Below are positions 1-52,840 of a stretch of DNA of 52,840 bases, piece by piece. The translations under genes were made by a program, and so were the position numbers. Each line of letters opens with the position of its first letter. Positions within the stretch are counted from its first letter, which is position 1. Under the pieces are notes generated by a model. The model saw nothing but the letters and a program-made list of their open reading frames with translations, did no database searches and had not been told where the DNA came from. Source of the DNA: Bacteroidia bacterium (GTDB taxonomy: Bacteria; Bacteroidota; Bacteroidia; Chitinophagales; Saprospiraceae); NCBI GenBank assembly GCA_018680005.1, contig JAHHJQ010000390.1:1-52840 (forward strand). Reading direction: 5' to 3'.

Positions 1-602
1 TCGCGCAAATCCTTAGCTCCTACTCCTGGCGGGTCAAATTTTTGTATCAATCGCAACATTTGCTTTAACTCAGAAACAGAAGTTTCATTATTGTGAGCAA
101 ATAACAAATCGTCAATTACAGATAACAGGTCTCTTCGAATATATCCGTCCTCATCAATACTACCAATGAGCTGTTTGGCAATGATTAAATCGCGTTCATC
201 TTCTAACTCGAGCAAGCCTAATTGTCGTTCCAGATGTTCATGAAAAGTAGTATGAACAGCGATTGGTATTGTTTTATCCTCTTCATCGCTGTAATAACTG
301 GATTCATCCCTTGTTTTATAACTATCAGGATCATCTTCAAGATATTCGGTGAGATAATCGTCTAGTTCAAACTCTTCTTCAGATTCAGGTGTCGATTCTT
401 CTTCGTTTTCAGTTTTGCTGTCCGTTTCTGAACCAAATGTCTGCTCCTCTTCTTCACCTTCATCAAGTGCCGGATTGGCCTCCAGCTCTTCTTTAATTCT
501 TTGTTCTAATGCTACAGTAGGTATCTGTAGCAATTTCATTAATTGAATTTGCTGAGGTGATAGGGTTTGAACTTGTCTTTGACTTAATCTCTGATTCAGC
601 AT
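1..602 (-). CDS. rpoN: RNA polymerase sigma-54 factor, N-terminal part (gene runs off the window)
   Basis: Reverse-strand translation MLNQRLSQRQVQTLSPQQIQLMKLLQIPTVALEQRIKEELEANPAL... is the sigma-54 activator-interacting domain, followed by an acidic linker; ATG at 602-600. Confidence 0.93.
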   Translation of the reverse strand, partial: MLNQRLSQRQVQTLSPQQIQLMKLLQIPTVALEQRIKEELEANPALDEGEEEEQTFGSETDSKTENEEESTPESEEEFELDDYLTEYLEDDPDSYKTRDESSYYSDEEDKTIPIAVHTTFHEHLERQLGLLELEDERDLIIAKQLIGSIDEDGYIRRDLLSVIDDLLFAHNNETSVSELKQMLRLIQKFDPPGVGAKDLR

Positions 603-1163
603 AATGCGAGGGATTCTAATTTATTTTATGTAGACGGATAATTTCTTGCCTTGTCAGTTCGAATAAAAGAAAATCTTTCCTTAGAAATAAGTTCTTATTC
701 CTCGATCTGTGACAAGAATTAATCTATTTTATAAAAAATTTGTACCATCATATATGTCATCACATTAACATGTAAATACCCCACTATTATGGAGTAAACG
801 CGCCATTATAACAAAAAATATGCCAATTGGATTATTACTGGTAAGAAAAACAACCCAAATGGGTGACATTCCCCCGACCACTATTATTATCTCAATTTTC
901 AATTTTTAACTCCGGGTTACAAAATTTGCTCATTTTTTTCTGACAAATTTCATTGCCAGTGATTTATATATGATGATCTTTTGCATTATAAAAGGCTATG
1001 ATCAAAGATTTGGTGCTTCGAGCAAAAACGAGACCAAAACCATAAAGTATGTTCCGCTTGCAAGTATTAATAATCATGTCAATTACTCAAATTTTCTTTT
1101 CATAATGTGTGACAAGTTAGTATTTGATCAAAACCAAGGTTTGTCAAAGTTTGTTTTTTGGTA

Positions 1164-1171
1164 TACATTTG
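1164..1171 (+). promoter_or_regulatory. Bacteroidota -7 box TACATTTG with upstream TTTG (1140-1143), 20-nt spacing
   Basis: Matches TTTG-N17-23-TAnnTTTG; lies 32 bp upstream of the ATG of a 42-codon ORF. Confidence 0.5.
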
Positions 1172-1202
1172 CAACTCCTATTTATTTCAAGCAAAACAAC
1201 TA

Positions 1203-1331
1203 ATGGAGCATCAGGATAATAGTGATCACGGAAAGAAAGGGTATTGTCTAATGTATGGTATTTTGTCTATCCTTTTCATAGTCATTTTACTCATTTATAT
1301 ATACAAGCAAAATGCACCCTTGACGTTTTAG
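1203..1331 (+). CDS. Small single-pass membrane protein, 42 aa (not in supplied ORF track)
   Basis: ATG...TAG: MEHQDNSDHGKKGYCLMYGILSILFIVILLIYIYKQNAPLTF; hydrophilic N-terminus then one TM helix; promoter box upstream, strong terminator downstream. Confidence 0.5.
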   Translation: MEHQDNSDHGKKGYCLMYGILSILFIVILLIYIYKQNAPLTF

Positions 1332-1356
1332 CAAATAACCAAAATGTTATGACAAG

Positions 1357-1389
1357 AAAAGCCTTGTTGAAGAGTTCAACAAGGCTTTT
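1357..1389. terminator. Intrinsic (bidirectional) terminator
   Basis: AAAAGCCTTGTTGAA-gag-TTCAACAAGGCTTTT, perfect 15-bp stem, followed by T-tract. Confidence 0.9.
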
Positions 1390-1417
1390 TTTATATCATT
1401 TTCGTGATTGGAAGAAT

Positions 1418-2041
1418 CTATCTTTTACCCTTAAAAAGGCCACCCAAAATCTTCATACCGAATCCAGCAACATCATCAGCAATACTTCCATCACCATCTT
1501 GATCTATAAATTTTTCTATCAAGCCCATTTCTTTACGCTGCGATTTAGCCTGAGTTAATTCATTAGTCAAAAGATCCGTGATCCCACCGGCGTCCAGTCC
1601 ATTCGATGCTTTTGTCTTTCCCAATGCTCCCATGACTAAAGGAGCCAACATACTTAGTAGGCTACCAGCAGATGAACTGTCCAGGCCAGATCTCTGACTG
1701 ATCATTTCCACCGCTCCGGATTGTTTACCTCCCAGGATATGTTTGAGGATACCAGATCCATCAATCATTTTATCGTTTTTAGGTTTGGCAGCACCGGTTG
1801 CCATTCCAATGAAATTGTCCAGGATGCTACCATCGTGATCTCTTTCAAGAGCATTTGCCAGAGCACTACTACCTTCTTTAGAAGTTGCGTTCTTTGCCAA
1901 TGCTCCCACGAGGAGATCAATGGCACTAGATGCGGCGTTCTCCGTTTGCTTTTTATCTGCACCACCGAGTTGTCCGGCAATTTGTTCAACGATACCACCG
2001 GTAAGTTGGCCTTGTAATAAATCAAATATGCTGTTTGACAT
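1418..2041 (-). CDS. DUF937 family protein
   Basis: 207-aa ORF, repeated LL..LAPLVMGALGK-type helices and C-terminal D-x-DGDGSIADDVAGFGMKILGG motif typical of DUF937 proteins. Confidence 0.85.
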   Translation of the reverse strand: MSNSIFDLLQGQLTGGIVEQIAGQLGGADKKQTENAASSAIDLLVGALAKNATSKEGSSALANALERDHDGSILDNFIGMATGAAKPKNDKMIDGSGILKHILGGKQSGAVEMISQRSGLDSSSAGSLLSMLAPLVMGALGKTKASNGLDAGGITDLLTNELTQAKSQRKEMGLIEKFIDQDGDGSIADDVAGFGMKILGGLFKGKR

Positions 2042-2199
2042 TTTTTAATTTTTTAGTTTGTTAGATAAATGAATATTCGGAATATATGATTTTGGAAGAT
2101 CCTAAGCGTACTTATCAAATACTTTTTGGCTTCTTTAACAAAAATCATCCACCTAAGGATATTTCTTACTTTTGAATATCATAAAACATTGCATTTATC

Positions 2200-3420
2200 G
2201 TGTCCGAACCACTAGTTCCCGTCTCAAACGTCCCTACCGTTATTATAAATCCGATCATATCGGAATGTCGGGAACATGTGCTTAATTTATTCAATAAGGC
2301 AGAGTCCGAAAATAAGTTGATCTTTCATAATCTGAAGACAACAATTCAGTTAGTCTCATTGAGCCAAGAAATATTGGAAGGAATTCATATTTCAGATAGT
2401 AACAGGACTTCTATTCTATTGGCCTCTTGGTTCTGTTTTACTGGTTTTCTCTTAGATTATGAGAATGCTGAAGCTAAATCCATAGAGTATTTAAGAGATT
2501 TCTTGAATTCTTCTTCAACGAGTCTGGGCAATATGAAGGCGGAATCTCTGATTAGCCAATATTATCATCCTAAGTTAGAAGATGATATTGCTCATATGAT
2601 TTTTAAAGACGCTCTTGTTTTATTGGAATATGGCAGCAACTACAAAGTTGCACAGAATCTCAAAGCCTATGAACTTGAGCTGAATAGCGGTGTCGTCAAA
2701 AATGAATCTGAATTTCAAGCTGAGCAATTAGCAAGGCTGTTGAATGCCAAGTTATCTACACCATATACTCTCAACACCTATGGACACATCCTTTCACAGA
2801 ATATTCTAAGTACCAGAAAACGGATACAAAGAGCTTCCTCGGACAATAGCAAACAAAAAACGCCAATAAGATTTGAAGGTATTGAAGAAGGCATTCCAAA
2901 TCGAGGGATTCAATCCTTTTTCAGGTCCAATTATAGGGTGCACATAAACTTGAGTGCTATAGCCGATAACAAAGCAAATATCATGATCTCTGTGAATGCG
3001 ATCATCATCTCCGTTTTGATATCGCTGCTATCTTATAGGAATATTGCTGAAACACATCCACAGTACATACTCCCGGTTGTAATATTCATATTTACTGGAT
3101 TGGCTTCATTAATCTTTGCTGTCTTGTCTGCAAGACCAAAAATTACCTATCCCAATAAAAATGTGGTGGACAAGAATATTCAAAAACGGAATATCATATT
3201 CTTTGGAAGTTTCGTAACCATGAAATTGGATCGCTATGAAGAAATAATGGATGAAGTATTTCGCGAAGATCATCTTATCTATGGCAATATGATTAGAGAT
3301 ATGTATAACCTTGGTAAGGTCCTGGACAAGAAGTATCAATCTCTAGTGATATCCTACAATATATTTATGATCGGTTTCGCCTTGACCGTGTTGACTTTTT
3401 TAGCCACTCTTTTTCTTTAG
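2200..3420 (+). CDS. HD-like/PycTM (DUF5706, Pycsar effector family) membrane protein with degenerate HD motif
   Basis: C-terminal half YRVHINLSAIADNKANIMISVNAIIISVLIS... and NIIFFGSFVTMKLDRYEEIMDEVF...YNLGKVLDKKYQSL match the PycTM family; N-terminal HD-like helices have WFCFTGF where WFHDTGY is expected. Confidence 0.82.
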   Translation: MSEPLVPVSNVPTVIINPIISECREHVLNLFNKAESENKLIFHNLKTTIQLVSLSQEILEGIHISDSNRTSILLASWFCFTGFLLDYENAEAKSIEYLRDFLNSSSTSLGNMKAESLISQYYHPKLEDDIAHMIFKDALVLLEYGSNYKVAQNLKAYELELNSGVVKNESEFQAEQLARLLNAKLSTPYTLNTYGHILSQNILSTRKRIQRASSDNSKQKTPIRFEGIEEGIPNRGIQSFFRSNYRVHINLSAIADNKANIMISVNAIIISVLISLLSYRNIAETHPQYILPVVIFIFTGLASLIFAVLSARPKITYPNKNVVDKNIQKRNIIFFGSFVTMKLDRYEEIMDEVFREDHLIYGNMIRDMYNLGKVLDKKYQSLVISYNIFMIGFALTVLTFLATLFL

Positions 3421-3421
3421 A

Positions 3422-4468
3422 TTAAGCTTCCACCAATATATTTTGACGATAATATTTTTCCCACTCCCAGGCCGATTGAAGCATTTCCTTGATACCTTTT
3501 TCTGCTTTCCATCCCAATTCTTCGTTGGCATGTTTGGTGTCAGACCACACCTGTTCAATGTCTCCAGGTCTGCGATTGGTGATTATAAATGGTAACGGCA
3601 CCTTATTCACTTCTTTAAAGGCTGTAATCATTTCCAAAACTGAGCTACCCCTTCCAGTTCCAAGATTGAAAATTTCAAATTTCTCTTTATTACTTTCTGT
3701 GATCAATCTGTCCATTGCTGTGATATGAGCTTTTGCCAAATCAACTACATGGATATAGTCACGTATACAGCTGCCATCAGTTGTGTCATAGTCACTGCCA
3801 AATACCATTAATTCTTTTCGAATACCATATGCAGTTTGTGTGATAAAAGGGACTAGGTTGTTTGGAATACCTTGTGGTAATTCTCCAATCAAGGCCGATG
3901 AATGGGCTCCAACAGGATTGAAATATCTCAATGAAACGGAACGAAATTCATTATTGGCGACCACAAAATCATGTATGATGTCTTCACACATTTGTTTCGT
4001 CCTACCATATGGGGATTCTGCAGGTTTTATCGGTGCTTGCTCATTCACTGGCAACGTATCTGGTTGTCCATAAACCGTGCATGATGATGAAAATATGAGA
4101 TTGGGGATTTTCAACTCCTTCATCAATTGAAGGATTTCCATAACTCCACCTACATTATTCTTGTAATACTTAAGCGGTTCTGAAGTTGATTCGCCTACAG
4201 CTTTATATGCTGCGAAATGTATGATTCCTTTTATATTCCTGTAATCTCGCAATGATTCTTTCATCGCATCGATACTGCAGATATTTACTTTATGAAATAT
4301 TGGAGTAATCCCAGTGATTTTCTTGATTCCCTTAAGGATAACAGGATCTGAATTTTCGAGCGAATCCAGAATTATTGGTATATATCCGCATGCTAAAAGT
4401 TCAACAACTGTGTGAGAACCTATATATCCCACTCCCCCAGTGACAATTATGTGCCCTTTATCCTCCAT
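3422..4468 (-). CDS. galE: UDP-glucose 4-epimerase
   Basis: TGGVGYIGSHTVVELL Rossmann motif, YGRTK catalytic motif, SLRYFNPVGAH, GDIEQVWSD. Confidence 0.95.
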   Translation of the reverse strand: MEDKGHIIVTGGVGYIGSHTVVELLACGYIPIILDSLENSDPVILKGIKKITGITPIFHKVNICSIDAMKESLRDYRNIKGIIHFAAYKAVGESTSEPLKYYKNNVGGVMEILQLMKELKIPNLIFSSSCTVYGQPDTLPVNEQAPIKPAESPYGRTKQMCEDIIHDFVVANNEFRSVSLRYFNPVGAHSSALIGELPQGIPNNLVPFITQTAYGIRKELMVFGSDYDTTDGSCIRDYIHVVDLAKAHITAMDRLITESNKEKFEIFNLGTGRGSSVLEMITAFKEVNKVPLPFIITNRRPGDIEQVWSDTKHANEELGWKAEKGIKEMLQSAWEWEKYYRQNILVEA

Positions 4469-4522
4469 ACTTATTGAAATCGGAATTTATTTCAGCGTAT
4501 CTAAATTGAATGTATTTCCCCA

Positions 4523-5413
4523 TTAATTGCGATCAAGATCTGTCCAAATAATGTCAATGAATCTTTCATCACTAATGAAGCCACTACCCCAACCTTTATG
4601 TTTCTGGGTGATACCCATCGCTTTTATTTCTTCTATTGACTTACCTGATTCAAATGCTTCTTTTACTTCATTATAAACAGTGTTGACGACCTCATGATAC
4701 ATCTTTAAATCTGATTTGGAAGCTAGTTCTCCATGTCCGGGGATTATTTTAGTTTCCTCATCCACTATCATCAGTGCTTTTTCAACTGCCTTGATCAACC
4801 CAGCTACTGAACCTCCAGAACCAAGATCTATATAAGGAAATCGCTTATTGAAAAAAGTATCGCCCATATGTATAACATTAGCATTAGAAAAGTAAACAAA
4901 AGCATCACCATCAGTATGTGCATGTTCAATGTGGATGATACCAATATCCTCTCCATTGATGTGCAATTTCATGTCAGAAGTAAATGTAACCACGGGCCAG
5001 GCATCTTTAGGGGTGGCCTTAGTTGTTCTATTGAAAGCTTTGTTGAATTGATCTGTACTGAGTCTCTTTCTCACATTCTCATGAGCAAAGATAATGGCCC
5101 CATCTTTGGCAAATGAAGCATTTCCTCCAGTGTGATCTCCATGCCAGTGTGTATTGATAACATACCTCACTTTGTGATCCGCAATTCTTCGAATCGCTGT
5201 TTTTAACTTCCAAAATAGTGGTGCATACTGATCATCAATCATAATCGTGGCGTCCTCCCCTGTAAATATTCCAATATTACCCCCTGATCCTTGAAGCATA
5301 AAGAGTTGTGGGGTGATTTCAACTATTGTGATTTGAACTTTGCTAAACCGGTCCTGGCCGATCAGGGTATATACAAATCCAAGAAAAATTATTGAAATGA
5401 AAAGCTTTTTCAT
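4523..5413 (-). CDS. Exported metallo-beta-lactamase-fold hydrolase
   Basis: Signal peptide MKKLFISIIFLGFVYTLIG; NTHWHGDHTGGN zinc motif; IPGHGE. ATG at 5413 preferred over the TTG at 5440. Confidence 0.88.
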   Translation of the reverse strand: MKKLFISIIFLGFVYTLIGQDRFSKVQITIVEITPQLFMLQGSGGNIGIFTGEDATIMIDDQYAPLFWKLKTAIRRIADHKVRYVINTHWHGDHTGGNASFAKDGAIIFAHENVRKRLSTDQFNKAFNRTTKATPKDAWPVVTFTSDMKLHINGEDIGIIHIEHAHTDGDAFVYFSNANVIHMGDTFFNKRFPYIDLGSGGSVAGLIKAVEKALMIVDEETKIIPGHGELASKSDLKMYHEVVNTVYNEVKEAFESGKSIEEIKAMGITQKHKGWGSGFISDERFIDIIWTDLDRN

Positions 5414-5436
5414 AGAAACACATTTAATAGTGAAGA

Positions 5437-5466
5437 CCAAATGATTATTCCGAAATAATCATTTGG
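5437..5466. promoter_or_regulatory. 13-bp perfect inverted repeat (candidate operator or 5'UTR hairpin)
   Basis: CCAAATGATTATT-CCGA-AATAATCATTTGG upstream of the MBL hydrolase ATG. Confidence 0.6.
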
Positions 5467-5554
5467 CATATACAACATATACAATATTACATTAAGCTTT
5501 GAATATAGTGTATAATCCTATTAACTTCGCGTCATCAATCACTTCTTGTTAAGC

Positions 5555-5658
5555 GATTGTTTTATAAAGAAGGGTGGAGAGAACAGGCTCTGCGAATCCC
5601 TGGCAACCTCCAGTAAGGTGCCAAATCCTGCCAAATTAATTTGGGCATATAAACAATC
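5555..5658 (+). ncRNA. SAM-I (S-box) riboswitch aptamer
   Basis: P1 GATTGTTTTATA/TATAAACAATC enclosing AAGAAGGGTGGAGAGAACAGGCTCTGCGAATCCCTGGCAACCTCCAGTAAGGTGCCAAATCCTGCC, the S-box core, directly upstream of metX. Confidence 0.95.
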
Positions 5659-5769
5659 GGTAAAGATTACTTTTTCCAATTGTTATAGGTCGATGAACTC
5701 TTAGTCAATCTCTGGAACAGGTCGGCTATGTTATGTTTTTTATTATTTAGCATAAACCATCATTAAATA

Positions 5770-6786
5770 TTGGGAAAAATCAATTTTTTTAAAAGCAAAG
5801 CTCCCTTAAGCCTGGAGTCAGGAGCTACTCTATCCGCTTTTGAATTGGCTTACCATACATATGGGACATTGAACGCTTCCGGTTCCAATGTAATCTGGGT
5901 TTGCCATGCGTTGACGGCTAACTCTGATCCCGCGGAATGGTGGCCTGGGCTAGTAGGCCCGGACCTGTTAATTGATCCGAACAAATATTTCATAGTCTGC
6001 GTCAATATGATTGGATCATGCTATGGTTCTACAGGACCGACCAGCATAAACCCTTCTTCGGGAAGGATATATGGAAAAGAATTTCCATTAATAACCATCA
6101 GAGATGTAGCGAGTGCTTATAAACAACTTGCGGATCATCTGGGGATAAATCAAATATTTCTATCTCTGGGTGGCTCTACCGGCGGTATGCAGGTCATGGA
6201 ATGGGCTATAATGGAACCAGACAGGTTTGAAAATATTGGTCTGATCGCATGTAATGCAAAACATTCTCCTTGGGGGATTGCTTTTAATGAATCTCAGCGG
6301 ATGGCAATTTTGGCCGATCCTACCATTCACGAGGAAGGTCCACATGCAGGGGCAGCGGGATTAGAAGTTGCCAGATCGATTGCCTTGTTGTCCTATAGAC
6401 ATTATGCCATCTATGATCAGTCCCAATCCAATGGCGACGATAGATTGATCGACTTTCCTGCAGCTTCTTATCAAAAATATCAAGGAAAAAAGTTAAGTAA
6501 AAGATTTGACGTATGGTCGTACTACTTTCTCTCACTAGCTATGGATTCGCATAATATTGGTAGAGGTCGCGGAGGATTGACAAAAGCACTTGGTCAAATC
6601 AAAGCAAAAACAGCTGTTATAGGAATCGATAAGGATATTCTGTTTATATATCCCGAACAGGAATTCCTTCAAAAGTATATTCCACATGCCGAGTTATTCA
6701 AAATCCATTCAGACTATGGTCATGATGCATTCCTAATAGAATACGACCAGTTAACTAATATTTTTACTCAATTTCTTAAGCGCTGA
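5770..6786 (+). CDS. metX: Homoserine O-acetyltransferase (apparent TTG start)
   Basis: LAYHTYGTLN..NVIWVCHALTANSD, LGGSTGGMQ nucleophile elbow, SDYGHDAFL; preceded by SAM-I riboswitch. Confidence 0.95.
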   Translation: MGKINFFKSKAPLSLESGATLSAFELAYHTYGTLNASGSNVIWVCHALTANSDPAEWWPGLVGPDLLIDPNKYFIVCVNMIGSCYGSTGPTSINPSSGRIYGKEFPLITIRDVASAYKQLADHLGINQIFLSLGGSTGGMQVMEWAIMEPDRFENIGLIACNAKHSPWGIAFNESQRMAILADPTIHEEGPHAGAAGLEVARSIALLSYRHYAIYDQSQSNGDDRLIDFPAASYQKYQGKKLSKRFDVWSYYFLSLAMDSHNIGRGRGGLTKALGQIKAKTAVIGIDKDILFIYPEQEFLQKYIPHAELFKIHSDYGHDAFLIEYDQLTNIFTQFLKR

Positions 6787-6803
6787 ATTTGTTTCAATGA
6801 GGC

Positions 6804-6898
6804 AAAAAAGACTGACGACGCTATCGCTCTTATGTTTAATTGCGGGTTTGAAGCAATTAGTTTGTTAGAGTGTTAATTTAATAGCGCCGTAGTCTTTT
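6804..6898. repeat. Long nested inverted repeat between convergent genes (bidirectional terminator, structured RNA or MITE-like)
   Basis: AAAAGACT-g-ACGACGCTAT ... ATAGCGCCGT-AGTCTTTT outer arms; CGCTCT/AGAGTG middle stem; TAATTGC/GCAATTA inner stem. Confidence 0.75.
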
Positions 6899-7045
6899 AG
6901 ACTTTTGTTCTGGGAAAATACAATCCTTTGTATGTCGGATTTCATTTGGTGTAAGGATAAAGCAGTATAGGGAACTGCCTCAACCAAGACTAGTGATAAT
7001 ATTAACGAAATTGTAAGAACATTGTTGGAAAAGAGAGGAAAAAAA

Positions 7046-7828
7046 TTAACTCAGTACTGCTACAGTCTTTTTTCCGATGTAGACTTTTTCCTGTGGCATC
7101 AGCCCAAATCTTTTAATTTCTTCCTCGGATAATTCAGAAATGAAATTAATTTCTGAGGATTCAAAGCCTATTTCTGATAACACCTCTGCATAATCCCGCC
7201 CATATAATCGATAGTGATCATCTTGCCAAAAATGTTTTTCACGTTCCTTAGGATCTGTTATTGTTGAATCCTCATATGTCGTAGCGTTTTGATAATTGAT
7301 AGGAACCTGCAACATTGCCCAACCGCCTGGTTTGAGCACTCTGAATAATTCTTTCATTGCCTGCTGATCATCTTCGATATGCTCGAGTACATGATTACAA
7401 AGCACAACATCGAATGTATCATCATCAAATGGCAAATCACATATATCACAGTGTACATCAGCCCAGGGGCTATTGAGATCTGCCGTAATATATTCGAGAT
7501 GATCCAATTTTTTGAACGCTATTCTAAAACAATATTCAGGGGCCATATGCAAAACCTTTGCTTGTTTCTTAAAGAAATCAGTCTTTCGTTCAAGATATAA
7601 CCACTGGAGGCGATGTCTTTCGAGTGATAACGAATCGGGCGCCATAGCGTTAGGTCTGGAATTGATCCGTCCGTAAGGCAACATTCTTCGATAACTGATA
7701 CCTGTAATTGGGTCTTCAAAAATGTTACCCCTCATGAATAATGACATAGTCTTAGTTATGATGGGTGCAATTCTGTGTAACAAATGTCTTGGCACCTTTC
7801 TTAATGCCCAACTAATTATTCTTTTCAT
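7046..7828 (-). CDS. Class I SAM-dependent methyltransferase
   Basis: VLHMAPEYCF, DDDTFDVVLCNHVLEHIEDDQQAMKELFRVLKPGGWAMLQVP (Methyltransf_11 motifs). Confidence 0.88.
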   Translation of the reverse strand: MKRIISWALRKVPRHLLHRIAPIITKTMSLFMRGNIFEDPITGISYRRMLPYGRINSRPNAMAPDSLSLERHRLQWLYLERKTDFFKKQAKVLHMAPEYCFRIAFKKLDHLEYITADLNSPWADVHCDICDLPFDDDTFDVVLCNHVLEHIEDDQQAMKELFRVLKPGGWAMLQVPINYQNATTYEDSTITDPKEREKHFWQDDHYRLYGRDYAEVLSEIGFESSEINFISELSEEEIKRFGLMPQEKVYIGKKTVAVLS

Positions 7829-7861
7829 ATAAACTCTAGAGCTTAAATACCTTAGGATACC

Positions 7862-8527
7862 TTACGGTTTAGATCCAACCATTGTTGCCAAGGAATCTTG
7901 CTCAAACTTTAAATAGCCTTTGACAATCAGGTATTGGGCGGCAATGTAAGTCGACATGACCAAAAGCCCACCAAAAGGTATTTCAAAAGCAAATTTGTTC
8001 AATGCCAGAATACTATCTGATACCATGAAGAGAAAAACCCCGCTAAGAACCCAAAGATATTGTTGACCACTTTCGATCCTCCAAATGCCCGCTATCACCA
8101 TTGCTCCTATGACCAATGTGTAGGCTATAACTGGTATTAGCATACCCGCGACATGAGGTAATAGAACCATCTGGATAGCCACAGTGATTATCAATACCAG
8201 TAATGTGAGCAATATTTTCTTATTATTCCTTTTGCCTATCTGTTTAATAAAACTCACAGCATACAATATTTGCATCAGAAGAAATGCTCCAAGCCCTATT
8301 AAAAACAGATTGTCAAACATTAAGACTGTATCACCAATGAGCGCAAATACGAGAGCGATTAGGAATATAGGCGCTGGAGAGCTACTCCTGATGTAGTAGT
8401 ATAGCAATAAAGAAATCAAGATAAGTGGCTTAGTCAAATATCTACCTTGGGGAAAGACGACCACAAACACCAGCTCCGCTATAGCAAGAACCAGAAATAT
8501 TTTATCAAAATGTTGAATCAATTTCAT
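7862..8527 (-). CDS. YhhN/lysoplasmalogenase family membrane protein
   Basis: 221 aa, 7-8 TM helices, FALIGDTVLMF...GLGAFLLMQILYAVSF, pattern of the YhhN family; ATGA overlap with upstream gene. Confidence 0.8.
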   Translation of the reverse strand: MKLIQHFDKIFLVLAIAELVFVVVFPQGRYLTKPLILISLLLYYYIRSSSPAPIFLIALVFALIGDTVLMFDNLFLIGLGAFLLMQILYAVSFIKQIGKRNNKKILLTLLVLIITVAIQMVLLPHVAGMLIPVIAYTLVIGAMVIAGIWRIESGQQYLWVLSGVFLFMVSDSILALNKFAFEIPFGGLLVMSTYIAAQYLIVKGYLKFEQDSLATMVGSKP

Positions 8528-11500
8528 TTTGTTGTGATTTCTCTGATTTTGATATTCTTAAATGCTACCCGATCTCCATGATCCTGTAAAGAAATCTTTC
8601 CTCTTCTACTCTTGCCGAATGCTGGCATATCTTTAAACTTGCTGTTGGTAATCATCTCTTCCCATTGAGGTGTGAACATTTCGGTTTCTACTACTTTTCT
8701 GCCGTTCAACCAATGTTGCAATGTTCCATTATCAATCACAATTCGGGCATGATTCCATTCACCAGCAGGTTTTACAGTTTCGTATTTACAACTGATCATA
8801 TCAAACAAATCCCCAGCCCTATGTGTAGGAATCTTGGCATCAGGATGACATACATTATCCAAAACTTGCATTTCTGGTCCGGTCAACCATGGATAATCAT
8901 AATCTTCGCTCTCTACAACATTGAACATGATACCACTATTACCGCATGGTGCTATTTTCCACTCCAGGGAAAGTTCAAAATTTTCAAATTCTTCATCGCT
9001 TATGATATCCCCACCATCCTTTGGTTGCCATTGACCATCTTTCTTAAAAGCATCTAATGTCAAAGCTCCGTCTATGACTTTCCAGCCAGTTCCTATTGTG
9101 TTTTTATTGAAATTATGCCATCCTTTGGATGTCTGACCATCGAAAAGAAGCTTCCATCCTGCATCTAACTCATGAGCAGAAAGTGAGTTATCTTTTATAG
9201 GTTGTGGTCGTTCTTTGGTTTCTCCTGGATTATCAACAGGTATCTGATTCATCGTATACCACGCTTCTGTAGACCATAAATCGTGATTATTCTCAGAAAT
9301 AAAATGGTTCTCTATTTTAAGATAAACTACATGGTATTTTGCTTTAATTCCTTCAATCTCAAGAAAAACGCTCCTGCGATCCTCGCTTACATTAGCAGAT
9401 ATGACTACTAATTCAACTTCATCCAGTTTGGGGCCGCCATAGTTCTCAGTTGGTTCGTATCTCCATTGAAGAACTTCATAATCCTCGGAATCCCAACCAT
9501 CGCCCTCACGTAGTGGTTCTGTAAATTCAATTTCCAATCCATTAGATTTGGATCGAACAGCAAGCATTTCAAAAGTTGGTTTATTATTAAATTCCAGTTT
9601 TTGCAAACCGTACCATAATTTTCCGGAATGTCCCCAATTACCTGTAGACCCAATGCCTCCGGCATATAGGGCCCCGTCTGGCGACCATCTTAACCGATTA
9701 ATCCCAGCTTCTAGCCCTTGCGTAAATCGAAATACACATCCCTGGTATTGATCGTTAATTTTTTCAACAAACACTCTCTTGATTCCTCCATGAGTAACTT
9801 CTCCATGAATCATTTGTCCATTGTAAATACCTTTGTTGATATAGGTAGGCGTACTTGGACTATTCCCGATTTCATCTTGAGGTAACCATACTACCGGTAA
9901 AGTTTCATCTCTGGAAGCTGTACCTTCAAAATCTACAGATCTTGATCCATACCAAGCACCTTCTTTGACATGGACAATCTTTGAAGCAGGAAGCCAGTCA
10001 CCCTGGTTATCCGCAACAAACAATTCTCCATCAACTCCAAAGCCGATTCCGTTGGGGGTTCTCAATCCTTCAGCTATAAACTCCACAGTACCTCTGACTT
10101 TAGAGATTTTGGCTACTTTCCCCCTATCCTCTATTTGTGGATTGGTACTAGCACCTCCGGGTTGAATTGCGGTAGCCAATGTTGCATAGAAATAACCATC
10201 TTTATATTCGAGTCCAAATGCAAATTCATGAAAATTTCCAGACGTCAACCAATCGTTAGATACGACCTGATATTCATCTATTAGTTCATCCCCATCATGA
10301 TCGATAAGTTTGGTGAGTTCCTGTTTTTGCAAAACATAAATTTCATCATCGACAACCTTCAGACCCAGTGGCTCCGCTAACCCTTTAGCAATTGTTTGTA
10401 CGTAGATCTCTTCTGGGTTACCGGATTCATGGCCAGTTATCATATACACTGTACCTGCAGGATCCCACGTGCTGACTATCATTCTTCCATCTGAGAGAAA
10501 ATCTATTCCCCCTACTTTGGGTAAGAAGTCATCGGGTCTGGCTTGCTGAACTGTAAAGCTTGGATGAACTTCATCTAAGGAAAATCCATCTCCCGGAATC
10601 TTTATACTGTTCGTCATTTTCAATCCTCCTTCTCTGAACACAGGAGCTTGATCTTCTTTATGATGCCAAAAGTAATTGGGAGGAATCGTTTTGAACATAT
10701 TGTCACTAAAGGATCTCCACTGAAGTTGAATACTCTTCCCACCCATACTTTGAAAAAACTCCAATCGCAACTGGTGAAATCCTTCCTTTAAAGCAAGTTC
10801 TCCATCTCTGGCTTCTGCACCATGCAACCCATCAAAATCTATTACAACCTGATCATTTAAATAGAGTATAGAACCGTCGTCAGAGATTAATCTAAATACA
10901 TAATTATTATCTATGGGAATCTTGATATACCCCTCGAAGAGAAAACCAAAATTGTCTCCTGCGTCACTAAGATCACTGTCTAATAATGATATATCTGGAA
11001 GGATGATTTCAACTAAAGCATCGCTTTCAAAATCCATATCAGCCATCTTGGTTAAGGTACTGGATGACTTGAAATATTTTACTCTCAACCCTGGCAACAA
11101 CTCATTCTCAAATGAACTTTCTTTTCCTACAACATAATCCAACCCTGGATCAATTTCCGCTGTCATTATAGCTTCCTCTTCTGCCTCTGTATCAGCATCC
11201 AGTTCCATTATATATGTCACCATTGATGAAAGGTCAGATTCTTCTATTCCCGGATGCGCAGTCATGACGGCTGGACCCCATACACCAGAGCCTCCATTCC
11301 TGATCTTACTGGCCAACATTACCCGATTTTCCTTAGTATTCCTATATTTCTTTGCCACTTCAACGTATGCAGGACCTATCGTTTTTTTAAATGTATTATG
11401 ACATGTTTTACAATCCGAACGTGCGATAAGTCTTGCTCCTTCTGGTATAGATTCTTCTTCATCCAATTTTTTATTCGAATTGGGAATGAGAGGTGTTTTT

Positions 11501-12219
11501 ACAAAAGTGGTCTTGAGCTCAGTATTTTGATTGGAATTTAGAACCAACTGACCATCAACCGTAATTCCCTGGACATTGTCGATCTTTAACTCAGTCGTAC
11601 TTGTTGCTTCAAAACTCCCATTGGTCTGAATACTCGATTCCAATACTACAGAGCCTATGGTTGTTTTTAATACGACTTCTTTTCCTTCTGGCACGTCTGA
11701 AGTTTCAAATAATCTATGCATTCCAATTGAACCATCTTCTGTGATATAATAGTCAGGAGTTTCAGAAATTGTTATGGTATTTCCTTCGTCATCAAGGATT
11801 TCATAGTTTAAGGTTACAGAATTCCCTGAGAATCTGTGTCCTTTGTACTCAATAACCACAGGTTTCAGTATTCCTGCTTCTCTCAATTGCCATTTCTGGT
11901 CTTCGGGTTCCATATAGCTATCTCCTATAGTAGTCGGTTGTGGTCCGTGAACGGTGGTATACACGGCACCGTCGAAATGTACATGTCCTTTCCAGGCTTT
12001 ATATAGCGTACAGTCATCCGTATTATAAGCTGCCCACAAATCGTCGTGTAATGCCAGGATGACCATCCTTGCCTGTGAATCCAATACAGATCTAAATACC
12101 CAAGGGTTATGCGGCCTATCTGCATCAAAATGATCACCCGTGACCCTTTCGGTCATATCTTTACATCCAGTCGCAAATACAAAAGCAATAAAAATCACTG
12201 CCGGTAAATTGAACTTCAT
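8524..12219 (-). CDS. Giant multidomain lipoprotein: c-type cytochrome + PA14-like + sorbosone-dehydrogenase-like beta-propeller + DUF1080 (3-keto-disaccharide hydrolase) domain
   Basis: Lipobox FATGC; CKTCH heme motif; LRVKYFKSSSTL...FLFEGYIKIPIDNNYVFRLISDDGSILYLND (PA14); GLRTPNGIGFGVDGELFVADNQGDW (propeller); GWKLLFDGQTSKGWHNF...EFENFELSLEWKIAPCGNSGIMFNV (DUF1080). Confidence 0.9.
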   Translation of the reverse strand: MKFNLPAVIFIAFVFATGCKDMTERVTGDHFDADRPHNPWVFRSVLDSQARMVILALHDDLWAAYNTDDCTLYKAWKGHVHFDGAVYTTVHGPQPTTIGDSYMEPEDQKWQLREAGILKPVVIEYKGHRFSGNSVTLNYEILDDEGNTITISETPDYYITEDGSIGMHRLFETSDVPEGKEVVLKTTIGSVVLESSIQTNGSFEATSTTELKIDNVQGITVDGQLVLNSNQNTELKTTFVKTPLIPNSNKKLDEEESIPEGARLIARSDCKTCHNTFKKTIGPAYVEVAKKYRNTKENRVMLASKIRNGGSGVWGPAVMTAHPGIEESDLSSMVTYIMELDADTEAEEEAIMTAEIDPGLDYVVGKESSFENELLPGLRVKYFKSSSTLTKMADMDFESDALVEIILPDISLLDSDLSDAGDNFGFLFEGYIKIPIDNNYVFRLISDDGSILYLNDQVVIDFDGLHGAEARDGELALKEGFHQLRLEFFQSMGGKSIQLQWRSFSDNMFKTIPPNYFWHHKEDQAPVFREGGLKMTNSIKIPGDGFSLDEVHPSFTVQQARPDDFLPKVGGIDFLSDGRMIVSTWDPAGTVYMITGHESGNPEEIYVQTIAKGLAEPLGLKVVDDEIYVLQKQELTKLIDHDGDELIDEYQVVSNDWLTSGNFHEFAFGLEYKDGYFYATLATAIQPGGASTNPQIEDRGKVAKISKVRGTVEFIAEGLRTPNGIGFGVDGELFVADNQGDWLPASKIVHVKEGAWYGSRSVDFEGTASRDETLPVVWLPQDEIGNSPSTPTYINKGIYNGQMIHGEVTHGGIKRVFVEKINDQYQGCVFRFTQGLEAGINRLRWSPDGALYAGGIGSTGNWGHSGKLWYGLQKLEFNNKPTFEMLAVRSKSNGLEIEFTEPLREGDGWDSEDYEVLQWRYEPTENYGGPKLDEVELVVISANVSEDRRSVFLEIEGIKAKYHVVYLKIENHFISENNHDLWSTEAWYTMNQIPVDNPGETKERPQPIKDNSLSAHELDAGWKLLFDGQTSKGWHNFNKNTIGTGWKVIDGALTLDAFKKDGQWQPKDGGDIISDEEFENFELSLEWKIAPCGNSGIMFNVVESEDYDYPWLTGPEMQVLDNVCHPDAKIPTHRAGDLFDMISCKYETVKPAGEWNHARIVIDNGTLQHWLNGRKVVETEMFTPQWEEMITNSKFKDMPAFGKSRRGKISLQDHGDRVAFKNIKIREITTK

Positions 12220-12335
12220 TTATTTATTCTTTTTAGAAATAGGCGAATTCGTTGTTGATTTTGGAGTCAGGATAGTCCTAAAAGACTACTTTTGGCAACC
12301 ATTATATTTAATCAAAAAAATCTAAAATACTTCTT

Positions 12336-13010
12336 TTGGATTATCTATCACAGCACATAGAAAGTCTTATATTTTCGGCTTCAAGTCCTATTAAAGTTTC
12401 GGATATCAAACAAGCGCTAGAATCTGCTTTTGATGCCAAAATCCAAGAGAGCGAAATAATTAAGGCCGTCGATCAGCTTAGAGAAAAGTATGCCGATGAA
12501 AGTTTCGCTTTTGGAATTGAGCATATAGCTGGCGGATTTCAATTTTTGTCCAAAGCTCCTTATTTCAATACGATTGGAGAATATATTAAACATGAGGCTA
12601 ACAAGCGATTGTCGCGTGCTGCTTTGGAAACATTGGCAATTATCGCATATAAACAACCGGTTATTAAATCAGAAATTGAGAAAATCAGAGGTGTTTCCTG
12701 TGACTATACGGTTCAAAAACTATTGGATAAAGAACTCGTAGAAATTCTTGGGCGTGATGACGGTCCTGGAAGACCATTGATTTATGGTACTTCCAAAAAA
12801 TTCATGGATTACTTTGGCATTTCAGGAGTTAAAGATCTACCTCAATTGAAAGATTTTGCCAATCCTGATGAAGAGATTGGTCTTCCGAAAGACATCGTTG
12901 AAGATTCTACGGAATCCGAACCTAAGAAAATTATAATCGATCAATCTGAAAGTGCAGAAGGAGATGGTCTGGCTGAAGACACTTCTATTCAACCAAGGCC
13001 TTCCGAATAG
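12336..13010 (+). CDS. scpB: Segregation and condensation protein B (apparent TTG start)
   Basis: LSRAALETLAIIAYKQPVIKSEIEKIRGVSCDYTVQKLLDKELVEILGRDDGPGRPLIYGTSKKFMDYFGI. Confidence 0.95.
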   Translation: MDYLSQHIESLIFSASSPIKVSDIKQALESAFDAKIQESEIIKAVDQLREKYADESFAFGIEHIAGGFQFLSKAPYFNTIGEYIKHEANKRLSRAALETLAIIAYKQPVIKSEIEKIRGVSCDYTVQKLLDKELVEILGRDDGPGRPLIYGTSKKFMDYFGISGVKDLPQLKDFANPDEEIGLPKDIVEDSTESEPKKIIIDQSESAEGDGLAEDTSIQPRPSE

Positions 13011-13062
13011 AACCTTTTTATTGTTTAGTGTTTGTATCTATAAGGTTTATCATAATTAGTAT

Positions 13063-13581
13063 ATGGAAGAAAAACCATTGGTCAATCGTGTAGCAAGTAG
13101 TGGCTTGATTACGCTTAATTTAGAAGACTATTTTCCAAAGGAAGGTTTAGTTGTATTTGATCTAAAGGATTATCTCTATATGGAACTTATCCTTAAGGAG
13201 AAAGACTTTAGAGGAGCAATGAAAGATCATGATTGGTCCCAATATGATGGAAAGAATTTGGCGGTATTTTGTTCTAACGATGCTATCATTCCTGTCTGGG
13301 CATATATGCTGGTAACTACTTATGCAGAGCCATTTGCCAAAGAAATCTTTTGGGGGAACGAAGAAGCTTTCTATTCTAATTTCTATACTAAGGTGTTTTC
13401 GAAATTGGATCTGAAATCTTTTGAAAATAATAGAATCGTAATCAAAGGGTGTGGAGATCTTCCTGTCCCCGTTTCAGCTTATCTTGAGGTCACAAAAATT
13501 CTTCGACCTATTGCTAAATCGATTATGTATGGAGAGCCGTGTTCAACGGTGCCCATTTATAAAAAGAAGATTAAAAGGTAA
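13063..13581 (+). CDS. DUF2480 family protein
   Basis: FDLKDYLYMELILKEKDFRGAMKDHDWSQYDGKNLAVFCSNDAIIPVWAYMLV pattern. Confidence 0.85.
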   Translation: MEEKPLVNRVASSGLITLNLEDYFPKEGLVVFDLKDYLYMELILKEKDFRGAMKDHDWSQYDGKNLAVFCSNDAIIPVWAYMLVTTYAEPFAKEIFWGNEEAFYSNFYTKVFSKLDLKSFENNRIVIKGCGDLPVPVSAYLEVTKILRPIAKSIMYGEPCSTVPIYKKKIKR

Positions 13582-14506
13582 TCTTAGGAATCTTTATTTC
13601 ATATTCCTTGCCGCTTGTATTGGTTAATTTATGCCTTCTCAGCCAAGGGTTATATACTTTGAGGATCCTATAGGAAATACCATATTTATTCGCAAAATCT
13701 CCCAGATTTTCAATGGTAGTATCCACTGTGACGATGTTGAAATCTGTCATGGGAGGATATAATTCGCTATCATCTAAATAAAATCCGTACCGCTCAGGAT
13801 GTTGCATTATCTCCTTAATAGCGGCTATACGGAAATAATATCTAGTAGTCTCCTGACTCATATTTAAGTCAAAATAGGATTGCGCTTTCTGTTTGGCAAT
13901 GGCATTCTTTACTCCTGTAGTTCCGGCATTGTAAGCAGCCATAGCAAATGCCCAGGTACCCAATTTTTCTTTTTTAGATTTCAGGTATCTAGCAGCTGCC
14001 CGAGTAGCTTTTTCTATGTGATATCTTTCATCAACCTCATCATTAACTTGCATACCATACTCTCTGCCCGTTGCCTTCATGAATTGCCAAATGCCTTTTG
14101 CTCCAGCAGAGGATGTAGCATTCATGAGATCGCTTTCTGCAATTGCCAAATATTTCATGTCATCAGGCACCCCTTCTTCGGCAAGAATAGGCTCAATGAT
14201 TGGAAAGTACTTGTTTGCCTTCTTGATATTTAGAATCGTTCGGGAGTGTCTATAGGAGTTCTCAACAAGTTCTCTGTCCAGACGCTCTCTTACTTCCTGA
14301 ATATGAATTGGGATAAATTCTCCTGCAAGAAAATAATCCTTACTCAAGTCTAAACTGTGAACAATCTGAGATAAAGAATCTGTTCTCTTTGTTAAATAGG
14401 AGGAGACTGTTCTCGACACATCTACTTTCAAGAAAGATGTAAACAGGAATAACAAGACTAGGGATGACAGTACGAGATTAGCTCTTAGTAATTTCTTATT
14501 CTCCAT
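13571..14506 (-). CDS. Membrane-anchored lytic transglycosylase (SLT domain)
   Basis: YLAIAESDLMNATSSAGAKGIWQFMKATGREYGMQVNDEVDERYHIEKATRAAARYLK; AMAAYNAGTTGVKNAI. Confidence 0.92.
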   Translation of the reverse strand: MENKKLLRANLVLSSLVLLFLFTSFLKVDVSRTVSSYLTKRTDSLSQIVHSLDLSKDYFLAGEFIPIHIQEVRERLDRELVENSYRHSRTILNIKKANKYFPIIEPILAEEGVPDDMKYLAIAESDLMNATSSAGAKGIWQFMKATGREYGMQVNDEVDERYHIEKATRAAARYLKSKKEKLGTWAFAMAAYNAGTTGVKNAIAKQKAQSYFDLNMSQETTRYYFRIAAIKEIMQHPERYGFYLDDSELYPPMTDFNIVTVDTTIENLGDFANKYGISYRILKVYNPWLRRHKLTNTSGKEYEIKIPKITF

Positions 14507-14596
14507 AGTTTCACTTTTATATCTGTTCTTCGTTTAATCCAATTTACAAAAAAGTAAAATGGGTAATTGTTAAAAAAATCTTCCTGTACCACCAAT

Positions 14597-14929
14597 CTAT
14601 CTCGCACAGCGCACACAATACTTGCTCTCAGGCATTAGTAATAGTCTTTTAGGTGCTATAGCATTTTGGCACTCCAGACACTTTCCAAAACCAGGATTAT
14701 CCAAATTCGCAAGCGCCAATCGCAATCCGGATAGTCTTTTCACATCTGCCCTAAGCGCAGCTTTCATAACACTCTGATTGTTGATGGCATCCATTCTGGA
14801 AACCCGACCTATAGAATTTTCAGGGGCATATGGCTTAACCAATTCTTCTAATTCCTCTATTTTCTTGGAGGTTCTTTCTATTTTCTTCAGTATCAGATCT
14901 TTGAAATTCGCGCGTTCCTCTTTATTCAT
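14597..14929 (-). CDS. TraR/DksA-type C4 zinc-finger protein
   Basis: CLECQNAIAPKRLLLMPESKYCVRCAR zinc finger. Confidence 0.85.
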   Translation of the reverse strand: MNKEERANFKDLILKKIERTSKKIEELEELVKPYAPENSIGRVSRMDAINNQSVMKAALRADVKRLSGLRLALANLDNPGFGKCLECQNAIAPKRLLLMPESKYCVRCAR

Positions 14930-15063
14930 GAATACTGATTGTTAGTGTTTTAGACATTCTAATATTATTTATCTGTTTGACTTTAACAAGTTTCACATCA
15001 GATATCGAATTTTTTTTCGTTGAAAAGCATTAATATAGATAGCCGCACACTACAGACTATACT

Positions 15064-15420
15064 ATGAACTGCTTTTATTGGACATACATTGGCGATCGCA
15101 ATGAAAAAACACAGGTAGGCCTATATCATTCAAAAGAATCAGGCAATGTCATGTTGTATTGCGGCCAAAAGATCTTACTCATCGATTTTTACGTATTCAA
15201 ATCTAAAAAGTATAGCTTTTTTATTGGAGATGAGCTTTGTGAGGTGAATATTGAAAAGAAGAATAATTGTTTCTACTATGGTATGGAGATCAACACGAAA
15301 GCTGACACACCGAGAAACAGGGCTCGCAAAATAATAGATAGAAAAGATATGGTAGAAAGCTTGGTAATGATGGGAATCTTCATTGGTGCCATCGCCATCG
15401 TTTTTTACGGGCTGATATAA
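15064..15420 (+). CDS. Hypothetical protein with C-terminal TM helix
   Basis: 118-aa ORF, TM VMMGIFIGAIAIVFYGLI, followed by a clear terminator. Confidence 0.6.
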   Translation: MNCFYWTYIGDRNEKTQVGLYHSKESGNVMLYCGQKILLIDFYVFKSKKYSFFIGDELCEVNIEKKNNCFYYGMEINTKADTPRNRARKIIDRKDMVESLVMMGIFIGAIAIVFYGLI

Positions 15421-15439
15421 CTCAACGACAACCGAATAA

Positions 15440-15473
15440 AAAAGGGATCCATTCTACTGAATGGATCCCTTTT
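15440..15473. terminator. Bidirectional intrinsic terminator
   Basis: AAAAGGGATCCATTC-TACT-GAATGGATCCCTTTT perfect 15-bp stem between convergent genes. Confidence 0.92.
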
Positions 15474-15491
15474 CAATATTATACGAATTGA

Positions 15492-17069
15492 TTAACTATT
15501 CATTGAAACCAAGAATTCTTCATTACTCTTCGTATGAAGCATATTCTTTCTTAAGAATTCCATAGCTTCTACAGGTTTCATATCAGCCAAATGGTTTCTC
15601 AATAAAAACATACGCTGAAGTGTATCCTTATCCTGAAGAAGATCATCTCTTCTTGTACTGGATTTAGTTAAATCAATTGAAGGATATAATCGTTTATTCG
15701 CTAGTGTTCTATCCAATTGTAATTCCATGTTACCGGTACCCTTGAATTCCTCGAAGATCACCCCATCCATCTTTGATCCGGTATCAATAAGGGCAGTAGC
15801 CAAAATTGTAAGTGAACCACCGTGCTCTATATTTCGCGCAGCACCAAAGAATTTCTTGGGTTTATGAAGCGCATTGGCTTCAACCCCGCCTGATAATACC
15901 TTACCGCTAGCAGGTGCAACAGTATTATAAGCTCGTGCCAATCTGGTAATTGAATCCAGGAGGATAACAACATCGTGTCCACTTTCAACCATTCGTTTTG
16001 CCTTTTCAAGAACCACTCCGGCAACTCTAACATGCATTTCTGCTGGCTCATCAAATGTTGATGCTACCACTTCTGCCTTTACACTTCGTTTCATATCTGT
16101 CACCTCTTCCGGTCTCTCATCGATGAGCAAAACTATAAGATAACACTCCGGATGATTTTTGGCAATGGCATTTGCGATGTCTTTTAAAAGGAAAGTCTTA
16201 CCGGTTTTGGGTTGAGCAACAATGAGCCCTCTTTGTCCTTTCCCAATTGGCGTAAACAAATCAATCATCCTGTTGCCGTAATCCCTTCCTGAAGGATCTC
16301 CAGTAAGACTAAATTTTTCGTCAGGGAACAAAGGGGTCAAATATTCAAAAGGAACACGATCTCTTACGTCTTTAGGATCCAAGCCATTGATCTTAGAAAC
16401 CTTTAGAAGAGCAAAATATTTCTCTCCTTCTTTCGGCGGCCGAATAGCCCCAACTACATTGTCACCAGTTTTCAAACCAAATAATTTGACTTGAGAAGGC
16501 GATACATAAATATCGTCAGGTGAAGTGAGATAATTATAATCTGCAGATCTCAAAAATCCATAGCCATCAGGCATCATTTCGAGTATGCCTTCTCCTTCTA
16601 TGATGCCATCTAATTCAACATTAAATTTCGTCTTACTATGAGTTTCAGATTCACTCTCTTCAGATCTATGTTTTTCGTGTCCCCCTTCCCTTCTGCCTTC
16701 GCTGCGTTGTTTTCTTCTATCCTGACCTTTCGGTTGTTCTTTTTTTGCATCTCTCTTCTCTTCGGGCTTTTTTGTAATTTCTGGCTCAGGTGCTGAGGTA
16801 GGTTCTTCCACAAGTCCAGTTATAGCAGTGTCAGTTGGCTTTGTCTCTTTGGGCTTCCTTTGCCTAGATTTTTTCCTTTCGGTTTCCTTTTTCGATTTAG
16901 AAGCCCCTTTGTCATCGTCGCCATTTTCTCTGGCAATCGCCTGTTCATCAAGAATTTTGTAGATAAGCTCTTGTTTGTTCAATTTTTTATAACCTTTCAG
17001 GTCAAGGCGTTCAGCTAGTTCCTTTAGCTCGGGAACAAGCATGTCGTTAAGTTGTAAAATGTCTAACAT
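15492..17069 (-). CDS. rho: Transcription termination factor Rho, with long charged N-terminal insertion
   Basis: [25 protein letters not shown] Walker [31 protein letters not shown]; Lys/Glu/Arg-rich insertion in the N-terminal region. Confidence 0.97.
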
Positions 17070-17472
17070 TGTTTAAATAAGAATGGATAGTCAACACCAT
17101 AGAGGTGGACAAAATGTTAATAGATGAGGATTTGATTAAATATTATTTATTAATTATTTCGGGTATTTCTCGGGAGAAACTAATCGGTAGAAATCAGGCG
17201 ATTAGTGCTTAGTATGTGTTTGCGACGCTAAAGTAATATTTTTTTACGAAACCTGAATTACCCTTGCACAATTATACTAAACTACCCTTAAAACGAAAGA
17301 TCTGCTTAAAAGTTTGGTAAATCATGCACTATTTGCTGAATTATCGCTTTGAAATTGGTGAAGGAAATCTATGGATAAATGAACATGCTAAGGGTCACAT
17401 TTGAAGGATTAAATCCACATCTTTGCGTTTTGTTTAAATATTAGTCTAATCACAAAATAGACTGTCGACTAT

Positions 17473-18753
17473 ATGTTGTTAGTAAAATTCCTCAGGGATA
17501 ACAAAGAAGAAGCCAAATCCGGACTAAGGAAACGTGGTTTTACAGAAAATGACCTAAACTTAATTGATGAGGTTATTGATATAGATGATCGGCGTAAGAA
17601 GATCCAATTTGAGCTTGATGGAGTGCTTTCAAATATCAAAAGTTTATCTGCGGATATAGGAACACTTTACAAAACTGGGAAAGTTCCAGAAGCCAATTCT
17701 AAAAAAGCGGAAGTAGCTACTTTCAAAACTGAAAGCGAACGTCTTCAAAGAGATTTGAAAATGGCCCAAGATGATCTATTCGAACGACTCTTGAACATCC
17801 CCAATATTCCTCATAACAGTGTACCATCAGGAACAACAGAGGAGGACAATGAAATTCATCGAAACTGGACTCAAGAATTACCAATACTAGATGCTTCTGC
17901 CAAACCGCATTGGGAATTGGCTGAAGAATTTGACATTATTGATTTTCCACTTGGTGTAAAGATCACAGGAGCTGGATTCCCTGTTTTTAAAGGAAAAGGT
18001 GCCAGGCTTCAAAGAGGATTGATCAACTTCTTTCTTGATCGGGCAACCAGTGCTGGTTATCTCGAAATCATACCACCTCTTGTTGTAAATGAGGACTCGG
18101 CCCGAGGTACAGGACAAATTCCAGATAAAGAAGGTCAAATGTACCATATAGAAAAGGATGAACTTTATCTCATTCCAACTGCCGAAGTACCGGTCACGAA
18201 TATTTATCGAGATGTCATTCTAAAGGAATCCGACTTTCCAATCAAGATGACAGGCTATACACCTTGTTTTAGAAGGGAAGCAGGAGCTTATGGAAAGGAT
18301 GTTAGAGGTTTGAATAGAGTACATCAATTTGACAAAGTGGAGATCGTACAGATTGAACATCCAGATAATTCCTACGACACTTTGATGTCCATGCTGGATC
18401 ATGTTCAAGGACTGCTCAAAGAATTAGAACTTCCATACAGAATTTTGAAATTGTGTGGTGGAGACCTTGGATCAGCATCTGCCATTACCTATGATTTTGA
18501 AGTTTATTCTGCTGCCCAAAGGAAATGGCTCGAAGTAAGTTCTGTGTCTAACTTTGAGACTTATCAAAGTAACAGGCTCAAACTTAGGTACAAAGGAAGT
18601 GACCAGAAAAACCATTTGGCCCATACACTTAATGGTAGTGCACTTGCTTTAGCAAGAATCGTAGCTGCATTATTAGAAAATAATCAGACCTCTGAAGGCA
18701 TTCGAATTCCCAAAGCTATTGTTCCGTATGTCGGTTTTGATCTTCTGAACTAG
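17473..18753 (+). CDS. serS: Seryl-tRNA synthetase
   Basis: IPTAEVPVTNIYRDVIL, CFRREAGAYGKDVRGLNRVHQFDKVE, LNGSALALARIVAALLENNQ class II motifs. Confidence 0.97.
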   Translation: MLLVKFLRDNKEEAKSGLRKRGFTENDLNLIDEVIDIDDRRKKIQFELDGVLSNIKSLSADIGTLYKTGKVPEANSKKAEVATFKTESERLQRDLKMAQDDLFERLLNIPNIPHNSVPSGTTEEDNEIHRNWTQELPILDASAKPHWELAEEFDIIDFPLGVKITGAGFPVFKGKGARLQRGLINFFLDRATSAGYLEIIPPLVVNEDSARGTGQIPDKEGQMYHIEKDELYLIPTAEVPVTNIYRDVILKESDFPIKMTGYTPCFRREAGAYGKDVRGLNRVHQFDKVEIVQIEHPDNSYDTLMSMLDHVQGLLKELELPYRILKLCGGDLGSASAITYDFEVYSAAQRKWLEVSSVSNFETYQSNRLKLRYKGSDQKNHLAHTLNGSALALARIVAALLENNQTSEGIRIPKAIVPYVGFDLLN

Positions 18754-18858
18754 CGAATTGTGAAGCACTTTTGTCGAAATTGATGACCTGAGATGATCTT
18801 TTTCGTTAAAATAGTAGTTAGTAAATAGATTAGAAATTCATTAAAAGGATTTATAAAT

Positions 18859-19545
18859 ATGATGGGTTACTTCATAATCGCAGGTATCATGTCCGTAGTA
18901 GGAATGGTACTCAGTGGGAGATTAAAATCAAAATTTAGAACTTATAGTCAGATCAGGACTTCAAGTGGTCTTTCCGGAGCTGAAATAGCGAAAGTGATGC
19001 TGGACTATTACGGCATTCATGATGTAAAGATTGTAGAAGGCAAAGGCTTTCTTTCTGATCATTACAATCCACTTAAAAAGACAATATCATTAAGTCCTGA
19101 AGTCTATCGGGGTCGTCATGTTTCGGCAGCTGCTGTAGCTGCTCATGAATGCGGACACGCTGTCCAACATGCTGAAGCCTATGCATGGTTAAAATTTCGA
19201 AGTGCGATGGTGCCATTTGTGAACTTTGCCTCTGTCGCTCAACAGTATTTGCTAATGATAGCCCTTGGATTTTTCGGATCCGGTGGAAACACCACGATTC
19301 TGTTAATAACAATAGTTGCCTTCATGGCAACCACTTTGTTTTCGTTTGTCACCTTACCTGTTGAATTTGATGCAAGTAACCGGGCATTGGCCTGGTTGGA
19401 TGAAAGTGGTCTTACAAATGGTCAGGAATATGACGGAGCCAAAGATGCCTTATGGTGGGCAGCGATGACATATGTCAGTGCAGCATTATCGGCATTAGCC
19501 ATCTTGATCTTTTTAGTGCTTAGGTTTATGGGATCCTCAGATTAA
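18859..19545 (+). CDS. Zinc metallopeptidase (YugP family)
   Basis: AAHECGHAVQHAEAYAWLKFRSAMVPFVNFAS; membrane helices; LPVEFDASNRALAWL. Confidence 0.9.
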   Translation: MMGYFIIAGIMSVVGMVLSGRLKSKFRTYSQIRTSSGLSGAEIAKVMLDYYGIHDVKIVEGKGFLSDHYNPLKKTISLSPEVYRGRHVSAAAVAAHECGHAVQHAEAYAWLKFRSAMVPFVNFASVAQQYLLMIALGFFGSGGNTTILLITIVAFMATTLFSFVTLPVEFDASNRALAWLDESGLTNGQEYDGAKDALWWAAMTYVSAALSALAILIFLVLRFMGSSD

Positions 19546-19574
19546 TTTCGATTAATTATGACCCCCAAAGAGAA

Positions 19575-19603
19575 GAGGGCGATTTCAAAAGAAATCAGCC
19601 CTC
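19575..19603. terminator. Hairpin between convergent genes, probable terminator
   Basis: GAGGGC-GATTTC-AAAA-GAAATC-a-GCCCTC. Confidence 0.75.
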
Positions 19604-19631
19604 TCATGACATGCATAAATGCATAACACTC

Positions 19632-20195
19632 TTAAACAGTCATTATTTCTTTTTCCTTAGCGTTCAACAATTCATCAACTTTAGAGCTATAGGAATTGGT
19701 TAGATTTTGAATTTCATCTTCCTTACGTTTACCGATGTCTTCAGGGTAACCATCTTTTACACTGGCTTTCACACCATCCATGGCCTTATGCCGAGCATTC
19801 CGCAAACTAATCTTAGTATCCTCCCCGTAGGTTTTCACCTGCTTGACCAAACCAATTCTTCTTTCTTCTGTAAGCGGAGGTATGTTGATTCTCACAAATT
19901 CTCCATCATTCATGGGTGTCAGCCCAAGATTGGCTTCGAAGATTGCCCGCTCAATAGGTGCAAGCATGGTCTTTTCCCATGGTTGAATACTCAGAGTTCT
20001 CGAATCTGCTGCTGTGACATTAGCCACTTGTTTTAGAGGAGTTGGAGATCCATAATAATCTACCATAAGATCAGAAACCATTGAGGGAGCAGCTTTCCCT
20101 GCCCGAACTTTCACCAATTCGTGTTTTAAGTGATCTATCGCATTCTCCATGGCTTCTTTAGCCATCTCAAGGATTAATTCTACATCTTCGTCCAT
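19632..20195 (-). CDS. frr: Ribosome recycling factor
   Basis: VRAGKAAPSMVSDLMVDYYGSPTPLKQVANV, NIPPLTEERRIGLVKQVK. Confidence 0.97.
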   Translation of the reverse strand: MDEDVELILEMAKEAMENAIDHLKHELVKVRAGKAAPSMVSDLMVDYYGSPTPLKQVANVTAADSRTLSIQPWEKTMLAPIERAIFEANLGLTPMNDGEFVRINIPPLTEERRIGLVKQVKTYGEDTKISLRNARHKAMDGVKASVKDGYPEDIGKRKEDEIQNLTNSYSSKVDELLNAKEKEIMTV

Positions 20196-20291
20196 AATCT
20201 ATTAGCCTTTATTTATTGGAATGTAAGGTGAATTTACTCTACAACTATATTTTATACAAATGTCGAATGGTATTGGTTTATGAAAATCGCT

Positions 20292-21062
20292 TTAGGGATA
20301 TACCCGACCTTCCTGATTTTGGAAGAATTTAACCTCTAAATCCTTACCATCAAAAACAGCATAGCTGTTGAAATTCATCCACTCTCCCAGATTAATATAT
20401 CTGCTTTTCTTGTTTTCCAACTGAACATCAATTGGCAGATGCCTGTGTCCAAAAATAAAATAATCGGCATCAACCGTCTTAGATTTAGTATTAGCGTAAC
20501 TCCATAACCACTCTCTGTCATCACCAAGATATTGCTCTTCAATTCTTGTCATTCCTCTGCTCCTTCCTGAAAAGAAATTCGCTAGTGCAATACCAAAATT
20601 AGGGTGTAGCCTGGCAAACAACCATTGACATATTTTATTGGCAAAAATCTTCTTTATCATTTTGTAACCATAATCTCCCGGTCCGAGACCATCTCCATGT
20701 CCAATGAAAAATTTTTTACCGCTAATCTCATGAATTACTGGTGTTCTGTATAAGGGGGCATTGAGCTCTTTGCTCAAATAATCAAACATCCACATATCAT
20801 GGTTTCCTGTAAAAATGAAAAGTTGTATTCCTGAATCACTCAATTCTGCGAGTTTGCCTAACAACCTGATATAGCCCCTTGGAACGACATGCTTATATTC
20901 AAACCAAAAATCAAAAAGATCACCAACCAGATATATCCGATCCGCTTCGGATTTAATACTATCCAACCAGGAGACAATTTGTTTCTCTCGTTCTTCACTA
21001 GAATATTTCACCGAAATACCCAGATGAAAATCAGAGGCGAAATACACTTTCTTTTGACCCAT
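20292..21062 (-). CDS. lpxH: UDP-2,3-diacylglucosamine diphosphatase
   Basis: FASDFHLG, LVGDLFDFWFEY, FTGNHDMW, GHGDGLGPGDYGY, FGHRHLP metallophosphatase motifs. Confidence 0.88.
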   Translation of the reverse strand: MGQKKVYFASDFHLGISVKYSSEEREKQIVSWLDSIKSEADRIYLVGDLFDFWFEYKHVVPRGYIRLLGKLAELSDSGIQLFIFTGNHDMWMFDYLSKELNAPLYRTPVIHEISGKKFFIGHGDGLGPGDYGYKMIKKIFANKICQWLFARLHPNFGIALANFFSGRSRGMTRIEEQYLGDDREWLWSYANTKSKTVDADYFIFGHRHLPIDVQLENKKSRYINLGEWMNFNSYAVFDGKDLEVKFFQNQEGRVYP

Positions 21063-21191
21063 TTCTAATTATGGTATGTTGATAAGGCTATCTTAGCCGG
21101 TCTAAAATCGTCAAAATTATGGATTTGAATTGAGCGCAGTAAAAGTTCATCGTATTGGCTTTACATTTAAACACCATCGAAATCAAGAATC

Positions 21192-21620
21192 ATGGCATCT
21201 TCAAAACATATCATAAGATTGGATCATATAGGTATCGCCGTTAAAGACCTCCATCACAGCAATGACCTTTTTGAGGCATTGATGGGTAAATCTCCTTATA
21301 AGTCTGAATATGTAGTATCTGAAAATGTGATGACATCATTTTTTAGAGCCGAAAGATCAAAAATAGAACTCCTTCATTCTGATGACCCAGAAAATGTCAT
21401 CAATAGATTTATTGAAAAGCGAGGGGAAGGAATTCATCATATCGCCTTTCTGGTGAAAGATATTGAAGCAAGCATTCAAGATTTGAAGTCTAATGGATTT
21501 GAATTCATAAATGAAACTCCGAAAAAAGGAGCGGACAATAAGATAATTTGCTTCTTGCATCCTAAAAGTTCTAATGGAGTGCTTATAGAACTTTGTCAAT
21601 CCATTGATCCGGAAAAATAG
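21192..21620 (+). CDS. mce: Methylmalonyl-CoA epimerase
   Basis: LDHIGIAVKDL, IELLHSDDPENVINRFIEKRGEGIHHIAFLVKDIEASI, FLHPKSSNGVLIELCQ. Confidence 0.93.
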   Translation: MASSKHIIRLDHIGIAVKDLHHSNDLFEALMGKSPYKSEYVVSENVMTSFFRAERSKIELLHSDDPENVINRFIEKRGEGIHHIAFLVKDIEASIQDLKSNGFEFINETPKKGADNKIICFLHPKSSNGVLIELCQSIDPEK

Positions 21621-22379
21621 ATGGATTGGACTCATATCGTAATTGCTATTCTTGGAGGAGGTTTCGCTGGATTCATCAATACTTTTGCCGGTAATGGATC
21701 AGCTATTACCCTTACTATACTCACTGAAATATTCGGATTGCCGGGCAATATAGCTAACGGGACGAATCGAATTGGCATTGCCTCTCAAGGTATAATGGGC
21801 ACTTTTAGCTTTTACAGAAATGGGAAACTAAATCTGGATAAAGGTAAACCCATCATCTTTTCTACAATTGTTGGTGCGATAGCCGGTGTGTTAACTTCCA
21901 TTTATGTTTCCAGTGAACAGTTTATGATGGTTTTTAGAATCCTCATGGTTGTTATGCTATTTATTCTGTTAATCAAACCAGGAAGATGGTTAAAAGATGG
22001 CAACGACAATTTGTATGAAAATCCAGCTGTGATCATTCCACTGTTTTTGGGACTTGGATTCTATGGTGGATTTATTCAGATGGGTATGGGTATCTTTTTC
22101 CTTATGTCCATGGTTTTGGTGGTCAAGTATAATATCATACTTGCGAATGCTATAAAGACTTTTGTTGTACTGATATATACGATAATGGCAATTGCTTTAT
22201 TCCAATGGAAAGGACTTATCGATTGGCCTGTTGGACTCACGCTGGCTATTGGACAAGCGATAGGCGGATACTCAGCAGCAGAAGTAGCATCTCGTCACCC
22301 TAATGCCAAAAATTGGGCTTATAGAATACTCTTATTGGCCATGGGTATAGCTGTATTGAAACTTTTTGATGTGTTCTAA
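21621..22379 (+). CDS. TSUP-family (TauE/SafE) membrane transporter
   Basis: GGGFAGFINTFAGNGSAITLTILTEIFGLPGNIANGTNRIGI; multiple TM helices. Confidence 0.88.
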   Translation: MDWTHIVIAILGGGFAGFINTFAGNGSAITLTILTEIFGLPGNIANGTNRIGIASQGIMGTFSFYRNGKLNLDKGKPIIFSTIVGAIAGVLTSIYVSSEQFMMVFRILMVVMLFILLIKPGRWLKDGNDNLYENPAVIIPLFLGLGFYGGFIQMGMGIFFLMSMVLVVKYNIILANAIKTFVVLIYTIMAIALFQWKGLIDWPVGLTLAIGQAIGGYSAAEVASRHPNAKNWAYRILLLAMGIAVLKLFDVF

Positions 22380-22498
22380 TATCCATCAATTTGTTTTGGA
22401 TGCTTTTCAATTTGCACCCGATTGATGAATTTTCGGATAACTTCAAAGTTGAGTTGATTGGTTCTATTATTATCTTGTCGTATTTATCCCTAATATAA

Positions 22499-24511
22499 AT
22501 GGATTCTACCCGTCGACTTGCCGCAATCATGTTTACAGATATCGTAGGATATACGGCATTGATGGGCCATGACGAGGAGAGAGGTCTTGACCTCTTAGAG
22601 AATAACAGGAAGATTCAAAAACCACTCATAGAAAAATTTGGCGGCCAATTTTTGAAAGAGATGGGAGATGGTATTTTGGCTTCATTTGACAATGCAACTA
22701 GTGCTGTAATCTGTGCTGCTGCAATTCAAGAAGAGTCTAAAAAGAAAGGAATTAATCTCCGAATTGGAATTCATCAAGGCGAAGTTGTTTTTCAGGAAGG
22801 TGATGTGTTTGGAGATGGAGTAAATATTGCCTCTCGTATCGAGTCAATTGCAAATCCTGGTCAAATCCTGGTGTCTGAAGATGTCTTGCATAGTATCCAA
22901 AATAAAAAAGGCATCTTCTATGAATTCTATAACGAGGTACAATTAAAGAATGTAGCCGGTAAAAGGAAGGTATATCATGTCTTTGTCGAAGATGCCATTT
23001 TCGCTAAACTTCTATCGAGTAAGAAGACTCCACAGAAATCTAAAACCAAGTCATCTTTCTTCTCGATAAAAATGATTTCATGGATAGTACTCTTCCTGGC
23101 TCTATTTATCGCTGGCTTTTTATTTAATGAATACATCCTAAAAAATAATGCGGTCGAGTCGTCTATTAAATCGCTAGTTGTCTTACCAATGGATAATCTC
23201 AATCGAGACACTACCCAGGATTACTTTAGTGAAGGAATGCATGATGCTTTGATCAATGAACTATCACGAATACCATTACTTAGGGTGATCTCACGAACAT
23301 CTGCTATGCAGTTTAAGAATACCGACAAAGCACTAGATAAAATCGCTAAGGAGCTAGGTGTAGATGCTATTGTCGAGGGTACTACATTCAGAATCGATAA
23401 CAAAGTAAGGATCGGTATTAAGCTCATCGCATTATCACCAGAAAGAGCCCTCTTGACAGAAACTTTTCAAAAGAATATTGAAGATGTTCTCCTCTTGCAA
23501 GATGACGTAGCCAGTACCATTGCCGGTAAAATTGAACTGACCATACCAAAAAAGTTAAACAATAATAGACCATCGCCAAAAATCAATCCGGAGGCTCTCG
23601 AGATGTATCTTAAAGGACGACGCATTTCAAATGCTCTCCAAGCTATTGACACGCTTACTAGGGCTGTAGAACTTGATTCAACGTATGCACTAGCTTATGG
23701 TGCACTCGCAGAGACATACATTGTAGCAACTATTCGTGGATTATTAGAACCTGATATAGCTTTTCAAAAAGCTCGGGAATTGGCATCAAAGGCCTTGATC
23801 TTAGATCCAAATACTGTAGAAGCATATACAGCACTTGCAGAAATAGAATGTCATTATAATTACGATTGGGAGAAAGGAAACAACCTTTTAAAAAAGGCAC
23901 TCGAAATAAATCCAGGCTATGCTACAGCTTATTTTCGGCAAGCTGGTCATTTTGTTGCTGCTGGAAATATAAGTGAATCTGATCGAGTAATGGCTATTGG
24001 TCGCCAATTAGCACCACCTGCTTATTGGTCTGCAGGATACAATAACTATCATTTAAAACGATTTAGGCAGGCCATTGACAATTTTACACAGCAGCTAAAA
24101 ATTACCCCTAATGATGATCGCGTAAAATTAAGACGTGCACTATGCTATATAGAATTTGGAGAATTAGATGCCGGAATTGAAGAATTGGAAATACTATCAA
24201 AACGATATCCCAATGACCCGAAATATAATCTGGAACTTGCAAGGGGTTTTGCACTGAAAGGGGAGAATTTGAAATCAATCAAACTTCTTAAGGGCTTTCT
24301 TAATAGTCAAGATGAAATCTATATATCTCCATATTTGATAGCAAAAGTATACACTGGGCTTGGTGAAATAAAAAAGGCCCTCGAAGCTCTCGAAGAAGCA
24401 TATGCAGTGCGAGAACCAACTCTTATTTGGATGAAGATGGAGCCTGCTTTTGCGTCACTCCATTCAGAACCAAAATTCAAAAAGCTAATAGAAAAGCTGG
24501 GATTAGCATGA
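22499..24511 (+). CDS. Class III nucleotide cyclase - TM - TolB/FlgO-like - TPR protein
   Basis: FTDIVGYTALM, LKEMGDGILASF, GDVFGDGVNIASRIE catalytic motifs; TM FSIKMISWIVLFLALFIAGFLF; SLVVLPMDNLNRD..DYFSEGMHDALINEL; C-terminal TPRs. Confidence 0.9.
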   Translation: MDSTRRLAAIMFTDIVGYTALMGHDEERGLDLLENNRKIQKPLIEKFGGQFLKEMGDGILASFDNATSAVICAAAIQEESKKKGINLRIGIHQGEVVFQEGDVFGDGVNIASRIESIANPGQILVSEDVLHSIQNKKGIFYEFYNEVQLKNVAGKRKVYHVFVEDAIFAKLLSSKKTPQKSKTKSSFFSIKMISWIVLFLALFIAGFLFNEYILKNNAVESSIKSLVVLPMDNLNRDTTQDYFSEGMHDALINELSRIPLLRVISRTSAMQFKNTDKALDKIAKELGVDAIVEGTTFRIDNKVRIGIKLIALSPERALLTETFQKNIEDVLLLQDDVASTIAGKIELTIPKKLNNNRPSPKINPEALEMYLKGRRISNALQAIDTLTRAVELDSTYALAYGALAETYIVATIRGLLEPDIAFQKARELASKALILDPNTVEAYTALAEIECHYNYDWEKGNNLLKKALEINPGYATAYFRQAGHFVAAGNISESDRVMAIGRQLAPPAYWSAGYNNYHLKRFRQAIDNFTQQLKITPNDDRVKLRRALCYIEFGELDAGIEELEILSKRYPNDPKYNLELARGFALKGENLKSIKLLKGFLNSQDEIYISPYLIAKVYTGLGEIKKALEALEEAYAVREPTLIWMKMEPAFASLHSEPKFKKLIEKLGLA

Positions 24512-24566
24512 AGGAAAAATATGTTCAGCATTGTTAGGAAATTGATTGCTACCAACTCGTTTCCTA

Positions 24567-25283
24567 TCAGATTCCATATACAGACTGTGGATATCTTCTG
24601 ATTTTCGTTTTAGGATTCTCTAATTCTCTCAATGCGTTCCTGGCAATCCAATTAGCCGTTTTATCATCCAAATGCAGCAATTCATGACACAATTCAATAC
24701 ATCTCTTTTGAAGGTCTCTATTTCGCTTCCCTATTTGTCTTAATGCCCAATTGACCGCTTTTTTTACAAAATTACGGTCATCACAGGCATCTCTTAATAC
24801 CAATGGGAAGCAAGCATCATAAATTTCATTAGGCGCTTCTTTGTGACCCTGTCCGTAAGTAGCCATAATGACATAACCGGCACGTTTTACAAATTCCTCT
24901 TTACTATGTGTCCATTCAAAAATTTTGTCATAGGATAAATCCGAATATTTGAAAATCTCCATGCAAAAAGCATCACAAATTTCCCAGGTATCAAAGAACT
25001 GAACCCATTCATCCATGAGTTCAGATGTCAAATCTTCCTTATTGAAAATTTTACTTGCCAATAACCGAGCTTCATAAATTTCTGTCTCGATCAATTCAAC
25101 TGCCAGTTTTGAATCCTTTCCCAACTCCTTTGCAATCAATTTTATTTGTTCCATAGTAAGACCCAAGGAATTGGTCTTGGGTATTCCAAATTTCTTTGCT
25201 TTTCGCTCAACAACTTCAGGATTTGCCAAGTTGTGCAAATGCTTCAGAACATGTTGCAGCCTATTTGGCATTGAGGATGTCAT
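24567..25283 (-). CDS. DNA alkylation repair protein (AlkD-like HEAT repeats)
   Basis: WIQFFDTWEICDAFCMEIF-like (WVQFFDTWEICDAFC), VKRAGYVIMATYG, KKAVNWALRQIGKRN. Confidence 0.88.
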   Translation of the reverse strand: MTSSMPNRLQHVLKHLHNLANPEVVERKAKKFGIPKTNSLGLTMEQIKLIAKELGKDSKLAVELIETEIYEARLLASKIFNKEDLTSELMDEWVQFFDTWEICDAFCMEIFKYSDLSYDKIFEWTHSKEEFVKRAGYVIMATYGQGHKEAPNEIYDACFPLVLRDACDDRNFVKKAVNWALRQIGKRNRDLQKRCIELCHELLHLDDKTANWIARNALRELENPKTKIRRYPQSVYGI

Positions 25284-26748
25284 TCAGAGCTTTTTGAATT
25301 GCCTGTTTCTTAAGTTTATTATGGAGTTGTATTGGTTCTGACACTCTGTCTTCACAATCGGTAATTGGACATCGTTCACAAGTAATATTAACAGTTCTCG
25401 TGGGAATTGTTTGATCTTGATAAAAGCGAATCTTATGCTTTAGATTATCATCAACCTTAATTCCTATGGTCAGGCTAACCATTTTTCCAAATTGAAGCTT
25501 TGACGTTGCCATCGTCATACACAAGTATGTATCTGATGTATTGTGATATTCGGAAATCTGAGCTTCTACCAGAGGTTCAAATCGCTCTCTGGGTTCTTCA
25601 AGGTTATTTAGTTTGTAGAGAAGCGCCACTGAAATCCATCTTCTACAGTAGTGCTCTCCCAAAGCACTAAAATGAGGCCTATGTTTCTCCTCGATATGGA
25701 GCTCACGCTCAATGTTCACCTTTCCATTTCGGGGATTTAGTGAATTTCTTTGAATGAAGATTTTTGATAACCCAAGAAATCTTGGTAGAATGTTGGTCAT
25801 TCTTTGAAAGATAACTTCATGTGTTGCATTGTATTTCAGGGAAATATCCTTAAGGGACTGGGGATTCCATCTTTCCTGTGCAAAAAGGTTCTTCATATCT
25901 TCTATGAATGCGTCCCTAGATACGATGAGGGCAGCAGAAAAGTAAGAAGCGCTGAAATGACTAAGTGCTTGCTCAAAGTTCTCGACCCGGATTATAGAAG
26001 CAGTTAGTGCCCGATCGACCAGACCTAATTCTTGAAATCCAATTTCCTTGGCAAATTGAAAGATCTTTTGTTGCTTTTCTAATGATGCATTGAGTAAAAG
26101 TGTACGATCCTCCGGTCTGAACACGGATCTGATTTCCCTCAATTCGGGATAGTCAGACAAACCATCATTGACTATTTTATAATTGAAATGATCTGTAAGA
26201 ATAGTTCTAAGCGCTTCTTCCGCTATTGTCACACCTGATAGTGAATGTTTTTTTCTGAAGGCAATTACAGCATCTTCAAGCTCTTCAAAATAATTGTTAT
26301 TGATTTCCAGATAAGACCTTAAGGCACCAAAGTAGAAGTTTTCTTCCTGCAATGAATAGTTTCTGGCGATCTCAACCAGTGTAGAAATAAATGCGCCAAC
26401 TTTGACAGGTGAATCTGCTATAATCTCAATGATCTTGTTCAAATTGATACCAAAAAGATCTAGCGGTAGCTCATTCAAGAAATTAGACTCGAGCAGATCC
26501 TTTATCGGTTTTAATTGGTTTGGTATTTTCGTAGAAGTAAGGAATTCAGGATCTACACTTAGCGCATCTGCTAAAGCCATTATCTTATCCTGTTTAGGGT
26601 ATTTTTTACCTTTCTCAATTTCATTAAGATAGGATATCGACATACCTGTCTTTTTGGAAAAATCCGAAAAGGCAAATCCTGCTTGTTTTCTTAGATGTCG
26701 GAGTTTTACTCCGAATAGTATTTTCTCATTATTCGATCTTACCGCCAT
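25261..26748 (-). CDS. XRE-family regulator with degenerate IrrE-like domain and DUF2083 (ScfR-like) C-terminus
   Basis: HTH LRKQAGFAFSDFSKKTGMSISYLNEIEKGKKYPKQDKI; C-terminal CERCPITDCEDR; 23-nt overlap with the alkD-like gene. Confidence 0.8.
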   Translation of the reverse strand: MAVRSNNEKILFGVKLRHLRKQAGFAFSDFSKKTGMSISYLNEIEKGKKYPKQDKIMALADALSVDPEFLTSTKIPNQLKPIKDLLESNFLNELPLDLFGINLNKIIEIIADSPVKVGAFISTLVEIARNYSLQEENFYFGALRSYLEINNNYFEELEDAVIAFRKKHSLSGVTIAEEALRTILTDHFNYKIVNDGLSDYPELREIRSVFRPEDRTLLLNASLEKQQKIFQFAKEIGFQELGLVDRALTASIIRVENFEQALSHFSASYFSAALIVSRDAFIEDMKNLFAQERWNPQSLKDISLKYNATHEVIFQRMTNILPRFLGLSKIFIQRNSLNPRNGKVNIERELHIEEKHRPHFSALGEHYCRRWISVALLYKLNNLEEPRERFEPLVEAQISEYHNTSDTYLCMTMATSKLQFGKMVSLTIGIKVDDNLKHKIRFYQDQTIPTRTVNITCERCPITDCEDRVSEPIQLHNKLKKQAIQKALNDILNAK

Positions 26749-26826
26749 TGCTTATGATAGAGAAGAGATAAAGATAAGATTCTTTTGATGGTGCATTTAC
26801 AACCTTAATTTGGCTAATTTCATCAC

Positions 26827-27783
26827 ATGCAATGGTTATCCATATTGATCGCTTTGAATTTTCTTTTGATATCCTGCCAGCATCAAATTGGAACTGAAGA
26901 AACTCAAAACAGAATATTTTCTCCCACCTCAGTCTTAGTACTGGGCGTTGCACAGGATGCAGGATTTCCTCAGGCAAATTGCAGCAAATCATGTTGCAAC
27001 AAATATTATTCAGGGAAACTTACCAAAAAAATGGTGTCGAGTATTGCCTTAATCGATACCATAAATAGAGCCTATTGGATAATAGATGCAACGCCTGACT
27101 TTCCCGAACAATTGCGCATGATTAAGGAAGTACTCCACGGTCCTGATTATCAACTAGCCGGGATTCTGTTAACTCATGCACATATTGGTCATTACACAGG
27201 ATTGATGCATCTTGGAAGAGAAGTTATGGGGGCTTCAAAAGTCCCGGTTTACGTCATGCCCAGAATGAAGGATTTCCTGATCAAAAATGGTCCATGGTCT
27301 CAATTGGTGTCATTAGGAAATATCGAACTTCTTGAATTAGGCGATGAAGCAATCTTAAATCTATCGCATAATCTAAAAATTACCCCATTTCTAGTTCCAC
27401 ACAGGGATGAGTTTTCTGAGACTGTTGGTTTCAAAATAGATGGCGTTCAATCTCGACTGCTTTTTATACCCGACATAGATAAGTGGGAAAAATGGGACAA
27501 AAATATACTAGAATTAATTCACCGTGTAGATTATGCGCTATTGGATGGATCATTTTTTGCAAATGGAGAGATACCAGGACGCGACATGAGTGAAATCCCC
27601 CATCCCTTTATTGAAGAAAGCATAACACTATTTGGTCAATTGGATTCTACAAGTCGTAAAAAAGTGGGATTTATTCATTTTAATCATACCAATCCTGTAA
27701 TTGATCCCTATTCTGACCAGTATCAACAAGTGATAGATAGAGGGATGTGGATCGCTAGAGAAGGCCAGATTATCGTATTATAG
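26827..27783 (+). CDS. PqqB-like metallo-beta-lactamase-fold protein
   Basis: VLGVAQDAGFPQANC, LTHAHIGHYTGLMHLGREVMGA, ALLDGSFF, FIHFNHTNP. Confidence 0.85.
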   Translation: MQWLSILIALNFLLISCQHQIGTEETQNRIFSPTSVLVLGVAQDAGFPQANCSKSCCNKYYSGKLTKKMVSSIALIDTINRAYWIIDATPDFPEQLRMIKEVLHGPDYQLAGILLTHAHIGHYTGLMHLGREVMGASKVPVYVMPRMKDFLIKNGPWSQLVSLGNIELLELGDEAILNLSHNLKITPFLVPHRDEFSETVGFKIDGVQSRLLFIPDIDKWEKWDKNILELIHRVDYALLDGSFFANGEIPGRDMSEIPHPFIEESITLFGQLDSTSRKKVGFIHFNHTNPVIDPYSDQYQQVIDRGMWIAREGQIIVL

Positions 27784-28344
27784 TTTTTCTATAAATAGGC
27801 CAGGGTATTCAAAAGAACTCAGATCTACATCCGACAGTTGTTCTCTAAGAACATTTCCACCTGGGCGGATTTCAATATCCTTTATAAGAATCTTACCTTT
27901 TTCTTCAAATACTCCGCGTACAATGCTGATATGACCCTTGTTTTTCATGATTTCATTCAACGTTTTCAAATTTGGCATTTTACAATCATTGAATTTTATC
28001 CTACCAAGATTGATTATACCAGTTTCAAGGAGCTGAATATTAAAGCCAACAAGCTCTAAATGACCTGTCATCGAAATTTTATAGATGCTTTCGTTCCCTA
28101 ATAGTGAGATTTCGGTGTTGGTATCATTGATAATCACTAGATGATCACTAATCTCAAAGTGCTGGCTACGCTCTGATATGTTCGGAATATTCACTTTACT
28201 TAGTCGAATAGTATCGATTCTTTTAGTAGCGTTTGCTATCTTAATAGCTTCTTTGATTGTCAACTTATCTGAAGCCATAACTGTCGTGTTCATACTCAGG
28301 AAACCTATTCCTATAAGGACAATAAGTATTGATTTCATAGTCAT
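27778..28344 (-). CDS. Exported hypothetical protein
   Basis: 188 aa with signal peptide MKSILIVLIGIGFLSMNTTVMA; no family recognised. Confidence 0.6.
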   Translation of the reverse strand: MTMKSILIVLIGIGFLSMNTTVMASDKLTIKEAIKIANATKRIDTIRLSKVNIPNISERSQHFEISDHLVIINDTNTEISLLGNESIYKISMTGHLELVGFNIQLLETGIINLGRIKFNDCKMPNLKTLNEIMKNKGHISIVRGVFEEKGKILIKDIEIRPGGNVLREQLSDVDLSSFEYPGLFIEKL

Positions 28345-28735
28345 TGTATGTAGTTTGTGTCAATTGTCGTAAATCAGCAAATGCAGTCACAGGAAATCCC
28401 GCAACTACATTTTACTTGAATTTTAGTCATTCTATAGACCAAAAAGCCAGATGCTTATCCAGTGAGTAAGTGATTGTTTTTTGTCTTCGATTAAGATCTT
28501 GGGGGGAGTAAGATCTGTCAAAAACGTTTTAAGGGTTTCAGTGTTTGTGTCATAATAGCTTCTCACTAAAGACAATTCAAAGATATAGTCGATAACAAGG
28601 CCTTGCATACCCTTGTATCGGTATTTATTGCATAGACATAGTTGTTATGTATCAATCATTGGTCTTCAAACCAATTCATATGAGGTTTTAAGAGTGAAAG
28701 TTGGAAAGGATAGAAAAGACGAGTAAATGCAGCTT

Positions 28736-29062
28736 CTAAAGCGCGAAGCTTTCCCCACATCCACATTCTCTACTTGCGTTCGGGTTATTGAAGTAAAATC
28801 CTTTTCCATTAAGGCCACCACTAAATTCTAAAGTGGTGTTGAACAGATATAACACGCTCTTGGTGTCCGTAACGATTTTCATTCCGTTATCTTCGAAAAC
28901 CTGATCCGCGGCTTCGATCTTGTTATCGAAGTCCATTTTATACGTCAGACCGGAACAACCGCCACTGACTACACTTACGCGAATAAAATAATCGTCGCCC
29001 AGTGATTCATCACCGAGCAACTTTGTAATTCTTTCTTTAGCACTATCAGCTACAAATAGCAT
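28736..29062 (-). CDS. iscA: Iron-sulfur cluster assembly accessory protein (IscA/ErpA type)
   Basis: VVSGGCSGLTYKMDFD...FNNPNASRECGCGESF. Confidence 0.93.
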   Translation of the reverse strand: MLFVADSAKERITKLLGDESLGDDYFIRVSVVSGGCSGLTYKMDFDNKIEAADQVFEDNGMKIVTDTKSVLYLFNTTLEFSGGLNGKGFYFNNPNASRECGCGESFAL

Positions 29063-29094
29063 GAAAATGGTCTTATAGCATTATAACATTCGTC

Positions 29095-29514
29095 CTACTG
29101 AACGGTTTCAGTTTCTTCAGCAGAGGCTTCTACGCCATTCTTTTGTTTGTAGTCTGTAATAGCACTTTTAATTGCGTCCTCTGCAAGTACGGAACAATGT
29201 ATTTTAACTGGTGGAAGAGCCAACTCTTCTACAATTTCCATATTATCAATAGACAATGCCTCATCGATAGTTTTGCCTTTTAACCATTCAGTGGCCAATG
29301 ATGATGATGCAATCGCTGAACCACAACCAAATGTTTTGAACTTAGCATCTGCTATTATACCGGATGCTTGGTCAACTTCAATTTGAAGTCTCATTACATC
29401 CCCGCACTCCGGTGCACCAACCAAACCCGTACCGACATTCATTTTTTCCTTGTCGAGTGTACCAACATTCTTTGGGTTCTTAAAATGGTTTAATACTTTT
29501 TCTGAATAAGCCAT
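29095..29514 (-). CDS. iscU: Fe-S cluster scaffold IscU
   Basis: HFKNPKNVGTL, VGAPECGDVMRLQI, KFKTFGCGSAIASSSLATEWLKGK, KIHCSVLAEDAIK. Confidence 0.96.
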   Translation of the reverse strand: MAYSEKVLNHFKNPKNVGTLDKEKMNVGTGLVGAPECGDVMRLQIEVDQASGIIADAKFKTFGCGSAIASSSLATEWLKGKTIDEALSIDNMEIVEELALPPVKIHCSVLAEDAIKSAITDYKQKNGVEASAEETETVQ

Positions 29515-29557
29515 CTTTCTTAAAATTTATGATCTTCTAAAATTATTATGATATTTC

Positions 29558-30778
29558 TTAATGTTCTGACCATTCTACACTTTCCAGGTCAACTCCATCC
29601 TTGTACATCTCCCATATAGGACTTAAGTCTCTCATATGGTTTACCCCTTTCTTCATAGCTTCTATGGCATAATCTACTTCTTCTTCAGTCGAAAACCTTC
29701 CAAGACTAAATCTAATAGAGCTATGTGCAAGGTCATCGCCAAGTCCAAGCGCCATCAGAACGTATGAAGGTTCTAAAGAAGCTGATGTACACGCAGACCC
29801 CGATGATACTGCAATTTCCTGGTTAAATGTCATCATCAGCCCTTCACCTTCCACATGTTTGAAAGACAAATTCGTTACGTTCGGCATTCTATGTTCGGTC
29901 GAACCATTGATATATACCTCTTCTAATGATTCTACCAATGCTGATTCCAATTTATCTCTTAGGCGACTCAAGCGTTTCATGTCCTGTGCCATTTCCTTTT
30001 TTGCTATTGCTGCAGCTTTCCCAAATCCAACGATACCAGGAACATTGAGTGTGCCAGAGCGCATACCTCTTTCATGTCCTCCACCATCCATCTGAGCTGT
30101 AACTTTAACTCTCGGATTTTTTCGATTGACAAACAATGCCCCAACTCCCTTAGGGCCATACATTTTGTGCGCAGTGAAAGCCATTAAATGAACACCAACA
30201 GCCTTCGGATCAACTGGGATTTTTCCGACCGCCTGTGTTGCATCACTCATAAAGAGCACACCATGTTTGGCACAGATATCACCAATCTCTTTCATGGGTT
30301 GAATTACACCAGTCTCGTTATTGGCCCACATTACAGATATGAGAATTGTCTTGTCTGTTATCGCGTTTTCTAATGCGTTCAGATCGACAATCCCATCTCT
30401 TTTGACAGACAGGTACGTCACTTGACCTCCCATCTTTTCAATCTTCTTGCATGAATCTAAAACAGCCTTATGTTCTGTATCCAGGGTGATAATATGATTT
30501 CCCTTACGGGAATACATTTCAAATACACCCTTTAGAGCTAAATTATCAGCCTCGGTGGCACCCGATGTGAAAATTATTTCCTTGGTATCGACATTGATTA
30601 AATCAGCAACCTGTTCCCTTGCAAAATCTACACCTTCCTCTGCTACCCATCCAAAAGGATGATTTCTGCTTGCAGCATTACCAGGCTTGTCATAAAAATA
30701 GGGTAACATGGCTTCAACAACCCGTGGATCACAGGGGGTCGTCGAGTTATTGTCAAGATATATATGTCTTAAACTCAT
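29558..30778 (-). CDS. iscS: Cysteine desulfurase IscS
   Basis: [68 protein letters not shown]. Confidence 0.97.
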
Positions 30779-30819
30779 TTCGTTTTGGATTGTCTTTTAA
30801 CTCCGGTTTAGCGGAAACA

Positions 30820-30827
30820 CAAAGATA
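30820..30827 (-). promoter_or_regulatory. Bacteroidota -7 box TATCTTTG for the isc operon
   Basis: CAAAGATA on + strand, 42 bp upstream of the iscS ATG. Confidence 0.45.
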
Positions 30828-30952
30828 ACACAATAGTTATATAAAAGTTTTTGCTCTGCTTACTATAAAATCCATAACAAATCACATAAATAATTGAGTG
30901 CCGAAAAGGAATAAGATGTGTACCTTGGAAACCTGATTAATGGTTATGACAA

Positions 30953-32026
30953 ATGTCCAAGTCTGATCAAAATTTGACATTCGCAGAATTTGAGATTCAG
31001 AGTAAAAGCTACTGGACCAAGCTTGCAATAAAAGCGCTAAAAGGCCAGTCGCAGGATACTCTAACCTGGAAAGTGGATGATCACCTGGAAATGGACCCGA
31101 TTAACACACTTGACGAGCAAATTTCGAAGAATACACCTCTTATATACAAGGATAATGACAATAACTGGCTAATCGGGGAGGATTTTGATAACCAGGAAGC
31201 AGCTCAAACGAATCTTCTTCTGGTACAGGCATTAGAAAATGGGCTCGATTCACCGCTCATCAACAATGCTTCAGAAATTGACATACTTCTCAAAAATATT
31301 CGCGTTGATTATATCCAGCCCTTTTTTCGAGAGGTATCAGATTCTTTTATTTTAAACTTTACAAAATTCATTAAGGCCCAAAACATTGATCCCAATTTGT
31401 GTAAAGGCGGGATAATGATCGTTAATAATGATGTGTCTGAAATAAATCCTGTATCGCTTCAACAGATTAAAGCAATTAGTATTTCTCTACCAAAGTATTT
31501 TTTTGCAAGTGTAGAATTCCTTATCGACCCTTCTGATATCGGACAGAGTTTGGCACATGGCATCAAGAATATCACTGACCTCTTAAAGCTTTTACGGAAG
31601 CATAACATAGAACCTAAAATTGTCTTGAGAGTAGAACTAGATGATGATTTCTTAAAAAATATTGCAGTTCTAAGATCCATCAACATTCAACTCCAAAGCA
31701 TTTGTAAGCAATTCGAAATTGATCGAAAAAACATCCTGTTGGATGTGTATATCCACCAGATTGCAACTGATATTCAAATGGCTCTGATAGGAGCCACTTC
31801 CAAAGCATTGTCGGCGATATTTGGAGGAGTGGATCGTATGACTATCGGATGTGAAGCACTTCAAGTAAGTCTTGAGGAAGAGCTTACCAGAAGAGTAGCC
31901 CGTAATATTCATCATATCCTAAAGATGGAATGTGTACTCCATGAAACCGTTGATCCTCTTCAGGGAAGTTACACAATAGAAGCTTTAACAAATCAAATCA
32001 CAAATAGAACCAATTACCTATTATGA
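30953..32026 (+). CDS. Methylmalonyl-CoA mutase small-subunit-like protein, shortened (357 aa)
   Basis: SYWTKLAIKALKGQSQDTLTWKVDDHLEMDPI, GGVDRMTIGCEA, ARNIHHILKMECVLHETVDPLQGSYTIEALTNQI; no B12-binding domain. Confidence 0.85.
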   Translation: MSKSDQNLTFAEFEIQSKSYWTKLAIKALKGQSQDTLTWKVDDHLEMDPINTLDEQISKNTPLIYKDNDNNWLIGEDFDNQEAAQTNLLLVQALENGLDSPLINNASEIDILLKNIRVDYIQPFFREVSDSFILNFTKFIKAQNIDPNLCKGGIMIVNNDVSEINPVSLQQIKAISISLPKYFFASVEFLIDPSDIGQSLAHGIKNITDLLKLLRKHNIEPKIVLRVELDDDFLKNIAVLRSINIQLQSICKQFEIDRKNILLDVYIHQIATDIQMALIGATSKALSAIFGGVDRMTIGCEALQVSLEEELTRRVARNIHHILKMECVLHETVDPLQGSYTIEALTNQITNRTNYLL

Positions 32027-32039
32027 AAATTCTAAAAAG

Positions 32040-32114
32040 GGGGCTCCGGCGAAATAGAAGTGCGTCAATAATCACTGAATGAGTAAATTATTCATATCAA
32101 TTTGCCAAAGCCCC
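32040..32114. repeat. Nested inverted repeat just after the mutA-like stop codon
   Basis: GGGGCT-cc-GGCGAA ... TTTGCC-aa-AGCCCC with inner TGAATGA/TCATATCA. Confidence 0.6.
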
Positions 32115-32345
32115 GACTCAAAGTGAAAGCTGTTAATGATTAATTCGCTGAAAAGTTAAAACGTCTGTTTGTTAAAAAGTTTTAATAAAGTTGTGGTATA
32201 AATCTTTAACAATAATTGGTGGTAATGCATGAAATAATTTCAACACTGTATTTCATAAATGCTTGATAAACAACAATTTACGTAATTCTTAAAAAGAAAT
32301 TCTTAAAATTGTTAAAAAGAATAACATCAACTCACTAAGGAAAAC

Positions 32346-33350
32346 ATGGCTGCACTTCCATCCCTTCTAAATATTTCCACTCTAACAATTGCTGAATCTA
32401 TAGAGCAAGGGGATAGGGTTATGTTGGGAAGAGCAATTACCTTGGTAGAGAGTAAGAATCCTGATCATATTGCAAAAGCCGATCTGCTACTTTCGCATAT
32501 AATTAAATCCGGCTCCGGAAGTGCTCTTCGTATTGCCATAAGTGGCGCTCCTGGAGTAGGGAAAAGTACTTTTATTGATTCGCTAGGAATACAAATCATA
32601 AATGAAGGACTGAAAGTCGCAGTGCTCTCAGTAGATCCTTCCAGTGATATCAACAAAGGAAGTATCCTTGGGGATAAAACAAGAATGGAAAAACTATCTG
32701 TTCATGCTGATGCATTTATCCGTCCAAGTCCGGCTGGTAACTTTCTGGGTGGAATAGCATGGAGAACCAGGGAAGCAATGGTTTTATTGGAAGCCGCAGG
32801 ATATGATATCATATTTGTTGAAACTGTCGGTGTTGGTCAGTCTGAACACAAGGTCAAGGAGATGGTAGATTGTTTTGTTCTTTTGTTACTTCCTGGCGGT
32901 GGTGATGAACTTCAAGGCATGAAAAAAGGAATTGTAGAAATGGCCGACATCCTTAGTATTCATAAATGTGATGGAGATCAAATTCAACTTGCCCGGCAGA
33001 CACAAAAGGAATATCAGCAAGCACTTCATCTGTCACCTAAAAAAAAGATAAACAATTGGCAAGCAGAAGTTATCACGACAAGCAGCATCACTGGTGAAGG
33101 GATAGATCAATTATGGAAAACCATCCAAATCTATCAAGATCAAATGGTGGCCAATGGATTTTTTGAACAAAATCGCCTTAACCAAAACGAGAGTTGGTTC
33201 AATGAAAGAATTGCTTTGGGGATCCAGGAATATGTTAGATCAGCCTCTGGGAAATCTGCAATAGCTAAAATCAAAGAAAACTTGAGACGTCAAAAGACAG
33301 ATCCCATTGCAGCATCAAACCTCGCACTTCAAGAGATTCTAGATAGATAG
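32346..33350 (+). CDS. meaB: Methylmalonyl-CoA mutase-associated GTPase MeaB
   Basis: ISGAPGVGKSTFIDSLG Walker A, VLSVDPSSDINKGSILGDKTRMEKLS, FVETVGVGQSEHKV. Confidence 0.95.
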   Translation: MAALPSLLNISTLTIAESIEQGDRVMLGRAITLVESKNPDHIAKADLLLSHIIKSGSGSALRIAISGAPGVGKSTFIDSLGIQIINEGLKVAVLSVDPSSDINKGSILGDKTRMEKLSVHADAFIRPSPAGNFLGGIAWRTREAMVLLEAAGYDIIFVETVGVGQSEHKVKEMVDCFVLLLLPGGGDELQGMKKGIVEMADILSIHKCDGDQIQLARQTQKEYQQALHLSPKKKINNWQAEVITTSSITGEGIDQLWKTIQIYQDQMVANGFFEQNRLNQNESWFNERIALGIQEYVRSASGKSAIAKIKENLRRQKTDPIAASNLALQEILDR

Positions 33351-33466
33351 AACATACTTAAAATGAAATATGGCATTCGTATCACAACAATTCGAAGCTT
33401 TCACATCATGTTCTGTGATTGCTTAACTTTGCTCGCTTAATTTTAAAAACCGTGGATATCGAACAT

Positions 33467-35842
33467 ATGAGTTATAACACAGTAGAATTTGCACCCTTAG
33501 AAAATCATCCTGGCCATCTAGTTCATTATACATGGCAGGACAATATACTTGAATGTGTTGGCGATAATGACGCAAGCGTTAGGATCTATGTCATAGATGA
33601 CGCTATCATGCGTGTTAGATATTCCACAGAAGGATATTTTGAAAGAGACTTTTCATACGCAATTGATTCAAATTTTTCTGGAAATATAACTGATCTTCAC
33701 CTTGAAGATTTTACTGATCACCTGGTCATCAAAACTCCCAAGGTTCATTGCAGAGTATCCAAAGAAAGACTGACATTAAAATTTACTGATCCGTCAGGTA
33801 AGATCATAAGTCAAGACGAAAAAGGTTTTCATTGGGAAAAGAATGAAACTTATGGCGGAGAAATAGTAAAGATGAGCCGGGTTCTTCAAACTGCAGAAGC
33901 ATTTTATGGTCTTGGTGACAAACCCATGAATCTAAATCTCCGAGGTAAACGTGTTGTCAATTGGGGTACCGATGAATATGGTTATCATAGAGACACAGAT
34001 CCGATTTACAAGAATATCCCTGTGTTCTATGGCGTCCATCATGGCATGTCTTATGGAATATTCTTTGACAATACTTTTAAATCATATTTTGATTTTGCTA
34101 GTGAAAGACAGACGGTGTCTTCATTTTGGGCTAATGGTGGAGAGATGAATTACTACTTCTTTGCCGGACCTGATATGCTGGATGTATGTACCAACTATAC
34201 TTTGCTAACAGGAACGCCAGAAATGCCACCACTGTGGGCTCTGGGATACCAACAATGTAAATGGAGCTACTATCCAGAATCTCAGGTCAGAGAGATCTGC
34301 AATAAACTGAGGGAATACGAAATTCCATGTGATGCCATATATCTCGACATCGATTATATGGATGGATTTAGATGTTTTACCTGGGATTTAGAAAAATTCC
34401 CTGATCCGAAGGGTATGGTTGCTGATCTGAAAGCCCAGGGTTTTAAGACAATGGTCATTATAGATCCTGGAATAAAAAAGGACAAAGACTACTGGGTCTA
34501 CAAAGAAGGTTTAAAAGGCAACCATTTCTGTAGACGTGCAGATGGTCCCTTTGTCAATGGTAAAGTGTGGCCCGGAGAATGTTATTTTCCTGACTTTACT
34601 AATCCTGAAGTTCGTGAATGGTGGGCCACCCTTTATGAAGAACTTATAGGAAACATCGGTGTGGCGGGCGTATGGAATGATATGAACGAGCCCGCATTGT
34701 TCGAAGTTCCTTCCAAGACCTTTCCTTTAGATGTCAGACACAACTTCGATGGTGAACCCTGCAGTCATCGCAAAGCGCATAATATTTATGGAATGCAAAT
34801 GGCCCGGGCCACATATGAAGGTGTCAAAAGATTTGCAGGTAATAATCGATCGCTGGTAATTACAAGGTCTGGATACTCAGGGCTTCAGCGATACTCTAGT
34901 GTTTGGACAGGAGATAACCTGGCAACATGGGAACACCTTGCTTTAGCAAACATACAGGTTCAAAGGTTAAGCGCATGTGGAATTTCATTTTGTGGATCTG
35001 ATGTTGGAGGTTTTATAGATCAACCTAGTGGAGAACTCTTTGTGCGTTGGGTACAATTGGCCGCATTTCACCCATTCTTTAGGACACATTCTTCAGGAGA
35101 TCATGGAGATCAGGAGCCCTGGTCATTTGGGGAAGAAAATATGCTCTTGGCGAAGAAGTTTATTGACCTTAGGTACGAACTGTTGCTGTATATGTATACC
35201 ACATTTTATCAGTATAGTCAATATGGTATTCCTATGGTCAAATCATTGATCATGTTGGATACGCCGGATGATGAGGTGAAAAATCGCATGGACGAGTTCA
35301 TTATAGGTGATCATATTCTCATTTGCCCAATGCTTCAACACGGAATAACAGAACGACATTTATATATCCCTCGAGGCAATTGGTTTGACTATTGGACAGA
35401 CGAGCTTCTAACTGGAAAACATGAATATCGCGTAAAGGCGAATATTGACTCTATGCCTATCTACATACAGGCTGGGGCGGTAATCCCTAAAATTCCTGTA
35501 ATGCAGTTTGTCGGAGAAAAAGAAATATCGCAAATCCAGTTACACATCTATCATGTCAATGGTAAGCAGGAAAGCTCGCTCTTTTTGGATGATCTGGATG
35601 GATATGACTATCAAAAAGGCCAATTTGAGTTGAGCAAATTCATAGTAGAAGGAAATCCGGATAAGTTGATCATTGAGCAAACAAAAGAAGGTCAGTTCAA
35701 GTCCGGACATAATTACTTGATCCATTTACATGGCTGTCCTTTTACTATGGGTAAAATCTTCTTAGATGGTCAAGAAATTCAATATAATACTTCAATTGAA
35801 GTAGACGCTTCATTCCAAAAAATAGAGGTTTTCAGGCGTTAA
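33467..35842 (+). CDS. Glycoside hydrolase family 31 alpha-glucosidase
   Basis: YLDIDYMDGFRCFTWD, GVWNDMNEPALFE nucleophile motif, WTGDNLATWEHL, GSDVGGF; ATG 33467 preferred to TTG 33419. Confidence 0.94.
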   Translation: MSYNTVEFAPLENHPGHLVHYTWQDNILECVGDNDASVRIYVIDDAIMRVRYSTEGYFERDFSYAIDSNFSGNITDLHLEDFTDHLVIKTPKVHCRVSKERLTLKFTDPSGKIISQDEKGFHWEKNETYGGEIVKMSRVLQTAEAFYGLGDKPMNLNLRGKRVVNWGTDEYGYHRDTDPIYKNIPVFYGVHHGMSYGIFFDNTFKSYFDFASERQTVSSFWANGGEMNYYFFAGPDMLDVCTNYTLLTGTPEMPPLWALGYQQCKWSYYPESQVREICNKLREYEIPCDAIYLDIDYMDGFRCFTWDLEKFPDPKGMVADLKAQGFKTMVIIDPGIKKDKDYWVYKEGLKGNHFCRRADGPFVNGKVWPGECYFPDFTNPEVREWWATLYEELIGNIGVAGVWNDMNEPALFEVPSKTFPLDVRHNFDGEPCSHRKAHNIYGMQMARATYEGVKRFAGNNRSLVITRSGYSGLQRYSSVWTGDNLATWEHLALANIQVQRLSACGISFCGSDVGGFIDQPSGELFVRWVQLAAFHPFFRTHSSGDHGDQEPWSFGEENMLLAKKFIDLRYELLLYMYTTFYQYSQYGIPMVKSLIMLDTPDDEVKNRMDEFIIGDHILICPMLQHGITERHLYIPRGNWFDYWTDELLTGKHEYRVKANIDSMPIYIQAGAVIPKIPVMQFVGEKEISQIQLHIYHVNGKQESSLFLDDLDGYDYQKGQFELSKFIVEGNPDKLIIEQTKEGQFKSGHNYLIHLHGCPFTMGKIFLDGQEIQYNTSIEVDASFQKIEVFRR

Positions 35843-35858
35843 TCTATCAGGATAAGAC

Positions 35859-36233
35859 ATGAAACACCTTCTTTGGTTAATGCTATTTGCACTTTTTATA
35901 TATTCTTGTAACAATCAGGAAAGTAAAAAACAAACAATTTCTCAAGATGACTTAGTAGCCATAGTTTGTCAATGTGGTGAAATTTTGATTAGTTACAATG
36001 ACGAATTACAGAAATTGGCTGCGTCAGATGATATGAGTGCCTTATCTGAAAGAATGCAAGAGGGTGATACTAAGTTGAAGGAGACACTGGCTTGTGTCGG
36101 TAGCCAGGTTGATAATTCCCTTGATAAGTCTATTTTTTCAGGTATCACACCAAAGATTCAAGAGCGCTGTTCAATGGATATCAGGATGTCTAATGACCTG
36201 ATTCGCAAGTTAGAAGAAATCATGATTAACTAA
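35859..36233 (+). CDS. Small lipoprotein of unknown function
   Basis: Lipobox ALFIYSC; 124 aa. Confidence 0.65.
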   Translation: MKHLLWLMLFALFIYSCNNQESKKQTISQDDLVAIVCQCGEILISYNDELQKLAASDDMSALSERMQEGDTKLKETLACVGSQVDNSLDKSIFSGITPKIQERCSMDIRMSNDLIRKLEEIMIN

Positions 36234-36238
36234 TCTTA

Positions 36239-36724
36239 ATGCCTCTTCTCCCGTCTGATCATCAAAAGTTTATGTCAATTGCGATATCCATTGCTCAGGC
36301 AGGTATGAGAAGCGGTGCAGGAGGACCTTTTGGCGCCATAGTCGTTAAAGATGGAGAAATTATCGGCCGGGGCCATAATATAGTTCTCGCCCAAAATGAC
36401 CCGACATCCCACGCAGAAATTATTGCGATTAGGGATGCCTGCAGTCATCTGGGACATTTTCAGTTAACGGGTTGCACTATTTATACATCTTGCGAACCGT
36501 GCCCCATGTGCCTGGGAGCAATATATTGGGCCAGACCTGATCGGTTTTTCTATGCATGTACCAGGTCTGATGCCGCGAATATTGGTTTCGATGATCAATT
36601 CATATATCAAGAATTCAATCTGGATCCTATTTCCCGGTCTATCCCTGCAACTCAGATCGGTCAGGAGCAATCATTGAAAGTTTTTGAAGAATGGAAAACG
36701 ATCGATGATAAAACCCTGTACTGA
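36239..36724 (+). CDS. Nucleoside/guanine deaminase (CDA fold)
   Basis: SHAEIIAIRDAC and SCEPCPMCLGAIYWAR zinc motifs. Confidence 0.9.
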   Translation: MPLLPSDHQKFMSIAISIAQAGMRSGAGGPFGAIVVKDGEIIGRGHNIVLAQNDPTSHAEIIAIRDACSHLGHFQLTGCTIYTSCEPCPMCLGAIYWARPDRFFYACTRSDAANIGFDDQFIYQEFNLDPISRSIPATQIGQEQSLKVFEEWKTIDDKTLY

Positions 36725-38404
36725 TTATCTCAAGCTTGCCAATGGTATCTTAGGATCATAGTTACCGGTCAGTATTGGGGATTGTTTTTGTTGTGTATAT
36801 CGACGTACATTCTTATAAACATAGTCATGCGCCTCCTCGATCGTGACGATCTGATTTCGATCATAGTCCGCTTCTCCTTTCAGGGCTTTTATCAAATAGT
36901 GGCTAAAGATACCTGAACGCAACCCATGATCCTCAAGTGAATATTCCTGACTATGCGAAGACATAAATAGCGCAGTCCCCGGCTTGGTCTCTTTGAAAGC
37001 ATTATAGAAATTCAATTGCGGATACTTATCACCTGATTTCACCTCATTCAAGCCACCGGAATAACAGGCATCGGCTATACATATCTTATTCTTTGCTTTG
37101 GATCGATCTAAAGCTGCTACCACATCTCGATACAAGATCAAATTGTTGTATCCATCAAAATCTACGGGTACAAATGCCTGTGCCAGGCCGTGCCCAGAGT
37201 AAAAGAAAAACACGACATCATTTTCATCTGCACGACCAAATATCTCTGTGATGGCTTTATTAATGCTTTTCTTATTTGCCCCGCGATCAATCAGAATTTT
37301 GATCTGTTCATCCGGAACTGCTCCTCCCTCCGGGCTTTTTAGAAATGCATACATGCGATATGCATCATCATCGGTATACCTAAGGGCAGGCATAGTTGTA
37401 TATGATGAAATACCCACTAATACAGCCCAGACCTTTACATCTCCATAAGGTCCTTCTTTTTCTGTAGTACTGGATCGACTATCGCTATAGGCTCTTATAA
37501 GTTTTCCATCCGACCAACGAGCTGAAAGCACACGCCCATCTTGAAAGTACATGATTCCATCTCCGGATTGTGTATGGTGTTTCCATCCACCCTCATATCG
37601 ATTTCCATTGTTGAAATATACCTTTCCCTTACCGTTGGGGAGCCCGTTCACCATTTCTCCGACATATTGAGTGCCGTCCGAAAATGTATAGGCTCCCTCT
37701 CTAACGGAAGAGGATCGGTTTAATTGAGTATGTGTAATCTTGGTTGATGGCGGTTTAGAGGATTGTGTATTCGTTTTCGATTTATTCGGTTTTATGCTTA
37801 CAAAGGGTAAGGATTCAGATTCTTGTGATCCCAAGTATCGTCCGTAGGCCCATTTGCCACTTTTCTTTCTTCCATTAACGGCAGTAAATATTCCGTTGCC
37901 ATGTTTTTTATTTTCTGACCAGTAACCGTTGTAAATGGCTCCGTTCGCATATTTCATAATGCCTTTACCATGAAACTTACCGACGACGAATTTGCCGGTA
38001 TACTTATCTCCATCACTGAAAGTATAGCTACCGTTGCCATTGGCCTTATTGTTTTTCCAGTCCCCCAGATAGTTATCACCATTGGAATAGGAAATCTTGC
38101 CATAACCTTCCATCTTATTAGATCCAAAATCACCATGATAGATATCACCATTGCTGAAATACAATTTGCCTTTGCCGTGTCTCCTTCCATAGAACCATTC
38201 CCCTTCATATCTGGTCCTGGATTTTGAACGATAAATACCATACCCGTGCATCTTACCATTCTTGAACTGTCCTGCATAGACAGCACCACTTTCGAATGCA
38301 TATTGTCCTTTGCCGGAATAGCAATTGCCTTTCTTACATGTTCCTCCAAGAGTAATGATGGAACCGCAAAGCATCAGACAAAAGACCATAATACATTCTT
38401 TCAT
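36725..38404 (-). CDS. Exported MORN-repeat + caspase (peptidase C14) protein
   Basis: Signal peptide; ~9 YxG-x-F/W-x-NGKxHGxG MORN repeats; caspase His in FFFYSGHG and Cys in IADACYSGG. ATG at 38404 gives the cleaner signal peptide; ORF track uses 38422. Confidence 0.92.
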   Translation of the reverse strand: MKECIMVFCLMLCGSIITLGGTCKKGNCYSGKGQYAFESGAVYAGQFKNGKMHGYGIYRSKSRTRYEGEWFYGRRHGKGKLYFSNGDIYHGDFGSNKMEGYGKISYSNGDNYLGDWKNNKANGNGSYTFSDGDKYTGKFVVGKFHGKGIMKYANGAIYNGYWSENKKHGNGIFTAVNGRKKSGKWAYGRYLGSQESESLPFVSIKPNKSKTNTQSSKPPSTKITHTQLNRSSSVREGAYTFSDGTQYVGEMVNGLPNGKGKVYFNNGNRYEGGWKHHTQSGDGIMYFQDGRVLSARWSDGKLIRAYSDSRSSTTEKEGPYGDVKVWAVLVGISSYTTMPALRYTDDDAYRMYAFLKSPEGGAVPDEQIKILIDRGANKKSINKAITEIFGRADENDVVFFFYSGHGLAQAFVPVDFDGYNNLILYRDVVAALDRSKAKNKICIADACYSGGLNEVKSGDKYPQLNFYNAFKETKPGTALFMSSHSQEYSLEDHGLRSGIFSHYLIKALKGEADYDRNQIVTIEEAHDYVYKNVRRYTQQKQSPILTGNYDPKIPLASLR

Positions 38405-38614
38405 AACTCTACTAATTGACAATAACTGTTAAGAAAAAAGTATAGGTTCAGACTATATGATGGGTATTATGATTTTTGAAATGTGAGATAAGAACAATTT
38501 GCCGCTGTCAAATATTGTTGCACCCTTGTTAAAAAAAAACTTTCGGTTATAAGCAGCGAGAAGGATGTATGAATCGTATTGTAATTGTTCGTTCTTCTGA
38601 CGAAAAAGAAAGCA

Positions 38615-38662
38615 GCAGCCCGAATTAAAATTTACTCTCATTACTATTAATTGCTGGGCTGC
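38615..38662 (-). terminator. Probable terminator of kynU
   Basis: GCAGCCC-g-AATTAA ... TTAATT-gct-GGGCTGC; on the minus strand followed by TGCTTTCTTTTT. Confidence 0.65.
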
Positions 38663-38714
38663 CACTAGACTTCAATTATTCCACTTTATTAACTTGGGAA
38701 TCTAATCTGTTATT

Positions 38715-39971
38715 TTACAATATTTCCATCAAAGTTTGATATACTTTGTGGATTTCTTTAAAAGTATTATAAAGCGGCGCCGGACTTAATCTTATTACAT
38801 CCGGTTCGCGCCAGTCGCCAATAATTCCCCGATCTATCAACTTGTCGAATACAACCCGGGCATTTTTCTGAACCACCAGGGATATTTGTGCACCTCTTTC
38901 ATGGGACAACTGAGGAGTAATCACTTTGATTTCTTTCCCCTTAGCTTTTAATGATTCTAATAAGAAATCCAAATAATCATTCATTTGCATTCTTTTAGTC
39001 TCAATAGATTCCATTCCCGCATCTTCGAAAATCTTCAAACTCTCTTGCAAGCCTACAAAATTCAAAATTTGAGGTGTACTCACCTGCCAACCCGAAGCAC
39101 CACTCATGGGAATATGTTCCGGTTTCATTAGAAATCTTGTCTCTTCCTCATGGCCCCACCATCCTTTTAGTCGGAAAGGATTTATGCTGGAAAGATCATC
39201 ATGTATAAATATCGCTCCTGGTCCACCCGGGCCACTATTCAAATACTTATAAGTACACCAGGCTGCAAAGTCGACACCCCATTCGTGCAATTTCATCATT
39301 ACATTGCCAGCCGCGTGTGCTAGATCAAATCCAACAACAATATTATTTGATTTACAGAATTCAACAATTTTCGGAATATTCAGGAATTGCCCAGAATAGT
39401 AGCTGATACCCCCCAATAGTACTAGGGCCAATTCATCTTTATGTATTTGAATACATTCGATGATATGCTCATTTCTGATGATAGCTTCATCAGGATCTGG
39501 GGAAAGGTAAATAATATGCTCTTGGGGGTCTAAACGGTGCCATAAAAGTTGAGAGTTTACGATGTGATGATCAGATGGAAAAGCGTCTTTTTCCATCAAA
39601 ATCTTGGTCCGATTTCCTTCAGGGTGAAAAAAACTGGCCATCAGAAGGTGCAAATTGACTGAAAGGGTATTCATTATTGCGACCTCAGAAGAATTTGCAC
39701 CTACCACTTTTGCCAATGATGCAGCTATCTCTCTGTGCATCGATATCCAGGGAGACTTCCCTTTAAACCATCCTTCGACTCCATCATCCTTCCATTGATC
39801 CAGAATTCTTATAACCGCATCTTTCAAGGATTTGGGTTGTAGTCCCAAAGAGTTTCCACAGAAATAGACGAGTTCTTTACCTCCTTGTTTGGGGATATGA
39901 AACCTCGAGCGATATTCCTCAATCGGATCCCTGCGGTCCAGCTCATCGGCGTAGGTGGAAGTTGTGTTCAA
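38715..39971 (-). CDS. kynU: Kynureninase
   Basis: YFCGNSLGLQPKSL, GFDLAHAAGNVMMKLHEWGVDFAAWCTYKYLNSGPGG PLP-lysine motif, DWREPDVIRLSPAPLYNTF. Confidence 0.95.
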   Translation of the reverse strand: MNTTSTYADELDRRDPIEEYRSRFHIPKQGGKELVYFCGNSLGLQPKSLKDAVIRILDQWKDDGVEGWFKGKSPWISMHREIAASLAKVVGANSSEVAIMNTLSVNLHLLMASFFHPEGNRTKILMEKDAFPSDHHIVNSQLLWHRLDPQEHIIYLSPDPDEAIIRNEHIIECIQIHKDELALVLLGGISYYSGQFLNIPKIVEFCKSNNIVVGFDLAHAAGNVMMKLHEWGVDFAAWCTYKYLNSGPGGPGAIFIHDDLSSINPFRLKGWWGHEEETRFLMKPEHIPMSGASGWQVSTPQILNFVGLQESLKIFEDAGMESIETKRMQMNDYLDFLLESLKAKGKEIKVITPQLSHERGAQISLVVQKNARVVFDKLIDRGIIGDWREPDVIRLSPAPLYNTFKEIHKVYQTLMEIL

Positions 39972-40006
39972 TTTTTATGGTTGAGATTATCGAATTGGTG
40001 TTATTG

Positions 40007-40549
40007 TCAGAACAATGCTTTCTGAAGAGGAAACTGGACTGGATTTTCAATATGCAGCAGTTTCTGTTTCATTTCCAATCCATAGACAAAGCCATGCAAA
40101 TCTCCACTTTTCCCAATTACTCTGTGACAAGGAATAATGATTGGAATAGGATTATTTCTATTCGCCAATCCCACTGCCCTTACAGCCTTTGGGCTACCTA
40201 TCTCTTCTGCAATGTCTGTATAGGAGACGGTAGTACCACTTGGAATACGAAGCAGAGTTTTCCAAACCAATTTGTTGAAATGCGTAGCATTTTTCCAGTC
40301 AATTGGTATCTTAAATTTCTTCAATTTCCCTTCCAGGTATTCCAGAAGCTGCTGTCTTGCGGAGATCAGAATGGGATGATATTGATCTCCCTCGGGATAA
40401 TATTCAGGTCCCGGATTGAGCACTAATTTAGTTAGTCCTTTTTCCGTCGACCTAAGAAAAATTCTACCAATGGATGAGTTGAAAATTATGGAAGATGCCA
40501 TAGGGCCTAAGTTAAAGAACCCTTTGCATATTTGATAATTATCCAGCAA
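40007..40549 (-). CDS. ogt: Methylated-DNA--[protein]-cysteine S-methyltransferase
   Basis: PSGTTVSYTDIAEEIGSPKAVRAVGLANRNNPIPIIIPCHRVIGKSG. Confidence 0.94.
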   Translation of the reverse strand: MLDNYQICKGFFNLGPMASSIIFNSSIGRIFLRSTEKGLTKLVLNPGPEYYPEGDQYHPILISARQQLLEYLEGKLKKFKIPIDWKNATHFNKLVWKTLLRIPSGTTVSYTDIAEEIGSPKAVRAVGLANRNNPIPIIIPCHRVIGKSGDLHGFVYGLEMKQKLLHIENPVQFPLQKALF

Positions 40550-40642
40550 AGAGTGAACTACTATCCAGCAAAAATCTAATCACAAGAAAAAGATCATATC
40601 TTCAACCTGTTAACAAGAGACATACTTACTGTGCAAACTAAA

Positions 40643-41728
40643 ATGAACGTGGCGATCCTCTTTGGTGGACGATCAGCCGAACACGAAATTTCCCTACTAT
40701 CGGCTCAAAATATATTCAATGCACTGGACCGAGAAAAATACAACCCAGTACTCATAGGTATTGATCATTTCGGTCAATGGTATTACTATGGAGATACATT
40801 TCAATTGGCACATGCGGATGACCCGAAAGAGATTCGTTTGGTTAATAAATCCACCCCAGTTATTCTATCACAGATTGCAGATGATCATAGATTGATTAAT
40901 GCAAAGGATATGACTGTAATTGTCAAAATTGATGTCATTTTCCCGATTGTTCATGGCCCATACGGAGAAGACGGTTCCATACAAGGACTGGCTCGTTTGG
41001 CAAACCTGCCATGTGTGGGTCCTAGCCAATTGGCTTCCGCGATGGGGATGGATAAGGACATCATGAAAAGATTATTGAGGGATGCAGATATCGAAATTGC
41101 AGATTTTTTCACCCTTTACCACTATGACAGAGAAGAATATTCTTATGCATTGTGTAGTCAGGAATTGGGGCCTGATTTATTTATCAAACCAGCCAACATG
41201 GGCTCTTCCGTTGGTATTTCAAAAGTCTCCGATCCATCTGGTTTCAAAGAAGCAATAGAAGTGGCATTCCAATATGATGACAAAGTAATTGTGGAAGAAA
41301 TGATCGAAGGAAGGGAGATTGAATGCGCCGTACTGGGGAATGAAAATCCTATTGTTTCAATACCCGGTGAGATCATTCCCAAGGATGGATTTTATTCCTA
41401 TGAGAATAAATATATCGATGAACATGGCGCTGGTTTAGAAATTCCCGCAGTATTGACTGAGGAACAAAAAAATCTGGTAATGGCCACAGCCAAACAAGTC
41501 TATCAGATTTTGGAATGTGAAGGATTGACAAGGGTTGATGTTTTTCTCACAGAAGAGAATCGTGTAGTAATCAATGAAATCAATACATTACCAGGATTCA
41601 CGAAGATAAGTATGTATCCAACCCTATTAGAACATAGCGGTATTCCGCCTGTACAGCTGATTGATCGACTGATACAACTAGCAATAGAAAGACTTCAAAG
41701 AAAAAACAAATTGAAAATGACGGTCTAG
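40643..41728 (+). CDS. ddl: D-alanine--D-alanine ligase
   Basis: FGGRSAEHEISLLSA, HGPYGEDGSIQGL, VFLTEENRVVINEINTLPGFT; ATG 40643 preferred to GTG 40631. Confidence 0.95.
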   Translation: MNVAILFGGRSAEHEISLLSAQNIFNALDREKYNPVLIGIDHFGQWYYYGDTFQLAHADDPKEIRLVNKSTPVILSQIADDHRLINAKDMTVIVKIDVIFPIVHGPYGEDGSIQGLARLANLPCVGPSQLASAMGMDKDIMKRLLRDADIEIADFFTLYHYDREEYSYALCSQELGPDLFIKPANMGSSVGISKVSDPSGFKEAIEVAFQYDDKVIVEEMIEGREIECAVLGNENPIVSIPGEIIPKDGFYSYENKYIDEHGAGLEIPAVLTEEQKNLVMATAKQVYQILECEGLTRVDVFLTEENRVVINEINTLPGFTKISMYPTLLEHSGIPPVQLIDRLIQLAIERLQRKNKLKMTV

Positions 41729-41797
41729 CTAATTATCCTTAAGCCGCTTTGCTAATTTTCGGATTTGATCTGTGATATGTTTCGTTTAAAACGTAAA

Positions 41798-41878
41798 CTA
41801 ATTCGCCTGATATCCGCCATCTACATTCATTGCCATACCCGTGATACAGGAGGATTCGCGTTCGTCAGCTAAAGTGCC
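41798..41878 (-). pseudogene. C-terminal remnant of a short-chain dehydrogenase/reductase
   Basis: Reverse translation KGTLADERESSCITGMAMNVDGGYQAN* = SDR C-terminal signature (LASDESSxITGxxxNVDGGY), stop codon immediately upstream, no remaining gene body. Confidence 0.7.
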
Positions 41879-42051
41879 TTTTCACCTCTATAACTTCAGA
41901 AAAAATACAAGATGTAATCATATTCATCTGATACTGAATCCTAATTATTTGTTCAATAGTTAAAAATACATCCGTATTAGCATGGTTGATATATCCTGAT
42001 CAATTGTAAAGGGAACAAGCACTTCCTGAAGTTTTCTTATGTTTGAAGACT

Positions 42052-42411
42052 ATGGCAAGAAAGTGTTTGGAGTGTGGAGGAAAGTTGTTCGGACGTTTGG
42101 ATCAGAAGTATTGCTCTGCTCAATGCAGAAGCACTTATAATAATAAACTCAATAGTGATCCTAATAAATTTGTAAGAAATATCAATAATATTCTCAGAAA
42201 GAATCGACGAATACTGGCATCTTTTAATCCTTCCGGAAAGACTGTCAAAGTACACAAGGATAAGTTGCTGGAAGAGGGCTTTAAGTTTAATTACATAACC
42301 AATACCTATAAAACAAAAACGAAAACTTATCGCTTTTGCTATGAACAGGGGTATCTCGAACTCGAGAATGGCTATCTCGCACTAGTTGTTCGAAAGGAGT
42401 ATGTCGAATAG
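42052..42411 (+). CDS. Small N-terminal zinc-ribbon protein
   Basis: MARKCLECGGKLFGRLDQKYCSAQCRSTYNNK four-cysteine motif. Confidence 0.75.
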   Translation: MARKCLECGGKLFGRLDQKYCSAQCRSTYNNKLNSDPNKFVRNINNILRKNRRILASFNPSGKTVKVHKDKLLEEGFKFNYITNTYKTKTKTYRFCYEQGYLELENGYLALVVRKEYVE

Positions 42412-42448
42412 CCCTCTTCACTAATCTTTTATTTGAAATATATTCTTC

Positions 42449-44647
42449 ATGAAAAACATATTCGTTCTTATTATCGGCATGTTGTTGATAGCAACATTAA
42501 CGGCTCAGCAAGAAATCACACTAGAAAAAATCTGGCCTCCCGGAGAATTCAGAACAGAGAGAGTTCCGGGGTTTAACTTTCTCAATGATGGCCAACATTA
42601 TACTCGAAGAGATAATAGTCAGATCAATAAATATGATCTGACCACCGGTGAAAAGGTATCCACTATGTTTGATGCTGAACAAGCTACAAATGATCAATTT
42701 TCAGGTCGATTTGATTCTTATGCCTTTAGTGATGATGAAAAGAAGATAATACTTAAAACTGCTACCGAACAAATCTACAGGAGGTCTTCCAAAGCTTTTT
42801 TTTACGTATGGGATTTTCAAAATCAGAAAATTCAGGCCATTAATCCAGATCACAAACAAATGTATACGACTTTTTCACCTGACGGAACTAAGGTGGCCTA
42901 TGTCATTGAGAATGATCTATATGTTCAGAATCTCGATACAGGTGAAGAACAAAAGGTAACTAGTGACGGTAGATGGAATCATATCATCAATGGCTCCGCA
43001 GACTGGGTGTATGAAGAAGAATTCAGCATGTCCAAAGCTTTCTGGTGGTCTCCGGACAGCAAGAAAATTGCCTTTCTTAGATTTGATGAATCCAATGTCA
43101 AGGAATTCACGATGACCAATTATACAGGAGAACTATATCCGGATTATGAAACATTTAAGTACCCCAAAGTTGGTGAGGATAATGCACTGGTGACAGCGCA
43201 TATTTATAATATCCAATCCCGTGAGACTGTTGTAGCCGATGCCGGCGCTGATGCAGACATTTACTACCCTAGATTGACCTGGACTAAAGATCCAAATCAA
43301 TTGATCATCACAAAATTGAACCGTCACCAAAATTATCTTCAGCTACTATCAACAGATGCAAAGGATGGCTCTACCGAAGTCCTACTCGAGGAAAAAAATA
43401 AGTATTACATCGATATAGATGATAACCTGACATTTCTGGAAGATGGTAAATGCTTCATTTGGACAAGCGAACAGGATGGTCACCATCATATATATAAATA
43501 CAATATGAAGGGTAAATTGGAAAAGCGACTGACTGCAGGTGCTTTTGACGTTACGTCCTTCTATGGAGTGGATGAAAAACGTAAGAGAGTATACTATCAG
43601 GCAGCCAAGAATAATCCAATGGACCGGGAAGTATATTCAGTCAATTTAAATGGTAAAAATGATAAGTTATTACTCGGAAGAGATGGTAGTAATTCCGTTC
43701 AGTTCAGCAGTACATTTGACTTTTTTGTGTGGAACCATTCCAGTGCCAATGAGCCACTCTCAGCCGCTGTTTATACCAATGAAAAAAAGATAGTTCGTAA
43801 TCTGGTGAATAACGATGCACTAAAATCTAAGATGAAGGATTATGATGTTACCCCTGTTGAATTCTTTGATTTCAAGACATCTGAAGATATACTGCTGAAT
43901 GGTTGGATGATCAAGCCTCCTAATTTTGATGCGACAAAGGAATATCCTCTGTTCATGACCGTATATGGAGGCCCTGGAAGTCAGACGGTGAGAGACAATT
44001 GGACAGTAGGCAATTACTGGTGGTTGCAAATGCTTGCGCAGAAAGGATATGTGATCGTCAGCGTAGATAATCGAGGCACAGGAGCTCGGGGTGAGGAGTT
44101 CAAGAAAATGACTTACCTGCAACTGGGAAAATATGAAACCATTGATCAAATCGAAGCGGCAAAATATCTTGGAGGTCTAGACTATATCGACGAGAATCGC
44201 ATTGGAATTTTTGGTTGGAGTTATGGTGGTTATATGTCTTCCAATTGTATTCTTCATGGAAACGATGTGTTCAAAGCTGCCATTGCCGTTGCACCTGTGA
44301 CCAACTGGAAATGGTATGATACGATTTATACGGAGCGATATATGAGAACTAAAGCGGAAAACGAAGATGGTTATCACGATAATTCTCCGGTAAATTATGC
44401 TGATAAACTTCTTGGTAGTTATCTGCTGGTGCATGGTGGTTCTGATGACAACGTTCATTTTCAGCATAGTGCAGAGATGGCCAAGTCATTGATCAGTGCC
44501 AACAAACAATTTGATACCTACTACTATCCAAATAGAAATCATGGTATCTACGGTGATAATGCGCGGATACATCTTTATACGAAGATGACCAACTTCATCG
44601 AGCAAAATCTGGGACCTGGTGTAGTAACTAAGTCATCAAGACCTTAA
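42449..44647 (+). CDS. Dipeptidyl peptidase IV (S9 family)
   Basis: GIFGWSYGGYMS nucleophile, GSDDNVHFQHS, YPNRNHGIYG; WSPDSKKIAFLRFDES propeller. Confidence 0.94.
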   Translation: MKNIFVLIIGMLLIATLTAQQEITLEKIWPPGEFRTERVPGFNFLNDGQHYTRRDNSQINKYDLTTGEKVSTMFDAEQATNDQFSGRFDSYAFSDDEKKIILKTATEQIYRRSSKAFFYVWDFQNQKIQAINPDHKQMYTTFSPDGTKVAYVIENDLYVQNLDTGEEQKVTSDGRWNHIINGSADWVYEEEFSMSKAFWWSPDSKKIAFLRFDESNVKEFTMTNYTGELYPDYETFKYPKVGEDNALVTAHIYNIQSRETVVADAGADADIYYPRLTWTKDPNQLIITKLNRHQNYLQLLSTDAKDGSTEVLLEEKNKYYIDIDDNLTFLEDGKCFIWTSEQDGHHHIYKYNMKGKLEKRLTAGAFDVTSFYGVDEKRKRVYYQAAKNNPMDREVYSVNLNGKNDKLLLGRDGSNSVQFSSTFDFFVWNHSSANEPLSAAVYTNEKKIVRNLVNNDALKSKMKDYDVTPVEFFDFKTSEDILLNGWMIKPPNFDATKEYPLFMTVYGGPGSQTVRDNWTVGNYWWLQMLAQKGYVIVSVDNRGTGARGEEFKKMTYLQLGKYETIDQIEAAKYLGGLDYIDENRIGIFGWSYGGYMSSNCILHGNDVFKAAIAVAPVTNWKWYDTIYTERYMRTKAENEDGYHDNSPVNYADKLLGSYLLVHGGSDDNVHFQHSAEMAKSLISANKQFDTYYYPNRNHGIYGDNARIHLYTKMTNFIEQNLGPGVVTKSSRP

Positions 44648-44648
44648 A

Positions 44649-45149
44649 TTATATACCGAACTGATCTAGGTGATAGGCAAAATGCTTGTAGTGCAATAAT
44701 TCGAGCTCTTCGTAGTTTAATTCTCCCTGGATTTCATTGTAGCAGAGGAACTCCTTATTTGCTTCAAAGTGATTGTAAAAGCGTCCAACCCCTTCAGGAT
44801 AGCTATCGATGGCTTCCTTCAATGAGGCATACTTTAGCTTTGGAAGATCTGCTGAAGTTTTGCCTGGTCTGTGTTCAAAGTTGGCTCCTTCCTGTATGAA
44901 CCTTTTAAATTTTTGTTGACCGACTGATGGGGGATCTGAAGGTGTTCCATACCGCTTGGTACAGATCTTAGCCGTGAGGATCAGATGCTCCACCATATGC
45001 TGTGGAGTCATTATTCCAAATTTGGCAGGTGTGTCCTCCTTTAGTTTAGTAAGTCTTTTAGGAACCTCTTCGATCAGAAAGGTGCGATATTCCGGATTGG
45101 ATGCCATCTTTCTGCGTTTTCTTTTCTTAAGGTATACGTTTTCAATCAT
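44649..45149 (-). CDS. DinB/DUF1569-like helical-bundle protein
   Basis: FGIMTPQHMVEHLILTAK and LHYKHFAYHLDQFG histidine pattern; possible start at ATG 45107. Confidence 0.55.
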   Translation of the reverse strand: MIENVYLKKRKRRKMASNPEYRTFLIEEVPKRLTKLKEDTPAKFGIMTPQHMVEHLILTAKICTKRYGTPSDPPSVGQQKFKRFIQEGANFEHRPGKTSADLPKLKYASLKEAIDSYPEGVGRFYNHFEANKEFLCYNEIQGELNYEELELLHYKHFAYHLDQFGI

Positions 45150-45172
45150 GGTCTTGGTTTTTAGGTTTAAGT

Positions 45173-48160
45173 TTAAGCTTTCTTCTTATCATTTAACGCA
45201 TAACGAGGGTCTTCTATATATGGCATGCGCTCCATTTGGGAAATTTCCATTGTCACATAATCAAATTCCTCTACGATCTTTCCTACCAGCTTATAGATGC
45301 CTTTTCCACGAAAAGGATACTTAGCTGCGACCGGAGGAAAGTGAACTGTGTCTATCCACCGGCCTTCCATGTCGAGGAATGTCCCAAAAAACATGCGTTT
45401 ACCTTTGTTCGTACTTGTGCGCTTCACCGTTACCAAGTAGCCATAGATGGTCATGATCTTACCCAGACGCTCCTTCATATCACGAGCAAGATAATTAGTA
45501 GAAGGCGACGCCTTCAATAATATAAATGGGTCATATAATGGAAAACCAAGTAATTCGATCTGATCATAGGCATTTTCCAAATCGGTAATCGAGAAATCAG
45601 GAAGTTCAAAGTCCCTGGCTGTCATCTTGAACAACGACCGTTGATATTCTATTTTGGATTGATGGTTCGTCATATAGTAGGCCTTCCACAACAAGGTTCT
45701 TTTATCCTGTCCCGAAAACCAAAATGCATCTATCCGTATCAGAATATCCAGCTGCTCTATTCCGATCACTACCCTATCCATGAAGTCTTCAAAAGATTTG
45801 TATATCCCATGCTCTTCTCGTTCTTGTACGATTCGTAAGGCGACACGGGTCTCCAACCCTGAAAGATGCTGGAATCCCAGATAGATCTTCTTTCCTTCGA
45901 TCACAGTTTCATAATGGCTGTGATTGACACATGGCGGATGAATGATGCCACCCTGTTGGCGAGCTTCGTGTACATATACCTCAGGACGGTAGAACCCTCC
46001 CCCGTTATTAAGCACAGCTACCATGTACTCCCGTGGATAGTACGTCTTCAGGTAAAGGCTTTGATAGCTTTCTACCGCATAAGATGCAGAGTGTCCTTTG
46101 GCAAAGGCGTACCCTGCAAAACTTTCTGTCTGTCGCCATATCTCCAGTGTCAATTCATCCTTGTATCCCTTGTCGCGACAGTTTTGAATAAATTTTTCTT
46201 TGACTTTTTGAAATTCTTCCCGTGATCTGTACTTACCACTCATACCCCGTCGTAAGACATCTGCTTCTCCCAGATCCAGCCCCGCAAAATAGTGCGCCAC
46301 CTTGATGACATCTTCCTGATAGACCATCACGCCATAGGTCTCCGGCATGATATCCAACATGACGGGATGGGCTTCCTTACAACGATCAGGATTCTTATGT
46401 CTCAGGATATACTCCCGCATCATTCCACTCTGAGCAACTCCCGGACGTATGATTGAACTCGCAGCGACCAGACCAAGATAACTGTCCACTTCCAGCTTAC
46501 TGAGTAGCATCCGCATCGCCGGTGATTCTACATAGAAGCACCCCATACACTGTGCTTTACGGACCACGGCGTTGATCTTTGAATCAACCAAAAATGGTTT
46601 GACGTTATGGATATCTACTTTGGGAGCATCCGGATAGTTTGCTCTTACTATAGCCAATGCATCTTTGATCTTTCCGAGACCACGTTGCCCCAGGATATCA
46701 TATTTGAATAGTCCAACATCTTCAGCAATCACCATATCAAATTGTGTCGTTGGAAAACCCTTTGGAGGTAGTTCAGTCGCAGTGAAATAATGTATAGGCT
46801 TCTCCGAAATGATGATACCTGCAGAATGCACACTGAGATAGTTCGGCATCCCGTTCAGCCGGTTCGCATAGATCACGACCAGCTGGGATAGTTTGTCCAG
46901 TTTTTTAAATGTGAATTTGCCATCACTTAACTTGTCGATCTCGTGCTTGGGCAGGCCGAATACCTTGCCCAGTTCCCTCACTGCTGCGCTATGCTGGAAG
47001 GTATTATATGTGGCCAATAGTGCCACCTGATCATGTCCTCTGAATCGCTCAAAAATATATCGGGTAACGTCCTCTCTGTCCCTCCACGAAAAATCAATAT
47101 CAAAGTCCGGTGGGCTCGTGCGATACAGATTCATAAACCGCTCAAAGTACAGATCCAGTTCAATAGGATCTACATCCGTGATTCCCAGTAAATAGGCTAC
47201 AATACTATTGGCGCCGCTACCACGGCCGACATGGAAATAACCCTTGCTCTTTGCATAGCTAATGATATCCCAATTGATCAGAAAGAATGGGATAAACTCC
47301 ATCTTGCGAATTAATTCCAATTCTTTTTTGAGCCGATCACAAATCTTCTTCGTGACCTTGTCATAGCGATAGGACAATCCCTTGTAGCAGAGATCACAGA
47401 TGAGTTTGTAATCTTCTTCCGCAGATGCTCCATAGTAGAGCTTGTTCTGATGTTTACGGTCCTTTGAAAAATCAAAATATATACTACAGGTATCCAGAAG
47501 TGCTTCTGTATTCTCGATGATTCCGGGGTAGTCTTTATAATGGCTTCTCAACTGCGCTATACTATAGAAGATATTGGTTTCATTCGCTTGTGCTTCGGGA
47601 GGCAATTTGCTCAGAAGCATATTGTTGTCGATGGCCCTTAATAGTCTGTGAAGGTTGAAGTCTCGCTTATTCCGAAAGGTGAAGCTATTGAGAACGACCA
47701 GCTTCTCCTGATACTTATTGATCCTTGAAAACCGTAACTTAGGTAAATCCCGCACACCTATACCGATCCATTCGTTGTTCGCAAACGCGGTTTTATTATT
47801 TCTCAATACCTGTTCAAATGGATAGATAAACTGAACATCGGGCAACTCCGGTGCCTCCTCAGGCCATGGGTCCTCACAGTGTTTGTGATGCGACAAAAAT
47901 CGATTGAGCTGAAGAAACCCTTCATTATTTTTGGCTATGCCTACATAGAGCTGTCTTGCGCCATCCCTGAAGTCTATCCCGATCAGTGGTTTGATATCGT
48001 ATTTTGCCGCCAGCCGGATGAAGTTGAGACAAGCCGAAGTATTATTGACATCGGTGAGCACTACACGTCTTGCACCGGCTCGCTGTGCAATCTGCAGGAG
48101 CTGTACCTCCGATATGATACCATATCTCAGGCTGTAGCATGTATGGCAGTTGATGTACAT
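45173..48160 (-). CDS. dnaE2: DnaE2/ImuC-like error-prone DNA polymerase III alpha subunit (995 aa)
   Basis: RGSGANSIVAYLLGITDVDPIELDLYFERFMN, PPDFDIDFSWRDREDV, FKYDILGQRGLGKI (catalytic Asp triad), YAFAKGHSASYAVESYQSLYLKTYYP; lacks the long C-terminal tau-binding region; QRSLF clamp-type motif. Confidence 0.9.
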   Translation of the reverse strand: MYINCHTCYSLRYGIISEVQLLQIAQRAGARRVVLTDVNNTSACLNFIRLAAKYDIKPLIGIDFRDGARQLYVGIAKNNEGFLQLNRFLSHHKHCEDPWPEEAPELPDVQFIYPFEQVLRNNKTAFANNEWIGIGVRDLPKLRFSRINKYQEKLVVLNSFTFRNKRDFNLHRLLRAIDNNMLLSKLPPEAQANETNIFYSIAQLRSHYKDYPGIIENTEALLDTCSIYFDFSKDRKHQNKLYYGASAEEDYKLICDLCYKGLSYRYDKVTKKICDRLKKELELIRKMEFIPFFLINWDIISYAKSKGYFHVGRGSGANSIVAYLLGITDVDPIELDLYFERFMNLYRTSPPDFDIDFSWRDREDVTRYIFERFRGHDQVALLATYNTFQHSAAVRELGKVFGLPKHEIDKLSDGKFTFKKLDKLSQLVVIYANRLNGMPNYLSVHSAGIIISEKPIHYFTATELPPKGFPTTQFDMVIAEDVGLFKYDILGQRGLGKIKDALAIVRANYPDAPKVDIHNVKPFLVDSKINAVVRKAQCMGCFYVESPAMRMLLSKLEVDSYLGLVAASSIIRPGVAQSGMMREYILRHKNPDRCKEAHPVMLDIMPETYGVMVYQEDVIKVAHYFAGLDLGEADVLRRGMSGKYRSREEFQKVKEKFIQNCRDKGYKDELTLEIWRQTESFAGYAFAKGHSASYAVESYQSLYLKTYYPREYMVAVLNNGGGFYRPEVYVHEARQQGGIIHPPCVNHSHYETVIEGKKIYLGFQHLSGLETRVALRIVQEREEHGIYKSFEDFMDRVVIGIEQLDILIRIDAFWFSGQDKRTLLWKAYYMTNHQSKIEYQRSLFKMTARDFELPDFSITDLENAYDQIELLGFPLYDPFILLKASPSTNYLARDMKERLGKIMTIYGYLVTVKRTSTNKGKRMFFGTFLDMEGRWIDTVHFPPVAAKYPFRGKGIYKLVGKIVEEFDYVTMEISQMERMPYIEDPRYALNDKKKA

Positions 48161-48217
48161 GGTGTTGTTTCATCTTGCCTCCTTCGTATAATTGTAGTGG
48201 TGTTGCCTGATGGAAGA

Positions 48218-49042
48218 TCAATCGAACAAATCCATCTGATCATTTCGTCTCTTTCGCGATGTGGTGGCGCCCATCCCCTGCAATTGAAGTTCCTGATAGA
48301 GAATGTATTCGTGTTCTTTGACCAATCTTTCCCCGATTGGTTTGAGTACTTCGGGGTCCTTGTTCCGTGGGGATTTGATATCCTTAGATATCGGGTAGGC
48401 ATTGAAATCCGATGGATCGAATGGGTGTAGCATATCAGTAATATCACTCAATGGCAGATCATTACTCAGCCATCTTTTTTCATCCTCTTCACTCAATACT
48501 ACAGGACTACGATGATGTCCTATTTTCTGTATCAGTCTATTTGGTGTGGTCGTGATGATCGCGAAGCTCTGTATCACTTCTCCTGTCTCCTTATTCGTCC
48601 ACTCATCCCATATCCCGGCCATGGCAAAAGGACGTTTTTTGTCCTTTCGATAAATCAGGTATGGTTTGTTGAGTCTTTCCTCCTTGGGTCCCTCAACAAA
48701 TCCATCTGCAAGGACAAGGCAACGTTGGGATCTGATCGCGTGCCGAAACATCGGTTTTTGTATGATGCCCTTCGCTCCACGATACTTTGGATCATTCTCC
48801 TTGTTGTGATCTCCCTCGCTGCGTGCATTGATGACATACATCTTTTTCTTTGCCCAGCGTGGTGTAAACCCAAAGTTGAATAGCTGCACTCGATCAGGAT
48901 CCTTATTGGTGATTACAAGCCCATACTCACCGGGACAAAGATTTACAGTGGGTACGAATCGCTCGTGCACTTCGGAAATATCCACATGGAATTCCTTTTC
49001 GATAACTTTCAACTTAGTGACGACTACGTATCTACCACACAT
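48218..49042 (-). CDS. SOS response-associated peptidase (SRAP/HMCES/YedK family) with C-terminal QMDLF
   Basis: MCGRY catalytic Cys2, INARSEGD, CLVLADGFVEG, GHHRSPVVL; ends ...RNDQMDLFD. Confidence 0.93.
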   Translation of the reverse strand: MCGRYVVVTKLKVIEKEFHVDISEVHERFVPTVNLCPGEYGLVITNKDPDRVQLFNFGFTPRWAKKKMYVINARSEGDHNKENDPKYRGAKGIIQKPMFRHAIRSQRCLVLADGFVEGPKEERLNKPYLIYRKDKKRPFAMAGIWDEWTNKETGEVIQSFAIITTTPNRLIQKIGHHRSPVVLSEEDEKRWLSNDLPLSDITDMLHPFDPSDFNAYPISKDIKSPRNKDPEVLKPIGERLVKEHEYILYQELQLQGMGATTSRKRRNDQMDLFD

Positions 49043-49172
49043 GATTGATAATATTTTACTTTATAATTAATGCCATGAGACCCGGGATATTAAGCTCCAG
49101 AAAGTTTTGTCTTATGCCTTGCCCCCTTTGTCCAATACACCTCTCCTTGATTCCTTATGCCTTTAGCCTCCC

Positions 49173-50387
49173 TCACGCATGTCGATGCGCCAATACAATT
49201 GGTGGTTCTCCATTGAATGGGTTCATCATACCTCCGATCGTCCTGGCACCCATTGTTGATGCTCTCAGCACACTTCGGCTTCCGTACTTATTCCGGATCA
49301 CGTCCATAGCGCCATACAGATCAGCTGTCTGCTGACTATCTTCAAAAAGATTCATCTGATAGCTGCCCTCTACAAGCGCACTGAATCGTACACCGACCAA
49401 TCTGATCAACATTCTGCGATTATACAAGTTATCAAACATCTCCATGACTTTGGGTATCAACACATGATCTATTGAAGTGTAGGGTATTTTCATCTGCTTA
49501 CTATACGTGTTGAAATCGGAGTACCGGATCTTCACCGTAATACACGATGTCAGCTTATTACCATTTCTCAGTTGATACGCCAATTGCTCTGTCATCGCTT
49601 TGAGCACCGTCTTGAGTTTGTAGATATCGGTAGTGTCCTTCCCAAAAGTGCGTTCGTTGGATATTGACTTGCGTTCGTGATATTCGACAAGTTGGGTATT
49701 ATCGATAGCATTCGCCTTTTTCCAAATCATTACCCCGTGTTTACCAAATACTGACTCCATCATATCCATCGGCATCTCCTGAACCTTACGTACCCGTTTG
49801 ATACCCAAATTGCACAATGCCTGAAAAGTCTTGTTCCCTACCATTGGGATTTTTTTGATCGACAATGGTGCCAGGAATGACTTTTCATATCCATAATCGA
49901 TCTTGATCTGATTATTCGGTTTTGCCTCTCCTGTGGCGACTTTGGCAACAGTCTTGTTAATCGACATACCAAAAGATATCGGTAGCCCGGTCTCTCTGAT
50001 GATCGTCTGTCGTAGTTCCGTTGCAAATTTGTAGCAACCAAAAAATTTATCTAATCCCGTCAGATCCACATAAAATTCATCCACACTGGCCTTTTCTAAT
50101 AATGGAACACGCTCCTTCAGTATCTCGGTGATCATCTTCGAATACTTCGTATAAGTACCGGCATTCCCCCGAATGACAATGGCTTCCGGACATAACTGTC
50201 TGGCCATCTTCATGGGCATACCCGAGTGTGCCCCAAAATATCGCGCTTCATAACTGGCTGTAGATACAACTCCCCTATCTCCGGTACCTCCTACCAGAAT
50301 AGGCTTTCCCCTGAGCCGGCTATCCAATAAGCGCTCTACAGAAACAAAAAAAGTATCTAAATCAAGGTGTAATATCGATCTGTTCAT
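49173..50387 (-). CDS. dinB: Y-family DNA polymerase (DinB/UmuC type), catalytically intact
   Basis: ILHLDLDTFFVSVERL, STASYEARYFGAHSGMPM, EKASVDEFYVDLTG, ISFGMSINKTVAKVATGEAKPN; C-terminal QMNLF. Confidence 0.93.
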   Translation of the reverse strand: MNRSILHLDLDTFFVSVERLLDSRLRGKPILVGGTGDRGVVSTASYEARYFGAHSGMPMKMARQLCPEAIVIRGNAGTYTKYSKMITEILKERVPLLEKASVDEFYVDLTGLDKFFGCYKFATELRQTIIRETGLPISFGMSINKTVAKVATGEAKPNNQIKIDYGYEKSFLAPLSIKKIPMVGNKTFQALCNLGIKRVRKVQEMPMDMMESVFGKHGVMIWKKANAIDNTQLVEYHERKSISNERTFGKDTTDIYKLKTVLKAMTEQLAYQLRNGNKLTSCITVKIRYSDFNTYSKQMKIPYTSIDHVLIPKVMEMFDNLYNRRMLIRLVGVRFSALVEGSYQMNLFEDSQQTADLYGAMDVIRNKYGSRSVLRASTMGARTIGGMMNPFNGEPPIVLAHRHA

Positions 50388-50446
50388 TCCGCTCCTAAAA
50401 TCTTATGAAGATTCTTTCTCCTTCGTCCTCTGCCAGATATATGTGG

Positions 50447-50472
50447 TGCCAATAGCCTTCGGCTATATGGCA
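50447..50472. promoter_or_regulatory. Palindrome in divergent promoter region (candidate repressor operator)
   Basis: TGCCAATAGCC-ttc-GGCTATaTGGCA, 11-bp arms with one extra A. Confidence 0.6.
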
Positions 50473-50473
50473 T

Positions 50474-50481
50474 CAAAACTA
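50474..50481 (-). promoter_or_regulatory. -7 box TAGTTTTG for the dinB-SRAP-dnaE2 operon
   Basis: CAAAACTA on + strand fits TAnnTTTG on the minus strand; abuts the palindrome. Confidence 0.5.
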
Positions 50482-50501
50482 TGGATTATTTCCAAATATT
50501 T

Positions 50502-50509
50502 TAACTTTG
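50502..50509 (+). promoter_or_regulatory. -7 box TAACTTTG for the S24 repressor gene
   Basis: Fits TAnnTTTG; 4 nt lie between its last base and the ATG at 50514. Confidence 0.5.
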
Positions 50510-50513
50510 TAGT

Positions 50514-51266
50514 ATGGACTTAGCTATAGAAGCCCAGAGATTCAAAGAGGTACGAGAGTCTCTTGAACTGACACAATCTGCATTTGCCAAAATACTCGGC
50601 ATAGGCAATACTACCGCCGATATCGAACGTGGCCGGACCAAGCTACCCGGGCATGTGGTGATGAAGTTGATGCGCAATTATCATATCAACCCCCTCTGGC
50701 TTTTCGGTCAAAGTAAACTGAAAAAGATCAATGCCAGGGATATCAGCCCAAAAGTCATCAGCATAGATAATGTGGGACAAGAAAACATCCTGCTCGTCAA
50801 TGAAAAGGCAGCAGCCGGGTATGCCGGCAATCTTGGCGATCCGGTGTACTACGAAAAATTGCCCTCTTTCACCTTCCCAACACCTGAATATCGCAATGCA
50901 ACATTCAGAGGATTTCAAATAGAAGGAAATAGCATGACCCCCATTGCCAATCCGAATGACTGGATCATTGCCAAAGCACTTGAAAGCTTTGACGAGATCA
51001 AAAACGAAGGACTGTATATCATCGTCGAAAAAGATGGTATAAGATTTAAAAAAGTCTTGAAAAATGACAAGCTCCAAACACTGATTCTCATATCCACCAA
51101 TCCTGATTATGATACTGACCAGGTTCAATACACTGATATACAAGAAATATGGGAATTCCATAGTAAGATCAGCAATAGCATTGCTTATCATCCCGACAGA
51201 ACACATTTATCCGCGATCTATCATGAATTGACCAGTATAAAAGCAGCTCTTGTCAATAGTCACTAA
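50514..51266 (+). CDS. XRE-HTH + S24 peptidase (LexA/CI-like) transcriptional regulator
   Basis: HTH LELTQSAFAKILGIGNTTADIERGRTKLP; AAAGY candidate cleavage site; FQIEGNSMTPI catalytic Ser; IRFKKVLK catalytic Lys. Confidence 0.92.
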   Translation: MDLAIEAQRFKEVRESLELTQSAFAKILGIGNTTADIERGRTKLPGHVVMKLMRNYHINPLWLFGQSKLKKINARDISPKVISIDNVGQENILLVNEKAAAGYAGNLGDPVYYEKLPSFTFPTPEYRNATFRGFQIEGNSMTPIANPNDWIIAKALESFDEIKNEGLYIIVEKDGIRFKKVLKNDKLQTLILISTNPDYDTDQVQYTDIQEIWEFHSKISNSIAYHPDRTHLSAIYHELTSIKAALVNSH

Positions 51267-51330
51267 AACAAAGAGTGAAAACACTAATAACGTGAACATT
51301 CAGACCCTCCTGATGCGTTAATTGAAATGT

Positions 51331-52152
51331 ATGACCATTTTCAAATTTTTGTTGGCCCCTATATTATCCATTGTAACCATAACATTATGTTTGGCTGGTA
51401 GCCCCGGTGACAATGTCAAAATCACACAGAAAGAATTTGATGATAGAATCGAATTCTACGCGGTCAATCATAATCCCATTCCCGTATCCATCAGATTTAA
51501 ATTTGTAATGCGCGGATTAAAAGAAGCACAAACAGAACGAGAATACCAGGTAATCCATCCCAATACTTCAGAAAAGGTGGTAGCCGTTCTTTCAAAGACA
51601 GGACAAGCCTGGACCTACAAATACAATATGCAAGTGTATCTGGGAGATTTCTACAGTGGTGGTCATAACCAGGATCATATCTATCAACTGCCATTCGAAA
51701 AAGGCCAATCCTTTCTCCTTTCACAGGGGTATGATGGATCATTTTCTCATCATAAAATCAATGCCATAGACTTTACTATGCCGGAAGGTACCACGATCAA
51801 TGCCCTCCGGAATGGAATAGTGGCAGAGGTGATCGAACATAATGACCGTGGATGTGCAAGTCGTGAATGCCTGGACCTCGCAAATTCAATACTCATCTAT
51901 CATGAAGATGGTTCATTTGCACGATATGCCCACCTTCAAAAAAATGGCGCGCTCATAGAAATCGGGGAAATAGTAAAAGCCGGACAGGCCATTGGATTGA
52001 GTGGGAATACTGGTTGGTCTTCTCAACCGCACTTGCATTTTGCAATTTTCGAGATCCGGGAAGGTAACCTCATGTATTCATTACCTACATTATTCCAAAC
52101 CGAAACAGGTGTTACCTATCTGGAAGAAGGGAAATACTATAAGTGCCCTTAA
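51331..52152 (+). CDS. Exported M23/LytM-type metallopeptidase
   Basis: FSHHKINAIDFTMPEGTTINALRNGIV, YAHLQKNGALIEIGEIVKAGQAIGLSGNTGWSSQPHLHFAIFE. Confidence 0.93.
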   Translation: MTIFKFLLAPILSIVTITLCLAGSPGDNVKITQKEFDDRIEFYAVNHNPIPVSIRFKFVMRGLKEAQTEREYQVIHPNTSEKVVAVLSKTGQAWTYKYNMQVYLGDFYSGGHNQDHIYQLPFEKGQSFLLSQGYDGSFSHHKINAIDFTMPEGTTINALRNGIVAEVIEHNDRGCASRECLDLANSILIYHEDGSFARYAHLQKNGALIEIGEIVKAGQAIGLSGNTGWSSQPHLHFAIFEIREGNLMYSLPTLFQTETGVTYLEEGKYYKCP

Positions 52153-52167
52153 TAGGAATATAAGCAG

Positions 52168-52623
52168 TTATATCCAGGCATCCACTAATCCTCCAATCAA
52201 AGTAAAACAAACTAACCAATATGAAATATTGATCGCAATATATTTCCAATTGAACTGAGCAAACAAGCCTAAAACCAAAACAACCGGAAGGGCAAAACCA
52301 ATTCCTAAAAACAGCCCGTGAAATGCGCCATGACCAAATGTATGATGACTATGTGTGGCTGGTCCTCCATTCTCTCCTGGATGCCAGTGAGCAATTTCAA
52401 CGGTTACCTGAAGAAAAAATGCAAGAATGATGCATGAAACAAATGACAAACCATAAATCAGAATCATATTTCCTTTAGACAGATCTTCTTCGGTCTTGCC
52501 TATTGCCTGCATCCAGGTTATGCCAAAAACTTTGGGGTTATACCAAATGAATCCGACAACAAATGGAATAATTCCTCCAACTACAGCAGCCAGTGGCTTT
52601 ATATGAGATAATACTTCTTCCAT
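52168..52623 (-). CDS. DUF1761 family membrane protein
   Basis: FVVGFIWYNPKVFGITWMQAIGKTEED and four TM helices. Confidence 0.85.
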   Translation of the reverse strand: MEEVLSHIKPLAAVVGGIIPFVVGFIWYNPKVFGITWMQAIGKTEEDLSKGNMILIYGLSFVSCIILAFFLQVTVEIAHWHPGENGGPATHSHHTFGHGAFHGLFLGIGFALPVVLVLGLFAQFNWKYIAINISYWLVCFTLIGGLVDAWI

Positions 52624-52658
52624 AGCTTATGACTTAATATTGATCTGAAGTGAATGGA

Positions 52659-52840
52659 TTATCCTTCATAAAATATCCGATATATCGCGTCTGCCGCATC
52701 ATCAGAAACCAACATGGAACCGTCAGAAACAAATTCCAGATCAACCGGTCTTCCCCAGACTTCCTGTGTATCATCATTTAACCAGCCGGTTGCAAATGGT
52801 TCGTATCCCGTTGAATTCCCATTTTCGTCTAGAGTCACCC
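52659..52840 (-). CDS. PQQ/sorbosone dehydrogenase-like beta-propeller, C-terminal part (runs off window)
   Basis: Reverse translation ...GWLNDDTQEVWGRPVDLEFVSDGSMLVSDDAADAIYRIFYEG*. Confidence 0.75.
   Translation of the reverse strand, partial: VTLDENGNSTGYEPFATGWLNDDTQEVWGRPVDLEFVSDGSMLVSDDAADAIYRIFYEG

Follow-up and report, generated by a model that had tools for sequence, protein, structure and literature searches.

Human HMCES, a SRAP protein, is reported to bind PCNA (PMC10341727), and its E. coli relative YedK crosslinks abasic sites (PMC9436759). SRAP genes have been found with Pol IV, Pol V, and ImuA-ImuB-DnaE2 (Aravind 2013, PMC3765255), and a term search of that paper returned no clamp motif. 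In Bacteroidetes, a DnaE2B-PolY2-RecA module has been described (PMC6511836, PMC12926913); in the available passages of PMC12926913, the clamp consensus of polymerases is QxxLF, and SRAP-like proteins are linked to UmuC-like polymerases. The bacterial β-clamp-binding consensus is reported as QL[S/D]LF (PMC3716654), and the PIP consensus of H. volcanii as QxxLxxFx (PMC7776575). In the literature searched, which comprised open-licence papers, no bacterial or archaeal SRAP was described as carrying a clamp motif.

The bacterial question addressed here is how SRAP proteins locate abasic sites at replication forks. What is new in this study is the description of SRAP proteins with candidate clamp-docking tails whose form corresponds to the type of sliding clamp, a reading that is well supported by sequence comparison.

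The window SRAP protein and its C-terminal tail

The window, that is, the whole stretch of 52,840 nucleotides that was analyzed, contains the only SRAP gene found in its genome (assembly 87% complete). Its features are as follows.

48218–49042, reverse strand: SRAP-domain protein (HMCES/YedK family) of 274 aa with a disordered C-terminal extension (Pfam PF02586, E 2.6e-49).
48239–48304, reverse strand: low-confidence helix, GMG element, and basic linker (residues 247–268), ending ...QLQGMGATTSRKRRND and predicted from pLDDT to be disordered.
48221–48238, reverse strand: QMDLFD, the putative β-clamp-binding motif QMDLF plus a single Asp and then the stop (assigned from sequence, consensus, and enrichment statistics).

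The protein shows the hallmarks of the SRAP superfamily, namely the SRAP domain and Cys2 following Met1 together with Asn, Glu, and His. In an alignment of 29 rows, M1 and N72 are invariant, while C2, E117, and H176 are at least 90% conserved, and the set C2/N72/E117/H176 matches the catalytic set given for YedK (PMC9436759). The AlphaFold2 model, for which the input alignment consisted of the window and related loci, has a mean pLDDT of 86 and a confident SRAP domain; its Foldseek matches include BT_1218, HMCES (best E 2.5e-18), and YedK (best E 1.3e-16).

The protein terminates in ...SRKRRNDQMDLFD, and the reverse strand at 48218–48241 reads GATCAGATGGATTTGTTCGATTGA (DQMDLFD*), the 3′ end of the SRAP ORF. 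This confirms the QxxLF motif that an earlier note on this DNA had placed at the C-terminal end. The flexible tail claimed there is likewise borne out by the model, in which residues 247–274 have pLDDT values under 50 and are predicted to form a disordered tail. The tail had also been called basic, which holds for SRAPs with the GMG element (23 of the 157 sampled SRAPs described below; 2.8 K/R in the 12 residues preceding the motif) and fails for the others (0.9 K/R). QMDLF lies within the disordered tail and is one position off the strict β-clamp consensus (M for L); it has the QxxLF form and lacks the PIP-type QxxLxxF spacing. Aligned with its E. coli counterpart, the DnaN of the same genome retains the cleft residues T172, G174, H175, L177, P242, and V247, which favors clamp docking, whereas R176 is replaced by Lys, L155 by Met, and R246 by Ala, which speaks against it.

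Frequency and register of the tail among SRAP proteins

We sampled 157 SRAP ORFs, most of them from 295 class-level genomes and nearly all from Bacteroidota. As controls, 1046 other long ORFs beside the sampled SRAPs were used, plus the thymidylate synthase and UDG families. An end matching Q..LF.{0,3}$ was present in 34 of the 157 SRAPs versus 5 of the 1046 controls (Fisher p 1e-26, a value overstated by the kinship of the rows). By sequence reading, the five control ORFs with QxxLF ends comprise three SplB-like radical SAM proteins, one O6-methylguanine methyltransferase, and one DUF72-like protein; the methyltransferase is the window's own, and its family is backed by PF01035. Judged in this way, most of the five themselves look like repair proteins. 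The SplB-like radical SAM proteins among these controls end QMRLF, QFDLF(R), and QLELF at loci L111, L004, and L091, respectively.

The tail was found in 22 of 55 groups, the groups being family codes or names and a few loci being counted singly. Its linker varies while the motif stays, as in RNDQMDLFD, KQNEQLGLF, and SRQRRLFED. In the order-level search, four close relatives end QGTLF, QASLF, QRELF(DED), and QGLLF. Several SRAPs of the window clade have no tail, some of them within the operon (L111, L121). At locus L003 (~6780–6843), the SRAP ORF reads through, and QLDLF with an immediate stop lies in the next frame; the frame break may be genuine or may reflect an assembly error of a single base, and this SRAP was counted as tailless.

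Beyond the class sample, we surveyed viral contigs and plasmids, and there the tail is rare. It was present in 3 and absent in 85 of 88 viral-contig SRAPs, and none of eight bacterial or phage SRAP tails from plasmids and SPbeta, read individually, has a QxxLF tail; an Obscuribacterales SRAP ends QPSLFA. Since about 78% of the sampled Bacteroidota SRAPs and 85/88 of the viral-contig SRAPs lack it, the tail is dispensable for SRAP function in general.

The sliding clamp of haloarchaea is PCNA. Haloarchaeal plasmid SRAPs end QSGLGEF, QSDLGEF, QTDFEEF, QSGLDEF, and QSGLSEY, and an Actinarchaeum SRAP ends QSGLDEFF. The pattern Q..Phi..[FWY] lies near the C-terminus in 12/12 haloarchaeal SRAPs and QxxLF in 0/12. 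Within the class sample, QxxLF occurs in 35 of 157 SRAPs in this comparison and a PIP-like end in 1, and that one matches QxxLF as well; among annotated haloarchaeal control proteins, it occurs in 0/78. A haloarchaeal SRAP query against the viral contigs found no relatives. This motif switch, QxxLF in bacteria and QxxLxxF in haloarchaea, is the strongest support for clamp docking, with its weight limited by relatedness, since the 12 haloarchaeal SRAPs are 56–94% identical and thus represent few independent events, and the archaea in the sample are haloarchaea.

Alternatively, the hydrophobic C-terminus might bind another partner, such as an SSB-tip receptor, RecA, or a protease adaptor, with the likeness to clamp motifs being secondary. 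Of the 62 SRAPs that have LF close to their end, 34 carry Q at the −3 position (background 4%) and 28 do not, so some tails may act otherwise. However, Q at one exact register, the archaeal PIP-like form, and the same motif on adjacent Y-family polymerases fit a clamp specifically, and a partner of another kind is therefore unlikely.

Relationship of the tail to the polymerase operon

The SRAP gene of the window lies between two polymerase genes, and a repressor gene is located nearby.

49173–50387, reverse strand: Y-family polymerase, upstream of the SRAP gene on the same strand, with an internal QMNLF (Pfam IMS/IMS_C).
45173–48160, reverse strand: DnaE-type polymerase, encoded downstream of SRAP on the same strand and bearing QRSLF near residue 840 (Pfam DNA_pol3_alpha and others).
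50514–51266, forward strand: divergent LexA-like HTH/S24 repressor (Pfam Peptidase_S24 and HTH_3).
50483–50493, no strand given: GGATTATTTCC, which fits the pattern GGA-N5-TCC of the Bacteroidetes SOS box and lies in the intergenic region between polymerase and repressor.

The Y-family polymerase resembles the Bacteroidetes PolY2 of PMC6511836 and is a putative member of that group, and the DnaE-type polymerase is likely the DnaE2B of PMC12926913. The repressor belongs to a family described in PMC8565304, and the box at 50483–50493 resembles the SOS box of that paper. Because GGA-N5-TCC shows no excess in the whole window (15 matches versus 12 expected), the box owes its sole support to its intergenic position. 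The same-strand gene order PolY2-like, SRAP, DnaE2B-like is seen in the window (45173–50387) and at L002, L004, L005, L007, and L091. Most Y-family polymerases adjoining SRAPs carry the same type of motif, for example, QMNLF or QINLF.

These surroundings might suggest that the tail arose within the polymerase operon, so that the SRAP and the two polymerases would share one clamp; all three window products bear Q..LF (QMNLF, QMDLF, and QRSLF), and their genes are collinear. However, 7/38 SRAPs close to a polymerase gene have the tail, as do 28/119 SRAPs that lack such a neighbor (Fisher p 0.66); polymerase genes were identified with profiles built from window seeds, and contig ends may hide some neighbors. 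Any LF end occurs in 11/38 SRAPs near a polymerase versus 51/119 not near, and the GMG subfamily has the tail in 6/10 near and 6/13 not near. Moreover, tree-based independent pairs showed no association between the tail and the polymerase neighborhood. The earlier note had implied a tie between the tail and the polymerase operon and had called for a comparison of C-termini between SRAPs with and without polymerase neighbors, with an equal frequency counting against it. An equal frequency is what we observed, which contradicts operon-specific evolution and leaves clamp recruitment unaffected. An operon-specific origin of the tail was rejected as a candidate in view of the frequencies and the tree-based pairs, and we regard the account in which the partners shared a clamp from such a beginning as very improbable.

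Turnover of the tail on the SRAP tree

A SRAP phylogeny was built with FastTree after removal of the last 20 residues, and parsimony places at least 21 changes of the tail state on this tree. Chance or neutral C-terminal variation is scarcely credible, for although the tail is patchy and often changes on the tree, shuffling the last 12 residues of each SRAP over 2000 rounds gave a mean of 0.5 and a maximum of 5 tails versus 34 observed, and the tail occurs in 0/30 thymidylate synthases, taken as a negative family, and in 0/18 UDG sequences (recovered from 30 loci with one seed, a non-random sample). Collectively, the sequence comparison, the enrichment, and the exact register of Q support the likeness to a β-clamp-binding motif that the earlier note had drawn. 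Its suggestion that clamp recruitment evolved independently agrees with the many gains or losses seen in the 21 changes, with the presence in 22/55 groups, and with the PIP-like counterpart in haloarchaea. Tethering of SRAP shields to the replication ring has thus probably come about several times.

C-terminal motifs on a methyltransferase

The window also encodes an O6-methylguanine methyltransferase (40007–40549, reverse strand) that ends QKALF. Among the 30 best-scoring class-level methyltransferase loci of Bacteroidota (PF01035; L323–L352; a non-random set), 14 have a QxxLF-type tail (e.g., QTALF, QTSLFD, and QQSLF). SRAP and O6-methylguanine methyltransferase are both single-turnover repair proteins.

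Discussion

We consider it probable that a short clamp-docking peptide at the C-terminus is in use in many SRAPs, that it has repeatedly been gained or lost, and that it is matched to the clamp of the host. In the proposed mechanism, QMDLF at the end of the flexible tail would dock into the hydrophobic cleft of the β sliding clamp, and the docked tail would keep the SRAP shield at the fork or gap, where single-strand abasic sites arise and where, in its absence, translesion polymerases bound to the clamp would act. As a short and detachable motif, the tail would come and go repeatedly in SRAPs inside and outside polymerase operons, and its form would follow the clamp, with QxxLF in bacteria and PIP-like QxxLxxF in haloarchaea. 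Both clamp binding by the tail and its purpose are what we infer from these motifs.

A clamp-matched tail would explain how a SRAP is recruited to the fork without a polymerase partner. Furthermore, SRAP tails might serve as a natural experiment in convergent evolution between organisms with PCNA and organisms with the β clamp. A wider generalization, in which clamp tethering is a general and re-invented property of SRAPs across the domains of life, with a motif matching PCNA or the β clamp, and in Bacteroidota reaches further repair proteins that act in a single turnover, O6-methylguanine methyltransferase among them, seems to us an even bet.

Comparison with known systems

Human HMCES has the SRAP fold and the catalytic residues in common with the window SRAP (Foldseek E 2.5e-18). 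The difference lies in the clamp, which is reported to be PCNA for HMCES, whereas the window SRAP has a β-clamp-type motif at its extreme C-terminus. E. coli YedK likewise shares the SRAP domain and the catalytic Cys/Asn/Glu/His set; however, its solved chains are about 226 residues long, and the alignment stops at residue 240 of the window SRAP, leaving the extension and tail of the latter without a counterpart. The polymerase pair of the window appears to be that of the Bacteroidetes DnaE2B-PolY2-RecA module, whereas the available passages on that module (PMC6511836, PMC12926913) neither place a SRAP in it nor mention a clamp motif on a SRAP. Finally, NucS/EndoMS is a mismatch endonuclease of unrelated fold, but its C-terminal clamp motif also differs by clamp, toward PCNA in archaea and toward the β clamp in bacteria. 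NucS is thus a precedent for a clamp-matched C-terminal motif on a repair protein, which supports reading the SRAP tails as a motif switch.
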